NCBI GenBank assembly: GCA_030647435.1
Contig: JAUSJX010000130.1
Coordinates: 1 to 48,912 of the forward strand
Direction of reading: 5' to 3'
Length of the DNA: 48,912 nt
From: Candidatus Rokuibacteriota bacterium
Lineage (GTDB): Bacteria > Methylomirabilota > Methylomirabilia > Rokubacteriales > CSP1-6
Of the stretch, positions 1-48,912 are shown piece by piece. Under the pieces are notes generated by a model. It was given only the letters and a program-made list of their open reading frames with translations. It searched no databases and had not been told where the DNA came from. The translations under genes were made by a program, and so were the position numbers. How positions within the stretch are numbered: the stretch's first letter is position 1; every line of letters starts with the position of its first letter.

Positions 1-2
1 AC

Positions 3-113
3 TGGACGGTGGCCGGCGCCGACGCCATCATCGCGCTGCGGTGCTGCACGCTGAGCGGGCGCTTCGAGGACTTCTGGGAGCGGCGATCCGTCGCCAGGGC
101 GGTGGCCGCATGA
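3..113 (+). mobile_element. C-terminal end of an ISKra4-like transposase (cut by window edge)
   Basis: The third forward frame is open from the first base to a TGA at 111-113 and encodes 36 residues. They contain the stretches WTVAGADAIIALRCC and LSGRFEDFWERR, which match my memory of the C-terminus of ISKra4-family transposases (a GANAI-LALR-x-SGRFEDFW pattern). The catalytic part lies to the left of the window. No terminal inverted repeat can be assigned because only one end is visible. The family name is recognition from memory; that this is the tail of a mobile element is fairly secure. Confidence 0.65.
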
Positions 114-140
114 CCTTATCTCACAATCCTGACGTGCACC

Positions 141-200
141 CCGCGCCCAGTTACCCAGCGGCGCGCCCAGTTACCCGGCGGCGCGCCCAGTTACCCGAAG
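141..200. repeat. 20-bp tandem repeat, three copies
   Basis: Three adjacent 20-bp units share the core GCGCCCAGTTACCC. The first two end in CAGCG or CGGCG and the third in CGAAG. They lie between the transposase stop and the CoA-transferase promoter, and the last unit ends 8 bp before the -10 element. They could be an amplified IS end or repeated operator sites. Only the repetition is seen directly. Confidence 0.85.
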
Positions 201-205
201 ACCCC

Positions 206-214
206 TGCTATACT
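206..214 (+). promoter_or_regulatory. Extended -10 promoter, leaderless start
   Basis: TGC-TATACT is an extended -10 (TGn plus five of six consensus bases). Only 6 nt separate it from the GTG at 221, so transcription would begin at or next to the start codon and the message would be leaderless. No Shine-Dalgarno sequence is present and no good -35 hexamer is seen 16-18 nt upstream, which fits an extended -10 promoter. Confidence 0.5.
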
Positions 215-220
215 CCACCG

Positions 221-1429
221 GTGCCCGAAGATATCGCTCCCCTCCACGGCCTCGTGGTCCTCGACTTCACGCGCGTCCTGGCCGGCCCGTACTGCACGCG
301 CCTCCTCGCCGACCTGGGGGCGCGCGTTGTCAAGGTCGAGCGCGCCGGCGGCGGCGACGACATGCGCAAGGGACACCTGCAGCTCGAGCCGGGGCGCGAC
401 GACCAGAGCAGCTACTTCACCCGCATCAACGTCGGCAAGGAGAGCGTGGGGCTCGACCTCGGGCGCCCCGAGACGCGCGAGATCGCCCGCGACCTGGCGC
501 GGAAGGCCGACGTCGCGGTCGAGAACTTCGCCCCGGGCGTCGCGGCGCGCCTCGGCATCGACTACGAGACCCTCGCCGCCGCCAAGCCCGACCTCGTCTA
601 CTGCTCCATCTCCGGCTTCGGCCAGACGGGGCCGTGGCGCGAGCGCCCCGCCTTCGCCCACATCATCAACGCCGCCTCGGGCCTCATGCACCTCGAACAG
701 GGCGATGCGCCGGCGCCGCAATCCGCGAACCTCCAGGCCGCCGACGTGCTGTCGGGCACGCATGCCTTCGGCGCCATCCTCGCCGCGCTGTGGCGCCGCG
801 CGCGGACGGGAGCGGGCGCGCGGATCGACGTCTCGATGCTGGAGGCCCTGATCGCAGCCGACGACGTCTCCTTCGCGGCGGTGCTCAACGGCGGCGAGGA
901 GATCGGCTCGCCGCGCCCCGGCATGGGCGTCTACGAGATCGGCGGGCGCCATCTGGCGCTCCAGACCGTGGGCTCGACGGAGCTCTGGCCGCGCCTGCTC
1001 GAGATGATGGACCGCCCCGAGCTGGCCAATGACCCGCGCTTCGCGACGGCGCAGGCGCGGCGCGAGCACTGGCCGCTCCTCCGCGATCTGATCGGCCAGT
1101 GGCTCACGCGCTTCCGGACGGTGGACGAGGCGCTGGCGGCGCTCGGGGCGGCCCGCATCCCCTGCGCGCCGGTGCTCGAGCCGCGCGAGGTGATCGCCCA
1201 CCCTCATCTTCTGGAGCGCCAGGCGTTTCCCGACGTCTCCCACCCAACGCGTGGCCGCGTGAGAGTCACGGCGAGCCCGTATCACTGGGACGGCCGTCCC
1301 GTCCATCCGGCCGGGCCGGCGCCCTACCGCGTAGGCGAGCACAGCCGGCTGGTGCTCTCGGGGCTTCTGGGCTACGATGCGACGCGGATCGACACGTTGA
1401 TCGCGAGCGGCGCCGTGGAACAACCGTAG
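221..1429 (+). CDS. CaiB/BaiF type III CoA-transferase
   Basis: Family III CoA-transferases move CoA between a donor acyl-CoA and a carboxylic acid in the cytoplasm. The 402-residue product has the family N-terminus (LHGLVVLDFTRVLAGPYCTR), then LADLGARVVKVE, the VAVENFAPG segment and the SGFGQTGPW motif. Length is normal for the family (about 380-420). I place the start at GTG 221 because homology begins six codons later. The frame remains open upstream to base 41, but that part is repeat-derived. A thiamine-diphosphate enzyme follows 36 bp downstream and is probably co-transcribed, which suggests a shared acyl-CoA or 2-oxo-acid route. The substrate cannot be read from the sequence. Confidence 0.88.
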   Translation: MPEDIAPLHGLVVLDFTRVLAGPYCTRLLADLGARVVKVERAGGGDDMRKGHLQLEPGRDDQSSYFTRINVGKESVGLDLGRPETREIARDLARKADVAVENFAPGVAARLGIDYETLAAAKPDLVYCSISGFGQTGPWRERPAFAHIINAASGLMHLEQGDAPAPQSANLQAADVLSGTHAFGAILAALWRRARTGAGARIDVSMLEALIAADDVSFAAVLNGGEEIGSPRPGMGVYEIGGRHLALQTVGSTELWPRLLEMMDRPELANDPRFATAQARREHWPLLRDLIGQWLTRFRTVDEALAALGAARIPCAPVLEPREVIAHPHLLERQAFPDVSHPTRGRVRVTASPYHWDGRPVHPAGPAPYRVGEHSRLVLSGLLGYDATRIDTLIASGAVEQP

Positions 1430-1465
1430 GCGCCGCCTCCACCCTACGAGTCGGGAGCGACAGAC

Positions 1466-3097
1466 ATGGCCAGGATGACCGGCGGCGAAGCCCTCGTAGC
1501 CTCCCTCTATCGCGAAGGCGTGCGGGTGGTGTTCGGCCTGCCCGGCGTCCAGCTCTACGGCGTGATGGCGGCGCTGCGCGACGAGCCGCGGATCCGCTTC
1601 ATCACCACGCGCCACGAGCAGGCCACGAGCTACATGGCCGACGGCTACGCGCGGGCCGGCGGCGGCATCGGCACGGCGCTCGTCGTCCCGGGCCCGGGGC
1701 TGCTCAACGCCGCCGCGGGGCTCAGCACGGCCTACTCCGCCTCCTCGCCCGTGCTCATGCTCTCGGGCCAGATCCCGCGCGAGCAGATCGGCAAGAACAT
1801 CGGGCTCCTCCACGAGGTCAATGACCAGCTCGACTGCATCGCGCCCGTCACCAAGTGGCGGCGGCGCGTGCTCCAGGTGCCGGACATCCCGGCCGCCGTG
1901 CGCGAGGCGTTCGTGCAGCTCAGGAGCGGCCGCCCGCGTCCCGTCGAGCTGGAGATGCCGCCCGAGACCATGGAGGAGGAGGGAGAGGCCGAGCTCTTGG
2001 CGCCGGCGGAGGTCGCGCGCGCTAGAGCCTCGGCCGCCGACATCAGCCGCGCCGCCGAGATCCTGCTGGCCGCGAAGAGCCCGATCATCTACGCGGGAGG
2101 CGGCGTCAATCTCTCGGGCGCTCACGAGGCCCTGCACGCCGTCGCGGAGTACCTGCAGGCCGGCGTCGCGTGCACGGCCGAGGGCAAGGGCGCGGTCAGC
2201 GACCACAGCGACCTCTCGCTCGGCGCCGCGTTCTGGCGCGAGTCGCCGCTCCGCGCCGCCATCCACGCCGCGGACGTGGTGCTCGCCGTCGGCTCGAGGC
2301 TCGCCCTGGTCTCCTTCGCGCCTGAGACGCGGATCGTCCAGATCGACGCCGACCCGGAAGAGATCGGGCGCAGCCACAAGACCACGCTGGGGCTCGTGGG
2401 CGACGCGCGCGCGACGCTCGAGGCACTCCTGGAGAAGCTCCGCGCGGGGGCGCCCGCCCGCGCGTCCCGGAAGGCCGAGCGCGAGACCCTCCGGGCGGAG
2501 ATCGCGGCGCAGATGACGCAGGAGCCGCAGGTCTCCATCGTCAAGAGCCTCCGCGCGGGATGCCCTGAGGACACGATCCTGGTCGCGGGCATGACGCAGA
2601 TCGGCTACTACTCGCGCCCGCTCTGGCCGACGTACGGCCCGCGGACGTACCTCTCGTCCTCGTATTCCGGCAACCTCGGCTACGAGTACCCGGTCGCCCT
2701 CGGCGCGAAGGTCGCGCGCCCCGGCAGCCCCGTGGTCGCGGTGATCGGCGACGGCGGCTTTCTCTACAACGCCCAGGAGATGGCCACGGCCGTCCAGCAC
2801 AAGATCAACGTCGTGGCGGTCGTCTTCAACGATGGGGCCTACGGCAACGTCGCGCGCGACCTCGACGAGGATTGGGGCGGACAGTACGGCTCGGCGCTCC
2901 ACAACCCCGATTTCATGAAGCTCAGCGAGGCTTTCGGCCTCTACGGTATGCGGGTCAAGGTCCCCACGGACGTGGGCCGGCTCGTCGGCGAGGCCGTAGC
3001 CATGGACCGGCCGGTCTTGATCGAGGTGCCCGTGGGCCGGATGCCGCGTCCCGTCTTCTTCCCCCAGCGCAAGGTTCCCAGCAAGTACAAGCGCTGA
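1466..3097 (+). CDS. Thiamine-diphosphate-dependent enzyme, acetolactate synthase large-subunit-like
   Basis: The 543-residue protein has the three-domain layout of acetolactate synthase, benzoylformate decarboxylase and oxalyl-CoA decarboxylase. The N-terminal PYR domain has the cofactor-activating glutamate (about E51 in TTRHEQATSYMADGYARAG). A central Rossmann-like domain starts near residue 190. The C-terminal PP domain has the GDGGFLYN...N ThDP-Mg motif (D about 429). ATG 1466 follows a GGGAG sequence. No regulatory subunit or branched-chain amino acid genes are adjacent, so a catabolic decarboxylase or ligase role beside the CoA-transferase is as likely as acetolactate synthesis. Confidence 0.85.
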   Translation: MARMTGGEALVASLYREGVRVVFGLPGVQLYGVMAALRDEPRIRFITTRHEQATSYMADGYARAGGGIGTALVVPGPGLLNAAAGLSTAYSASSPVLMLSGQIPREQIGKNIGLLHEVNDQLDCIAPVTKWRRRVLQVPDIPAAVREAFVQLRSGRPRPVELEMPPETMEEEGEAELLAPAEVARARASAADISRAAEILLAAKSPIIYAGGGVNLSGAHEALHAVAEYLQAGVACTAEGKGAVSDHSDLSLGAAFWRESPLRAAIHAADVVLAVGSRLALVSFAPETRIVQIDADPEEIGRSHKTTLGLVGDARATLEALLEKLRAGAPARASRKAERETLRAEIAAQMTQEPQVSIVKSLRAGCPEDTILVAGMTQIGYYSRPLWPTYGPRTYLSSSYSGNLGYEYPVALGAKVARPGSPVVAVIGDGGFLYNAQEMATAVQHKINVVAVVFNDGAYGNVARDLDEDWGGQYGSALHNPDFMKLSEAFGLYGMRVKVPTDVGRLVGEAVAMDRPVLIEVPVGRMPRPVFFPQRKVPSKYKR

Positions 3098-3113
3098 CCC
3101 GCCTCGGGCCACC

Positions 3114-3130
3114 GCCGGCCCTCGGCCGGC
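3114..3130 (+). terminator. GC-rich hairpin downstream of the ThDP gene
   Basis: GCCGGCC-CTC-GGCCGGC forms a perfect 7-bp stem with a 3-nt loop, 16 bp after the stop at 3097. No T-tract follows, so it is at best a weak or Rho-assisted terminator. The rest of the 210-bp gap up to 3307 holds nothing recognisable except the Shine-Dalgarno of the next gene. Confidence 0.35.
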
Positions 3131-3307
3131 CGGTGACACGGAACGTCGGGCCCTCGACGGCCGACATCCAAGAATCGTCACTTTCTCTGTCGATCGACTG
3201 AGTACGCCGCTTTCTTTTCAGCCATTTAGACGCCGCCGCCGGTGGCACCAATGTTGCTCGTGTGACGTGAGGATTTCCTTGCCTAGACCACGAGCAGGAG
3301 AAAGGGG

Positions 3308-5047
3308 ATGACGATGGACGGCGAGATCAAGCGAGAGGTGGCGTTCGCGGGGCAGCGGGTCAAGCAGAAGGTCGTCTTCGCCCTTGCCCTCTGCTCGGTC
3401 ATCCCGCTCCTCGTCCTGACGTACGTGCTCCACAGCAACCTCGTGCCCTCCCTGGGCGCTGCAAACCTGAACGACGTGCTCGCCATCCCGACCCTCGTCG
3501 CCTTCACCGGACTCCTCATGGCTGGCGGCGGCTACGTCGTCTGGGACCTCGCCAGCGCGGTCACGCACGCGGCCAGCCTCGTCGCAACTGCGCAGCCCGC
3601 CGGGGAGACAGCCGGCGCGCGGCACGATGAGATCGGCACGCTCATGGTCTCGTTCAACCGCATGATGGCGACCATCGAGCAGCAGTCCGATGAGATAAGC
3701 CAGTTCCCCAGGCGCCTCGAGCAGCTGACCAAGCAGGCATTCCGCGACTCGCTCACCGGGTTGCCGAACCGGGCGCTGTTCATGGACCGGCTGACCCACG
3801 GGCTCACACGCGCCCGGCGGCGCCACGAGCACCTGGCCGTGCTCTTCCTCGACCTCGACCGCTTCAAGGTGGTCAACGATACGCTGGGCCACGCGGTCGG
3901 GGACCAGCTGCTGGTCGAGGTGAGCAATCGCCTCAGCGCCTCGTTGCGCCCGGGCGACACCGTGGCGCGGCTCGGCGGCGACGAGTTCGGCCTCCTGCTG
4001 GAAGACGTGGCCGACGCCGAGACCGCCGACGCGGTCGCCCTGCGCATCGAGGCGGAGCTGGCCAAGCCGCTGCTCTTCGAGGGGCGCGAGGTCTTCATCA
4101 CCGCCTCAATCGGCATCGCGCTGTCCTCGGCCCGTATCGGGTTGCCCGAGGAGATGCTGCGCGACGCCGACCTCGCCATGTACCACGCCAAGGCCAAGGG
4201 CAGTGCGCGCCACGAGGTCTTCGACAACGGCATGAGCGCACCGGCGCTCGACCGGATGGACCTCGAGATGGACCTCCGCACGGCGATCTCGCGCCACGAG
4301 TTCCGGCTCCACTACCAGCCCATCCTGCGGCTCGACACGGGCAGGATCACCGAGGTCGAGGCGCTCATCCGTTGGCAGCACGCCAAGCGCGGCCTGCTCC
4401 AGCCCGACGCGTTCATCGGCCTGACCGAAGAGACAGGGCTCATCGTGCCCATCGGGCAGTGGGTGCTCAGCGAGGCCTGCCGCCAGGCGCGGGTGTGGCA
4501 GCTCGAGTTCCCGAGCGACCCGCCGCTCGTCATGAGCGTCAACCTCTCGGCCAAGCAGTTCCAGCACCCGCAGCTGGTCGACGAGATCACCCAGGCCCTG
4601 ATGGAGAGCGGGCTCGAGGCGTCGTCCCTCAAGCTCGAGATCACCGAGAGCGTGGTCATGCAGAGCGCGCCGGCGACGCTCGCCAAGCTCAAGGAGCTCA
4701 AGGACCTCGGCATCCGCCTCGCCATCGACGACTTCGGAACCGGCTACTCGTCCCTCGGCTACCTCAAGAGCTTCCCCGTGGACACGCTCAAGATCGACCG
4801 GTCATTCGTGAGGGGGCTCTCCGGCGAGGGCGGCGACAGCGCCATCGTCCGCGCCGTCGTCACAGTGGCAAAGAGCCTCAACATGGACGTGACCGCCGAA
4901 GGCATCGAGACCGACGAGCAGCGGATCGAGCTCAAGGCGCTCGGCTGCGACCGCGGCCAGGGCTTCCTCTTCGCGCGGCCGGCGGACGCGGAGCACGTGA
5001 CGCCGCTCCTCGCGAGCTCGAAGAGTGGCGCCCTGATCGCCGCCTAG
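3308..5047 (+). CDS. Membrane-anchored GGDEF-EAL cyclic-di-GMP protein
   Basis: Makes and/or degrades the second messenger c-di-GMP. Two hydrophobic segments near residues 22-40 and 58-78 anchor the N-terminus. A HAMP-like linker (about 80-125) and a short helix precede a GGDEF domain (residues 135-300) with an intact GGDEF motif at 223-227. An RxxD product-inhibition site lies five residues before it (RPGD). The EAL domain (about 320-570) keeps EAL at 351-353, DDFGTGYSSL, the AEGIET motif and GFLFARP, so both activities look possible. The 579-residue length is typical. ATG 3308 follows AGGAG. No sensory domain is visible between the two membrane segments. The stop codon overlaps the first base of a palindromic element. 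Confidence 0.92.
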   Translation: MTMDGEIKREVAFAGQRVKQKVVFALALCSVIPLLVLTYVLHSNLVPSLGAANLNDVLAIPTLVAFTGLLMAGGGYVVWDLASAVTHAASLVATAQPAGETAGARHDEIGTLMVSFNRMMATIEQQSDEISQFPRRLEQLTKQAFRDSLTGLPNRALFMDRLTHGLTRARRRHEHLAVLFLDLDRFKVVNDTLGHAVGDQLLVEVSNRLSASLRPGDTVARLGGDEFGLLLEDVADAETADAVALRIEAELAKPLLFEGREVFITASIGIALSSARIGLPEEMLRDADLAMYHAKAKGSARHEVFDNGMSAPALDRMDLEMDLRTAISRHEFRLHYQPILRLDTGRITEVEALIRWQHAKRGLLQPDAFIGLTEETGLIVPIGQWVLSEACRQARVWQLEFPSDPPLVMSVNLSAKQFQHPQLVDEITQALMESGLEASSLKLEITESVVMQSAPATLAKLKELKDLGIRLAIDDFGTGYSSLGYLKSFPVDTLKIDRSFVRGLSGEGGDSAIVRAVVTVAKSLNMDVTAEGIETDEQRIELKALGCDRGQGFLFARPADAEHVTPLLASSKSGALIAA

Positions 5048-5172
5048 CAGGCGGCCGATACGGGTCCATCTGCTTCGTTGGCGCCCTCGGCCGCACGCTC
5101 AACGTACAGGAGTACGCCTCGCGTGCGACCTTCGGGCGCCGCCTCGCATCTGGACCCTTCTCGGCCGCCTGC
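5047..5172. repeat. Palindromic interspersed element, copy A
   Basis: This 126-bp imperfect palindrome is shared with the elements at 14808-14932 (inverted) and 22062-22232. The outer arms match over 20 of 22 bp (GCAGGCGGCCGA...GGGTCCA against the reverse complement of the right end). Inside is a stem of the type GCCCTCGGCCGCACGC with its complement, around a central hairpin of the type CGTAC-N5-GTACG. It begins at the last base of the TAG of the GGDEF-EAL gene and lies between convergent genes, where it could act as a two-way terminator. No coding capacity. Confidence 0.85.
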
Positions 5173-5190
5173 CGGTTCCAGGAGAGACTG

Positions 5191-6366
5191 CTAGGCGGGC
5201 GCTTGCGTGTGAACCGGCGCCGCGTGGCGCCGGACTTGGATAACCGTGGCGATGGTCAGCAGCATGAAGCCCGCGGAGGCCACGAAGACCATTCGCGGCT
5301 CGCCCCGGTCGAGCAGCCACCCGAAGAGGAGCGGCGTGAGCGAGGAGCCCAGGTCAAGCCCGGAGTAGACGAAGCCGTAGACCTTTCCCGAGGCGCCCGG
5401 CGGCGTGGCGGCGCGCACGAGCATGTCGCGCGAGGGCGAGGTCGCGCCGAGACAGAAGCCTGCCAGCGCCATCACCACCGGCAAAAGCGCCAACGGCGGC
5501 GCCGCGCTCGCGATGACGAGGCTCGCGATCGCGCCGAGGAACATGCCGCCGCCCGCGACCACGTCGTGCCGGCTGGTGCGGTCCGCGAGAAAGCTCCCGA
5601 CGAGGACGCCGCCGGCGCTGCCCAGAAGGAATGCCGTCAGAGCGCCGGTGGCAAGGCCGAGCGGCGCCTCGTAGATCGCGACCATCGCCGAAACGGAGAA
5701 GGTCTGGATGCCGATGAGCGAGGTCGCCAAGAGCGCGAAGTAGGCGAAGGCGACCAGGATCGGCGTCGCCATGAGAAGCCTCACGTTGGCGGTCCAGCCC
5801 GACGACGGCGCGCCGCGCAGCCCGGCCGTCTCGCGCCGGTCGTCGAGCGCCTCGCCCAGCGTCGAGAGCGCGACCGCCGCCGCGATGCCAAGGACGCCCA
5901 CCGTGACGAGGGCAAGGCGCCAGCCTATCGTCGATGACAACGTCACAACAACGGCGGGCGCCACGGCCCAGCCGAGAGCGCCGCAGATGCTGTGAACGCC
6001 GTAGGCGCGGCCGAGTCGCGACGGGCTGACCGAGGCGTTGAAGATCGAGTAGTCCGCCGGGTGGAAGACGCTGTTACCGAGGCCGCCCAGGAGCGCCGCC
6101 GGCACCAGCGCCCAATACGACTGGGCGAGCCCCGCCAGCGCCATGGCAAAGGCCAAGAGAGCCATGCCCGTCGGCAGCACGCGGCGCGCGCCCCAGTGAT
6201 CGACGAGGAAGCCCGACGCGGTCTGGCCGATGCCGGAGGAGGCGTAGAAGAGGCTCATCAGGAGGCCCAGCTGGACGTAGCTGACGCCGAAGTCATCGCG
6301 CAGGAGCGGGAAGATGGGCGGCAGCGTCAGCTGGAAGAAGTGGCTGACGAAATGAGCCCCGCCCAC
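5191..6366 (-). CDS. MFS permease
   Basis: A 391-residue integral membrane protein with about 12 hydrophobic helices and major-facilitator signatures: the loop after TM2 (DHWGARRVLPTGMALLAFAM) and a central charged loop near residues 185-200. The N-terminus (GGAHFVSHFFQLTLPPIFPLL) resembles fosmidomycin-resistance or YnfM-like drug and metabolite exporters. Substrate unknown. GTG 6366 is the first standard start, but similarity seems to continue upstream (IIGLV before GGAH). A GGAGG lies further out in front of non-standard ATT/CTG codons, so the true start may be 60-70 nt earlier. It is divergent from the molybdenum hydroxylase gene. Confidence 0.82.
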   Translation of the reverse strand: MGGAHFVSHFFQLTLPPIFPLLRDDFGVSYVQLGLLMSLFYASSGIGQTASGFLVDHWGARRVLPTGMALLAFAMALAGLAQSYWALVPAALLGGLGNSVFHPADYSIFNASVSPSRLGRAYGVHSICGALGWAVAPAVVVTLSSTIGWRLALVTVGVLGIAAAVALSTLGEALDDRRETAGLRGAPSSGWTANVRLLMATPILVAFAYFALLATSLIGIQTFSVSAMVAIYEAPLGLATGALTAFLLGSAGGVLVGSFLADRTSRHDVVAGGGMFLGAIASLVIASAAPPLALLPVVMALAGFCLGATSPSRDMLVRAATPPGASGKVYGFVYSGLDLGSSLTPLLFGWLLDRGEPRMVFVASAGFMLLTIATVIQVRRHAAPVHTQAPA

Positions 6367-6581
6367 CAGACCGATAATTCGGACGTCTCGCCTCAGAGTG
6401 CCTCGTGGAGCCTCGGCCGACGTCAGAATCGCGCGCCTCCAGGTGACAGGTCAGCGCCCGGCGGGGGCCGGGCGCCCGCCCAGCGTAACGCAACCTGAAG
6501 CCGGATGCGGGGGGATTCTCGCCGCGTGGTACCATGCCCTCCGGCTCGCACACCACGGGATCTCACAGGGAGACTGACGCC

Positions 6582-8867
6582 ATGCCGATCCAGCACGTGG
6601 GCCGCCCGGTCAGGCGGCTCGAGGACCCCAAGCTCATCACGGGCGCCGACCACTTCGTCAACGACGTGCGCCTCGAAGGGGCGCTGCAGCTGGCGTTCGT
6701 CAGGAGCCCCCACGCCCACGCGGTTCTCAAGCGGATCGACACCACGGCTGCCAGGAAGATCCCCGGCGTCGTCGCGGTCCTGACCGGCGCCGACATCAAC
6801 GCCGAGGTCGGCGTCATCCACACGCCGATCCCGCCCGAGATGTTCGCCTCGATGAACCGGCAGGGGTACACGATGCTGGCCGAGGGCCGCGTCCGTCACG
6901 TGGGCGAGCCCGTGGCCGTGGTCGCCGCCGAGACGGCGCAGGCCGCGGTGGACGGGGCCGAGGCCGTGGTCGTGGACTACGAGCCGCTGCCGGCCGTCGT
7001 GGACTCGGAGGCGGCGCTCCGCAAGGGCGCGCCGCTCCTGTACCCGGAGACCGGCTCCAATCTCGGCGTCTCGTTCAAGCTCGAGAAGGGCGACGTCGAC
7101 GCGGTCTTCAAGACGGCCCCCGTGGTCATCGACGTCAAGCTGATCAACCAGCGCGTGATCCCGCTCGCGATGGAGCCGCGCGCCTGCAGCGCGATCTGGG
7201 ATGCCAAGGCGCAGAAGCTGACCATGTGGGGCGACACCCAGATCCCGCACGGCATGCGGAACCAGGTCGCCGAGCGGCTCAAACTCAAGCCCGAGCAGAT
7301 CCACCTGATGACCGGGCGCGTGGGCGGCGGCTTCGGCGCCAAGGTGCCCGTGTACCAGGAAGACACCATCGTCCCGATGCTCGCGAAGCGCCTGAACCGC
7401 CCCGTGCGCTGGGCGGCGACGCGGCGCGAGGACATGCAGGCGACGGGGCACGGTCGCGACATGCGCTGCCACCTGCGCCTCGCGGCCGACTCGACGGGCC
7501 GCATCCTCGCGCTCGACGCGAAGATCACCGGCAACGTCGGTTACTGCCTCTATCACGTCGGCTGCCTCCTGCCGGTCCTCTGCGCCCAGATGATCACGGG
7601 CTGCTACGACATCCAGACAGCGCGGGCCGAGGTCGTCTGCGCCTTCACCAACACGATGGGCACCGTGCCCTATCGCGGCGCGGGGCGGCCCGAGGCCGCC
7701 TACTTCATCGAGCGGGGCATGGACCTGCTCGCCGCGAAGGTCGGCCTCGACCCGTCCGAAGTCAGGCGGCGCAACTTCATCCCGCCCGACAAGTTCCCCT
7801 ACGACACGGCGCTCGGGAACTCCTACGACAGCGGCGAGTACACGCGCGCCCTCGACCACGCGCTCGTGAAGGCCGGCTACGAGGAGCTCCGCCGGCAGCA
7901 GCAGGCGGCGCGCGCCCACGGGCGGCTCGTGGGCATCGGGCTCGCCTCCTACGTCGAGATCTGCGGCTTCGAAGAGGACGAGGTGTCGGACCTCGTCGTG
8001 GCCGCCGACGGGCGCGTGACCCTGCTGACGGGCTCGGCCTCGCACGGCCAGGGGCACGAGACGGCCTACGCCCAGCTGGTCGCCGACGAGCTCCAGATCC
8101 CGATGGAGATGGTCAAGGTCGTCCAGGGCGACACCGCGCTCGTCAGGAACGGCGTCGGCACCTTCGGCAGCCGCTCCGCCGCGCGCGGCGGCATGCACGC
8201 CCTCGGCCAGGCGGTCAAGGTCAAGGACAAGGCCCAGCAGGTCGCCGCCAGCCTTCTCGAGGCGGCGGCGCAGGATCTCGTGCTGGCCGACGGCAAATTC
8301 ACCGTGCGCGGCGTGCCCGATCGCGCCGTCACCTGGCAGCAGGTCGCCGCGGCCGCCAAGGGCAGTCTCGACTCGCACGAGGACATCAAGACCGGCGCCG
8401 GCATGCTCTTCCCGTTCGGCTCCCACGTCGCCATGGTCGAGGTGGACAAGGACACGGGCCGCGTCAAGATCCTCCGCTACATGTCGGTGGACGACGCGGG
8501 CTTCCTCATCAACCCGCTCCTGGTCCAGGGCCAGGTGCACGGCGGCTTGGCGCAAGGCATAGGGCAGGCGCTCTGGGAAGAGGCGGCCTTCGACGAGGCG
8601 GGCCAGCTCCTCTCGTCGACCCTCATGGACTACGCGATCCCGAAGACGGACGACCTGATCTCGTTCCAGAACGACCACACGCACACGCACTCGCCGCGGA
8701 CCACGCTCGGCGTCAAGGGGATCGGTGAGGCCGCGACCATCGGCTCGACGCCCGCCATCGCCAACGCGGTCATGGACGCGCTCGCTCCGCTCGGCGTCAC
8801 CCACGTGGACCTGCCGCTCACGCCCCACAAGATCTGGGGCGCCATGCGCGCGGCCCGTAAGAAGTAG
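6582..8867 (+). CDS. Molybdenum hydroxylase large subunit (xanthine dehydrogenase / aldehyde oxidase family)
   Basis: The 761-residue molybdopterin-cytosine-dinucleotide-binding subunit hydroxylates aldehydes, N-heterocycles or CO-like substrates using water. Landmarks: GRPVRRLEDPKLITGADHF at the N-terminus, GRVGGGFGAK (cofactor loop), PYRGAGRPEA in place of the CO dehydrogenase loop with its active-site Cys, and the catalytic glutamate in GVKGIGEAATIGSTPA near the C-terminus. It is therefore an aldehyde-oxidase-type enzyme and not a form I CO dehydrogenase. ATG 6582 is preferred over an in-frame ATG at 6534 because AGGGAG precedes it and homology starts there. The FAD and [2Fe-2S] subunits that normally partner it are not adjacent. 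Confidence 0.9.
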   Translation: MPIQHVGRPVRRLEDPKLITGADHFVNDVRLEGALQLAFVRSPHAHAVLKRIDTTAARKIPGVVAVLTGADINAEVGVIHTPIPPEMFASMNRQGYTMLAEGRVRHVGEPVAVVAAETAQAAVDGAEAVVVDYEPLPAVVDSEAALRKGAPLLYPETGSNLGVSFKLEKGDVDAVFKTAPVVIDVKLINQRVIPLAMEPRACSAIWDAKAQKLTMWGDTQIPHGMRNQVAERLKLKPEQIHLMTGRVGGGFGAKVPVYQEDTIVPMLAKRLNRPVRWAATRREDMQATGHGRDMRCHLRLAADSTGRILALDAKITGNVGYCLYHVGCLLPVLCAQMITGCYDIQTARAEVVCAFTNTMGTVPYRGAGRPEAAYFIERGMDLLAAKVGLDPSEVRRRNFIPPDKFPYDTALGNSYDSGEYTRALDHALVKAGYEELRRQQQAARAHGRLVGIGLASYVEICGFEEDEVSDLVVAADGRVTLLTGSASHGQGHETAYAQLVADELQIPMEMVKVVQGDTALVRNGVGTFGSRSAARGGMHALGQAVKVKDKAQQVAASLLEAAAQDLVLADGKFTVRGVPDRAVTWQQVAAAAKGSLDSHEDIKTGAGMLFPFGSHVAMVEVDKDTGRVKILRYMSVDDAGFLINPLLVQGQVHGGLAQGIGQALWEEAAFDEAGQLLSSTLMDYAIPKTDDLISFQNDHTHTHSPRTTLGVKGIGEAATIGSTPAIANAVMDALAPLGVTHVDLPLTPHKIWGAMRAARKK

Positions 8868-8871
8868 GCCA

Positions 8872-8916
8872 AAGGAGGCCACCCCCAATGGAGGTCACCC
8901 CCATGGAGGTCACCCT
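8872..8916 (+). promoter_or_regulatory. Three tandem Shine-Dalgarno units before the alcohol dehydrogenase
   Basis: A 15-bp unit (ATGGAGGTCACCCCC) is repeated: a variant with AAGGAGG at 8872, then exact or near-exact copies at 8888 and 8903. Each carries GGAGG (8874, 8890, 8905) and the last two carry their own ATG. The third GGAGG lies 7 nt before the true ATG at 8917. The repeat may act as a standby ribosome-loading site or as a slippage-prone expression tuner. Confidence 0.7.
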
Positions 8917-10011
8917 ATGAAAGCCGCCGTCCTGTACGAAGCGAACACGCCGCTCCAGATCGTGGACCTTGAGCAGCAGGGACCGCAGGCGGGCGAGGCG
9001 CGCGTGCGCGTCAAGGCCGCGGGCGTCTGCCACAGCGACTGGCACATCATGAACGGGGATTGGCAGCTGCCGCTGCCCATGGTCCTGGGCCATGAGGCGG
9101 CGGGCATCGTCGAAGAGGTCGGTTCGGGCGTGGTCAACGTCACGCCCGGCGACCACATCATCTTCTCCTTCAGGCCGCAGTGCGGGCACTGCCTCTACTG
9201 CTCGCTCGGCCGCTCCATTCTCTGCGACGGGCACAAGTCGGCGCGCTGGGCCATGCTCGACGGCTCTCACCGCCTCACGCACAAGGGCCAGAACATCAAC
9301 CAGATGGCGCGGATCGGCACGTTCTCCGAATCCGTCGTCTGCCCGTCCGAGATGCTGGTGCCGATCCGCAAGGAGATGCCGTGGCCGCAGGCGGCGCTCT
9401 GCGGCTGCTGCGTGCCGACGGGCGTGGGCGCCGTCACCTCCTGCGCGCGGGTCGAGGCTGGCGCCTCGGTGCTGGTCATCGGCTGCGGCGGCGTGGGGCT
9501 CAACGTCGTCCAGGGCGCGCGGCTGGCCGGCGCCGGGATGATCGTGGCCTGCGACCTCCTCGACAGCAAGCTCGACTACGCGAAGGAGTTCGGCGCGACC
9601 CATACGTTCAACGGCAAGCAGGAGAACATCGTCGAGCGCGTGCGCGAGCTGACCCAGGGACGCGGCGTGGACTACGCCTTCGACGCCATCGGCGGCGAGC
9701 AGACCACGCTCCAGATCCTCGACGCGATCCGCCCTGGCGGCGTGGCCGTCATCGTCGGCATGGCGGCCATGGCCGTGCGCGCCCCGATCACGCCCTATCT
9801 CATGGCGCTCCAGGAGAAGACGCTCAAGGGCACCATGTACGGCTCCGTGCGGCCCCCGATCGACTTCCCGCGCCTCGTCGATCTCTACCTCGACGGCAGG
9901 CTCAAGATCGACCAGCTCGTCAGCCGCACGTACAAGATCGAGGAGATCAACGAGGGCTTCACCGCCATGCGGACCGGCCAGGTCGCGCGCGGCGTGGTGG
10001 TCTTCAACTGA
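8917..10011 (+). CDS. Zinc-dependent medium-chain alcohol dehydrogenase
   Basis: The 364-residue NAD(P)-dependent dehydrogenase interconverts alcohols and aldehydes or ketones in the cytoplasm. The catalytic zinc site is visible at C38 (GVCHSDWH) and H59 (GHEAAG). The structural zinc lobe has cysteines at 89, 92, 95 and 103 (CGHCLYCSLGRSILC). The Rossmann motif is GCGGVGLN near residue 190. ATG 8917 is fixed by homology and by the Shine-Dalgarno 7 nt upstream. The gene lies 49 bp after the molybdenum hydroxylase and 7 bp before a second molybdoenzyme. An alcohol to aldehyde to acid sequence would explain the grouping, but that is inference. Confidence 0.9.
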   Translation: MKAAVLYEANTPLQIVDLEQQGPQAGEARVRVKAAGVCHSDWHIMNGDWQLPLPMVLGHEAAGIVEEVGSGVVNVTPGDHIIFSFRPQCGHCLYCSLGRSILCDGHKSARWAMLDGSHRLTHKGQNINQMARIGTFSESVVCPSEMLVPIRKEMPWPQAALCGCCVPTGVGAVTSCARVEAGASVLVIGCGGVGLNVVQGARLAGAGMIVACDLLDSKLDYAKEFGATHTFNGKQENIVERVRELTQGRGVDYAFDAIGGEQTTLQILDAIRPGGVAVIVGMAAMAVRAPITPYLMALQEKTLKGTMYGSVRPPIDFPRLVDLYLDGRLKIDQLVSRTYKIEEINEGFTAMRTGQVARGVVVFN

Positions 10012-10018
10012 GACGCTG

Positions 10019-12229
10019 ATGAAGGCGAAGACCATCTACGAAGCGGCGCGCGAAGCGGGCGCCCCGGGCGAAGAAGTCGTCACCAGCACCTGCGGGCACA
10101 ACTGCGGTGGGCGCTGCGTGGTCAACGCCCACGTCAAGTACGGGCGGATCGTCCGCATCAGCACCGACCCGAGAAAGTGGACCTTCGAGATGCCCCCGCT
10201 CACCGCCTGCGCGCGCGGCTTCGGCGCCGCGGACCGCGTCAATCACCCCGACCGGCTGCGCTACCCCATGCGCCGGGTGGGCCCGCGAGGCGCGGGCGCC
10301 TACGAGCGCATCTCGTGGGACGACGCCCTCGACGAGGTCGCGGCTCAGATGCTGCGGATCCGCGACACGTACGGGCCCGCGGCCATCCTCGACTGCTCGC
10401 GCTCGGGCAACACGGCCGTCCTTCACAACCGCGCCGCCATCCAACGACTCCTGCACCTCTTCGGCGGCTGCACCGAGCTGTGGTCGAACCTGTCGAACGA
10501 GGCCGAGATCTTCGCCCTGCGCCACACGTACGGCCCGAAGGCGGACTGCAAGTTCTCTGGGCGCGAGCCCACCGACTACGTCAACTCGCGCCTCATGATC
10601 CTCTGGGGCTGGAGCCCCGCCGACGGCACGTTCGGCACGAACAATCCGCAGTACCTCCGCTGGGCCCACGAGCGCGGCGTCCGCATCGTCTCGGTGGACC
10701 CCCGCGCGACGCGGACGAGCGTGCAGATGTCCGACGAGCACATCGCGATCCGGCCGGGAACGGATGCGGCCATGCTGATCGCGATGGCGCAGGTCGTCGT
10801 CAGCGACGGCCTGCACGACCAGGCCTTCCTCGACCGGCTCGTGCTCGGGTTCGACGAGGCCCACCTGCCCGAGGGCGCCCCGCCGGGCTCGTCGTACCGC
10901 TCGTACCTCCTCGGCCTCTCGGACGGCGTGGTCAAGACGCCCGAATGGGCGGAGCCCCTGACCGGCGTCCCGGCCGCGACCATCCGGCGGCTGGCGCGCG
11001 ACTTCGCCACGCGGAGGCCCGCCGCGCTCCACTGCGGCTACGCGCCCGGGCGCACGGGCTACGGCGAGCAGTTCCACCGGACGGCCTACGCGCTCTGCGC
11101 CATCACGGGCAATATCGGCATCCCGGGCGGCAACTCCGGATGCAGCGGGGGCGCGCGCAACCACGGCATCAAGCGGTTGGGCGCCCCACCGAACCCCGCC
11201 AACTCGCGCGTCGCCTCGACCCTCCTGGCCGACGTGCTCGCGCGCGGGCGGGTCGGCGGCTACCCGGCCGACATCAAGATGGTCTACTCGGCCTGCGGCG
11301 ACCTGGCCAACCAGGCGCCGAACGTCAACAAGATCACCGCGGGGCTGGAGGGGCTCGAGTTCATGGTCGTCCACGATCATTTCCTGACGCCGACGGCGCG
11401 GTACGCGGACATCGTCCTGCCGGCGACCACGTTCTGGGAGCGGAGCGACATCCACACGCCCTGGAGCGGGGCGGGACACTACGCCATCTTCATGCGCCAG
11501 GCGATCAAGCCGATGTACGAGTGCCGGAACGACGTCGACATCTGCGCCGACCTGGCCAAGCGGCTCGGGCTCGAAGGCTACAAGCGCGTCGACGACGTCG
11601 AGTGGCTGCGGGAAATCTGCGCGGGCACGGACGTCGACGACTTCGACGCCTTCCGCGAGCGCGGGCTGGCGCGGCTGCCCGCGCCGGAGGATCCGGTGGC
11701 CTTCGCCGACGAGGTGCGCGACCCGGCGGGCCATCCGTTCTCGACGCCGAGCGGGAAGATCGAGATCTACTCGACCTCGATCGCGGCCAATCCCGACCCG
11801 ATCGGCCTCGGCCGCATCCCCCCGATCCCGACGTGGATCCCGCCTCACGAGGCCGACCCGCGCCATCCGCTCGAGCTGATCTCGCCCAAGTCACGCGCCC
11901 GGACGCACTCGATTCACGACAACCAGGCGGCGCTGGCCCGGGTGGACCGGCAGGACGTGTGGATCCACCCCGAGGACGCGGCCGCGCGCGGCATCGCCGA
12001 CGCCCAGATGGTGCGCGTGTTCAACGAGCGCGGCGCGACGATCGTGCCGGCGCGCGTGACGGATCGCATCGCCCGCGGGGTGGTCTCCATCAAGGAGGGC
12101 GCCTGGTTCACTCCCGGCCCGTCCGGAGCCGACACGCGCGGGTGCGCCAACGTCCTGACGGAGGACCGCGCCTCACCCTGCGGCGCCCCGACGTACAACA
12201 CGTGCCGCGTCGAGATCGCCCCGGCCTGA
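10019..12229 (+). CDS. DMSO-reductase-family molybdopterin oxidoreductase
   Basis: A 736-residue bis-MGD enzyme of the DmsA/BisC type. The N-terminal [4Fe-4S] ligands are C25, C29, C33 and C64 (CGHNCGGRC, then CARG). By comparison with DmsA, the metal ligand aligns with S159 in WSNLSNEAE, which suggests a serine-ligated molybdenum. Further motifs are LWGWSPADG, VSVDPRATRT, GGNSGCSGGARNHGIKR and the C-terminal molydopterin-binding domain near 600-730. No Tat signal is present and no electron-transfer or membrane subunit follows, so it is probably cytoplasmic and uses an unlinked redox partner. It is co-transcribed with the alcohol dehydrogenase (7-bp gap). The substrate is not predictable. Confidence 0.88.
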   Translation: MKAKTIYEAAREAGAPGEEVVTSTCGHNCGGRCVVNAHVKYGRIVRISTDPRKWTFEMPPLTACARGFGAADRVNHPDRLRYPMRRVGPRGAGAYERISWDDALDEVAAQMLRIRDTYGPAAILDCSRSGNTAVLHNRAAIQRLLHLFGGCTELWSNLSNEAEIFALRHTYGPKADCKFSGREPTDYVNSRLMILWGWSPADGTFGTNNPQYLRWAHERGVRIVSVDPRATRTSVQMSDEHIAIRPGTDAAMLIAMAQVVVSDGLHDQAFLDRLVLGFDEAHLPEGAPPGSSYRSYLLGLSDGVVKTPEWAEPLTGVPAATIRRLARDFATRRPAALHCGYAPGRTGYGEQFHRTAYALCAITGNIGIPGGNSGCSGGARNHGIKRLGAPPNPANSRVASTLLADVLARGRVGGYPADIKMVYSACGDLANQAPNVNKITAGLEGLEFMVVHDHFLTPTARYADIVLPATTFWERSDIHTPWSGAGHYAIFMRQAIKPMYECRNDVDICADLAKRLGLEGYKRVDDVEWLREICAGTDVDDFDAFRERGLARLPAPEDPVAFADEVRDPAGHPFSTPSGKIEIYSTSIAANPDPIGLGRIPPIPTWIPPHEADPRHPLELISPKSRARTHSIHDNQAALARVDRQDVWIHPEDAAARGIADAQMVRVFNERGATIVPARVTDRIARGVVSIKEGAWFTPGPSGADTRGCANVLTEDRASPCGAPTYNTCRVEIAPA

Positions 12230-12275
12230 CCCAGCGGCCCCGCGCCCAGCCCAGATTATGCGTGAACTCATGCGC

Positions 12276-12365
12276 CACCCTCACCCCGACCCTCTCCCTC
12301 TCCGAGGGAGAGGGAGCCGTTTCGATCCCCTCGCCCCCAGAGGGGGAGAGGGTAGGGTGAGGGGG
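12276..12365. repeat. CCCTCACCC-type inverted repeat
   Basis: Arms CACCCTCACCCCGACCCTCTCCC (12276-12298) and its near reverse complement (12344-12365) bound two smaller hairpins. One is a perfect 10-bp stem, CCTCTCCCTC / GAGGGAGAGG, with a 3-nt loop (12291-12313). This resembles a short intergenic palindrome that I recall from many GC-rich bacterial genomes. It lies just after the molybdoenzyme and probably ends its transcript. Confidence 0.75.
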
Positions 12366-12412
12366 CGTCTAGAACGCGGAAGACGCGTTCGTGAGTCGAG
12401 CAGGCTAGTAGG

Positions 12413-12913
12413 ATGAGCGACGACGCCGAGATCGAAGCGAAAGTCGCGGCCGCCCTCGAGGGGCTGGGAGCCGCGCATGAAGTCATCCGGATTGACCCGG
12501 GCTTCGCCGACACGGCGGTCTTCTGCGAGAAGTACGGCGTGCCGCTCGACCATTCGGGCAACACCATCGTCGTTGCCTCGAAGAAGGAGCCGAGGAAGTT
12601 CTGCGCCTGCCTCGTGCTGGCGACCTCGCGGCTCGACGTCAATCACACCGTGCGCCGTTTGATGGACGTCTCGCGCGTCTCCTTCGCCACGGCGGACGAG
12701 ACGCAGGAGCTCACCGGCATGATGATCGGCGGCGTGACGCTGCTGGCCCTGCCGCCCGACCTGCCGATCTACGTCGAGGAGCGCATCATGGCGCTCGACT
12801 ACGTCATCCTGGGAGGCGGCAGCAGGTCCTCCAAGCTCAAGCTCGCCCCCGACACCCTGCGCCGCCTGCCGAACTTGAGCGTCGTCCCCGGCTTGGCGCT
12901 GGTCGCATCGTGA
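12413..12913 (+). CDS. YbaK/ProX-type aminoacyl-tRNA deacylase
   Basis: The 166-residue protein of the YbaK/EbsC/ProX family hydrolyses mischarged aminoacyl-tRNAs (Cys-tRNAPro or Ala-tRNAPro in characterised members). Supporting features are the VPLDHSGNTIVVASKK segment with the conserved lysine region, FATADETQELTGMMIGGVTLLALP (the GxxxGGVxP-like loop), and the DYVILGGGSRSSKLKL strand. Length is typical. A perfect 7-bp hairpin (GAACGCG / CGCGTTC, 12372-12390) lies upstream. The last four bases (GTGA) overlap the GTG start of the next gene, so the two are translationally coupled. The link between tRNA editing and an F420 oxidoreductase is probably operonic convenience. Confidence 0.85.
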   Translation: MSDDAEIEAKVAAALEGLGAAHEVIRIDPGFADTAVFCEKYGVPLDHSGNTIVVASKKEPRKFCACLVLATSRLDVNHTVRRLMDVSRVSFATADETQELTGMMIGGVTLLALPPDLPIYVEERIMALDYVILGGGSRSSKLKLAPDTLRRLPNLSVVPGLALVAS

Positions 12914-13830
12914 AGGTCGGCGTCAACCTGATCAACTTCGGCCCGGGCGCCACTCCCGAGGCGCTCCTCTCCTGGGCCCACCTCGTCGAGGACCTGGGCT
13001 ATCACCTGCTCATGACCTCCGACCACGTGACGATCACGCCCGATGTCGCGGGACGCTATCCCGCGCCCTTCTACGAGCCCCTGACGCTCCTCGGCTGGCT
13101 CGCGGGCGTCACGCGCCGCCTCGAGCTCGGCACCACCGTCATCATCGTGCCGTACCGTCACCCGCTCGAGACGGCGCGCGCGACGGCGGTGGTGGACCAG
13201 CTCTGCGGCGGGCGCTTCATCTTCGGCGTCGGCGTCGGCTGGGCCAGGCAGGAATTCGAGGCGCTGGGGCTGCCGTTCGAGAAGCGGGGCGCCATGACCA
13301 ACGATTACCTGAACGCGATCAAGGCGTGCTGGACCCATGACGTCGCCTCCTACGAGGGGCGCTTCGTCCGCTTCGCCGGCGTGCACACCGCGCCGCGGCC
13401 GATGCGGGCCCCGCATCCGCCGATCTGGGTCGGCGGCGCGAGCGAGGCCGCGCTCCGCCGCGCGGTACTCCACGGCGATGCGTGGCATCCGATCAGGATC
13501 CGCATGGACTGGCTGCGCGATACCGGCCTGCCCAAGCTCAAGGAGATCGCGGAGAAGGAAGGCCGGCCCGTGCCGGCGCTCTGCCCGCGAATCAAGTTTC
13601 AGCTCTCCGACGGTCCGCTGCCCGAAGACCAGCGCAGCGCCGGCCAAGGCAGCCTCGAGCAGGTGCGCGGAGACCTCCGCGCGCTCGAGGCGATGGGCGC
13701 TCCGTATGTCCTGCTCGACACCTACTATGACGATCCCGAGGCAACCCGGAGCCACGAGCCGGCCTGGCGCCTGCTCAGGACGGCGGCTGAGCGCCTGGTC
13801 GACCTCGGGCGTGGGACCATACGCTCATGA
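12910..13830 (+). CDS. LLM-class F420-dependent oxidoreductase
   Basis: A 306-residue TIM-barrel flavin/F420 enzyme of the luciferase-like superfamily, closest in pattern to the 'probable F420-dependent oxidoreductase, Rv2161c' subgroup. Characteristic stretches are MTSDHVTITPD, GVTRRLELGTTVIIVPYRHP, CGGRFIFGVGVGWARQEFEALG and PHPPIWVGGASEAALRRAV. The start is GTG 12910, overlapping the YbaK stop by 4 nt. Its own stop overlaps the TAXI gene ATG (ATGA). The substrate is unknown, and FMN could replace F420. Confidence 0.85.
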   Translation: MKVGVNLINFGPGATPEALLSWAHLVEDLGYHLLMTSDHVTITPDVAGRYPAPFYEPLTLLGWLAGVTRRLELGTTVIIVPYRHPLETARATAVVDQLCGGRFIFGVGVGWARQEFEALGLPFEKRGAMTNDYLNAIKACWTHDVASYEGRFVRFAGVHTAPRPMRAPHPPIWVGGASEAALRRAVLHGDAWHPIRIRMDWLRDTGLPKLKEIAEKEGRPVPALCPRIKFQLSDGPLPEDQRSAGQGSLEQVRGDLRALEAMGAPYVLLDTYYDDPEATRSHEPAWRLLRTAAERLVDLGRGTIRS

Positions 13831-14786
13831 CTTGGCCGCTCATGAGATGGCTCGGCGCTGCCGCGATGCTCCTGCTCGCGGCCGGCCTCGCGCGAGCCGA
13901 GGAGCGCACCATGGTCACGCTCGGAACAGCGACGCCCGGCGGCGGCTTCCCGGTCTACGGCCAGGCCGTGGCCGAGACCATCAACGGGGTCGAGCCGTCC
14001 TTGGAAGTGAAGACGCGCAATACAAAGGGCTCTACGGAGAACGTCCCGCTCCTCGAAGCGGGGCAGCTCGACCTGGCGCTGGTCCAGGGCGAAGTCGCCC
14101 ACGAGGCGCTCTCCGGCATCGGCCGCCCGCCGGCGCGCCTGCTGATCCTGGCAGCCATGTACACGACGCCCGGCATGTTCGTCGTGCGCGGCAATCAGCC
14201 GTACCGCGCGATCGCCGATCTCAAGGGCAAGGCCGTCGCTTGGGGCGCCCGCGGCTCGGGGCTCGTCGTCCTCGCGCGCTACGTGCTCGACGGCATCGGC
14301 CTCGACATGGAGCGCGATTTCCAGTCCATCTATCTCGACCAGGCCGGCGACGGCCCCGCCATGGTTCTGGACGGCCGCGCGGCCGCGCTCTGGGGCGGCG
14401 GCTCGGGGTGGCCCGGCTTCACGGCCGTCGCGCGCGGCGCGCAGGGCGCGCGCTTCATCGCGCCGAGCGCCGAGGAGCGGGCGCGGATCCAGGCCAAGCA
14501 CGCGTTCCTGAAGACCCTGACCATCCCGGCCGGGGCGTATCCGGGACAGGGCGAGCCCGTCGTGTCCGTCGGCTCGTGGAGCTTCATCCTCGCCCGGCCC
14601 GACGTGCCCGAGGAGACGGCGTACCGCCTCGCGCGCGCCCTGCACCGCGGCGAGCCGGTCCTCGGCGCCAGGCTGCCCCAGGCGCGCGAGACCACCGCGG
14701 CCAATACCGTCGCCGCGGCGCCGCGCCCCGATCTCGTTCACCCAGGCGCGCGGCGCTACTTCCGCGAAATCGGCATCTCACCGTAG
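13827..14786 (+). CDS. TAXI-family TRAP transporter solute-binding protein
   Basis: A 319-residue periplasmic binding protein. The signal peptide (MTWPLMRWLGAAAMLLLAAG) ends near LARA-EE. The mature part shows TAXI features: LGTATPGGGFPVYGQAVAETIN, TKGSTENVPLLEAGQLDLALVQGEVA and DLKGKAVAWGARGSGL. Such proteins feed organic acids to a fused 4TM-12TM permease, but no TRAP membrane gene is in the window, so it is an orphan receptor or uses a distant permease. It starts within an ATGA overlap. A palindromic element separates it from the next gene. Confidence 0.85.
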   Translation: MTWPLMRWLGAAAMLLLAAGLARAEERTMVTLGTATPGGGFPVYGQAVAETINGVEPSLEVKTRNTKGSTENVPLLEAGQLDLALVQGEVAHEALSGIGRPPARLLILAAMYTTPGMFVVRGNQPYRAIADLKGKAVAWGARGSGLVVLARYVLDGIGLDMERDFQSIYLDQAGDGPAMVLDGRAAALWGGGSGWPGFTAVARGAQGARFIAPSAEERARIQAKHAFLKTLTIPAGAYPGQGEPVVSVGSWSFILARPDVPEETAYRLARALHRGEPVLGARLPQARETTAANTVAAAPRPDLVHPGARRYFREIGISP

Positions 14787-14807
14787 TCGTATGACCCCAT
14801 ACCCCAA

Positions 14808-14932
14808 GGCTGCTCAAAAAGGTCCAGATGCGAGGCGGTGCCCGAGGGCCGCACGCGAGGCGTACTCTCTGTACGTTGAGCGTGCGGCCGAGGGCACCAA
14901 CGAAGCAGATGGGCCTTTTTCAGCCGCCTGCT
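14808..14932. repeat. Palindromic interspersed element, copy B (inverted)
   Basis: The reverse complement matches copy A closely, including CATCTGCTTCGTTGG, GCCCTCGGCCGCACGCTCAA, the central CGTACAGAGAGTACG hairpin and GCCTCGCATCTGGACC. Its outer ends carry A/T runs (TTTTT on one strand, AAAAA on the other) next to the stems, which would let it work as an intrinsic terminator in both directions. It lies between two co-directional genes, 22 bp after the TAXI stop. Confidence 0.85.
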
Positions 14933-14946
14933 AAGAGGAGTCCAGC

Positions 14947-15564
14947 ATGATCTACGAGATCCGCACTTACGGCCTCCAGACCGGCAGCCTTGCCGAGGTC
15001 GAGAAGCGCTACGGAGAGGTGTACGAACATCGGAAGAAGTACTCCGAGCTCTTCGGCTTCTTCCACACCGAGATCGGGCCGCTCAACGAGATCATCCACA
15101 TCTGGCAGTACGAGAGCATGGAAGAGCGGAGCCGGATCCGCGCCGCGGCCGCGAAGGACGCCAACTGGCCGCCCAAGATCCAGGAGTTCATCACGCGCAT
15201 GAGCTCCGAGATCGTCGTACCCTTCCCCTTCGCCCCCACGGCAAAGCCGGGCAAGCACGGCCCCTTCTACGAGTTCCGGTACTACGAGATGAAGGCGGGG
15301 ACGCTGCCCGACCTGATGAAGCGCTGGGAGCCCAAGCTTCCGGGCCGCCTCGGGCTCTCGCCGCTGGCGCTGGCGGGCAACGTCGAGTTCGGCACGGCGA
15401 ACAGGTTCGTGCACATCTGGCCCTACCCGAGCCTGGACGCGCGGATGGCGACACGCAACAAGGCGCGGGCCGAGGGACTGTGGCCGCCGCCCGGCGGGGC
15501 CGGCACGCTGATCACGCAGGCTACGAAGATCTGTATGCCCTCGGCCTTCTCGCCGCTGCAGTAG
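14947..15564 (+). CDS. NIPSNAP-family protein, two tandem domains
   Basis: The 205-residue protein is made of two ferredoxin-like NIPSNAP domains. The first starts MIYEIRTYGLQTGSLAEVEKR and the second FYEFRYYEMKAGTLPDLMKRW. Each ends with a HIW motif (IIHIWQYES, FVHIWPYPS). The family is widespread, with no firm biochemical role in bacteria; related folds are small monooxygenases or dimeric stress proteins. GGAG at 14936-14939 precedes the ATG. Threonine aldolase starts 10 bp downstream. Confidence 0.88.
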   Translation: MIYEIRTYGLQTGSLAEVEKRYGEVYEHRKKYSELFGFFHTEIGPLNEIIHIWQYESMEERSRIRAAAAKDANWPPKIQEFITRMSSEIVVPFPFAPTAKPGKHGPFYEFRYYEMKAGTLPDLMKRWEPKLPGRLGLSPLALAGNVEFGTANRFVHIWPYPSLDARMATRNKARAEGLWPPPGGAGTLITQATKICMPSAFSPLQ

Positions 15565-15574
15565 GGCCGGCCCG

Positions 15575-16618
15575 ATGGCGATCGAGGTCGATCTCTACAG
15601 CGATACGGTCACCAGGCCCACGCCGGAGATGCGCCGCTTCATGTGCGAAGCGGACGTGGGCGACGAGCAGAAGCACGAGGACCCGACGGTCAACCTCCTC
15701 CAGGAGATGGTCGCGGAGCTCCTCGGCAAGGAAGCGGCGCTGTTCCTGCCGTCGGGCACCATGTGCAACGAGATCGCGCTCCGCGTCCACTGCCGCCACG
15801 GCGAGGAGATGCTGGCGCACAAGACGGCGCACCCCATCCATTTCGAAGCCGGCGGTCCCGCGGCGCTGGCCGGCGTCAACGTGCAAGCCCTCGACGGCCC
15901 GCGCGGGCAGTACGACGCGGCGACGCTCGACGCCGCCATCCGTCCCGACAATCGCCACATGCCGCGGAGCCGCCTCGCCTGGGTCGAGCAGACGTCCAAC
16001 CTGGGCGGCGGCTCCATCTGGCCGCTGGACAAGGTCCGCGCCGTCACCGACGTGGCTCGCCGCCGCGGGCTCTCGACCCACATGGACGGCGCGCGGCTCA
16101 TGAACGCCGTCGTCGCCTCCGGCGTGTCCGCCCAGCAGTGGGCGGCGCCCTTCGATTCGGCGTGGATCGACTTCACCAAGGGGTTGGGAGCCCCGGTGGG
16201 CGCGGCGATCGCGGGCTCGCGCGATTTCATCGCCGAGGCGTGGCGCCTCAAGCAGCAGATGGGCGGCGCCATGCGCCAAGCAGGCATCATCGCCGCGGCC
16301 GGCGTCTACGCGCTCAGGCATCACGTCAAGCGACTGGCCGAGGACCACGCCAACGCCAAGCGGCTCGCCGAAGGGCTCGCCACGCTGCCAGGTATCAAGC
16401 TCGATCCCGCGACGGTCGAGACCAACCTCGTCTTCTTCGATCTCACGGGCGCGCTCGATGCATCGGCGGCGGTGGAGCGGCTGCTCGCCCGCAACGTCCG
16501 CATGGGCGCCCTCGGCCCGAGGACCATCCGCGCCGTCACCCACCTCGATGTGAGCGCCCAGGCCATCGAGCGCGCCCTGGACGCGGCCAAGGCGGTCTTT
16601 ACCAAGGCGGTCTTTTAA
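15575..16618 (+). CDS. Low-specificity threonine aldolase (PLP)
   Basis: The 347-residue fold-type I PLP enzyme splits threonine or other beta-hydroxy amino acids into glycine and an aldehyde. DLYSDTVTRPTPEMRRFM at the N-terminus, ALFLPSGTMCNEIA, HMDGARLMNAVVASG and the PLP lysine K202 in DFTKGLGAPVGAA are all family hallmarks. It sits between NIPSNAP and VOC genes with gaps of 10 and 3 bp, inside one operon. TauD and VOC dioxygenases downstream suggest catabolism of a hydroxylated amino-acid-like compound, which is inference. Confidence 0.92.
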   Translation: MAIEVDLYSDTVTRPTPEMRRFMCEADVGDEQKHEDPTVNLLQEMVAELLGKEAALFLPSGTMCNEIALRVHCRHGEEMLAHKTAHPIHFEAGGPAALAGVNVQALDGPRGQYDAATLDAAIRPDNRHMPRSRLAWVEQTSNLGGGSIWPLDKVRAVTDVARRRGLSTHMDGARLMNAVVASGVSAQQWAAPFDSAWIDFTKGLGAPVGAAIAGSRDFIAEAWRLKQQMGGAMRQAGIIAAAGVYALRHHVKRLAEDHANAKRLAEGLATLPGIKLDPATVETNLVFFDLTGALDASAAVERLLARNVRMGALGPRTIRAVTHLDVSAQAIERALDAAKAVFTKAVF

Positions 16619-16621
16619 AGG

Positions 16622-17356
16622 ATGAGCCGGGTGGACCGCATCCTCTTCGACCACGTCGCCATTGGCATGCCGACGATGGCCGACGCGGCGCCCTTCCTCG
16701 CGGGGAATCTTGGCGGCATCCCCGACTCCGGCCACACGTCGGGGTCCTTCACCTGGGGCACCTACCGCTTCGACGGCGGCGGCTCTATCGAGATCATCGA
16801 GCCGCTCGGCACGTCGGGCTTCCTCCACCGATTTCTCGCCGAGCGCGGCCCCGGCGTCCACCACGTCACCTTCAAGGTGCCGAGCCTCGACGACGTCTCC
16901 ACGCGGGCCGAGGCGGCGGGATACGACATCGTCGGCCGTGACGATTCCGACCCGACGTGGAGGGAAGCGTTCCTTCATCCCAAGCAGGCGCTCGGCATCG
17001 TCGTCCAGTTCGCCCAGCCCGGGCCGTCTCACGGCACGCCGCATCCCTCCACGCCTCCACCGGGAGTGCCCTCGCCCCCGCCGCCCGTGACGCTGCTGGG
17101 GCTCCGCATGCGGGCTCAGTCGCGCGAGCGCGCCGTGACCCAGTGGGGCACGGTGCTTCAGGGGAAGACGGCCGACGGGCCGCGCGGCAGCCTCGTCTTC
17201 AGATGGCCGGGCTCGTTCATGAGGCTTGCCGTGGAAATCGACCCAGTCCAGAATGAGGGTCCGATCGCGATCGAGCTGGCGAGCCTGCGCACGTTGGCGC
17301 TGCCGGAGGGCCCGCATCCGGCTCTGGGAGCCGTCTTCACGGAAGAGGAGGCCTGA
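16622..17356 (+). CDS. VOC-superfamily (glyoxalase/dioxygenase-fold) protein
   Basis: A 244-residue protein with paired beta-alpha-beta-beta-beta modules. The first opens with RILFDHVAIGMPTMADA. It contains GPGVHHVTFKVPSLDDV, with the metal-binding histidine pair, and ends in EAFLHPKQALGIVVQF. A proline-rich linker (about 140-155) leads to a weaker second module. The pattern resembles methylmalonyl-CoA epimerase and 4-hydroxyphenylpyruvate dioxygenase half-domains. The reaction is unknown. AGG immediately before ATG 16622 serves as a close Shine-Dalgarno. Confidence 0.78.
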   Translation: MSRVDRILFDHVAIGMPTMADAAPFLAGNLGGIPDSGHTSGSFTWGTYRFDGGGSIEIIEPLGTSGFLHRFLAERGPGVHHVTFKVPSLDDVSTRAEAAGYDIVGRDDSDPTWREAFLHPKQALGIVVQFAQPGPSHGTPHPSTPPPGVPSPPPPVTLLGLRMRAQSRERAVTQWGTVLQGKTADGPRGSLVFRWPGSFMRLAVEIDPVQNEGPIAIELASLRTLALPEGPHPALGAVFTEEEA

Positions 17357-17357
17357 G

Positions 17358-18248
17358 ATGGGGATCCTGGTGGCGTCCGTCCGGGGAGACTTTGTCGCGA
17401 GAGTCAGCGGGCTCGATCTCTCGAAGCCGCTCGACGACGGCGACTTCGGCCAGGTGCGGGACGCCTTCCACCGCGACGCCGTGCTGGTCTTCCCCGAGCA
17501 ACCGCAGAGCGACGAGCAGCAGATCGCCTTCAGCGAGCGCTTCGGCCCCCTCGAGGTCAGCATCCGCAAGGACAGGCCGCGGGCCGTGGCGCGCGCTGAA
17601 GTCTCCGACCTCTCCAACGTGGACGCCGACGGCCGGCTCTACGCCCCGGACGACGAGCGCTCCATCTACAACGCGGGCAACCGCCTCTGGCACAGCGACA
17701 GCTCCTTCAAGCGCGTGCCGGCCATGGCCTCGCTCCTCTCGGGCCGCGAGGTGCCGCCGCACGGCGGCGAGACCGAGTACGCCGATCTCCGCGGCGCGTG
17801 GGATGCCCTGCCGGCCGAGCGCCGCCGAGGGCTCGATGCGCTCGTCGCCGAGCACAGTTTCGTCTACTCGCGGGGGCTCATCGGCTACGACCAGTTCACC
17901 GACGCGGAGCGGGCCATCGTCCCGCCGATCCAGCAGGCGGTGGTGAGAACCCACCCGGCGACGGGCAGGAAGTCCCTCTACCTGGGCTCCCACGCCTCGT
18001 ACATCATCGGCAGGCCGGTGGAGGAAGGCCGCGCGCTGCTGAAGGAGCTGCTGGAATTCGCGACTCAGCCCCAGTTCGTCTACTGCCACGTCTGGAAACG
18101 GAACGACCTCGTCATGTGGGACAACCGCTGCGTGCTTCACCGCGGTCGCCCGTGGGACGAACAGCGTCACCGCCGGGTCATGCACCGGACCACGATCGCC
18201 GGCGCCGGCCCCACGGTCGTGGACGGCCGCCCCATCCCCGTCGGCTAG
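17358..18248 (+). CDS. TauD/TfdA-family 2-oxoglutarate dioxygenase
   Basis: The 296-residue Fe(II)/2-oxoglutarate oxygenase hydroxylates or cleaves small acids such as taurine or phenoxyacetates. The metal triad is H112-x-D114 (LWHSDSSFK) and H261 (CVLHRGRPWD). The 2-oxoglutarate arginine is in RRVMHRTTI. The N-terminal FGQVRDAFHRDAVLVFP also fits. ATG 17358 follows GGAGG by 8 nt, immediately after the VOC stop. Last gene of the run that starts at 12413. Confidence 0.9.
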   Translation: MGILVASVRGDFVARVSGLDLSKPLDDGDFGQVRDAFHRDAVLVFPEQPQSDEQQIAFSERFGPLEVSIRKDRPRAVARAEVSDLSNVDADGRLYAPDDERSIYNAGNRLWHSDSSFKRVPAMASLLSGREVPPHGGETEYADLRGAWDALPAERRRGLDALVAEHSFVYSRGLIGYDQFTDAERAIVPPIQQAVVRTHPATGRKSLYLGSHASYIIGRPVEEGRALLKELLEFATQPQFVYCHVWKRNDLVMWDNRCVLHRGRPWDEQRHRRVMHRTTIAGAGPTVVDGRPIPVG

Positions 18249-18257
18249 ACCGTTTGG

Positions 18258-18355
18258 CCGGGGTCAGGTCTTGCATTCCTACATTTCCGGGCCCGGTTAA
18301 TCGCGGCTAGCCCAGTCCTGGGTGCCTGATGTCGTAATGCAAGACCTGACCCCGG
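18258..18355. repeat. 98-bp element with perfect 20-bp inverted repeats
   Basis: CCGGGGTCAGGTCTTGCATT at 18258-18277 is repeated exactly as its reverse complement at 18336-18355. Repeats beginning GGGGTCAGGTCTTG are, to my recollection, common interspersed elements in environmental bacterial genomes, probably mobilised by REP-type (IS200-like) transposases. It lies after the TauD stop and truncates the cytochrome gene on the other strand, whose remaining reading frame runs into it. Confidence 0.85.
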
Positions 18356-18639
18356 ACATGGCACACGCCGTTGAAGTCGCCCAAGACGGTCTCGGCCGTC
18401 GCGGGCTGCATGGCGCGCTGATGATGCGAGCCCAGCCACTCGTTGCTCTGCTTCGCGTGGCACTCGGCGCAGGAGCGGTCACCGACGTACGCCACCAGCC
18501 TGCCTTTAGTCGCCCTGTTGGGCTCTAAGCCGGAGAGGAGCTTCCAGCCGACGACCACGGCCGCCGCCAGGACGATCATCGCCGCGAGGCCAACCCAGAG
18601 GCGCTGCCCGCGTGGCGGCGGCGCAGCGGCCGGGCTCAG
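18307..18639 (-). pseudogene. Truncated N-terminus of a cytochrome c / TPR protein
   Basis: The minus frame encodes one membrane helix (LWVGLAAMIVLAAAVVVGWKLL), then YVGDRSCAECHAKQSNEWLG and SHHQRAMQPATAETVLGDFN. CAECH is a c-type heme site. YVG-x-CAxCH...W.GSHH..AMQPA...VLGDF is the start I know from large multiheme TPR cytochromes. After VLGDFNGV the similarity stops where the 98-bp element begins, so hundreds of residues are lost. Its start seems to be CTG 18639, which overlaps the AI-2E stop (CTGA); the first ATG is at 18579. Confidence 0.75.
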
Positions 18640-19703
18640 GCTCCGTGTTCCTCTTCGGCGAAGCGAAAGAGGGCGAGCACGAGGGCGACCACCACGGGAC
18701 CGAGGATGATGCCGATGGCGCCGAATGTCGCGAGGCCGCCCATCAGACCGAGGAGCACGGGCAGCGTCGAGATCTGTGCCCGGCCGGAGACGACGAGCGG
18801 CTTGACGATATTGTCCACCAGGGAGACCACCACCAGGCCCCAGAAGGCGAGGAAGATGGCGGCGCCCACCCGCCCGTGCGCGACAAGCACAATCGCTGCG
18901 GGGACCCATACCAGGGCTGAGCCCACCAGCGGGATGAGCGCCGCCAGCGAGGCCAGGACACCGAAGACGACGGGAGACGGCAGGCCCGTGAACGCGAAGC
19001 TGAGGCCGACCAGCGTCCCTTGGCACACGGCCGTGAGGAGCGTCCCCAGGGCCACCGCCCGCGTCACGGCCGAGAGGTGGCCGACCAGGTGCTCCTTCCG
19101 CTCGGCGCTCAGCGGGATCATGGTCAGGCCGCGCGCCACCGCCCGCTCGCCGTCGCGCACGAAGAAGAATAGGAGGAAGAGGGTCAGGGTCACCTCGACA
19201 ACCACACCCAGCACGCCGGCGAAGAAGGCGCCGCTAGAGGCGACGAGGAGGATCAGCAGCGACTTGGAGCCTTGGATCGCCAAGCCCTGGATCTGCTCCG
19301 GTGACACGGATACGAGCCTGCTGATCCACTGGACGAGGCGGTCGAGGGCCGGCACCAGAAAGACGTCGCTCGCCTGGGCGATCTTGTACCGGTCGGCGAG
19401 TTCCTGGAGCTTGGCGACGAGCTCGGACGCCTGGCCGGCGAAGACGACCGCGGTGACGACGGCCGGGATCAGGACGAAGAGCGCCCCCGCCAGCGTCACG
19501 AGCAAGGCCGCGAGACTCCGGCGCCCGCGGAAGGCGCGCGTGAGCCGGCGCGTGACGGGCGCGAGGAGAAAAGCGAGCAACCCCGCCCACAGGATGGATT
19601 CGAAGAAGGGCTTGAGGATGCTCAGGAGGGCCAGCGCCAGCAGCGCGGCCGCGGTCAGCCAGAACACCCTCGCGTAAAAGCGGCTGTCGCTCTCCTGGGC
19701 CAT
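18636..19703 (-). CDS. AI-2E/PerM-family membrane permease
   Basis: A 355-residue inner-membrane protein with about eight hydrophobic helices and the UPF0118 pattern: ILWAGLLAFLLAPVTRRLTRAF near the start, the central amphipathic stretch, FFVRDGERAV, and the end segment IIGLPVLLGLMGGLATFGAIGIILGPVVVALV (written in parts: LPVLLGLMGGLATFGAIG, ILGPVVVALVLAL). Family members export autoinducer-2 or act in Na+/H+ antiport and stress. Substrate unknown. The cytochrome fragment is coupled to its stop. A 31-codon ORF lies 6 bp upstream. Confidence 0.88.
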   Translation of the reverse strand: MAQESDSRFYARVFWLTAAALLALALLSILKPFFESILWAGLLAFLLAPVTRRLTRAFRGRRSLAALLVTLAGALFVLIPAVVTAVVFAGQASELVAKLQELADRYKIAQASDVFLVPALDRLVQWISRLVSVSPEQIQGLAIQGSKSLLILLVASSGAFFAGVLGVVVEVTLTLFLLFFFVRDGERAVARGLTMIPLSAERKEHLVGHLSAVTRAVALGTLLTAVCQGTLVGLSFAFTGLPSPVVFGVLASLAALIPLVGSALVWVPAAIVLVAHGRVGAAIFLAFWGLVVVSLVDNIVKPLVVSGRAQISTLPVLLGLMGGLATFGAIGIILGPVVVALVLALFRFAEEEHGA

Positions 19704-19709
19704 GAGGCG

Positions 19710-19805
19710 CTAGGCGAACGTGAACTTGCTCTCGATCGTCACGGTGCCCGAGGGCTTGTCGTCCGCCGCCGCCACGACCCAGATCCATGCACGCGCCATC
19801 GTCAT
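19710..19805 (-). CDS. Small 31-residue ORF upstream of the AI-2E permease
   Basis: ATG 19805 has an AAGGAG Shine-Dalgarno directly upstream. The ORF reads MTMARAWIWVVAAADDKPSG and ends TIESKFTFA, stopping 6 bp before the permease ATG. A TACACT (19846-19841, minus strand) could be its -10. It could be a leader peptide that couples translation to the permease, or the remnant of a longer gene. No homolog recognised. Confidence 0.35.
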   Translation of the reverse strand: MTMARAWIWVVAAADDKPSGTVTIESKFTFA

Positions 19806-19859
19806 TCTCCTTGCCCGGCACAAACTTTTACCGCCGCTGGAGTGTAACACGGGGCGCGG

Positions 19860-19865
19860 TATAGT
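19860..19865 (+). promoter_or_regulatory. -10 element of a leaderless CoA-transferase transcript
   Basis: TATAGT (five of six consensus bases) lies 7 nt before ATG 19873, the distance at which transcription normally starts. No Shine-Dalgarno is present. The arrangement duplicates that at 209-221 in front of the other CoA-transferase. Confidence 0.5.
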
Positions 19866-19872
19866 AGCGGGC

Positions 19873-21072
19873 ATGGCCACCTTCCCCCTCGCCCTCGACG
19901 GCGTCCGCGTGCTCGATCTCTCCCGCGTCATCGCCGGCCCCTGGTGCGGCGCTCTCCTGGCCGACCTCGGGGCCGACGTCATCAAGGTGGAGGACACGGG
20001 CGGCGGCGACGAGTCCCGCACCTGGCCGCCCCACAAGGACGGCGAAGCCGCGGCCTATCTCCTCTTCAACCGCAACAAGCGCGGCATGACGCTCGATCTC
20101 AAGGCCCCGGAGGCGGTCGAGGTCGTCAAGACCCTCGTCGGGTCCTCCGACGTCCTCATCGAGAACTTCCGCACGGGCACCATGGAGAGCTTCGGCCTCG
20201 GCTACGAGGCGCTGGCGGCGATCAATCCCCGGCTCATCTACTGCTCCGTCTCGGCCTTCGGCCGGACAGGCCCGCGCAAGGACGCGCCGGGCTACGAGGC
20301 GCTCATGCAGGCCTTCTCCGGCATCATGTCCATCACCGGTGAGCCGGGCGGCCAGCCGGTGCGCGCGGGCGTGTCCTTCCTGGATCTCTCGACGGGCATA
20401 CTTTGCGCAATGGGCGTCTGCGCCGCCCTGATCCAGCGGGAGCGCACCGGGCTCGGCCAGCGGGTCGACGGCTCGCTCCTCGAGACCGCGGTGAGCCTGC
20501 TGGCCTTCCACGCCGAGGGCTACCTCCTGACCGGCGCCGTCCCCAAGGCGCTCGGCTCGGGGCATCCGTCGCTCTCGCCCTACCGCAACTTCAAGTGCAA
20601 GGACGGCCAGTGGATCTTCATCGCCGCGGCCAACGACCGCTTCTGGCTGAAGCTCGTGGGCGCGCTCGGCCTCGACGACCTGGCGGCCGACCCGCGATTC
20701 GCGGTCAACCAGCAGCGGGTCAAGAATCGTGTCGAGCTCGAGACGCTGCTGGAGCGGGTGATCGGCGAGCGGGACCGCGAGCCACTCTTGAAGCTCCTGG
20801 CGGAGGCCGACGTCCCCGCCACGCCCGTCAACACCGTGGCCGAGGTGATGACCGACCCGCAGACGATCGAGCGCGGTATCGTCCAGAAGGTGACGCACCC
20901 CACGCTCGGCGAGATCCCCGTGGTCGGGACGCCGCTCAAGTTCTCGCGGATGGCGCCGGGCGTGCGGCGCGCCGCGCCGCTCCGCGGCGAGCACACCGAC
21001 CAGATCCTGGCCGAGTGCGGCCTGGCGCCTTCGAGGATCCGCGAGCTGCGCGACAAGAAAGTCGTCTTGTAA
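19873..21072 (+). CDS. CaiB/BaiF type III CoA-transferase (second copy)
   Basis: The 399-residue paralog of the protein at 221-1429 has [52 protein letters not shown] and [18 protein letters not shown]. It also has the substrate-proximal stretch [26 protein letters not shown]. These are formyl-CoA-transferase-like landmarks, including the aspartate-bearing loop. ATG 19873 is fixed by homology; the frame stays open 51 codons upstream without similarity. MsrA follows 13 bp later and is probably co-transcribed. Acyl group and donor unknown. Confidence 0.9.
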
Positions 21073-21085
21073 CCGGAGGGCACCC

Positions 21086-21733
21086 ATGTTCGGTCTCCAC
21101 AAGCTCTCGATGATCGCGGAGGACGAGGCGCTTCCCGGCCGCGCGGCGGCCATGCCGGCGCCCGCGGCGCATTTCGTGAGCGGCGCGCACCTCGAGCCGC
21201 CTTTCCCCGCCGGCACGGAGCTGGCGCTCTTCGGCATGGGCTGCTTCTGGGGCGCTGAGCGGATCTTCTGGCAGGCGGGGGGCGTCTACTCGACCTCGGT
21301 CGGCTATGCGGGCGGCTTCACACCCAACCCGACCTACGAGGAAGTCTGCAGCGGCCTGACGGGGCATACGGAAGCCGTGCGCGTGGTTTTCGAACCCGCC
21401 GCGATTTCCTACGACAGGCTGCTCCGCCTCTTCTGGGAGGGCCACGACCCGACCCAGGGCATGCGCCAGGGCAATGACACGGGCACCCAGTACCGCTCCG
21501 CCATCTACTGCTACGGCGACGCGCAGCTCCGAGCCGCCGAGGCGTCGAAGGACGCGTATCAGCGGGCGCTGGGCAAGGCGGGCTACAAGGCGATCACGAG
21601 CGAGATCCGGCAGGCGCCCGACTTCTACTACGCGGAGGACTACCACCAGCAGTACCTCGCGAAGAACCCGCGGGGCTACTGCGGGATCGGCGGAACGGGC
21701 GTCAGCTGTCCGGCCGGGCTCACGACGCTCTAA
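21086..21733 (+). CDS. msrA: Peptide methionine (S)-S-oxide reductase
   Basis: The 215-residue thioredoxin-dependent enzyme repairs methionine-S-sulfoxide in proteins. The catalytic C53 is in [15 protein letters not shown], followed by [34 protein letters not shown] and [12 protein letters not shown]. The resolving cysteines are in [13 protein letters not shown] 40-residue N-terminal extension without a signal peptide resembles long bacterial MsrA forms. GGAGGG precedes the ATG. No msrB is adjacent. Confidence 0.95.
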
Positions 21734-21767
21734 GGAGGGCGGCATCGTCGGTCGGCGGAGTCGTGGA

Positions 21768-22076
21768 GTGGCCGTGGTGGCGTGGCTCGTGAAAGCCTCC
21801 CTGCTCGGCGGGTGCGCCTGGCTCGGCTTCGAGACGGCCGACTCGGTGATGAAGGAGGGGCAGCAGCTCTACCTGGACAAGAAATACGACGAGGCCATCG
21901 TCAAGTTCGAGCGGGTCTTCGAGCTCGACAGCACGCGCCGGCTCGCGTACGTCTACATCGCCCGCTGCTACATGGCCAAGGACAGCTGGAGCAAGGCCAT
22001 GTCCAATGCCCGCCTCGCGTACCAGGCCGCGCCCGCCGGCGAGGACGTCGTGCCCACGCTGGCAGGCCGCCGATAA
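21768..22076 (+). CDS. Small TPR lipoprotein, C-terminus ended by a repeat
   Basis: From GTG 21768 (GGAG 7 nt upstream) the 102-residue product starts with a lipoprotein signal (VVAWLVKASLLGGC, lipobox LGGC). One to two TPR units follow: EGQQLYLDKKYDEAIVKFER, VFELDSTRRLAYVYIARCYM and SWSKAMSNARLAYQAAP. It probably scaffolds protein contacts at a membrane face. The last codons, A-G-R-R-stop, lie inside palindromic element C, so the original C-terminus was probably longer. GTG 21774 and 21777 are alternative starts. Confidence 0.6.
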   Translation: MAVVAWLVKASLLGGCAWLGFETADSVMKEGQQLYLDKKYDEAIVKFERVFELDSTRRLAYVYIARCYMAKDSWSKAMSNARLAYQAAPAGEDVVPTLAGRR

Positions 22077-22232
22077 GGGCCCATCTGCTTCGTTGGCTCG
22101 GTCGCTCTTAGCGAAACGTACGGAGAGTACGCCTCGCTCGTCGCATCCCTCGCCGCCTCGCATCTGGACCCTTCTCGCCGGCCTGCGGCCCTCGGGCGCC
22201 GCCTCGCAGATGGGCCCTTATCGGCGGCCTGC
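22062..22232. repeat. Palindromic interspersed element, copy C (compound)
   Basis: The first 120 bp match copies A and B. A second right half is then added, so the outer ends (22062-22088 and 22206-22232) are a perfect 27-bp inverted repeat. Both ends encode A-G-R-R-stop reading inward: the left end terminates the TPR lipoprotein and the right end terminates the YidC-like gene. It separates two convergent genes. Confidence 0.88.
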
Positions 22233-23849
22233 TCGGCCGAGGCGGCGTTTCACTTCTTGGGCGGCGAGCTGGACGGCGTTTGTCGAGGTCCAGTAGAGGA
22301 CCATTCCGGCGGGAAAGGTGTAGAAGAGCAGGAAGAACAGCAGGGTCATGCCCGTCAGGTTTCTGCGCTGCCTGCGAACGAGAGAGGGCGTGAGAGCGGA
22401 GGAGCGGAACCGGAGCAGGGCCGCCAGCGATACGCCGCTCATCAGGAACGGCAGCAGGTTCAGGTAGCACCCGAAGAACGGCAGGCACACGGGCAGCCGC
22501 AACAGCTCGTCCGGCCTCGACAGGTCCTGGATCCAGAGAAACCCCACCCGGCTGAGATCGAAGTCCTCCGCCAGCATGTCGAACACGGCGACGAACACGG
22601 GCAGCTGGATCAGGACGCCGAGCAGGCTCCTCAGCGTGTACAGCGGGTGGACACCCTCCTCACGGTACAGGGCCAGCGTGCGCCGCGCGCGCTCCTCGCC
22701 CCGATGGGCCGCCTTGATGGCGTCGAGCCCTGGCTGAAGCCGCGCCTGTGTGGCGTTGACCTGCTCCTGCCAGCGCTCGGCCACGACCGTCAGCGGCAGG
22801 AGGAGGACCTTGACGGACACCGCGAGGGCGACGATCGCGAGGCCGGGTTGGCCGACGAGCGCGGTCAGCCCGTGGAGGAGGAACAGGAGCGCCAGGCTCA
22901 GCGCGCGCAGCCAGGACCAGAGCCCGGAGAAGAGCAGCCGTTCGAGGCCCGGGTCGGCGCGGGTCAGCGCGCGGCTCTCCAGCGGCCCCGAGTAGAAGGT
23001 GTAGCGCCACGAGAGCCGTCCTGGCGGGTCGGCCGTGACGAGGGCGGCGCTCGCGCCGGACCGAGGCTCGAGGACGCCGGCGTCGCCGGGACGCAGGAAC
23101 ACCGCCCAGAATCGGCCGCGGAATCCCACCCAGTCGCCCGCGCCGAGAGGCGTGGGGTCTCGGGCGTCGTCGCCGACGGCGCGGACGCCGCCTCCAGCGA
23201 TGACCACCCGGCTCACGCGGTCGAGCATCGCGGAGAAGCCTGGTGCGGGCGCCGGGAGGAGACCTCGCCCCGCGCCCAGCTCGAGCTCGAGGCGCCGGCC
23301 CGCCGTGAACGCGGCGGCCTTCTCTCCACTCAGTCGCACCGTCATCACGACCTCGTAGCCCTCCCGCGAGACCTCGAACGACTTGGCCATGCGCACGCCG
23401 CCGCCCGGCAGGTCGGAGCGGAAGGTCACCATCCGGGCGCGTGCGCCCTCGGTGAGGTCGGCGGTGAAGCGCAGGCCCTGGAGATCCACGGGCGGACCAG
23501 GGCCGCGAAGGTAGAGCCGCGCCTGAGGCGGATCATCGCGGCCGGTGAAGCGGACGGACATCCCCTGCCCCACATCGGCCTGCGCGCAGGACGGATGACA
23601 GGCGCGCCACGCGACGGGGCTGGCGCCATCGAGGGAGAACACCAGGTCGAGACGGCTGGTCGTCACGCGGACCCGGTTGCCGCCCGTCTCGTCGGCCGAG
23701 ACAGGCAGGGCGGTCGCGCACGCGAGGAGGAGCAGCCCGGCAATCCGGAGCGGTTGGCGGCCGATCCCCGACGGCCCCCTTCGCCCGCCCAGCCGTGTCG
23801 CTATCGCCAGCCGCGCCGCTATCGCCAGCAGCGCAGCTATCGCCAGCAG
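22218..23849 (-). CDS. YidC/Oxa1-family membrane insertase paralog
   Basis: About 543 residues, close to the 548 of E. coli YidC. A signal-like helix (LRIAGLLLLACATALPVSA) leads to a periplasmic beta-domain (about 55-310, starting VRVTTSRLDLVFSLDGASPVAW). The conserved insertase domain then has GLAIVALAVSVKVLLLPLTV, ALYREEGVHPLYTLRSLLGV, LIQLPVFVAVFDML, LPFLMSGVSLAALLRF and FPAGMVLYWTSTNAVQ. In the groove the E. coli arginine position appears to be lysine (SVKVLLLPL). No ATG, GTG or TTG fits the start; CTG 23849 or 23846, just after the preceding stop, is the best guess. As last gene of the envelope operon it may insert or fold a dedicated partner and not be the housekeeping YidC. Confidence 0.82.
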   Translation of the reverse strand: MLAIAALLAIAARLAIATRLGGRRGPSGIGRQPLRIAGLLLLACATALPVSADETGGNRVRVTTSRLDLVFSLDGASPVAWRACHPSCAQADVGQGMSVRFTGRDDPPQARLYLRGPGPPVDLQGLRFTADLTEGARARMVTFRSDLPGGGVRMAKSFEVSREGYEVVMTVRLSGEKAAAFTAGRRLELELGAGRGLLPAPAPGFSAMLDRVSRVVIAGGGVRAVGDDARDPTPLGAGDWVGFRGRFWAVFLRPGDAGVLEPRSGASAALVTADPPGRLSWRYTFYSGPLESRALTRADPGLERLLFSGLWSWLRALSLALLFLLHGLTALVGQPGLAIVALAVSVKVLLLPLTVVAERWQEQVNATQARLQPGLDAIKAAHRGEERARRTLALYREEGVHPLYTLRSLLGVLIQLPVFVAVFDMLAEDFDLSRVGFLWIQDLSRPDELLRLPVCLPFFGCYLNLLPFLMSGVSLAALLRFRSSALTPSLVRRQRRNLTGMTLLFFLLFYTFPAGMVLYWTSTNAVQLAAQEVKRRLGRAGRR

Positions 23850-23860
23850 CGCAGCTATCG
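23796..23860. repeat. 18-bp tandem repeat at the YejM/YidC gene junction
   Basis: GCTATCGCCAGC recurs at 23800, 23818 and 23836, and GCTATCG at 23854, an exact 18-bp period with minor drift. On the minus strand each unit encodes L-A-I-A-A-L in the YidC frame and CGATAG in the preceding gene's frame; the last unit supplies that gene's TAG. Copy-number changes would lengthen the YidC N-terminus by six residues without shifting the frame. Confidence 0.85.
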
Positions 23861-25651
23861 GTAGAACCGGCGCATCTCCGCGAGCGCAGCCCGCAGGCCC
23901 GCGTTGGGGAGCTGCGGGTTCTGGACGAGGCGATAGTTCCGGTCGCGGATCTCGTAGCCGTTCGGGCGGACGATGGTCACCCGTTCCGGCTCGATCAAGG
24001 CGAAGTCGAGGTGGCTGGCGCCGATGAGCCATTCCCATTGGCTGTCGGAAAAAAGGCTCTGGCCGCTCGCGTAGTCGGAGGGCGGATTCGCGCAGCCGAA
24101 CAGCTCGGTGAGCAGGGTCGGCGCCACGTCGTTGTGGGAGGTTCGGCGAAGGACGCGCCCCGGCGGCCGCCCCGGCCAGCGGATGACCAGCGGCGTGTGC
24201 ATCTGGAGCTCGCTGTAGGCCGTTCCGTGTCCCGTGAAGCCCTGCCCGTTCTCATCGAACTCCATGCCGTGATCGGACGTGACGATGACTACGGTGCGCT
24301 CGTCGAGCTTCCGGCGCGCCAGGTCGTCGAGCACCCGCCCGATCAGGGCGTCGAGGAAGCGCACGGCGGTCAGGTAGCGGGAGTGCCGGCGGACCCACTC
24401 CGACGCGCCCGGCGGGACCGGCACGGCCGGGGGGTAGTCGTCGGGTGGCTCGAAAGCGGCCGCGGCATTGTAGTAGAGGAACCCGAAGAAGGGACGCGAC
24501 GGGTCCCGCCGGTCAAGCCAGTCGTACCACTCATCCGTCAAAATCCGGTCCCTCGCGGCGGACCCTGGGACGGGGGAGATCGTCTCGCGGCGCAGGTTCG
24601 GGATGCGGGCCAGGACCGTCCGATCCAGCTCGACGACCCAGCCGTACACGGGAGAGCTGGAGAACAGGCCGAGCTGGTAGTCGTACTTCCGGAAGAGGTC
24701 CATCAGCACCGGTGGCTGGCCGAGGTCGGCGAAGGCGTCCCAGTAGGTCGCGGGGAGCCCGTAAAACAGGGAGAACATGCCGGCCCGCGACGCGTTCCCG
24801 CCGCTGTAGTGCGCATCGAACCGGGTCGCGCCCTGCGCGAACTCGGCGAGCCTCGGCGCGGCGTTGGGCGCGAGGACATCGGCGCGCATGGCGTCGACCA
24901 CGACGAGCAGGACGTTGAGCATCGGGTGGCGTGGCTCGCACCGCAGGGGGGCCAGCGGGTAGTTGAGCTCGCCGTCGGGCGGCCGGCCGAGGGCGGTGAC
25001 GAGCCTGTGCTCCCGCGCCCGGGCTTCATCCACGAGGCCGAGCCTCGCCATCCGCCGCGAGTCTTTGAGCGGGAAGTACAGCGGCAGGTACCGGGTGAAC
25101 GCGGTCACCGGCACGTAACTGTGCGCCTCGGCCCACGCGTGGGCGAGGTGGCTCGCCACGAAGCAGATCCCGAGGCCCAGCGCCAGATACCTCCCGATGC
25201 GACGCCGCGGGGGGACCGCGCTGCGCTTCCAGACCCAGAGCGCCAGCATCGCCTCGATGGCCACCCCGACGAGGAAGTAGAGCGCGAGAAACGCCCAGGT
25301 CAGCGGCGCCAGCAGGAGGAAGGTCAGGACGCCGACGTGGTACCGGTTCTCGGCGAAGACCAGGCTGTCGAGGACCATGAAGCTGAGAACGGCGCTGGCC
25401 AGAAAGACGCCGAGGGGCACGACCACTTGAGGCCGCGGAACCAGCACCATCACGGGGACCAGCAGGAGGAACGGAATGTACCCGAGCGCGGTCATCTGGC
25501 CCAGGAAGGCGGGGACCGCGTAGATCCAGGCGAGCGAGGGTTGGAGCGCGGAGTAGTACCAGAGGTAGCGCAGGCCGACCCCAGCCAGGAGCGCCGCGTT
25601 GAGGACGGCGAACCAGCTTCCCCAGCGGAGCAGCCGCCTTCTCGCGCTCAC
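23855..25651 (-). CDS. YejM/PbgA-like inner-membrane sulfatase-fold protein
   Basis: The 598-residue protein has five membrane helices (about 13-33, 43-70, 77-100, 111-141, 155-174), an arm (HAWAEAHSYVPVTAFTRYLP) and a periplasmic alkaline-phosphatase-superfamily domain. The layout and many segments (SGGNASRAGMFSLFYGLP, ASGQSLFSD) mirror E. coli YejM (586 aa), which senses LPS and controls LpxC turnover. Unlike E. coli, the metal and nucleophile positions look complete: D253 (VVVDAMRADVL), S288, D460-H461 (TSDHGMEF) and H475 (TGHGTAY). It could therefore be an active phosphoryl-alcohol transferase or hydrolase. GTG 25651 overlaps the upstream stop (GTGA). Confidence 0.85.
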   Translation of the reverse strand: MSARRRLLRWGSWFAVLNAALLAGVGLRYLWYYSALQPSLAWIYAVPAFLGQMTALGYIPFLLLVPVMVLVPRPQVVVPLGVFLASAVLSFMVLDSLVFAENRYHVGVLTFLLLAPLTWAFLALYFLVGVAIEAMLALWVWKRSAVPPRRRIGRYLALGLGICFVASHLAHAWAEAHSYVPVTAFTRYLPLYFPLKDSRRMARLGLVDEARAREHRLVTALGRPPDGELNYPLAPLRCEPRHPMLNVLLVVVDAMRADVLAPNAAPRLAEFAQGATRFDAHYSGGNASRAGMFSLFYGLPATYWDAFADLGQPPVLMDLFRKYDYQLGLFSSSPVYGWVVELDRTVLARIPNLRRETISPVPGSAARDRILTDEWYDWLDRRDPSRPFFGFLYYNAAAAFEPPDDYPPAVPVPPGASEWVRRHSRYLTAVRFLDALIGRVLDDLARRKLDERTVVIVTSDHGMEFDENGQGFTGHGTAYSELQMHTPLVIRWPGRPPGRVLRRTSHNDVAPTLLTELFGCANPPSDYASGQSLFSDSQWEWLIGASHLDFALIEPERVTIVRPNGYEIRDRNYRLVQNPQLPNAGLRAALAEMRRFYR

Positions 25652-26841
25652 TTCTCTCCGCTAGGCCGGCGCCCCGCGTGAAGCGCGGCGCCCGAAGCCC
25701 CGGCGCCCGCCCGCTCGTCCGCGATGCGGGCAATCTCCCGCGCCCCCACCTCCACGCTCCGGCCGACGTTGAAGGCCCATGCATCCCGCAACGCCGCACT
25801 GCGTGTACGGAACTCCGCCGCGCCCCGGAGCAGCTCCGCCGCGCGCTGCGGCGCATCCGCCACTCGATCGAGCGGCAGCACGGTCCCGAGCTCCCGACGG
25901 ATGCGCATCTCCATCGGCTCGAGACCCAGCTCCGCGTACGTCGGGTTCCGCACGCGGGGCGGGACATCGACGAAGAGCACCGGCTTGCCGAGAGCCAGGG
26001 CGTACTCGATGGCCATGGAGGACCAATCACAGATCAAGAGGTCGGACTCGAGCAGCGAGGCGCTCTCCTCCATCCGGTCCACATGGCGGAAGCGCCGGTC
26101 GGGCCCGAACCGGGTGACCAGGCGCTGAACGAGACGCGGCGCGAGCCGGGCCGTCTGGTAGTGCGGCCGCAGGATCACGTGGATGCCGGCGTCCAGCAGG
26201 GCGGCGATCAACGGCTCACCGCAGACGTGCAGGATGGAGTGCTCGCCCCACGTCGGCGCGAGCAGCGCGGTGACCGTGCCCGACGGCGCCCGCGAGTGGG
26301 CGGCGGCCAGCTCGACGAGACGCTCGAGCCGCGGATAGCCGTAGGCGAACAGGTGCTTCGGCGCCAGACCCTTCAGCTCCTCGCGCCGGCGGATCTCGGC
26401 GACGTGATGGGGCCCGGTGCAGAAGAGGTCGTCGTAGTGGTCGTACGAGTTCTCGTGATCCACCATGTGCGTGCTGCCCATGCTATGGAACACGTAGACG
26501 TAGCGCACGGGGTGGACCGATCGCTTGAGCTGGAAGTTCTGGAGGTCCAGCATCGTCAGAACCATGACGTCGGCCTTGAGCATCTGGAAGAACCAGGTGC
26601 GCAGGGCGCCTGAGCGGATGCGGAAGGCGTGCAGGCCGGAGTTGGACGGGGACGGCACGGGCACGGTCTGCTCGGAGGTGACGTGGCAGACCGTCCGGGA
26701 CAGGCGCTCGATGAGGAAGTCGATGAGCGGCTGGAGGTGGTGCCAGTCCTGGTAGGTTTCGGAGTAGAAGACGATGCCGCGGTCGCGCGACGGAAGCTTC
26801 TGGAAGGCGCGGTAGCTCTTCCAGTCCTCCCATATCTTCAT
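25648..26841 (-). CDS. CDP-glycerol:glycerophosphotransferase-family enzyme (TagB/TagF-like)
   Basis: The 397-residue GT-B-fold transferase moves a phospho-alcohol from a CDP carrier to a polymer or sugar at the cytoplasmic membrane face. Family motifs include YVFHSMGSTHMVDHENSYDHY, FCTGPHH, YGYPRLERLV, LLAPTWGEHSIL, VILRPHYQT and ESDLLICDWSSMAIEYALALG followed by KPVLFVDVP. In Firmicutes it builds teichoic acid; in diderms relatives decorate capsules or O-antigens. The missing TagF N-terminal domain suggests a single-addition (TagB-like) enzyme. Both ends overlap neighbours by 4 nt, so it is tightly coupled to the YejM-like gene and the micro-membrane protein. Confidence 0.85.
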   Translation of the reverse strand: MKIWEDWKSYRAFQKLPSRDRGIVFYSETYQDWHHLQPLIDFLIERLSRTVCHVTSEQTVPVPSPSNSGLHAFRIRSGALRTWFFQMLKADVMVLTMLDLQNFQLKRSVHPVRYVYVFHSMGSTHMVDHENSYDHYDDLFCTGPHHVAEIRRREELKGLAPKHLFAYGYPRLERLVELAAAHSRAPSGTVTALLAPTWGEHSILHVCGEPLIAALLDAGIHVILRPHYQTARLAPRLVQRLVTRFGPDRRFRHVDRMEESASLLESDLLICDWSSMAIEYALALGKPVLFVDVPPRVRNPTYAELGLEPMEMRIRRELGTVLPLDRVADAPQRAAELLRGAAEFRTRSAALRDAWAFNVGRSVEVGAREIARIADERAGAGASGAALHAGRRPSGEK

Positions 26842-27050
26842 CGGGCGTCGGGACGTCCGCCCTTCTTGCCGCGAAGCAAGCCGACGAGCCGGTACCAGAA
26901 CAGCTTGAGCGCCAGCCCCACCCCCGCCGCCACGCCGATGATGGCCGAGAGGAGCATGCTGCCGGTCCCGGGATCGAGGTAGGCGTGCGCAGGGGAAGTG
27001 ATCGACAGGCAGGCCACGAGAGCGAGCAGGAAAATCCGCCGGACCGTCAT
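26838..27050 (-). CDS. YLDPGTGS-type small membrane protein
   Basis: A 70-residue protein. The N-terminal signal or helix is MTVRRIFLLALVACLSI, then TSPAHA. The motif AYLDPGTGSMLLSAIIG leads into a second helix (VAAGVGLALKLFWYRLVGLL) and a basic tail. I recognise YLDPGTGSxLLQ...LKxFW as a conserved small protein often found near sulfatase and surface-polysaccharide genes; its function is unknown. It may be an assembly factor for the transferase or hydrolase. ATG 27050 is preferred; TTG 27101 would add 17 residues. Its stop overlaps the next start (ATGA). Confidence 0.75.
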   Translation of the reverse strand: MTVRRIFLLALVACLSITSPAHAYLDPGTGSMLLSAIIGVAAGVGLALKLFWYRLVGLLRGKKGGRPDAR

Positions 27051-27137
27051 CGTCTGGGTTCCACGATTGTCATGAGTACCAGAATCGGCCGTCGGAATCA
27101 AGATCCGCGCGACAGGGATTCAGACTCGGACGGGGAC

Positions 27138-27911
27138 TCAGACCCGAAAGGTGTATGTGCGCGTGGGATCACGCTCGATATCGGGCGGGAAGCTCTTTCG
27201 CTTGTCGGCATAGTAGCGCACGCGGTGATCCCCGGCCGATCGGCGGTTGAAGGTAATGTAGAGCACGCGCCGCCGCTCGGCGGTGAGATTCGGGCCTGAA
27301 GCGTGCGGCGTGTAGGAATCGAAGAACACGGCGTCACCGGCCCGGGTCGGCACCGGACGGGCATCCAGGCGGCGCATGTCGCCGTCGGTCATGGGCGCCC
27401 ACTCTTCCCCCAGAAGGCCCTGCCGGTGTTGTCCGGCGCAGAGCTCCAGGCAGCCGTTCTCGGCGGTGGTCGGGTCGACGCTGACCATGGCGGTGATGAA
27501 CAGGTCGGCGTAGGCGCTCCAGCCGGCCTGCTGGTCCTGATGGGGCTTGAAGCCGTCGCCGCCGGGCAGCTTGAAGTTGATCTTGTCCTTGAAGAGCACC
27601 GCCGGCTCGCCGAAGAGCCGGGACACCGTGCCGCGCAGCTTCTCGCTGTCGCACAGCGCGGCGAAGCCGGCATGGAAGGGGCAGAAGTTCTCGATCCGCT
27701 GGAGCACGCGCTCGCCCGGGCGCAGCAGGCTCGGCTCGAAGTACATCATGCATCGGCCCGGCGCCTCGGGGAGAGCCCCGAGCTCGTCGGTCCACGCCGA
27801 GATCCGCCGCATCTCCTCCTCGCCGAACAGACCCGGTACCGCCACGAAGCCGTCACGCCCGAACGTCTCCGCCAGCTCCGTCTCAGACCGCCGGGTCGCG
27901 CTCTCGCCCAT
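27138..27911 (-). CDS. Phytanoyl-CoA dioxygenase (PhyH)-family 2-oxoglutarate oxygenase
   Basis: The 257-residue Fe(II)/2-oxoglutarate oxygenase has metal ligands H124-x-D126 (FKPHQDQQAGW) and H203 (DSYTPHASGPN), and a 2-oxoglutarate arginine near R214 (RRRVLYITFN). Substrates in the family range from phytanoyl-CoA to ectoine and aminoethylphosphonates. Beside a CDP-alcohol transferase and a nucleotidyltransferase it may hydroxylate the alcohol head group, which is inference. ATG 27911 is preferred; GTG 27917 is the alternative. First gene of the five-gene minus-strand operon. Confidence 0.85.
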   Translation of the reverse strand: MGESATRRSETELAETFGRDGFVAVPGLFGEEEMRRISAWTDELGALPEAPGRCMMYFEPSLLRPGERVLQRIENFCPFHAGFAALCDSEKLRGTVSRLFGEPAVLFKDKINFKLPGGDGFKPHQDQQAGWSAYADLFITAMVSVDPTTAENGCLELCAGQHRQGLLGEEWAPMTDGDMRRLDARPVPTRAGDAVFFDSYTPHASGPNLTAERRRVLYITFNRRSAGDHRVRYYADKRKSFPPDIERDPTRTYTFRV

Positions 27912-27920
27912 GCACACACG

Positions 27921-27927
27921 ATACTAT
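27921..27927. promoter_or_regulatory. Symmetric bidirectional -10 element
   Basis: ATACTAT reads TACTAT on the plus strand (27922-27927) and TAGTAT on the minus strand (27926-27921). The minus-strand -10 is 9 nt from ATG 27911, giving an almost leaderless PhyH message. The plus-strand one would give a leader of about 28 nt before ATG 27962. Overlapping palindromic -10 sequences are a known basis of divergent bacterial transcription. No good -35 is seen on either side. Confidence 0.45.
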
Positions 27928-27961
27928 GGACACGGCGCTTCCCGGATGCGACTCTTAGCGG

Positions 27962-28726
27962 ATGCTGGGCCATGAATTGACGGCGGTCATCCTCGCCGCG
28001 GGTGTGGCGGGCCGGCTTGCGCCGTTGACCGATCACACGCAAAAATCACTCCTGCCGGTCGGAGGCCGGGCGATCCTCGCCTGGATGCTGGAGGCGCTCC
28101 ATGCGGTCGGCGTGCGGCGCGCCGTGATCGTGGTCGGGCACTGCGCGGATCAAGTGACGGCCCTTGCCGCGGCAGCGAAGCACGGCATGACGGTCGAGTG
28201 CGTCCACAACCCCGCCTACCGCAAGGGCTCGTCGATATCCCTCTACAGCGCGCGCGACGTGATCGTCCGGGAGCCGACGCTGATCATGGACGCCGACGTC
28301 GTGTTCCCGCGCGAGTTTCTGCGCCGCCTCGTGCGCTCGGCGGCCGCGAACGCGCTCCTGATCGATCGGGGCTTCGCCGACACGGGCGAGGAAGTGAAGC
28401 TCTATACGCGGCGGGACCGTGTCATCGCCCTCGGGAAGAAAATGGTGCCCACGGCGTGGGATCGCGTCGGGGAGGGCATCGGCTTCTTCAAATGCGGAGC
28501 GGAGGCGGGCCCGGACCTCGTGCACCTGCTCGAGCAGGTGATCGAGCAGAGCCACGGGCTCTGCGAGTACGAGGACGCGCTGCATCTGTTCGTGACCCGG
28601 CAGCACGTCGAGGCGGTGGACGTGACGGGGCTGCCCTGGACGGAGGTCGACTTCGTCGAGGACCTGCGCCGGGCGGAGGCGGAGGTCTTCCCGGCGATCG
28701 CCCGACTCGAGCCGGAAGGTCGTTAG
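27962..28726 (+). CDS. COG1213-type nucleotidyltransferase (phosphocholine cytidylyltransferase-like)
   Basis: The 254-residue NTP transferase has LTAVILAAGVAGRLAPLTDH, then QKSLLPVGGRAILAWMLEAL, NPAYRKGSSISLYSARDVI, the metal-binding LIMDADVVFP (D110, D112), DRGFADTGEEVKLY, KKMVPTAWDRVGEGIGFFKC and DVTGLPWTEVDFVEDLRRAE. The KGSSISLYSAR and VDFVEDLxRA pattern fits LicC-like enzymes that join CTP to phosphocholine or related phospho-alcohols more than sugar-nucleotide synthases. It could supply the CDP-alcohol for the transferase at 25648-26841, with which it shares a divergent promoter. Activated group unknown. Confidence 0.85.
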   Translation: MLGHELTAVILAAGVAGRLAPLTDHTQKSLLPVGGRAILAWMLEALHAVGVRRAVIVVGHCADQVTALAAAAKHGMTVECVHNPAYRKGSSISLYSARDVIVREPTLIMDADVVFPREFLRRLVRSAAANALLIDRGFADTGEEVKLYTRRDRVIALGKKMVPTAWDRVGEGIGFFKCGAEAGPDLVHLLEQVIEQSHGLCEYEDALHLFVTRQHVEAVDVTGLPWTEVDFVEDLRRAEAEVFPAIARLEPEGR

Positions 28727-28744
28727 CCCGCGGACGTCCGCCGA

Positions 28745-29962
28745 TCACGCGCCGCCCGGCACGATCGGCCCGGCGTCGGCGCCGCCCGTCGTGCGCGACA
28801 GGAACTCTTTGGGCACCGGGCGGCCGGCGTCCGTGAACGCCTTGCGGATCGCCTCGACGTTCGGCCCGAAGATGGTCTTGCGGTTGGCGCGGGCCCACTC
28901 GTTCGACCCGGCGACGCTGTCGAGCGAGCCCTGGAAGCGCGGCATGATGTAGCGCGCGAAGAGCTCGTAGCTCTTGAGCGTCTCCTCGCGGTTCGCCCAT
29001 TCGTGGGCGCGGAAGAGGAGGCCGCCGAAGCCGCCGCGCGACAAATCCACCAAGCGGTCAATACCCTTGCTCACGGTGTCGGGCGTGCCGACGAGCGTCG
29101 TGCCGGCCGCGACGCCCTCGCGGAGCGGGTCGTCCGCCCTGCCGGGTGGCCGCCCCAGCGTCTCCTCGAAGTACGTCACGGTCTCACGGCGCTCTCCGGC
29201 GTGCACTTGTCGGAGCGCCAGCTCGTCATCCTCGGCGACGTGGACGTTGACGACGAGGCGCCACTGTCCGCGGTCCATGGTCTTGCCGTGCTGGGCCGCC
29301 GTCTCCTCGGCGATCTGCCAGTGCGCGGCGATCGCCTCGGGGCCGCCCGGCAGCCCCGCGCCGAGCGAAAGGACGCCCAAGCCGTGCTTGCCCGCGCTGA
29401 CCATGCCCGCGGGCGTCAGCACGCTCGCCACCGCGATGGGGAAGTGGGGGTCCGTGTAGGGGGCGAGGTGCAGCCGCGCCTCCCGCAGCTCGAACCAGTC
29501 GGTCTTCATGCTCACGGGCCCGTCGCAGCGCAGGAGCGCCATGATGGCATCGAGCGCCTCGTCCATGCGCCGGCGCTGGGTGACGGGCTCGATCCCCATC
29601 ATGTAGGCGTCGGAGACGAGGGCGCCGGGCCCGCAGCCGAGCATCGCGCGCCCGCGCGTCATGTGGTCGAGCTGGACGAAGCGCTGGGCGACCAGAAAGG
29701 GGTGGTGGTAGGGCAGGCTCGTGACGCCGGAGCCCAGCCTGATGTGGCGCGTGCGCTCGGCGGCGGCCGCGATCATGATCTCGGGCGAGGCGATCAGCTC
29801 CCACCCCGCCGAGTGGTGCTCGCCGACCCAGACCTCGTCGTACCCCAGGTGGTCGAGCCACTCGATCAGCTCCATGTCGCGGTCGATCGCCAGCGTCGGG
29901 TTCTCCCCCACCCTGTGAAAGGGAGCCAGGAAAATGCCGAACTTCATGCCGCGGTGAGCCAT
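28745..29962 (-). CDS. LLM-class flavin-dependent monooxygenase
   Basis: A 405-residue bacterial-luciferase-like monooxygenase. MKFGIFLAPFHRVGENPTLA, YDEVWVGEHHSAGWELIASP, HIRLGSGVTSLPYHHPFLVAQ, RGRAMLGCGPGALVSDAYMMG and VGTPDTVSKGIDRLVDL are typical of FMNH2- or F420-using members near limonene and alkanal monooxygenases. The long insertion region and the C-terminal tail (about 340-405) are usual for that branch. A GGAG lies just before the ATG. It is second in a two-gene operon after a family-5 binding protein. Confidence 0.88.
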   Translation of the reverse strand: MAHRGMKFGIFLAPFHRVGENPTLAIDRDMELIEWLDHLGYDEVWVGEHHSAGWELIASPEIMIAAAAERTRHIRLGSGVTSLPYHHPFLVAQRFVQLDHMTRGRAMLGCGPGALVSDAYMMGIEPVTQRRRMDEALDAIMALLRCDGPVSMKTDWFELREARLHLAPYTDPHFPIAVASVLTPAGMVSAGKHGLGVLSLGAGLPGGPEAIAAHWQIAEETAAQHGKTMDRGQWRLVVNVHVAEDDELALRQVHAGERRETVTYFEETLGRPPGRADDPLREGVAAGTTLVGTPDTVSKGIDRLVDLSRGGFGGLLFRAHEWANREETLKSYELFARYIMPRFQGSLDSVAGSNEWARANRKTIFGPNVEAIRKAFTDAGRPVPKEFLSRTTGGADAGPIVPGGA

Positions 29963-29993
29963 CGGGTCTCCATGAAATTGGGGGAAGCGAGCG

Positions 29994-31517
29994 TCAGCGG
30001 GCGAGCGACATCTCGGACACGATGAGGCGGTAGTCGGCGCGCGGCTTGAACGAGACGCGGCGGCTCACGCCGTAGACCACGACCTCCTGGAAGAGCTCGA
30101 GCCAGGGCTTGTCGTCGTGGATGATCTGCGTCGCCTCGGCGTAGATCGCCTTGCGCTTCTTCTGGTCGAGCGTGTAGCGGGCCTGCTCCATCAACTCGTA
30201 GAAGCGCTGGCCAGGCTGGTTGCCGATCCAGTACTTGCCGCCGAAACCGCTCGGGTGGAAGAGCCGCCAGAGGCTGCCGTCGGCGTCCAGCAGGGTGGAC
30301 TGCGGGTTGATCAGCATGATCCCCGAGGGCGGCACCGTGCGGTCGTTGTTCATGCGCTGGCGGGCGCCCATCTCCATCATCTCGATGCGCGCGCGGATGC
30401 CAACCTTGGCCCACATGTCCGCGATGGCTTCGACGAGCGCCTTGTCGTTGACCATGGTGCCGCTGCCCGCGTAGAGCGTCACGTCGATGCCGCTTCCGAA
30501 GCCTGCCTGGGCAAGGAGCGCGCGCGCCTTCGCCGGGTCGAACGGGTAGGGTCTGAGCGCCGCGTTGTAGCCGAAGTCGGTGTCGGCGAGTCCCCCGCTG
30601 AAGGGCTTGCCCATGCCGGCGTAGAGGTTCTTCACGATCCCGTTGACGTCGAGGGCGTAGTGCATGGCCTGCCGCACGCGCTTGTCGGACAGCGGCGGCT
30701 GGTTCGTGTTCATCCAGAACGTGACTGTGCGCGTGGCCGGGACCGTCACGATCTTCGTCGCCCGCCCCTCCGCGATGCCCTTCATGCGGTCCGGCGGCAC
30801 GTTGGTGATGATGTCCACGTCGCCCTTCTCGAGCGCGACGATGCGCGGGAACTCGTCGGGGATCGGCTTCCAGATCACGCGCTCGACGGACGGCGCCTTC
30901 CCCTCCCACCCCCACCAGTCGTGATTGGCCTGCATGACGAGCCGCTCGTCCTTGACCCATTCGACGAAGCGGTAGGCGCCGGTGCCCACGGCGCGTCGGG
31001 CCAGCTCCTTGACGCCGTCGTCCGTGATAAGCCGCGCAGGCAGGATCTGGGAGCCCATCTGGGCCATGCGCACCGCGATGAGCGGGTCGGGCTTCTTCGT
31101 GACGATGCGGATGACGCTGGGGCTCACCACCTGCACCGCCTCGATGGTCGTGAAGCCCGGCGTGACCACGGTCTTCCCCGGCTGCATGTTGCGCTCGAAC
31201 GTGGCCTTGACGTCCTCGGCCGTGAAGGGAGTCCCGTCGTGGAACTTGACGCCGGGCCGCAGCGTGAACTCCCACGTGATGTCGTTGATCGTCTTCCACG
31301 ACGTCGCCAGCCCGGGCTGCAGCTGGAGCGCCGTATCCCAGCGCGTCAGGGTGTCATAGAGGTTGACGAAGTAATTGACCGTCAGGACCTGGGTCGACCG
31401 CCCGGGGTCCATGGTGGTCGCCTCGGCGGGCTGGGAGATGACGATTTGGCTGGGCTGCGCCCAAGCCGGGGAGGCGGCGGCGAGCAGGAGCGCGACGGCG
31501 AGGCAGGTGGCACGCAT
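29994..31517 (-). CDS. ABC transporter family-5 (peptide/opine/nickel) substrate-binding protein
   Basis: The 507-residue periplasmic protein has signal peptide MRATCLAVALLLAAASPAWA ending at AWA-Q. Mature landmarks are TMDPGRSTQVLTVNYFVNLYDTL, WEFTLRPGVKFHDGTPFTAEDVKATFER, DQKKRKAIYAEATQIIHDDKP and WLELFQEVVVYGVS. ATG 31517 is chosen because the signal peptide starts there and a promoter ends 8 nt upstream; the frame continues 35 codons further without meaning. No ABC permease or ATPase genes accompany it, so it uses a distant transporter. The monooxygenase downstream may act on its ligand. Confidence 0.88.
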   Translation of the reverse strand: MRATCLAVALLLAAASPAWAQPSQIVISQPAEATTMDPGRSTQVLTVNYFVNLYDTLTRWDTALQLQPGLATSWKTINDITWEFTLRPGVKFHDGTPFTAEDVKATFERNMQPGKTVVTPGFTTIEAVQVVSPSVIRIVTKKPDPLIAVRMAQMGSQILPARLITDDGVKELARRAVGTGAYRFVEWVKDERLVMQANHDWWGWEGKAPSVERVIWKPIPDEFPRIVALEKGDVDIITNVPPDRMKGIAEGRATKIVTVPATRTVTFWMNTNQPPLSDKRVRQAMHYALDVNGIVKNLYAGMGKPFSGGLADTDFGYNAALRPYPFDPAKARALLAQAGFGSGIDVTLYAGSGTMVNDKALVEAIADMWAKVGIRARIEMMEMGARQRMNNDRTVPPSGIMLINPQSTLLDADGSLWRLFHPSGFGGKYWIGNQPGQRFYELMEQARYTLDQKKRKAIYAEATQIIHDDKPWLELFQEVVVYGVSRRVSFKPRADYRLIVSEMSLAR

Positions 31518-31525
31518 CAAGCGGC

Positions 31526-31555
31526 AGTGTACAGCCGCCCGCGGCCGGCTGGCAA
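31526..31555 (-). promoter_or_regulatory. Sigma-70-like promoter, leaderless binding-protein gene
   Basis: On the minus strand TTGCCA (31555-31550, five of six consensus) is separated by 18 nt from TACACT (31531-31526, four of six). The -10 ends 8 nt before ATG 31517, so the transcript should start at or one base before the start codon. Confidence 0.5.
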
Positions 31556-31583
31556 TGGGCAGGACGGCCTCCTCCAAAGGCCC

Positions 31584-31612
31584 TTGCCCCGGAGGGCCGT
31601 GGGGTCTATTCT
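31584..31612 (+). promoter_or_regulatory. Sigma-70-like promoter of the malic enzyme
   Basis: TTGCCC (31584-31589), 17-nt spacer, TATTCT (31607-31612). This would give a leader of about 60 nt before ATG 31679. The same TTGCCC plus 17-nt design occurs before the aldehyde oxidoreductase (41140). Confidence 0.45.
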
Positions 31613-31678
31613 CAAGGCTCATTCACTTTCGGGCCGCGCCCGCAACGACCAGTCGACAGCTCACGCATGGAGGCTCTC

Positions 31679-33094
<1,416 letters not shown>

Positions 33095-33262
33095 CCCCCG
33101 GCCCGGCGATCGCGGAGGTCTGGGCTGAGCGGCCCGACGGACGAGCTGCCCGCGGCTACGAGCCAAGGGTCTGAGCCGCATAGCACATCCTGAGTCTCCC
33201 TTGGCCCGTGCTATCTTTATGGCTGGTAGTGGATGTCAGAGATCCGCGGAGGAGGGAGAGGC

Positions 33263-33490
33263 GTGGCGGCCTATGACTTCAAGGTGCTCCTCGAGCCAGA
33301 CGAGGCGGGTGGCTACGTGGTCACTTGCCCATCACTGCCCGGCTGTTACACGCAGGGTGACACCATCGAGACGGCCCTGGCCAATATCCGGGAGGCGATC
33401 GAGCTCTGCCTGGAGGACCTTGAGGCTCAGGGGCAGCCGCTACCCGATCCCTCGGGCGTTCTTGTCGGGAGCGTCGTCATCACTCGGTGA
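33263..33490 (+). CDS. hicB: HicB-family antitoxin
   Basis: The 75-residue protein has the partial RNase-H-like HicB fold: YDFKVLLEPDEAGGYVVTCP, SLPGCYTQGDTIETALANI and REAIELCLEDLEAQGQPLP. It should bind and neutralise HicA and, in complex, repress the operon. GTG 33263 is preferred because a GGAGG/GGGAG purine run precedes it and similarity begins three codons on; ATG 33233 would add ten residues. No separate DNA-binding domain is visible. Its stop overlaps the HicA start (GTGA), so the order is antitoxin first. Confidence 0.88.
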   Translation: MAAYDFKVLLEPDEAGGYVVTCPSLPGCYTQGDTIETALANIREAIELCLEDLEAQGQPLPDPSGVLVGSVVITR

Positions 33491-33723
33491 GCCCGAGCCT
33501 GCCCGTCGTTTCCGGGCAGCAGGCGGTGCGCGCGTTCAAGCGTCTCGGCTACGATGTCGTGCGTCAGCGCGGCAGTCATCTTCGCCTGCGGCATTTGCAT
33601 GATCCAACCCGCCTGCCGTTGACCGTTCCAGATCACCGAGACCTGAAGCCAGGCCTGCTGCGACGGCTGATCCGGGACGCTCAAATCGATGTGGCCGAGT
33701 TCGTCAGGCTGCTCGATGCATAG
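33487..33723 (+). CDS. hicA: HicA-family mRNA interferase toxin
   Basis: The 78-residue dsRNA-binding-fold toxin cleaves mRNA independently of codons. VVSGQQAVRAFKRLGYDVVR, then QRGSHLRLRH with the catalytic His in the GSH motif, PLTVPDHRDLKPGLLRRLIR and the final helix DAQIDVAEFVRLLD are complete, so it looks functional. GTG 33487 overlaps the hicB stop. The pair is flanked by two copies of the malic-enzyme 3' end. Confidence 0.9.
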   Translation: MSPSLPVVSGQQAVRAFKRLGYDVVRQRGSHLRLRHLHDPTRLPLTVPDHRDLKPGLLRRLIRDAQIDVAEFVRLLDA

Positions 33724-33765
33724 TAAGGTCTCGCGCGGCGCGAACACATCGGCAGCTTCACCCCA

Positions 33766-34014
33766 CAGATCAACAACTCCTGCTGCTTCCCCGGCTTCTT
33801 CCGGGGCCTGCTCGACGTGCGGGCGCGCAGCGTCAACGACGAGATGAAGCTGGCGGCGGCGCACGCGCTCGCGGGCATCGTGGCCGACAGCGAGATCAGC
33901 GAGGAGTACATCACGCCGTCCATGTTCGACCCGCGGGTGGTGCCCACGGTGGCCGCCGCACTGGCGGACGCCGCGGTGCGGACCGGCGTGGCGCGCAAGA
34001 CCGGCCGCAAATAG
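33766..34014 (+). pseudogene. Second, diverged copy of the malic-enzyme 3' end
   Basis: These 249 bp align without gaps to 32846-33094 (offset 920 bp) through the stop codon. I count 15 differences (94 % identity). They fall in 12 codons: nine synonymous, three amino-acid changing (Arg to Ile, Asn to Ser, Val to Leu). It begins abruptly at CAGATCAAC, with no similarity upstream and no start. The synonymous bias means the copy evolved as part of a full gene before being cut off. Confidence 0.9.
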
Positions 34015-34240
34015 GGCGCAGTCCAGAGGATCTCGCCCAAAGCTCTTCGAGCAGCCATCGCCCGTCGAGTTCTTGGAGAACGCGTCGCCCTTGACCCCCC
34101 GGCCGGAGATCAACCCTGTGCTTTACACGACGCTCTGGCCCCGCAACGCGCGTCGGCGGCCGGGCTACCTCAACCTGACCCTCGCCTGCCCGACCTCTCT
34201 GTTCGCCGAACGCGAAGGCTGAGCGGCCGGGCGCCGACCA
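34015..34240 (+). other. Intergenic stretch with a possible gene relic
   Basis: No complete gene. One forward frame is open for about 65 codons without a start and ends at the TGA before 34223. It contains SPVEFLENASPLTPRPEINP, VLYTTLWPRNARRRPGYLN and LTLACPTSLFAEREG, which has coding-like composition but no family I recognise. It may be the C-terminal remnant of a gene lost in the same rearrangement that trapped the malic-enzyme fragment. Confidence 0.3.
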
Positions 34241-35164
34241 CTACGCCGGCGTGCCGTTCACGTAGGGCTTCAGGGCGGTGCAAATGAACGTGTTCGCCGG
34301 TGTCGGGATGCCGTATTGTCGGCCGAGCGCCACCACCTTGCCAGACAGCCAGGGCAACTCGAGACGGTTGCCCCGAATCAGGTCGACCGCCATCGAGGCG
34401 ATGTGATCCGGTGGCAGGGATCGCACGAAAGCGAGCTGTGTCTCGACGATATCGGGCGGGAAGCGCACGCCGCTGGCCCGGCCAACGGCGGTGACCTCAC
34501 GCATCGTCGCCTCGTACATCCCGAACAGGTCGGGATCGTCGCGCAGCTTGCCGATCGGCAGACGGGTGAGCGCGGTGACGGCGCTGTGTGCCACCAGCAG
34601 GTTGAACTTCTCCCATATCGCGCGCTCGATATCCTCGCTCAGCAGCCCCTCGAAGCCAGCCGCCCGACACAGGTCGTGAATGCGCTGGCCACGCGCGCTG
34701 CCGCGACCATCGAGCTCGCCAAAGGTCATGCGCTGGAATCTGCCGGTCTGGTGGACCACGCCGGGCGAAACGATCGCGCCGGTGACCAGGGCCGTCCCGC
34801 CCATCACCGCATCCCGCCCGAGGATCGGGATCAGCCGCTCAACGGCGTCGATGCCGTTTTGCAACGGGATGACCGCGGTGTTCGGCCCGACAATGGAGTG
34901 GATCCGCTCCCCGACAGTTTCGACATCCCATAGCTTCACGCAGAACAGCACCAGGTCCACGATGCCGATGCTGGCGGGATCGTCGGTGGCCTGGACGGGG
35001 TGGATATGGGTCTCGCCCCGATCGCCCTCGATGCGTAGCCCGTTCTGCTGCATGGCAACGAGATGCGCGCCGCGCGCGAGGAACGTGACATCCTCGCCCG
35101 CCTTCGCGAGCGCCGCGCCGAATGGACCGCCGATGCCGCCCGCGCCGATAACCGCGATCTTCAT
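34241..35164 (-). CDS. 2-dehydropantoate 2-reductase-family protein (first paralog)
   Basis: The 307-residue ketopantoate-reductase-fold enzyme reduces a 2-oxo acid with NADPH. MKIAVIGAGGIGGPFGAALA is the nucleotide-binding site. DLVLFCVKLWDVE carries the lysine region, VIPLQNGID the substrate asparagine, and ERAIWEKFNLLVAHSAVTAL the C-terminal helical domain with the catalytic lysine. A paralog lies directly upstream (9-bp gap). With an FAD monooxygenase heading the operon and no pantothenate genes, a catabolic 2-oxo-acid reductase is as likely as PanE. Confidence 0.87.
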   Translation of the reverse strand: MKIAVIGAGGIGGPFGAALAKAGEDVTFLARGAHLVAMQQNGLRIEGDRGETHIHPVQATDDPASIGIVDLVLFCVKLWDVETVGERIHSIVGPNTAVIPLQNGIDAVERLIPILGRDAVMGGTALVTGAIVSPGVVHQTGRFQRMTFGELDGRGSARGQRIHDLCRAAGFEGLLSEDIERAIWEKFNLLVAHSAVTALTRLPIGKLRDDPDLFGMYEATMREVTAVGRASGVRFPPDIVETQLAFVRSLPPDHIASMAVDLIRGNRLELPWLSGKVVALGRQYGIPTPANTFICTALKPYVNGTPA

Positions 35165-35173
35165 GTCGGGGAC

Positions 35174-36034
35174 CTATCGCCGCGCGCCGGCACGGAGCTT
35201 GAGGGCGGCGTAGATGAACCGGTTGACGGGCGTGGGCACTCCGAAGGCTTCGCCGAGCCGGACGACGGTCCCGTGCATGGCCTCCAGCTCCAACGGCTTG
35301 CCCTGCAGCTGGTCCGGCGCGCCGTCCGGCAAGACCACGCCCGACTTACCGGCCACTGCCTCCACTTCCCTCATGCACCCCATGTACAGTGCCCTGGTAT
35401 CGGGGTCCTCCCGGGTCGGTCCAAAGCCACGCCCGGTGACCGACTGAACACCCATGGTGCCTATCGCCCCCATGAACTTCATCCAGATCGCCACGCGGAT
35501 GTCGGCGGGACGCTCGGCGGCGATTCCCGCGCCGCGCAACACCAAGAGAGCGGTCTTCGCTGCTTCTTCGTCGGCATCGCGGAGGGGTCCTAGTACCAGC
35601 GGCTTCTCCGTTCCGCCCTGACGCACCACGCCCCGCTCGGGCATCGAGGCCGGAAGGTACGTGAGGCCTCCAAGAATGTGTGTGGGGTCCGTGGCCGCTC
35701 CCAGCCGTGCGGCGCTATCTACACCGTTCTGGAGCGGAACGACGATCGTCTCGGGGCCCTTGAGCACCCGCAACGCCTCGATCGCGCCCTCCAGGTCGTA
35801 CGTCTTCGTCGTAACGAGAACCAGTTCTACCAGGCCGACTTCCTCCGCGTCCGCCGTCGCCTGTACCTCAGGCACGGTGAATGTCTGGTCATCCCGAACG
35901 ACCGTCAGCCCTCGCGTGCGCAACGCCTGAAGTGTCTCGCCGCGCGCGATGAAATGCACGGCTTCTCCGGCGCGCGCCAGCTTGGCGCCATAGTAGCCTC
36001 CGAGCGCCCCGGCCCCGATGATCGCGATCTTCAT
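35174..36034 (-). CDS. 2-dehydropantoate 2-reductase-family protein (second paralog)
   Basis: A 286-residue paralog of the previous gene: MKIAIIGAGALGGYYGAKLA, LVELVLVTTKTYDLE, IVVPLQNGVDSAARLG, ADIRVAIWMKFMGAIGTMG, VTGRGFGPTREDPDTR. The two share fold and motifs but clearly differ, so the duplication is old or the genes were acquired separately. ATG 36034 is preferred (AAGGA 10 nt upstream); an ATG at 36058 would overlap the upstream gene and adds eight unrelated residues. Confidence 0.87.
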   Translation of the reverse strand: MKIAIIGAGALGGYYGAKLARAGEAVHFIARGETLQALRTRGLTVVRDDQTFTVPEVQATADAEEVGLVELVLVTTKTYDLEGAIEALRVLKGPETIVVPLQNGVDSAARLGAATDPTHILGGLTYLPASMPERGVVRQGGTEKPLVLGPLRDADEEAAKTALLVLRGAGIAAERPADIRVAIWMKFMGAIGTMGVQSVTGRGFGPTREDPDTRALYMGCMREVEAVAGKSGVVLPDGAPDQLQGKPLELEAMHGTVVRLGEAFGVPTPVNRFIYAALKLRAGARR

Positions 36035-36047
36035 AGGTCGGCGTCCT

Positions 36048-37424
36048 TCAGAGCCCACGTCTCACCGCGTCTCCCTTCTCAGCCATCACGGCCAGCACTC
36101 GCTCCACGAGCTCGGGATCCCGATAGACGCTGCGCGGCCTGAGGAGGTGGGCGACCTCGTACACCAGCTTGTGGACGATCGGATCCCGGGCCGCGAGCCG
36201 GGTCAGGGCGAGCCCGAACTTGTGGCTCCTGTTGAAATCCGGTGGACGTCGCCCGCGAGTCTCCGGATGAACGAAGTCCGGGACGGCCGCCCCCGCCCAC
36301 GGCGTGTCGATCAGGGGCTGCGCCTCGGAGAAGAAGGCGGGCGCCAGCCCAGCGAGCGGATCGGGCTCCGCGGCCCGCCCCTCGAGGAGACGATGGAGAA
36401 GGCACGCCTCCTGGACAGCCACCGTCATGCCCTGGCCGTACACCGGATTGAAGCGGCAGATCGCGTCACCAAAGGGAAGCAATCCCCGCGGGAAGGTGTC
36501 GAGCCGGTCGAAATGCCGCCAGACGCTCGCCGAGAAGCCGAAGCGAGCGACCTCCTCCAGACGCTTGGCGTGCTTGATCGCGTTGTAGACCGTCGGGGTC
36601 CACAGTGCCCGAGCACATGTCAGGAGCCCATCCTCGTCCCCGGGCGGCCGGTCGCCGTGCCGGCCGGCGACGGTCGTGATCCAGCGGCGGCCCTCCAACG
36701 GCAGCACGACGGCCCAACGGCAGTTCCGGGACCCCTCGGGAAACGTGAACACGCCCTTCCAATCAGGCGGAGCGTCCTCCGGAATGGCGAAGACAGCAGT
36801 GGCATAGCCGATGTCGACACCGATGGTCGTCTCCTCCGGCAGGGCTCGGCCGATGGATTCGAGCACGGCGAGGGTGAGGGTGCCGCGTCCGGAGGCGTCG
36901 ACGACGAGATCCGCGGGGAGTGTCTCGGTCCTGCCGCCAACGGTCTCGTATCGCACCGCCTTGATCGAAACCCCGTCCGGCGTCGCCACGATGCCTTGGA
37001 CCCGGCAGCGCTGACGCAGCGCGATGTTGGCGTGTCGCTGCACCCGCTGTCGCACGATGAGCTCGATCAGCGGGCGGGACATGGAGTACCAGAGCCAGCC
37101 GAAGTCACGCTGGGGAAAGGGACCGTAGCCCGGGCGTTCGGTACGCACGTCGGCGTCCGCCCGGAGCGGTACCGCTCCAGCCCGGACGAGGTCCTGCTCG
37201 AAGTCTGGAAACAATTCACTCAGCGCGCGCTGGCCGCCGCCCAGGAGCACGTGCAGGTGCCTGGCCTGTGGTGTCCCTGCCCGGTGAACGGCATCCAGCG
37301 GCAGGGTGTCCCGCTCCATCACGATCACGCGCTCGAAGTGATCGGCGAGCGCGCGGGCGGCTGTCAACCCGGCCATCCCAGCTCCGACCACGACGGCCTG
37401 CTTCCCGATGGTAGCGGGCACCAT
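36048..37424 (-). CDS. FAD-dependent monooxygenase/oxidoreductase
   Basis: The 458-residue flavoprotein has QAVVVGAGMAGLTAARALA (dinucleotide fold), an acidic strand end at RVIVMERD, DLVVDASGRGT and the second FAD motif LLPFGDAICRFNPVYGQGM. It resembles FAD-binding monooxygenases of aromatic or polyketide hydroxylation. The C-terminal 80 residues (HLLRPRSVYRDPELVERVLA) recall tetracycline- or halogenase-like relatives. ATG 37424 follows GGAGG; ATG 37448 is the alternative. It heads a minus-strand operon with the two reductases and is divergent from the BTAD regulator, its likely controller. Confidence 0.85.
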   Translation of the reverse strand: MVPATIGKQAVVVGAGMAGLTAARALADHFERVIVMERDTLPLDAVHRAGTPQARHLHVLLGGGQRALSELFPDFEQDLVRAGAVPLRADADVRTERPGYGPFPQRDFGWLWYSMSRPLIELIVRQRVQRHANIALRQRCRVQGIVATPDGVSIKAVRYETVGGRTETLPADLVVDASGRGTLTLAVLESIGRALPEETTIGVDIGYATAVFAIPEDAPPDWKGVFTFPEGSRNCRWAVVLPLEGRRWITTVAGRHGDRPPGDEDGLLTCARALWTPTVYNAIKHAKRLEEVARFGFSASVWRHFDRLDTFPRGLLPFGDAICRFNPVYGQGMTVAVQEACLLHRLLEGRAAEPDPLAGLAPAFFSEAQPLIDTPWAGAAVPDFVHPETRGRRPPDFNRSHKFGLALTRLAARDPIVHKLVYEVAHLLRPRSVYRDPELVERVLAVMAEKGDAVRRGL

Positions 37425-37510
37425 GAGCACCTCCGCAATGCCGTCCATACCGCCGGCGGCACCGCCGCTGGCCCAACGTTCAATCGCACGTGAAGTGCCA
37501 GAGCAAGAGC

Positions 37511-37524
37511 TTCAGGGTTCAGGG
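37511..37524. promoter_or_regulatory. Tandem heptamer TTCAGGG x2, candidate activator site
   Basis: Two adjacent TTCAGGG heptamers lie in the 203-bp gap between the FAD monooxygenase and the divergent BTAD-type regulator. SARP/BTAD activators typically bind direct heptamer repeats, though usually with about 4-bp spacers, so the match is suggestive only. TAGAGT at 37603-37608 could be the regulator's -10. Nothing else is recognised in the gap. Confidence 0.3.
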
Positions 37525-37627
37525 CATCAGCATAGTCCGCAAGCCGTTACGGAACCGTCTGCGGTCGCGTTAGCAGCTAAAGAGGTCGCCCGACGTTCGT
37601 GCTAGAGTCCGTCCAGCATCACTCACC

Positions 37628-40600
37628 ATGAGCCGACTAGCGCTGACGCTTCTCGGGGGATTTTAGGTCCAGGCGGGCACCGCCCGGCCGCTCACCGTCC
37701 CGACCAAGAAGGCGCAGGCCCTCCTGGCCTATCTCGCCCTCACCCCGGGCCAGACTCAGCCCCGGGATAAGCTGACCGCCCTCCTCTGGGCCGACGTTCC
37801 CCACGGGTCGGCCCGCAACGCGCTCCGTCAGACGCTCTTTGTCCTTCGTAAAGCGCTGGGCCCTGCCCAGGACACCACGCTCCTCGTGGGAGGCGGCGGG
37901 ATCACGCTGCCGGTGGACGCGGTGCAGACCGACGTGGCGGCGTTCGAGCAGGCGGTGGCCGACGGCACGCCCGTCGCGCTCGAAGCGGCGGTCGGCCTCT
38001 ACAGGGGCGATCTGCTGGCGGGGCTCACGGTCGTCGCGCCGACCTTCGAGGACTGGCTCATGAGCGAGCGCGAGCGGCTGCGTGAGCGTGCTGTCGAAGC
38101 TCACGCGCGGCTGCTCGCCCACCAGCGGGCCGTCGGGGCGACCGCCTCCGCCGTGCAGTCGGCGCTCCGGCTGCTGGCCCTGGACCCTCTTCAGGAAGCC
38201 GTGCACCGCACGCTCATGCGCCTGCATGCCCAGCTCGGGCGGCGCGACGCTGCGCTCCGCCAGTACCAGGAATGCGTCGACGTCCTTCGGCGTGAGCTGG
38301 CCGTCGAGCCGGAGGCAGACACCAAGGAGCTGTACCAGGAGATCCTCCGGCAACGCCCCCTACGGGCGGCAACCACGCCGAGCGTGACCGGGCCCGCCGA
38401 GGCGCCCCTGGTCGGGCGGGACGGCGAGGTCACGCAGTTACACGAGGCGCTGGCGGAGGCCTGGGCGGGACAAGGCCGCGTCCTCGCCGTCCTCGGCGAG
38501 GCTGGGATCGGCAAGAGCCGGTTGCTGGCCGAGCTTGCCGCCGAGGCCGGACGCCGTGGCGGAGCGATCCTGCTCGGGCGCGCCTACGAGACGGAGCAGA
38601 TCTTGCCGTTCGGGCCCTGGGTCAGTGCCCTGCGGGACGCCGGCGTCGTGACCGACTCGCACGTGCTGGAGGGTGTAGGGAGCGAATGGCGGGCGGAGCT
38701 CGCACGCCTATTCCCAGAGCTGGCCGATCCTGGCCGGTCGGTAGCGTCCAACCCGGGGGACCAGATGCGCTTGTTCGAGGCTTTGGCCCAGTTGCTCCGG
38801 CGCCTGGCCGTCGCGCAGCCCCTCCTCGTCCTGCTGGAGGACGGCCACTGGGCGGACGACATGACACTCCGCTTCCTGGCGTTTCTCGGGCGCCGGCTCC
38901 ATTCCGCGCCCATCCTGCTGGCCCTGAGCATTCGGGACGAGGAACTGCCCGACCACCCGCTCCTGCGCCGTACCCTCGACGAGTTGGACGCCGACCGCCG
39001 GCTGGTCTGCGTGTCGCTGGGGCGCCTGGAACGCGAGCCCACGACGACGCTCGTGCGCCTGCTCGGACGCGCGGACAGCCACGCGACGGCGCTGGCGCAG
39101 CGGGGCGAGCAGGTCTGGAGGGCCAGCGGCGGCAACCCGTTCATCGTCGTCGAGACCATGCGCGCGATCGGGTGTGGTGGTGTCGCCCTGGAACCTTCAG
39201 ACAGCCTTCCGCTCCCGACGAACGTGCGGGACATGATCGCCCGGCGCCTGGAGCGGCTGAGCGAGCAGGCCCGACAGCTCCTGCGCGTGGCCGCAGTCAT
39301 CGGGCGCGAGTTCGAGTTCACGCTGCTCCAGCGCGCGGCGGGAGTGGACGAGCCAGCGGCCGCCGAGGGGCTGGAGGAGCTCGTCCGCCGGCGCGTCGTC
39401 CACGGCGTCGGAGACCGTTTCGATTTCACCCACGAGCGAATTCGGGACGTGGTCGCCGCCGAGCTCCTCCCACCCCGGCGGCAGTGGCTGCACGCACGAG
39501 TCCTCGATGCGATCGAAACCCTCTATCAGGGAAGGCTCGGTGAGCACGTCGAGCGGCTCGCTCAGCACGCCGTCCGGGCCGAGCAACGGGATAAGGCCGT
39601 GCACTATCTGCGGCAGGCTGGGCTCCAGGCGACCGCGCGGTCGGCGCTTGAAGCCGCACGGGTCTGGTTCGAGCAGGCGCTGACCCTTCTCGGAGCGCTC
39701 CCGGAGAGTGAGCCGGCGCTGGAGGAGTCCTTCGAGATCCGACTCGAGTTGTGGCCGGTGCTGAGCGTGTTCGGCGAAGTCCGGCCGGCGTTGGAGCGCC
39801 TGCACGAAGCCGAGGCGCTCGCCGAACGGTTGAATGATGAGCGCCGGCGGGGGCGTGTCTGTGCGTTCATCGCGAGCGGCCACTCGTTGCTCGGCGAGCT
39901 GGGCGAGGCTCTAGCCTTCGGCGCTCGCGCACTGGCGATCGCACGAGAGCTGGGGGCCCTTCGGCTCCGAATCCTCGCCACCAGCTATCTGGAGCAAGCA
40001 CACTACTTCCGCGGTGAGTACGAGCGGGTGGTAGAGTTGGCCACCGACAACCTCGCGGCGTTGCCCGCCGACTGGGTCCACGAGAGTTTCGGACTCCCCG
40101 GACCGGCATCAGTGCTGGATCGAATCTGGCTCGTCATGAGCCTCGCCCAGCTCGGCCGGTTCGCCGAAGCGGCCGAGCATGAAGGCGAAGCCCTTCGCCT
40201 CGCCGAGCCGACGCGCCACGGATACACCGTCGGCTGGGCTCACCTCGGCGCGGGCATGCTCCACACCCTCAAGGGCGACTGGTTGACGGCACGCTCGCTG
40301 ATCGAGCATGGGATCGCACTCCTCCGGGCGGGCAACGTCGCCATCCTGCTTCCGTTCACGGCCGCCTTGTCCGCTCGGGTCCTCGCGCAGCTCGGTGAGC
40401 GGCGTGACGCGTTGGACCGGCTCCAGGAGGCCGAGCAGCTTCTCGAGCGCCAGACGGCGAGCGGGATCGTCGTCGGTCGCAACGCAGCCTCCTACATGCT
40501 CGGTCACGCCTGTCTCCTGCTCGACCGGCTCGACGAGGCGCGGAGCCTCGGCGAGCGCGCGGTGGAATCTCCGAGTCATCCCTACACGACCCATGCGCGG

Positions 40601-40870
40601 CACCTGCTCGGCGACATCGCGGCCCATCCTGACCGCTTTGATGCCGAGCGCAGCGAGGCCCACTACCGCGAGGCGCTCGCGCTCGCCGAGCGGCGCTCCC
40701 TGCGTCCGCTCGTCGCCCACTGCCACCTCGGCCTCGGCAGGCTCTACCGACGGACAGGCAAGCGCGAGCAGGCCCAGGAGCACCTCGACACCGCGACCAC
40801 GCTGTACCGTGAAATGGACATGCGCTTCTGGCTGGAGCATGCGGAGTCGGAGGTGAAGCAACGCGCTTAA
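37628..40870 (+). pseudogene. BTAD/AAA-ATPase/TPR transcriptional regulator interrupted by an amber codon
   Basis: From ATG 37628 the frame encodes MSRLALTLLGGF, then TAG (37664-37666), then continues VQAGTARPLTVPTKKAQALL without another stop to 40870 (1,080 codons). The sequence around the stop is the normal start of SARP/BTAD regulators (LLGGFQV), so one C-to-T change (CAG to TAG) explains it. Later domains are intact: winged helix (to about 95), BTAD (100-245), P-loop GEAGIGKSR (K about 296), Walker B LLVLLEDGHWADD and TPR-like helices (600-1075). No usable ATG, GTG or TTG follows the stop until 37886, which would remove the DNA-binding domain. Either recently inactivated, read through, or a sequence error. 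Confidence 0.8.
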
Positions 40871-40899
40871 GGCACAGCACGACCTAGAGACAGCGCGCG

Positions 40900-40989
40900 G
40901 TGCTCTGGTACACGCGTGTCGAGACGACGCAGGTCCATGCGCGGCTTCGCCCGGCGCAGCTCAAGCAAACGGTGAGCTTCTGTGGGAAG
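40900..40989 (+). pseudogene. Relic of a tyrosine recombinase/integrase C-terminus
   Basis: The frame reads YTRVETTQVHARLRPAQLKQ and TVSF. Intact phage- or Xer-type integrases end with a pattern like LLGH-x3-ETTQ-[IV]-Y-ARLRPEQLK-x-AV-x-FY. Here the nucleophilic tyrosine is His, the upstream LGH box is degraded to LWY, and nothing of the rest of the catalytic domain is found. It marks a former mobile element between the regulator and the aldehyde oxidoreductase. Confidence 0.6.
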
Positions 40990-41139
40990 GCCGGCCCACG
41001 ACCGAGAACGCGCTTTTTGTCACCTATGCTCCCGGGTCAACATGTACACGCCGCGACATGCTGGTTACATGGCCAACAGCGCACCAAGGGACACCGGCGC
41101 GGCGCTCATACCCGGAGAACTTGCCCGGAGACATTGCCC

Positions 41140-41168
41140 TTGCCCACTGGCCAAAGTCCGTCTATCGT
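41140..41168 (+). promoter_or_regulatory. Sigma-70-like promoter of the aldehyde oxidoreductase
   Basis: TTGCCC (41140-41145), 17-nt spacer, TATCGT (41163-41168). Transcription would start near 41175 and leave a leader of about 115 nt before ATG 41290. Confidence 0.45.
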
Positions 41169-41289
41169 CTCGTCCTAGAAGCGCGGGCAAGGGCGCCGCA
41201 CTGCGGCATCCACCCGCCGCTGCCGACGTTCAATCACCCCGTCCCGCGCCGCGTGAGGCAAGGGGCGGTTCCAAGCCCTGGGAGGCCCT

Positions 41290-43173
41290 ATGGCAGCCGG
41301 CACCACCGCGAAGATCCTGCACGTCGACCTCTCCACCCGCGAAACCCGCGCCGAGATCCTGCCCGAGACGACCGTGCGCAAGTACCTGGGCGGCGGAGCG
41401 CTGGCGAGCTACATCCTCCTCCGCGACATGCCGGCCGGGGTAGACCCGCTCGGTCCCGACAACGTCCTGGTCTTCACCACGAGCGTGATCAACGGGCTCT
41501 CGCTGTCCGGCACCAACCGCTACACGGCGGCCGCCAAGTCGCCGCTCACGGGCGGCTACGGCGAGTCGGAGGCGGGCGGCTGGTGGGGGCCGGAGCTGCG
41601 CGCGGCCGGCTGGGACGCCGTCGTCATCCGCGGCAAGGCGGCCTCGCCCGTGTACCTCTGGATCAAGGACGACGTGATCGAGTTCCGTGACGCCGCTGCC
41701 TACTGGGGCCAGCTCTCGGGCGAGGTCCAGGACGGGATCGAGGCGGAGCTCGGTGACAAGCGCGTGCGGGTGCTCCAGTGCGGCATCTCCGGCGAGCGCG
41801 GCGTCCGCTTCGCCGCCATCGTGAACCAGCTCAAGCACTTCCACGGCCGGGGCGGGCTCGGCGCCGTCATGGGATCGAAGAACCTCAAGGCCGTCGTGGT
41901 GCGCGGCTCCAAGCCGCCGGTCGCCAACGACAAGGTGGAGGCCAAGGGCCAGCTGGTCTGGTTCAAAAACCACTACGACCGCGCCACCGACCGCTTCCAC
42001 CAGGTCGGCTCCTCCGGCGGTGTGCTGGCGCTCGAGGCCAGCGGCATCCTGCCGACGCGCAACTTCCGCGACGGCTCCTTCGAGGGCGCCAAGGCCATCA
42101 GCGGCCAGACCATGCGCGACACCATCCTGGTCAACCGCGGCACCTGCTACGCCTGCGCCGTCGCCTGCAAGCGCGAGGTCGAGGTCAAGGAGCTGGGCGT
42201 CACGCCGAAGTACGGCGGGCCCGAGTACGAGACCCTCGCGGCCGCGGGCTCGCTCTGCGGCGTGGACGACCTCAAGATGCTGGCGCTCGCCAACCAGCTC
42301 TTCGCGCAGTACGTCCTCGACTCGATCTCGACGGGCGCCTCCATCGCCTTCGCGATGGAGTGCTACGAGAACGGCATCATCACCAAGGAGATGACGGGCG
42401 GGCTCGAGCTGACCTGGGGCAACGCCGACGCGGTGATCCAGCTGACCCACATGATCGGCAAGCGCGAGGGCATCGGGAAGCTCCTCGGCGAGGGCGTCAA
42501 GCGCGCCGCGGCCCAGCTCGGCAAGGGCGCCGACTGCTTCGCGCTCCACGTCAAGGGGCAGGAGCTGCCGATGCACGACCCGCGGGGCAAGAAGGGGTTG
42601 TCGCTGGCCTACGCGCTGTCCCCGACGGGCGCCGACCACATGGAAGCGCCCCACGATCCGCTCTACGCCGGCTTCCACCCCCAGGGCCATCCGCTGGGCG
42701 CGCTGGGACTCATCGAGCCCCTCGAGCCGCTCACGCTCGACTCGAAGAAGGTGCGCGCGTTCTTCGAGACCCAGAAGGTCTGGAGCGCGTACAACTCGGT
42801 CGGCATGTGCGACTTCGTCGGCGCGCCGCTCAACGCGCTCGGGCTGCAGCCCATGATGGACTACATCAACGCCGTCACCGGCTGGAACATGAGCCTCTAC
42901 GAGCTCATGAAGGTGGGCGAGCGCAACAACACGCTGGCGCGGGTCTTCAACAACCGCGAGGGCTTCACGCCGGAAGACGACATCCTCCCGCAGCGCCTGC
43001 ACGAGGGCATCGGCAACGGGGTGCTCAAGGGCTCGAAGATCGACCCCGACGAGTTCTTCGCGGCCCGCCGCACGTACTACGAGATGGCCGGCTGGGACCC
43101 CAGCACGGGGCGGCCGACGGCGGCCAAGCTCGCTGAGCTGGGCGTGGAGGACGCGGCGGCAGGGCAGAAGTAG
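41290..43173 (+). CDS. Tungsten-dependent aldehyde:ferredoxin oxidoreductase
   Basis: The 627-residue AOR-family enzyme oxidises aldehydes to acids (or the reverse) with a bis-pyranopterin tungsten centre and ferredoxin. The N-terminal domain has KILHVDLSTRET, KYLGGGALASY, and SGTNRYTAAAKSPLTGGYGE. The [4Fe-4S] ligands C286, C289, C293 (CYACAVACKREVE) and C507 (SVGMCDFVG) match the Pyrococcus AOR arrangement. Length is normal. GGGAGG lies directly upstream of ATG 41290. It is followed after 112 bp by the FdrA module; co-transcription is possible. Confidence 0.93.
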   Translation: MAAGTTAKILHVDLSTRETRAEILPETTVRKYLGGGALASYILLRDMPAGVDPLGPDNVLVFTTSVINGLSLSGTNRYTAAAKSPLTGGYGESEAGGWWGPELRAAGWDAVVIRGKAASPVYLWIKDDVIEFRDAAAYWGQLSGEVQDGIEAELGDKRVRVLQCGISGERGVRFAAIVNQLKHFHGRGGLGAVMGSKNLKAVVVRGSKPPVANDKVEAKGQLVWFKNHYDRATDRFHQVGSSGGVLALEASGILPTRNFRDGSFEGAKAISGQTMRDTILVNRGTCYACAVACKREVEVKELGVTPKYGGPEYETLAAAGSLCGVDDLKMLALANQLFAQYVLDSISTGASIAFAMECYENGIITKEMTGGLELTWGNADAVIQLTHMIGKREGIGKLLGEGVKRAAAQLGKGADCFALHVKGQELPMHDPRGKKGLSLAYALSPTGADHMEAPHDPLYAGFHPQGHPLGALGLIEPLEPLTLDSKKVRAFFETQKVWSAYNSVGMCDFVGAPLNALGLQPMMDYINAVTGWNMSLYELMKVGERNNTLARVFNNREGFTPEDDILPQRLHEGIGNGVLKGSKIDPDEFFAARRTYYEMAGWDPSTGRPTAAKLAELGVEDAAAGQK

Positions 43174-43285
43174 GCCGCCGGCGCATTCGCTCCCGAGAAG
43201 CGGAGGGCCTCGTGGCTACCGCCTCCTTTCGCTTGCCTCGGACGGCGGGGCCCCAGCCCCGCGACGTCCTGCGGCTCGCACTACC

Positions 43286-44800
43286 ATGACGTGCTGCCTG
43301 GTCCGCCCCGACACGTACCGCGACTCGGTCGAGTTGATGCGCGTGGCCGCCCTGGTCGAGAAGGTGCGCGGGGTGAGCCGCGCCGCGCTCATGATGGCGA
43401 CGCCGGCGAACCGCGAGCTGCTCTCCGGCGCGGGGCTCCTCGACGCCACGGGCGCGGCCGCCGGGCCCAACGACCTGGTCGTGGCGGTCGCCGCGGTGGA
43501 CCGCGCGGCGGGTGAGCGTGCGCTCGCCGAGGCGGCCCGTCTCCTCGACGAGCAGGCCGCCGTGTCAGCGCCCGCGGGCGACAAGCCGGTCCCCCGCAGC
43601 ATCGCCGAGGCGGCGAGCGAGCTGCCGCGCGCCAACCTCGCCATCATCTCGACCCCGGGCGCCTACGCGACGGCTGAGGCCCTCAAGGCGCTCAAGCGCG
43701 GGCTCCACGTCTTCATCTTCAGCGACAACGTCCCCGTGGCCGACGAGGCCGAACTCAAGCGTCTCGCCGCGAAGAAGAAGCTCCTCGTGATGGGCCCGGA
43801 CTGCGGCACCGCCATCCTCGACGGCGTGCCGCTCGGCTTCGCCAATGCCGTGCGGCGCGGGTCCATCGGGCTCGTCGGGGCCTCCGGCACGGGGCTCCAA
43901 GAGATCAGCTGCCTCATCGACCGCCTGGGCGAGGGCTGCTCGCAGGTGATCGGCGTGGGCGGCCACGACCTCGACGAGCGCGTGGGCGGTCTCATGATGC
44001 AGGCCGGCATCGAGCGCCTCGCGGCGGACCCAGGCACGCGCGTCATCGTTCTCGTCTCCAAACCTCCCGCCCCCGCTGTCGCCCGCCGCGTCCTCGACGT
44101 CGCCCGCAAGTCGGGCAAGCCCGTCGTCGTCAACTTCCTCGGCGGCGACCCCGCGGCCATCCTCGGGGCCGGCGCGATTCCGGCAGCCACGCTCGAAGAC
44201 GCGGCGCGTGCGGCGGTCGCGCTCGCGCGAGGCAAGCGGGTCGCCGCGGCGCCGCTCGCGGTGGCTCCGAAGCTCGCGGCCGCGGGGCGGGCCAAGGCGC
44301 GACGCTTCCGCAAGGGCCAGTCTCTCGTGCGCGGCCTCTACAGCGGCGGCACGCTGTGCCAGGAGGCGGCGCTGATCCTCGAGGAGGCCGGCGGCCAAAA
44401 GCACACGACCGTCGACCTGGGCGACGACGAGTTCACCGTCGGCCGCCCGCACCCGATGATCGACTTCAGGCTGCGCAACGAGCGCATCCTGGCGGCGGCC
44501 GAGGACCCCGCCACGGCGGTCATCCTGCTGGATGTCGTCCTCGGCTATGGCGCCCACGCCGATCCGGCCGGCGCGCTTGCCCCCGCTATCGAGGCCGCGA
44601 CCAAGGCTGCGGCCAAGCGCCGGCGCGGCCTCGCCATCGTCGCCTCCGTCTGCGGCACTCCCGCCGATCCTCAGGGCTTGGCGCGCCAGGAGACGCGGCT
44701 CGCGGCCGCCGGGGTGCTCCTGGCGCCGAGCAATGCCCAGGCCGCGCGGCTGGCGGCCTCGCTGGTCGGCCATCGCCGGCCCGCGCAAACGAAGGGCTGA
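43286..44800 (+). CDS. fdrA: FdrA-family acyl-CoA-synthetase-like protein (AllF-like)
   Basis: A 504-residue protein with two halves of the succinyl-CoA-synthetase fold. The first has AIISTPGAYATAEALKALKR, VMGPDCGTAILDGVPLGF, GLVGASGTGLQEISCLIDRL and IGVGGHDLDERVGGL. The second has GLYSGGTLCQEAALILEEAG and TVDLGDDEFTVGRPHPMIDF. In E. coli FdrA is encoded with DUF1116, DUF2877 and carbamate kinase, and more recent work assigns the set to oxamate carbamoyltransfer at the end of anaerobic allantoin use. A 7-bp hairpin (GCGGGGC/GCCCCGC, 43245-43262) precedes the start. No strong Shine-Dalgarno is seen. Confidence 0.88.
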   Translation: MTCCLVRPDTYRDSVELMRVAALVEKVRGVSRAALMMATPANRELLSGAGLLDATGAAAGPNDLVVAVAAVDRAAGERALAEAARLLDEQAAVSAPAGDKPVPRSIAEAASELPRANLAIISTPGAYATAEALKALKRGLHVFIFSDNVPVADEAELKRLAAKKKLLVMGPDCGTAILDGVPLGFANAVRRGSIGLVGASGTGLQEISCLIDRLGEGCSQVIGVGGHDLDERVGGLMMQAGIERLAADPGTRVIVLVSKPPAPAVARRVLDVARKSGKPVVVNFLGGDPAAILGAGAIPAATLEDAARAAVALARGKRVAAAPLAVAPKLAAAGRAKARRFRKGQSLVRGLYSGGTLCQEAALILEEAGGQKHTTVDLGDDEFTVGRPHPMIDFRLRNERILAAAEDPATAVILLDVVLGYGAHADPAGALAPAIEAATKAAAKRRRGLAIVASVCGTPADPQGLARQETRLAAAGVLLAPSNAQAARLAASLVGHRRPAQTKG

Positions 44801-44804
44801 GCCG

Positions 44805-46265
44805 ATGCCGGCGCCAAAACGGAAGACCTCGGGCGGATCCGCGCCACTCTTCGACGGCGGCATCCGCGCGCTCAACATCGGCGTCGCGGAGTTCGCGCTC
44901 TCCCCGCGCGCCCACGGCGCCAGCGTGCTCGAGCTCGACTGGCGCCCGCCTGCGGGCGGCGATCGCGACCTCGGTCTCCTGCTGGCGCGTCTCGAGGACG
45001 ACCCCGACGACCCGATCGGCTCGCGCGTCGCCGCCGCGAACAAGCAGGCCATCGAGCGCATCCTGGCCGCCAAGCCCATGCTGGTGGACATCGGGCGCGC
45101 CGCCGACAACGTGAAGGGCCTGGGCCCGCGCCACCTCCTCCACGCCGGACCGCCCATCGCGTGGGCGCGCATGTGCGGCCCCATGCGTGGCGCCGTCATC
45201 GGCGCCATCCTCTACGAGGGCTGGGCCGACACGCCGGACGCCGCGGATCGGCTGGCCGCCGGAGGCGGCGTGACCTTCGCCCCCTGCCATCATTTCGGCG
45301 CCGTCGGGCCGATGGCGGGCATCCTCTCGCCGTCCATGCCCGTCTTCATCGTCGAGAACGCGCCAGGCGGCACCCGCGCCTTCGCGATACTCAACGACGG
45401 GATGGGCAAGGTGCTGCGCTTCGGCGCCTACAGCCAGGAAGTCCTCGACCGCCTGCGCTGGATGAACGAGTCGCTGGCGCCCGCTCTCGCACGCGCGCTT
45501 CGTTCGCGCGGGCCGGTGGACCTCAAGAACCTGACGGCCCAGGCGCTCCAGATGGGCGACGAGTGCCACAACCGGAACGTGGCGGCGACCTCGCTCTTCG
45601 CCCGGCTGATCGCGCCGTCCCTCGTGCGCACCACCCCGGCCGACGTCGCGGCGCGCGTGCTCGAATTCCTCGAGGCCAACAACCACTTCTACCTGAACCT
45701 CTCGATGGCGGCCTCCAAGGCGACGATGGACGCGGCGCACGGCATCGAGGGCTCGACCGTGGTGACCGCGATGGCGCGCAACGGCGTGGAGGTCGGCGTC
45801 CGCATGAGCGGCACGGGGGACGCGTGGTTCACTGCCCCGGCCCCGATCCCCGACGGTCTCTACTTCCCCGGCTACGGTCCCGCGGACGCCAACCCCGACC
45901 TCGGCGACAGCGCCATCACGGAAACCGCCGGCCTCGGCGGCCTCGCGATGGCGGCCGCGCCCGCCATCGTGCGCTTCATCGGCGGCGCCGCCGAGGAGGC
46001 CATCGCCACCACGAAGCGCATGTACACGATCACGCTGGCGCGAAACAACGACTTCGGCATCCCGGCGCTGGGCTTCGCCGGCACGCCGACCGGCATCGAC
46101 GCGCGGCGCGTGGTGGACAGCGGCGTCCAGCCGGTGTTCAACACGGGCATCGCCCACCGCGAGGCGGGCGTCGGCCAGATCGGCGCCGGCATCGCGAAGG
46201 CGCCGCTCGCCTGCTTCGCGGGCGCCCTTCGCGAGCTCGGCCGCCGGCTGAAAGTCCCGGCGTGA
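44805..46265 (+). CDS. DUF1116 protein (YlbE/AllG-like)
   Basis: A 486-residue protein with NIGVAEFALSPRAHGASVLE, MLVDIGRAADNVKGLGPRHL, LHAGPPIAWARMCGPMRGAV, FAPCHHFGAVGPMAGILSPS, DECHNRNVAATSLFARLIAP and FNTGIAHREAGVGQIGAGIA. These are typical of DUF1116, the partner of FdrA. The His/Cys-rich stretches look like active-site loops. It starts 4 bp after the FdrA stop and its own stop overlaps the carbamate kinase start, so all three are coupled. With FdrA it would form the carbamoyl-transferring enzyme; which 2-oxo-amide it acts on is not visible. Confidence 0.88.
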   Translation: MPAPKRKTSGGSAPLFDGGIRALNIGVAEFALSPRAHGASVLELDWRPPAGGDRDLGLLLARLEDDPDDPIGSRVAAANKQAIERILAAKPMLVDIGRAADNVKGLGPRHLLHAGPPIAWARMCGPMRGAVIGAILYEGWADTPDAADRLAAGGGVTFAPCHHFGAVGPMAGILSPSMPVFIVENAPGGTRAFAILNDGMGKVLRFGAYSQEVLDRLRWMNESLAPALARALRSRGPVDLKNLTAQALQMGDECHNRNVAATSLFARLIAPSLVRTTPADVAARVLEFLEANNHFYLNLSMAASKATMDAAHGIEGSTVVTAMARNGVEVGVRMSGTGDAWFTAPAPIPDGLYFPGYGPADANPDLGDSAITETAGLGGLAMAAAPAIVRFIGGAAEEAIATTKRMYTITLARNNDFGIPALGFAGTPTGIDARRVVDSGVQPVFNTGIAHREAGVGQIGAGIAKAPLACFAGALRELGRRLKVPA

Positions 46266-47221
46266 CGCTGCCCGCCCACACCGCCGTCATCGCCGTCGGC
46301 GGCAACGCGCTGATCCGCGAGGGGCAGAAGGGCACCATCCCCGAGCAGTTCGAGAACGCGCGCGCGACGGCCGCCCACGTGGGCGCGCTCGTGTCCGACG
46401 GCTGGCGCGTCGTCCTGACCCACGGCAACGGCCCCCAGGTGGGCTTCATCCTCCGCCGCTCCGAGATCGTCGCCGAGACCGATTTCACCCCGCGGCTCAC
46501 CCTCGACGTGTGCGTGGCCGATTCCGAGGGCGGCATCGGCTACCTCCTCGCCAACTCCCTCGTGAGCGAGCTGGGGCGGCGCGGCATGGCCGACCGCGTC
46601 GTGTGCGTCCTGACCCAGACCGTCGTGGATCCCAAGGACCCCGCCTTCCAGCACCCGTCCAAACCCATCGGCAGGGGCTACTCCACCGAGGAGGCGCAGC
46701 GGCACAGGACGCGCGACGGCTGGGTCATGGCCGAGGACGCCGGGCGCGGCTACCGCCGGCTCGTCCCCTCGCCGCGCCCCGTGCGCATCGTGGAGGCCGA
46801 GGCCATCAGGGCGCTCCTCCACGCGGGCTTCGTCGTCATCGCCTGCGGCGGCGGCGGCATCCCGGTCGTCGAAGAGGCGCCCGGCGTCTACCGCGGCGTC
46901 GAGGCCGTGGTGGACAAGGATTTCGCCTCCGGCTTCCTCGCCGCACGTCTAGGCGTGCCCGTATTCCTCGTCTCGACGGGCGTCGAGAAGGTCGCGATCC
47001 GGTTCCGCCAGCCCGACCAGCGCTTCCTCGACCGGATGACGCTCGGAGAGGCGCGGGGCTACCTCGAGGCGGGCGAGTTCCCGGAGGGCAGCATGGGGCC
47101 GAAGGTCCGCGCGGCCGTGGAGTTCATCGAGCGGGGAGGAACACGCGCCATCATCACCTCGCCCGACCATCTCGAGGACGCGCTTGCCGGGCGGACCGGC
47201 ACGCACGTGGTCGCGGGATGA
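46262..47221 (+). CDS. Carbamate kinase
   Basis: The 319-residue amino-acid-kinase-family enzyme makes ATP from carbamoyl phosphate and ADP. AVIAVGGNALIREGQKGT, VVLTHGNGPQVGFILRRSEI, GYSTEEAQRHR, VIACGGGGIPVVEE, GVEAVVDKDFASGFLAARLG and LGEARGYLEAGEFPEGSMGP, then KVRAAVEF, are canonical. GTG 46262 overlaps the DUF1116 stop (GTGA). Beside FdrA it corresponds to AllK/YbcF rather than the arginine-deiminase ArcC; no arcA or arcB is present. Confidence 0.93.
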   Translation: MTLPAHTAVIAVGGNALIREGQKGTIPEQFENARATAAHVGALVSDGWRVVLTHGNGPQVGFILRRSEIVAETDFTPRLTLDVCVADSEGGIGYLLANSLVSELGRRGMADRVVCVLTQTVVDPKDPAFQHPSKPIGRGYSTEEAQRHRTRDGWVMAEDAGRGYRRLVPSPRPVRIVEAEAIRALLHAGFVVIACGGGGIPVVEEAPGVYRGVEAVVDKDFASGFLAARLGVPVFLVSTGVEKVAIRFRQPDQRFLDRMTLGEARGYLEAGEFPEGSMGPKVRAAVEFIERGGTRAIITSPDHLEDALAGRTGTHVVAG

Positions 47222-47604
47222 TGTCGGTCAAGCTCGCGGTCAACGGCACGCTGATGCGGGGGCTCGAGCTCAATCGCAACCTGATCGACGCGGGCGCGAC
47301 CTTCGTGCGGGAGGCGGCGACCGTGCCGGCGTACAGGCTCTGGTCGATCAACGACCGGCACCCCGCGATGATCCGCGTCGCCTCGGGCGGCGTGTCGGTG
47401 GCCGTCGAGGTGTGGGCCGTGCCGCCGGACGGCCTCGCGAAGATCCTGGTCCAGGAGCCGCCGGGCCTCTGCATCGGCAAGGTCAAGCTGGCTGACGGCG
47501 AGGAAGTACTCGGCGTGCTGGGCGAGACGCTCCTCTGCGAGGGGCAGCGCGAGATCACGCAGCTCGGCGGCTGGCGCGCCTACATCGCCTCGAAGAAAGG
47601 ATAG
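47218..47604 (+). CDS. Stand-alone allophanate-hydrolase C-terminal-like (GGCT-fold) protein
   Basis: A 128-residue protein with LAVNGTLMRGLELNRNLIDA, FVREAATVPAYRLWSINDRH, PGLCIGKVKLADGEEVLGVL and TQLGGWRAYIASKKG. This is the pattern of the C-terminal domain of allophanate hydrolase (AtzF/DUR1,2), a gamma-glutamylcyclotransferase-like fold, here without the amidase part. In full enzymes this domain decarboxylates N-carboxyurea. Position after carbamate kinase (ATGA overlap) suggests it handles a carbamoyl or N-carboxy intermediate or replaces the missing DUF2877 subunit. ATG 47221 is an alternative start. Confidence 0.8.
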   Translation: MMSVKLAVNGTLMRGLELNRNLIDAGATFVREAATVPAYRLWSINDRHPAMIRVASGGVSVAVEVWAVPPDGLAKILVQEPPGLCIGKVKLADGEEVLGVLGETLLCEGQREITQLGGWRAYIASKKG

Positions 47605-47608
47605 CGGC

Positions 47609-48496
47609 CTGCCACGCCCCGCCAGCCCCGCGCCCCGCGAGACACGCATCCTGCGCGGGGTCCTGCTCATCACGCTGGCGACCGGATTCTTCGTCGTCAT
47701 GAACACGGGCGCCAAGGTCCTGAGCGCGCACCTGCCCGTCGTCGAGATCATCTGGGCGCGGAGCCTCGTGCACCTCGTCTTCGTCTTCGCGCTGTTCGCG
47801 CCCACGTCCGGCGGCTGGCGGCTCTTCGTGACCCGGCGGCCGGCCATCCAGGTGACACGCTCGCTGCTGCTGCTCGCCTCGACGAGCTTCTTCTTCACGG
47901 CCCTCTCCCGCGTGCCGCTGGCCGACGTGACGGCCATCTCCTTCACGGCGCCCTTCGTCGTGGCGGGGCTGGCGGGCCGTCTGCTCCACGAGCGCGTCGG
48001 GACTGGGCAGTGGCTGACCATCGCGGTGGGCTTCCTGGGGGCTCTCGTCATCATCCGGCCGGGCTTCGGGCACACGAGCCCGTATGCGCTCCTGGTCTTC
48101 GGCAGCGCCGCGTGCTACAGCCTCTACCAGATCTTCACCCGCTACGTGGCCGGCGTGGACCGCCCCGAGACGAGCGTCACGTACAGCGCGCTGGTGGGGA
48201 CGGTGCTGCTGTCGGCCGTCGTGCCGTTCTACTGGCGCGCGCCCGCCACCCTCTCACACGCGCTCGTGCTGATCTCGCTCGGGCTCCTGGGCGGGCTCGG
48301 CCACTACTGCGTGGCGCGCGCCCTCCTCTGGGGCCCGGCCTCGATCCTCTCCCCGTTCCACTACTCCCAGCTCGTCCTGGCCGCGCTGGCGGGCTACATC
48401 GTCTTCGGCGACGTGCCGAGCGTTTGGACCTGGGTCGGCGCCGCCATCATCATCGGGAGCGGGCTCCACATGGTCTGGCGGGAAACCTCGCGATAG
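47609..48496 (+). CDS. EamA/DMT-family permease
   Basis: A 10-helix drug/metabolite transporter with WARSLVHLVFVFALF, LADVTAISFTAPFVVAGLAG, LGALVIIRPGFGHTSPYALL, SLYQIFTRYVAG and SILSPFHYSQLVLAALAGYI, then VFGDVP. The first standard ATG (47699) would remove most of helix 1 (ILRGVLLITLATGFFVVMNT). CTG 47609, preceded by AAAGGA at a good distance, restores a 295-residue protein of normal family length, so I prefer it. It follows the carbamoyl module by 4 bp and may carry its substrate or product. Confidence 0.8.
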   Translation: MPRPASPAPRETRILRGVLLITLATGFFVVMNTGAKVLSAHLPVVEIIWARSLVHLVFVFALFAPTSGGWRLFVTRRPAIQVTRSLLLLASTSFFFTALSRVPLADVTAISFTAPFVVAGLAGRLLHERVGTGQWLTIAVGFLGALVIIRPGFGHTSPYALLVFGSAACYSLYQIFTRYVAGVDRPETSVTYSALVGTVLLSAVVPFYWRAPATLSHALVLISLGLLGGLGHYCVARALLWGPASILSPFHYSQLVLAALAGYIVFGDVPSVWTWVGAAIIIGSGLHMVWRETSR

Positions 48497-48771
48497 CGGC
48501 GGCCTTCCGCAAACGACTTCGTACCGGGAGGGGGGAAGATTCGCCGGTCGCGGATCCGGAAGAGTTCGCTCCCGTCGAGGTTGACCGCCGCGCAGGAACG
48601 TGGCAGGCGCCCCCGAGAGCGCCTCCGGCGCCCCGAACAATCTCCCGACCGGCGGCCAAACACCATAACTCCGCTCTAAGGGGTGCCGAGACCGGTCGGG
48701 CGGCGGTGAAAAACGCGGGAAGACCCGAGGGCGCGTAGCGGCAGACGGGCGCAGGCGCGACGCGCCGGCGA
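48497..48771. other. Intergenic region with a long-loop inverted repeat
   Basis: No gene recognised. CCCGACCGG (48644-48652) and CCGGTCGGG (48692-48700) form a perfect 9-bp stem around a 39-nt loop. This could be part of a structured RNA or a terminator for the convergent genes on either side. No T-tract follows. Confidence 0.35.
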
Positions 48772-48912
48772 CTACCGGGTGGGCGCAGGTGACTGGCCGA
48801 GGGCTTGGCGGGTCGCCAGCAGGCGCTGCCGAGCGAGGACTAACTCCGCGGGTCGCTCGCTGCTCGCGGCGAGGGTGGCGATGAGCTGGCTCTGATGGAC
48901 CGAGAGGCGCGC
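48772..48912 (-). CDS. C-terminal end of an unidentified protein (cut by window edge)
   Basis: The minus frame is open from the window end to a TAG at 48774-48772, giving 46 residues. They start ARLSVHQSQLIATLAASSER and end LLATRQALGQSPAPTR. The composition suggests an alpha-helical, possibly coiled-coil tail. Family not recognised. Confidence 0.5.
   Translation of the reverse strand, partial: ARLSVHQSQLIATLAASSERPAELVLARQRLLATRQALGQSPAPTR

Follow-up and report, generated by a model that had tools for sequence, protein, structure and literature searches.

The window analysed here, i.e. the whole stretch of 48,912 nucleotides of a Rokubacterial contig, contains six neighbouring genes, for which the initial annotation proposed a common role in decorating the cell envelope; the question is thus whether they form a genuine unit and, if so, which head group they would handle.

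Organisation and conservation of the six-gene block

All six open reading frames were found at the positions originally assigned, with agreeing family assignments, and the block is arranged as follows:

27962–28726, plus strand: NTase, a predicted LicC/PntC-type (COG1213-like) CTP-dependent nucleotidyltransferase (PF12804, PF00483)
27918–27961, no strand: divergent intergenic region of 44 nt, holding a −10-like element
27928–27920, minus strand: the conserved −10-like element CATAGTATC of the 44-nt divergent gap
27138–27917, minus strand: PhyH, an Fe(II)/2-oxoglutarate oxygenase (PF05721) near the PhnY*/methylphosphonate hydroxylase group
26838–27101, minus strand: YLDPGTGS protein, a small membrane protein with the invariant Y[LI]DPGTGS
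25648–26841, minus strand: TagB/F-like, a putative single-domain CDP-alcohol phosphotransferase (PF04464)
23855–25651, minus strand: YejM/PbgA/LapC homolog with a DUF3413 membrane domain and a periplasmic alkaline-phosphatase/sulfatase-fold domain
22218 to about 23858, minus strand: YidC paralog (PF02096, 60KD_IMP) with a probable ATA start
23789–23860, minus strand: tandem repeat of 18 nt in four copies, extending over the junction of YejM and YidC and over the signal-like segment of YidC

The description of the genes as chained mostly by 4-nt overlaps applies exactly to two junctions, YLDPGTGS/TagB/F-like (ATGA) and TagB/F-like/YejM (GTGA), whereas PhyH and the YLDPGTGS gene are separated by 36 nt and the YejM and YidC genes overlap by 4 nt (ATAG) only with a YidC start at the ATA at 23858. 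The ATG at 24038 given for YidC in the list of reading frames would create a 184-nt out-of-frame overlap with the YejM gene and is unlikely. The same junction reads ATGA in G032 and ATG in G002—the window's genome being denoted G000 and the other genomes of the phylum mentioned here G001, G002, G003, G022, G032, G034 and G086. For the YLDPGTGS protein, the likely start is at 27050 (MTVRR...). The suggested promoter shared with the NTase gene agrees with the candidate −10-like element in the 44-nt gap, which is conserved in the relatives: it is exact as TATAGTATC in five of seven genomes, has the form CATAGTATC in the window, where it occurs only once, and has diverged in G002. An Rfam scan of the block region yielded no family.

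The neighbourhood is not confined to one genome. The six genes also lie side by side in no fewer than four further Rokubacterial genomes, completely in three of them and truncated within YidC in one, their synteny extending across genera, and the YidC gene remains in the block wherever the contig permits a check; the corresponding site of the sister genome G001 is without the block. The block proteins are 56–87% identical between the genomes, while the outer flanks differ. The YLDPGTG motif is present in seven of 94 genomes of the phylum, one copy in each, and six of these seven are among the seven with DUF3413 (hypergeometric p about 6e-8, relatedness ignored), both exceptions concerning contigs about 3.2 kb long. 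Because of this identity combined with different flanks, and of this co-occurrence, the block is not a chance grouping; it is a real, sporadic cassette of a few uncultured soil Rokubacteria. That the six genes are adjacent by chance or by plain co-inheritance, without any common function, could be argued from the carriers numbering only seven or eight, all of them related, but is hardly credible, as the six remain linked while the flanks change, and also in G086, where their order is shuffled.

The nucleotidyltransferase, the oxygenase and the head group

Judged from its sequence, the NTase is a nucleotidyltransferase of the LicC/PntC/IPCT type, in agreement with the CTP dependence originally ascribed to it. 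It matches PF12804 with 58.8 bits, above the cut-off, as well as PF00483, and PntC (6pd1) and LicC (1jyk) are its best and second PDB matches, respectively. A grouping with sugar-nucleotide enzymes was not observed, none of their NCBIfam models reaching its own cut-off. The enzyme is 77–84% identical to its counterparts in six other Rokubacteria, the NTases of the module forming a monophyletic clade (support 1.000), and its loop ILAAGVAxRLAPLTDxTQKSLL, invariant in the homologs, fits the LAAGxxxRLxPLTxxxxKxLLPVGG loop of the MobA-like NTP transferase domain. Concerning the amine-binding positions, pairwise alignment places D110, which is LicC-like, at LicC Asp105 (Tde-PntC Glu104) and E204, which is PntC-like, at PntC Glu196 (LicC Asp192). 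The AlphaFold model of the NTase was unusable (pLDDT 46).

PhyH belongs to PF05721 (92.4 bits, E 6e-26), a family with catalytically diverse members, and its motifs HQD, PHAS and ERRRVLY, all invariant in the homologs, correspond to the HxD...H iron triad and the 2OG-binding Arg. Its nearest NCBIfam model is NF052437 (PhnY*/methylphosphonate hydroxylase), the score of 181.5 bits being under the cut-off of 500, so that PhyH is not assigned as a member. PhnY* converts AEP to R-HAEP, HAEP being known as a head group of bacterial lipids (PMC8154272).

With regard to the head group, a phospho-alcohol activated with CTP had been envisaged; the LicC/PntC-type NTase supports the activation, but a phosphonate (AEP or hydroxy-AEP) appears more likely than a phospho-alcohol in the light of the AEP clusters of Rhizobium and Roseomonas. 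On R. rhizogenes pC5.7d, homologs of the NTase and PhyH genes and a LicD gene lie in line (a 1-nt gap, then a 1-nt overlap) within a complete AEP cluster (aepX-aepY-AEP transaminase-PhnCDE region), and it is because the NTase and PhyH homologs are adjacent there and followed by LicD that an aminophosphonate is favoured; the identity to this pair is only 36% for the NTase and 45% (44.9%) for PhyH. The NTase homolog of Roseomonas p1318-3 adjoins aepX, aepY, the AEP transaminase and a CDP-alcohol phosphatidyltransferase, that of Sulfitobacter a class V aminotransferase and a CDP-alcohol phosphatidyltransferase. It has to be borne in mind that the AEP genes adjoin these homologs in Rhizobium and Roseomonas, not the module NTase itself. 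LicC-like activation is used for surface tailoring by phosphonate clusters (PMC6697681).

A canonical PEP mutase was not found in G000, where the best match to TIGR02320 reached 141 bits against the cut-off of 319.6; the orthologs of this match fetched from G001, G002 and G003 carry EDQVAPKKCG, not EDKxxxxxNS. Among the 16 genomes searched, the canonical enzyme is present only in G022, G034 and, in split form, the module-bearing G032. The Ppd-like gene of G000 scores 303.8, slightly under the cut-off of 312.5. In G000, the phosphonate would thus have to be taken up from outside or come from a different synthetic route.

Two other head groups have to be weighed. The NTase could make CDP-inositol from MIPS-derived inositol-1-phosphate, the TagB/F-like enzyme attaching phosphoinositol to the envelope and PhyH acting on the acceptor. 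The closest Rokubacterial homologs of the NTase, which belong to a hopanoid/Mla locus, indeed precede a CDP-alcohol phosphatidyltransferase, and in most cases a gene for inositol-phosphate synthase is not far away, MIPS is kept in all 15 genomes searched, IPCT/DIPPS is the top NCBIfam match of the NTase (91.8 bits), and a Bacteroidetes cluster of MIPS, NTP transferase and CDP-alcohol transferase has been proposed as a maker of CDP-inositol, a role unconfirmed there (PMC9246714). The IPCT/DIPPS match is, however, not diagnostic, because NTases within AEP clusters also match this model first, and it was dropped as a sign of CDP-inositol; moreover, MIPS persists in genomes without an NTase of the LicC/PntC/IPCT family, such as G001, and both the adjacency and the type of PhyH suggest phosphonates. 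We regard the inositol route as unlikely. Phosphocholine or phosphoethanolamine, handled in the style of the Lic pathway, would suit an NTase of the LicC family with LicC as its second PDB match and D110 aligned with Asp105, but is rather unlikely, the segment EYEDA, aligned with EYEHA of Tde-PntC, fitting PntC Glu196 and not LicC Asp192, and the block containing no choline kinase or transporter.

The transferase and the membrane-associated proteins

The TagB/F-like protein scores 32.2 bits against PF04464 (cut-off 22.1) and has the invariant motifs HSMGSTH, GYPRLERL, APTWGE, RPHYQ and DxLxCDWSxMAIEYAL, with DWS(S/A) at the D(Y/W)SS-type motif; HSMGSTH, RPHYQ and DWS(S/A) are what we take to be the TagF catalytic residues. 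In a Foldseek search with its AF2 model (pLDDT 69), TagF with CDP-glycerol (3l7k, E 6e-8) ranked first, many GT-B enzymes following close behind. The assignment as a TagB/F-like transferase is thus upheld, the TagF-type motifs, and with them the predicted CDP-binding residues, being intact. TagF was absent from the top 50 of a second PDB comparison, which says nothing against the TagF likeness. The profile search of viral contigs and 148 Bacteroidota genomes gave no match and, without a positive control, shows little; a supposed Bacteroidales relative (L010) was a false match inside a DNA polymerase III alpha-like ORF. The remark that teichoic-acid-type chemistry beside a YejM homolog is unusual in a diderm has to be amended, TagF-like capsule polymerases being established in Gram-negatives (PMC8262930). 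These polymerases, together with the top Foldseek match, might suggest that the product of the TagB/F-like enzyme is a teichoic-acid-like polymer of glycerol phosphate or polyol phosphate, which the other genes modify; this is very improbable, as the block has neither a TagD-type glycerol-phosphate cytidylyltransferase nor a partner sugar-transferase domain, and PhyH and the LicC-type NTase would be left unexplained.

The YejM homolog matches PF11893 (165 bits) and PF00884 (120 bits) and aligns with the YejM crystal structures over its full length (220 bits); with 280 bits against NF038282 it misses the cut-off of 825, i.e. it is a homolog whose functional equivalence to YejM/PbgA/LapC is not implied. 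Of the sulfatase-fold hydrolase proposed originally, the fold is confirmed and accompanied by DUF3413, whereas the C/S-x-P-x-R motif of formylglycine-dependent sulfatases is absent and a Ser/Thr-type phosphotransferase site is present instead. The metal-site Asp, a Ser at the position of YejM Thr302 and SDHG are found in six homologs and GHG in five of the six, the nucleophile site reading GGN(A/S/V)SR(A/P)G. Because the Ser nucleophile and the Asp-His metal site are retained, the protein probably has enzymatic activity, as a phosphotransferase or a phosphatase; YejM itself shows Mg-dependent phosphatase activity in vitro (PMC7576196). The full-length YejM architecture and the presence of LpxC in 14 of 14 genomes checked would also accord with a lipid-level sensor controlling LpxC, like E. 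coli LapC, rather than a pathway enzyme. Such a role is quite improbable, since LpxC occurs equally in relatives without the homolog (found in only 7 of 95 phylum genomes) and the active-site Asp-His-Gly and Ser are kept.

The YLDPGTGS protein, which matched no family in Pfam and NCBIfam, appears to represent an unnamed family of small membrane proteins; its hydropathy indicates a signal-like segment ending with AHA before YLDPGTGS, one more TM and a basic tail. Y[LI]DPGTGS is invariant in 11 sequences from three phyla, and in rhizobia a YLDPGTGS protein is encoded ahead of a methyltransferase and of a membrane enzyme with the sulfatase fold. The pattern was not found in viral contigs, nor the protein in a phage collection, and one of the four pattern matches in Bacteroidota (L048) was due to chance, lying in another reading-frame context and not in a small protein. 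The YidC paralog exceeds the cut-offs of PF02096 (98.5 bits vs 35) and yidC_oxa1_cterm (103.4 vs 84.3), the housekeeping YidC (218 bits) being encoded elsewhere in G000. The Lys at the position of E. coli YidC Arg366 is no peculiarity of the paralog, as the housekeeping YidC of G000 has it too.

Proposed pathway and related systems

With the families, the motifs, the conservation as a unit and the neighbouring position of the NTase and PhyH homologs within an AEP cluster as its basis, the main reading, to which we assign a probability of roughly 45%, is that the block encodes a horizontally mobile envelope-decoration pathway, in which PhyH, the NTase, the TagB/F-like transferase and the YejM homolog with the YLDPGTGS protein and YidC act on an aminophosphonate. 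PhyH would add a hydroxyl group to a small aminophosphonate, most probably turning AEP into 1-hydroxy-AEP, and the NTase would convert it with CTP to a CMP-phosphonate. The TagB/F-like enzyme, taking the place of LicD or the CDP-alcohol phosphatidyltransferase of related clusters, would pass the group, on the cytoplasmic side of the inner membrane, to an acceptor linked to a lipid or a glycan; a gene for the acceptor is absent from the block. Once exported, the group would be moved or trimmed in the periplasm by the YejM-like Ser-nucleophile metalloenzyme; the YLDPGTGS protein would be the small partner of this enzyme, and the YidC paralog would insert one of these two proteins or both. The identity of the substrate, the order of the first two steps, the acceptor, the periplasmic step and the roles of the last two proteins are what we infer here. 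A bolder version, possible but doubtful, sees in the block a complete route for a hydroxylated aminophosphonate onto the diderm envelope via a TagB/F-type transferase, the YLDPGTGS protein, an active YejM-type enzyme and its own YidC forming a dedicated periplasmic relay, and YLDPGTGS proteins serving quite generally, in different phyla, as small partners of sulfatase-fold transferases.

Phosphonates on cell surfaces are believed to be common, but most of the steps beyond CTP activation have no enzymes assigned to them. If the proposed pathway is true, the block supplies candidates for these downstream steps, a non-essential setting in which to ask the purpose of YejM enzymatic activity, and an initial clue to what the unnamed YLDPGTGS proteins do.

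The first half of the block resembles known phosphonate decoration pathways, while for the second half no described counterpart was found in the literature. With the Pnt/Lic-type clusters (PntC, LicC, LicD; PMC6697681) it shares the scheme in which a LicC-type enzyme activates a small phosphorus head group with CTP and the group is then handed to an acceptor at the surface, but it has no fused or linked PEP mutase, has TagB/F-like in place of LicD, and contains the YejM-like, YLDPGTGS and YidC genes in addition. The R. rhizogenes locus likewise combines adjacent NTase and PhyH homologs with a head-group transferase, the two genes being, however, codirectional there and divergent in the block, and the transferase being LicD instead of TagB/F; no YejM, YidC or YLDPGTGS gene is annotated in the stretch seen. 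The Gram-negative TagF-like capsule polymerases (PMC8262930) likewise use a TagF fold to transfer polyol- or sugar-phosphate in diderm cells, but are multidomain, whereas the block enzyme is single-domain and divergent. YejM/PbgA/LapC (PMC7576196) has the same full-length combination of DUF3413 and periplasmic hydrolase domain, the block homolog differing by its place within a decoration operon and by its Asp-His metal site with Ser nucleophile.

A further relative is the Rokubacterial hopanoid/Mla locus, with the order SHC-MlaEFD-HpnM-(PEP mutase-like, Ppd)-NTase-CDP-alcohol phosphatidyltransferase-2OG oxygenase-MIPS-HpnN. It has in common with the Bacteroidetes alternative inositol-lipid cluster (PMC9246714) the NTP transferase, CDP-alcohol transferase and MIPS, the latter cluster containing a HAD hydrolase instead of the 2OG oxygenase and no TagB/F, YejM or YidC. 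Like the block, it combines a homologous NTase with an oxygenase of the 2OG type and a CDP-alcohol transferase, although the latter two are members of different families from those in the block. This trio is missing from the hopanoid loci of the module-bearing G000, G002, G032 and G086, and the module and the hopanoid-locus NTase occur together in none of seven genomes (p about 0.009, confounded by genus).

Conservation and probable mobility of the six-gene cassette

The six-gene cassette is real, conserved and probably horizontally moving, and it is predicted to be a variant of LicC/PntC-type surface tailoring, with a second half that is unprecedented within the reach of the searches made. 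It lies on one contig of a 5.8 Mb rokubacterial genome (G000; 98.5% complete), where ORF reading and profile searches recovered all six genes in the families assigned by the initial annotation:

22218-28726, nucleotidyltransferase (NTase; plus strand), PhyH oxygenase, YLDPGTGS protein, TagB/F-like transferase, YejM homolog and YidC paralog (all minus strand)

The six genes form a unit. The conservation of the neighbourhood, raised there as a check, was confirmed by the complete set, 56-87% identical, in three further genomes (G002, G079 and G032). It is also present in G086, with the contig end falling within YidC, and is cut by contig ends in G004 (kept from the NTase into YejM) and G083 (kept from the NTase to TagBF), G084 having a YejM fragment only. 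The outer genes of the window do not adjoin the block in other genomes. As to co-occurrence, YLDPGTG is found in 7 of 94 genomes of the phylum, one copy each, DUF3413 (the YejM membrane domain) in 7 of 95, and both in six, the two mismatches being contigs of about 3.2 kb. A second, solitary YejM homolog, with part of its membrane domain missing and adjoining a solute-binding protein gene, was seen in G004 (L025, 2697-4364), the assembly of which is 8% contaminated.

In G086 the block is rearranged, the YejM gene lying on the opposite side of the NTase and TagB/F being followed by YidC, again with a 4-nt overlap; its NTase copy clusters with another genus in the tree (support 0.84). The sister genome G001 matches the flanks of the window at 90-93% identity, as far as base 21734 and again from base 28735; between these points the block is replaced by 3.3 kb that carry an ABC substrate-binding-type gene and a gene that we read as antiporter-like. 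The block is therefore sporadic and has probably been passed between lineages.

The nucleotidyltransferase and its head group

The closest solved structures to the NTase are PntC (CTP:2-aminoethylphosphonate, AEP) and LicC (CTP:phosphocholine). Strong homologs, 54-67% identical among those compared, occur in about 25 block-free Rokubacteria and, in all 13 block-free loci read, lie in a conserved hopanoid/Mla locus immediately 5' of a CDP-alcohol phosphatidyltransferase gene. These loci also contain an inositol-phosphate synthase gene near the NTase homolog (12/13), mostly a 2OG-type oxygenase gene and, in about half, PEP-mutase-like or Ppd genes. The module-bearing G000, G002, G032 and G086 keep the hopanoid locus, without its NTase, transferase and oxygenase. 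The trio of NTase, oxygenase and transferase is thus found in both settings, although the transferases are unrelated. Since the module NTases form a single clade within the hopanoid-locus family and have the same motifs, a common substrate is likely.

The most telling lead on the head group came from plasmids: PhyH is matched best (44.9%) on R. rhizogenes pC5.7d, where an NTase homolog (35.8%) is followed one base later by the PhyH homolog, overlapping a LicD gene, in a region with aepX, aepY, AEP transaminase and PhnCDE:

8974-11235 of L112 (R. rhizogenes pC5.7d), NTase-PhyH-LicD operon in a region that encodes complete AEP biosynthesis

This operon is a tractable system for testing the activation of hydroxy-AEP. 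On a Roseomonas plasmid, an NTase homolog likewise adjoins aepX, aepY and AEP transaminase, together with a CDP-alcohol phosphatidyltransferase, an MMPL transporter and VacJ. The nearest model to PhyH is methylphosphonate hydroxylase; PhnY* converts AEP to R-HAEP, and Bdellovibrio stolpii has HAEP (hydroxylated AEP) as the head group of a lipid (PMC8154272). Activation in phosphonate clusters is commonly carried out by LicC-like enzymes (PMC6697681). We thus favour a phosphonate, at a probability of about 0.45. Against this reading, a canonical PEP mutase was not found in a search of the G000 genome, so that the phosphonate would come from outside or via an unrecognised route. An inositol head group appears unlikely. 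The top NCBIfam match of the NTase, the inositol enzyme IPCT/DIPPS, lends it no support, because the NTases of the Rhizobium and Roseomonas AEP regions have the same top match. Phosphocholine, the substrate of LicC, or phosphoethanolamine is slightly less probable still.

The hopanoid/Mla locus of G000, a genome without canonical PEP mutase, has at 7094-10388 of L099 (contig C141) a Ppd-like gene, a membrane gene that we read as lysylphosphatidylglycerol-synthase-like, and the inositol-phosphate synthase gene. In G016 (L080, 5948-7615), a PEP-mutase-like/NTase fusion with the non-canonical motif EDNIFPKTCS lies beside Ppd; it is a PEP mutase variant or else another kind of lyase.

The transferase and the periplasmic half

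The TagB/F-like protein is divergent, a sequence search of the PDB giving zero matches; its TagF-type motifs are kept in seven genomes, and TagF with CDP-glycerol ranks first in Foldseek for a moderate model (pLDDT 69). Teichoic-acid-type chemistry in a diderm is less unusual than originally thought, TagF-like enzymes having been described in diderm capsules (PMC8262930).

The YejM homolog aligns with YejM over its full length. The Mg-dependent phosphatase activity of E. coli YejM is lowered by mutation of Thr302 or Arg451 (PMC7576196), whereas the homolog has at these positions Ser and the His of Asp-His-Gly, with the same residues in six homologs. This agrees with a phosphotransferase or phosphatase rather than with a formylglycine sulfatase. 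In the YLDPGTGS protein, the invariant motif comes after a signal-like segment and is followed by a single membrane helix and a tail rich in basic residues; no publication on this motif in such a small protein was found in the open-access literature searched. Its relatives occur in a few Bacteroidota, one near a gene that we read as an MBOAT-like O-acyltransferase, and on rhizobial plasmids, one being followed by genes for a methyltransferase and a membrane enzyme with the sulfatase fold:

5953-9280 of L035 (S. meliloti pSymA), single unit coding for a small YLDPGTGS protein, a methyltransferase and a membrane protein with the sulfatase fold, adjoining a NodL-like acetyltransferase gene

This unit is possibly a surface-modification operon of a nitrogen-fixing symbiont. 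Judging from linkage, the YidC paralog may serve the YejM homolog or the YLDPGTGS protein; a second, normal YidC is encoded on a different contig of G000.

The junctions described as mostly 4-nt overlaps comprise two certain overlaps of this length and a probable one, at YejM/YidC, one junction being instead a 36-nt gap. In the window, no in-frame ATG, GTG or TTG separates the stop of YejM from the YidC signal-like segment, and alignment with G032 (ATGA) and G002 (ATG sharing one base with the stop) suggests ATA as the probable YidC start, giving the 4-nt overlap. A repeat occurs here:

23789-23860, 18-nt in-frame tandem repeat in four copies, spanning the YejM/YidC junction

It also repeats the ATA codon, and it could make the YidC signal-like segment longer or shorter. 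Elsewhere in the window, the 249 nt at 33766-34014 are a partial duplication, 94% identical to 32846-33094, the 3' end of a malic-enzyme-like gene ~0.9 kb upstream.

Follow-up and report, generated by a model that had tools for sequence, protein, structure and literature searches.

The gene of a large transcriptional regulator is broken, twelve codons after its start, by a single amber codon, which raises the question of whether the gene has really been lost, whether the stop is an artefact of the assembly, or whether the cell reads past it. The window, i.e., the whole stretch of 48,912 nucleotides that was analyzed, is contig C130 of a genome of 5.79 Mb in 176 contigs (98.48% complete, 2.07% contamination). 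The reading frame begins with ATG at 37628–37630, continues through 11 more sense codons to TAG at 37664–37666, stays open for another 1,067 codons and ends with TAA at 40868–40870; with the TAG read through, the product has 1,080 aa (Table 1). The earliest in-frame ATG, GTG or TTG past the TAG is the GTG of codon 87 at 37886. The interruption is probably genuine, a nonsense allele that arose very recently in one member of a large and redundant family of SARP and cyclase-AAA-TPR regulators. This reading is favored by the undecayed state of the gene, the retention of its start and motifs, the lack of a tRNA that reads TAG and the stops in other family members, and it depends on one base in one assembly. 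Among 30 named loci encoding the same protein, 29 belong to Candidatus Rokubacteria or Rokuibacteriota and one to a Burkholderiales assembly, which points to a Rokubacteria-like host.

Table 1. Features of the regulator locus and the divergent operon (window positions).
Feature	Position	Strand	Basis
FAD-dependent monooxygenase-like gene, divergent, open throughout, 466 aa	36048..37448	-	Pfam FAD_binding_3, E 3.6e-11
Upstream element CGTTNNNGNWCCGT at -83, common to 4/20 homologues	37545..37561	+	Pattern derived from the same sequences (post hoc)
Extended -10-like motif TGCTAGAGT, 28 bases 5' of ATG, common to homologues	37600..37608	+	TGNTA count
Large SARP-like regulator gene, 1,080 codons + TAA, broken at codon 13	37628..40870	+	Reading frame; full-length homologues
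In-frame TAG, codon 13, variable site (homologues mostly Gln or Glu)	37664..37666	+	Frame; alignment
Winged-helix DNA-binding domain (Trans_reg_C), residues 26-81, 3' of TAG	37703..37870	+	Pfam PF00486, E 7.5e-5, 23.2 bits, below cut-off 26.2
ORF from GTG codon 87, 994 aa, without winged helix	37886..40870	+	First usual start codon past TAG
BTAD domain, residues 107-240	37946..38347	+	Pfam PF03704, E 6.5e-27, 95.1 bits, cut-off 22.1
AAA_16 ATPase domain, residues 260-431	38405..38920	+	Pfam PF13191, E 2.5e-26, above cut-off
C-terminal TPR region, residues ~754-1062	39887..40813	+	Pfam TPR_12 above cut-off; TPR_MalT below

Large SARPs are regulators of the AfsR type, i.e., Streptomyces antibiotic regulatory proteins with additional AAA and TPR parts, and SARPs activate their target promoters via direct repeats near the -35 region. 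The order of winged helix, BTAD, AAA ATPase and TPR domains in the window protein is that of the large SARP regulators. The BTAD domain of the SARP type is found well above its cut-off, and both the AAA ATPase (PF13191) and TPR_12 matches C-terminal to it exceed theirs, as in a large SARP. Differences from the AfsR type lie in the Rokubacteria-like host, in a winged-helix match slightly under the Pfam cut-off and in the stop at codon 13. The regulator also resembles the guanylate-cyclase/AAA/TPR proteins of the same genomes; its AAA-TPR part shares up to 54% identity with that of a paralogue in its own genome (C48). In the sole cyclase-type protein scanned (L003), however, the N-terminus consists of zinc-ribbon and Guanylate_cyc domains in contrast to the winged helix and BTAD of the regulator; the N-termini of the other proteins of this type were judged by eye.

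For the comparison at the TAG site, 20 homologues were aligned whose sequence extends to the N-terminus: 19 come from the 29 relatives' loci, the rest of which start past residue 220, and one comes from the 30 named loci. The three preceding residues are GGF in 18 homologues and GTF in two, and site 13 itself lies free of gaps and insertions in all 20, with a one-residue gap 6–12 residues downstream in four of them. The start is therefore correct, and so is the frame before and after the TAG, in agreement with an earlier, sequence-only reading of the locus; the event is a substitution rather than an indel. Site 13 is occupied by Gln in nine homologues, Glu in five, Arg in two and Leu, His, Asp and Ala in one each. 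The sequence-only reading had named Gln as the lost residue, which is not supported: Gln is the commonest residue, but the sister gene in G059 (L014; 56% identity, fork support 100/100) has Glu (GAG), as does L016, which shares the next residues VQAG. Judged from these sequences, the original codon would have been CAG or GAG, with Glu as likely as Gln. A conserved stop position, which would mark recoding, is ruled out, since site 13 is a sense codon in every one of the 20 homologues and the stops of interrupted relatives lie at other sites. The highest full-length protein identity among the loci retrieved is 57% (56% in the tree), so that the age of the allele is not measurable.

Past the TAG, no further decay was found: the frame contains no second stop, and conserved columns are kept. 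Of 191 columns with a conservation of at least 90% across the remaining rows, the window protein departs from the consensus at 8, which is the fifth lowest rate in a set of 21 rows spanning 2.1% to 17.7%, and the coding log-odds are positive in 12 of 12 blocks of 90 codons. The earlier description of a 1,080-codon regulator free of decay except for a single in-frame TAG, with more than 1,060 intact codons downstream, is thus supported, as are two of its options for the event, namely a very recent origin or a base error. Another stop would be expected with 95% probability only after about 107–112 random substitutions (3.3–3.4% per site); the lack of a second stop therefore implies that any unconstrained drift has been short. 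That TAG predominates requires no particular explanation because it accounts for 66–67% of the one-step stops expected from the regulator's codons. With a single internal stop in a gene that is otherwise intact, the regulator resembles bacterial nonsense pseudogenes and the assembly artefacts that imitate them (PMC11017572). It combines a premature in-frame stop with intact homologues and lacks decay beyond the stop, and it is therefore a very young pseudogene at most.

Read-through by a suppressor tRNA or by reassignment of TAG, which the earlier reading had also entertained, finds no support in the decoding apparatus. Forty-five tRNA genes were found with the Rfam model, and all were typed with ARAGORN; they cover all sense codons (by eye) and include none with a CUA anticodon, a gene unlikely to have been missed in a 98.48% complete genome. 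Release factor 1 (RF1) is present (534.3 bits; cut-off 423.25). Furthermore, TAG ends 63 of the 181 non-overlapping long genes (TGA 97, TAA 21) in a 397-kb sample, which comprises the window and 20 other stretches and is non-random, with C48 and C8 put in deliberately. Together, these results speak against genome-wide reading or reassignment of TAG. At the stop sites of three relatives the window protein has Glu (G001:C10), Gly (G019:C60) and Arg (G011:C42), so that no single residue is lost to these stops.

The regulator matches 16 places in its own genome, corresponding to 15 family genes, one of which is in two pieces. Two of the 14 other family genes carry one internal stop each. The cyclase-AAA-TPR paralogue on C48 (G000:C48:14197-16791; L002, L083) has a single internal TAG at a position occupied by Glu in two of three paralogues, and the paralogue on C8 (G000:C8:55711-58197; L006, L131) is interrupted once, by a TAA within its TPR part, after which the frame continues for 200 codons. 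A wider survey covered the 150 family matches listed from 99 genomes, including the window's own, with at most seven candidates scored in each. Seven stops were flagged among these listed matches, two of which are natural ends; the five kept are those of the window gene, C48, G019:C60, G011:C42 and G047:C86, the last being frameshifted and carrying the flagged TGA. A deeper search of seven genomes added G001:C10, and because these genomes were picked partly since G001, G011 and G019 had been flagged, no rate is drawn from it. The relatives with an internal TAG, all at sites other than 13, are thus G019:C60, G011:C42 and G001:C10. The candidates G001:C66, G042:C181 and G002:C113 were dropped as natural stops that end the match. 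A 313-codon open frame in G059 (L130, G059:C43:6060-6866) is 70% identical to residues 2–164 of the window protein and 54% identical to residues 210–318; from its sequence, it appears to be a family copy shortened by an internal deletion.

Several controls put these counts into perspective. In the own genome, no stop was found in 150 scored ABC_tran domains (of 260 candidates), which at about 145 codons each are shorter than the family genes and hence a weak control per gene. Among the ACR_tran matches listed, mostly of about 1,000 codons, 0 of 150 contain a stop in 60 genomes, only some of which also belong to the 99 of the family survey. The comparison of the matches listed gives 5/150 for the family vs. 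0/150 for ACR_tran (Fisher P 0.06), and 3/145 vs. 0/148 once the own-genome rows are removed (Fisher P 0.12). A family prone to losing copies is therefore suggested but not shown, as the excess of stops in relatives is not significant. In the 397-kb sample, a scan with an estimated sensitivity of 0.47 inside genes, which missed C8 and is blind to the window TAG with its 12 preceding codons, returned 11 stops with coding signal on both sides. Nine of these are read as gene junctions, as a start codon follows them within four codons; the others are C48 and L079:1643, and only C48 is a clear interruption.

The main rival to a nonsense allele is an error in the assembly consensus or base call, in which case the regulator would be intact in living cells. 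This we consider possible, though on the unlikely side. The absence of decay fits an error equally well, and one published study has ascribed many bacterial internal-stop pseudogenes to assembly error (PMC11017572). Conversely, stops are rare elsewhere in the assembly, as the stop-free ABC domains indicate, and C48 is the only clear interruption in 397 kb containing 181 long genes, at the limited sensitivity given above. In addition, two more family members of the same genome carry stops, and random error would hardly concentrate there.

Two further explanations would leave a functional product in spite of a real TAG. Low natural read-through, tolerated at a variable site and yielding some full-length regulator, would agree with the seven different residues at site 13 among the 20 homologues and with the preservation of both the -10-like motif and the coding sequence, but the missing suppressor tRNA, the presence of RF1, the common use of TAG as a terminal stop and the lack of any stop at site 13 in the homologues make it very improbable. 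It is also quite improbable that translation restarts at GTG 37886 to give a BTAD-AAA-TPR protein with a function of its own and no DNA-binding domain. Family relatives of the cyclase type do combine AAA-TPR parts with the lack of a winged helix; however, L003 has its zinc-ribbon and guanylate-cyclase domains in place of the latter, inspection by eye revealed no ribosome-binding site ahead of GTG 37886, and the winged-helix region of the window gene is undecayed. In a search of the relatives' loci for a naturally truncated, BTAD-first homologue, the one apparent case examined, G059:C281, turned out to begin at a contig end.

The TAG stands ahead of the DNA-binding domain. With the nonsense allele that we favor, translation would mostly terminate after 12 residues, and any restart at GTG 37886 would produce a protein that lacks the winged helix and should not bind DNA. 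The loss may be tolerated because about 15 family genes are present, two others of which also have an internal stop. The event itself is ordinary, and its significance lies chiefly in a caution for annotation: a gene caller would probably pick GTG 37886 as the start of the regulator and thereby lose the DNA-binding domain. Should the excess of single stops in the family be confirmed, these regulators would illustrate how frequently regulators are gained and lost in an uncultured phylum. It is conceivable, though a long shot, that AAA-TPR regulators of Rokubacteria are toggled in populations by single nonsense changes as a form of standing regulatory variation; promoter and frame would then be kept, and one reversion would restore the regulator. 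Judged by titles and the opening lines of abstracts, none of the papers listed dealt with this regulator family.

The divergent FAD gene is followed by two ketopantoate reductase-like genes on the same strand (PanE/ApbA, both domains above cut-off), and the three genes occupy 34241–37448 of the window. Clear homologues of the FAD gene were identified at four loci with 58–64% identity (G056, G047, G039, and G055), and the PanE/ApbA-like pair was not found in the stretches around them. The sequence-only reading proposed that, if the stop is real, this operon has probably lost its activator, a suggestion that comes from adjacency alone and finds no comparative support from synteny in either direction. 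Across the 29 other family loci, the FAD gene was not seen within flanks of up to 1.5 kb (19 loci start at the N-terminus, ten miss the gene start, and L016 offers just 85 bases upstream), and no divergent BTAD regulator is in view at the four FAD homologue loci, where the G055 contig ends about 1 kb upstream. The short G055 contig also carries a cyclase-type family member, located on the opposite side of the FAD homologue.

The region upstream of the regulator shares features with that of its homologues. Of 21 family members (window included), 15 have TGNTA in the 45 bases that precede the start, compared with 12 of the 181 long genes sampled (Fisher P 4e-11, or 2e-10 with the window left out), a P value that is flattered by the choice of the motif by eye and by homologue starts set by alignment. 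In these 15 large SARP-like genes it lies 18–31 bases from the start codon, a position that suggests short leaders. A scan of 37440 to 37700 with the sigma-70 consensus found no promoter. The element CGTTNNNGNWCCGT is present in 5 of the 21 family members at -70 to -97 and absent from the four FAD homologue loci; as a post hoc pattern, it occurs once in 793,766 strand-bases of the own genome, at the window site itself. Elsewhere, it lies once 3' of the L015 gene and, at positions where no promoter role is apparent, in L004, L030 and L037. When the element was lengthened by three bases, a whole-genome search gave six matches vs. four in the reversed control, and no regulon can therefore be named. 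An intergenic search for direct repeats returned one 11-base pair whose copies lie 117 bases apart, which is not operator-like. Repeats resembling GTCAAAAG are absent before the window regulator and visible before some homologues: upstream of L015, L017, L022 and L029 they form direct repeats about 10–12 bases apart, which, judged by their arrangement, might resemble an autoregulatory operator.
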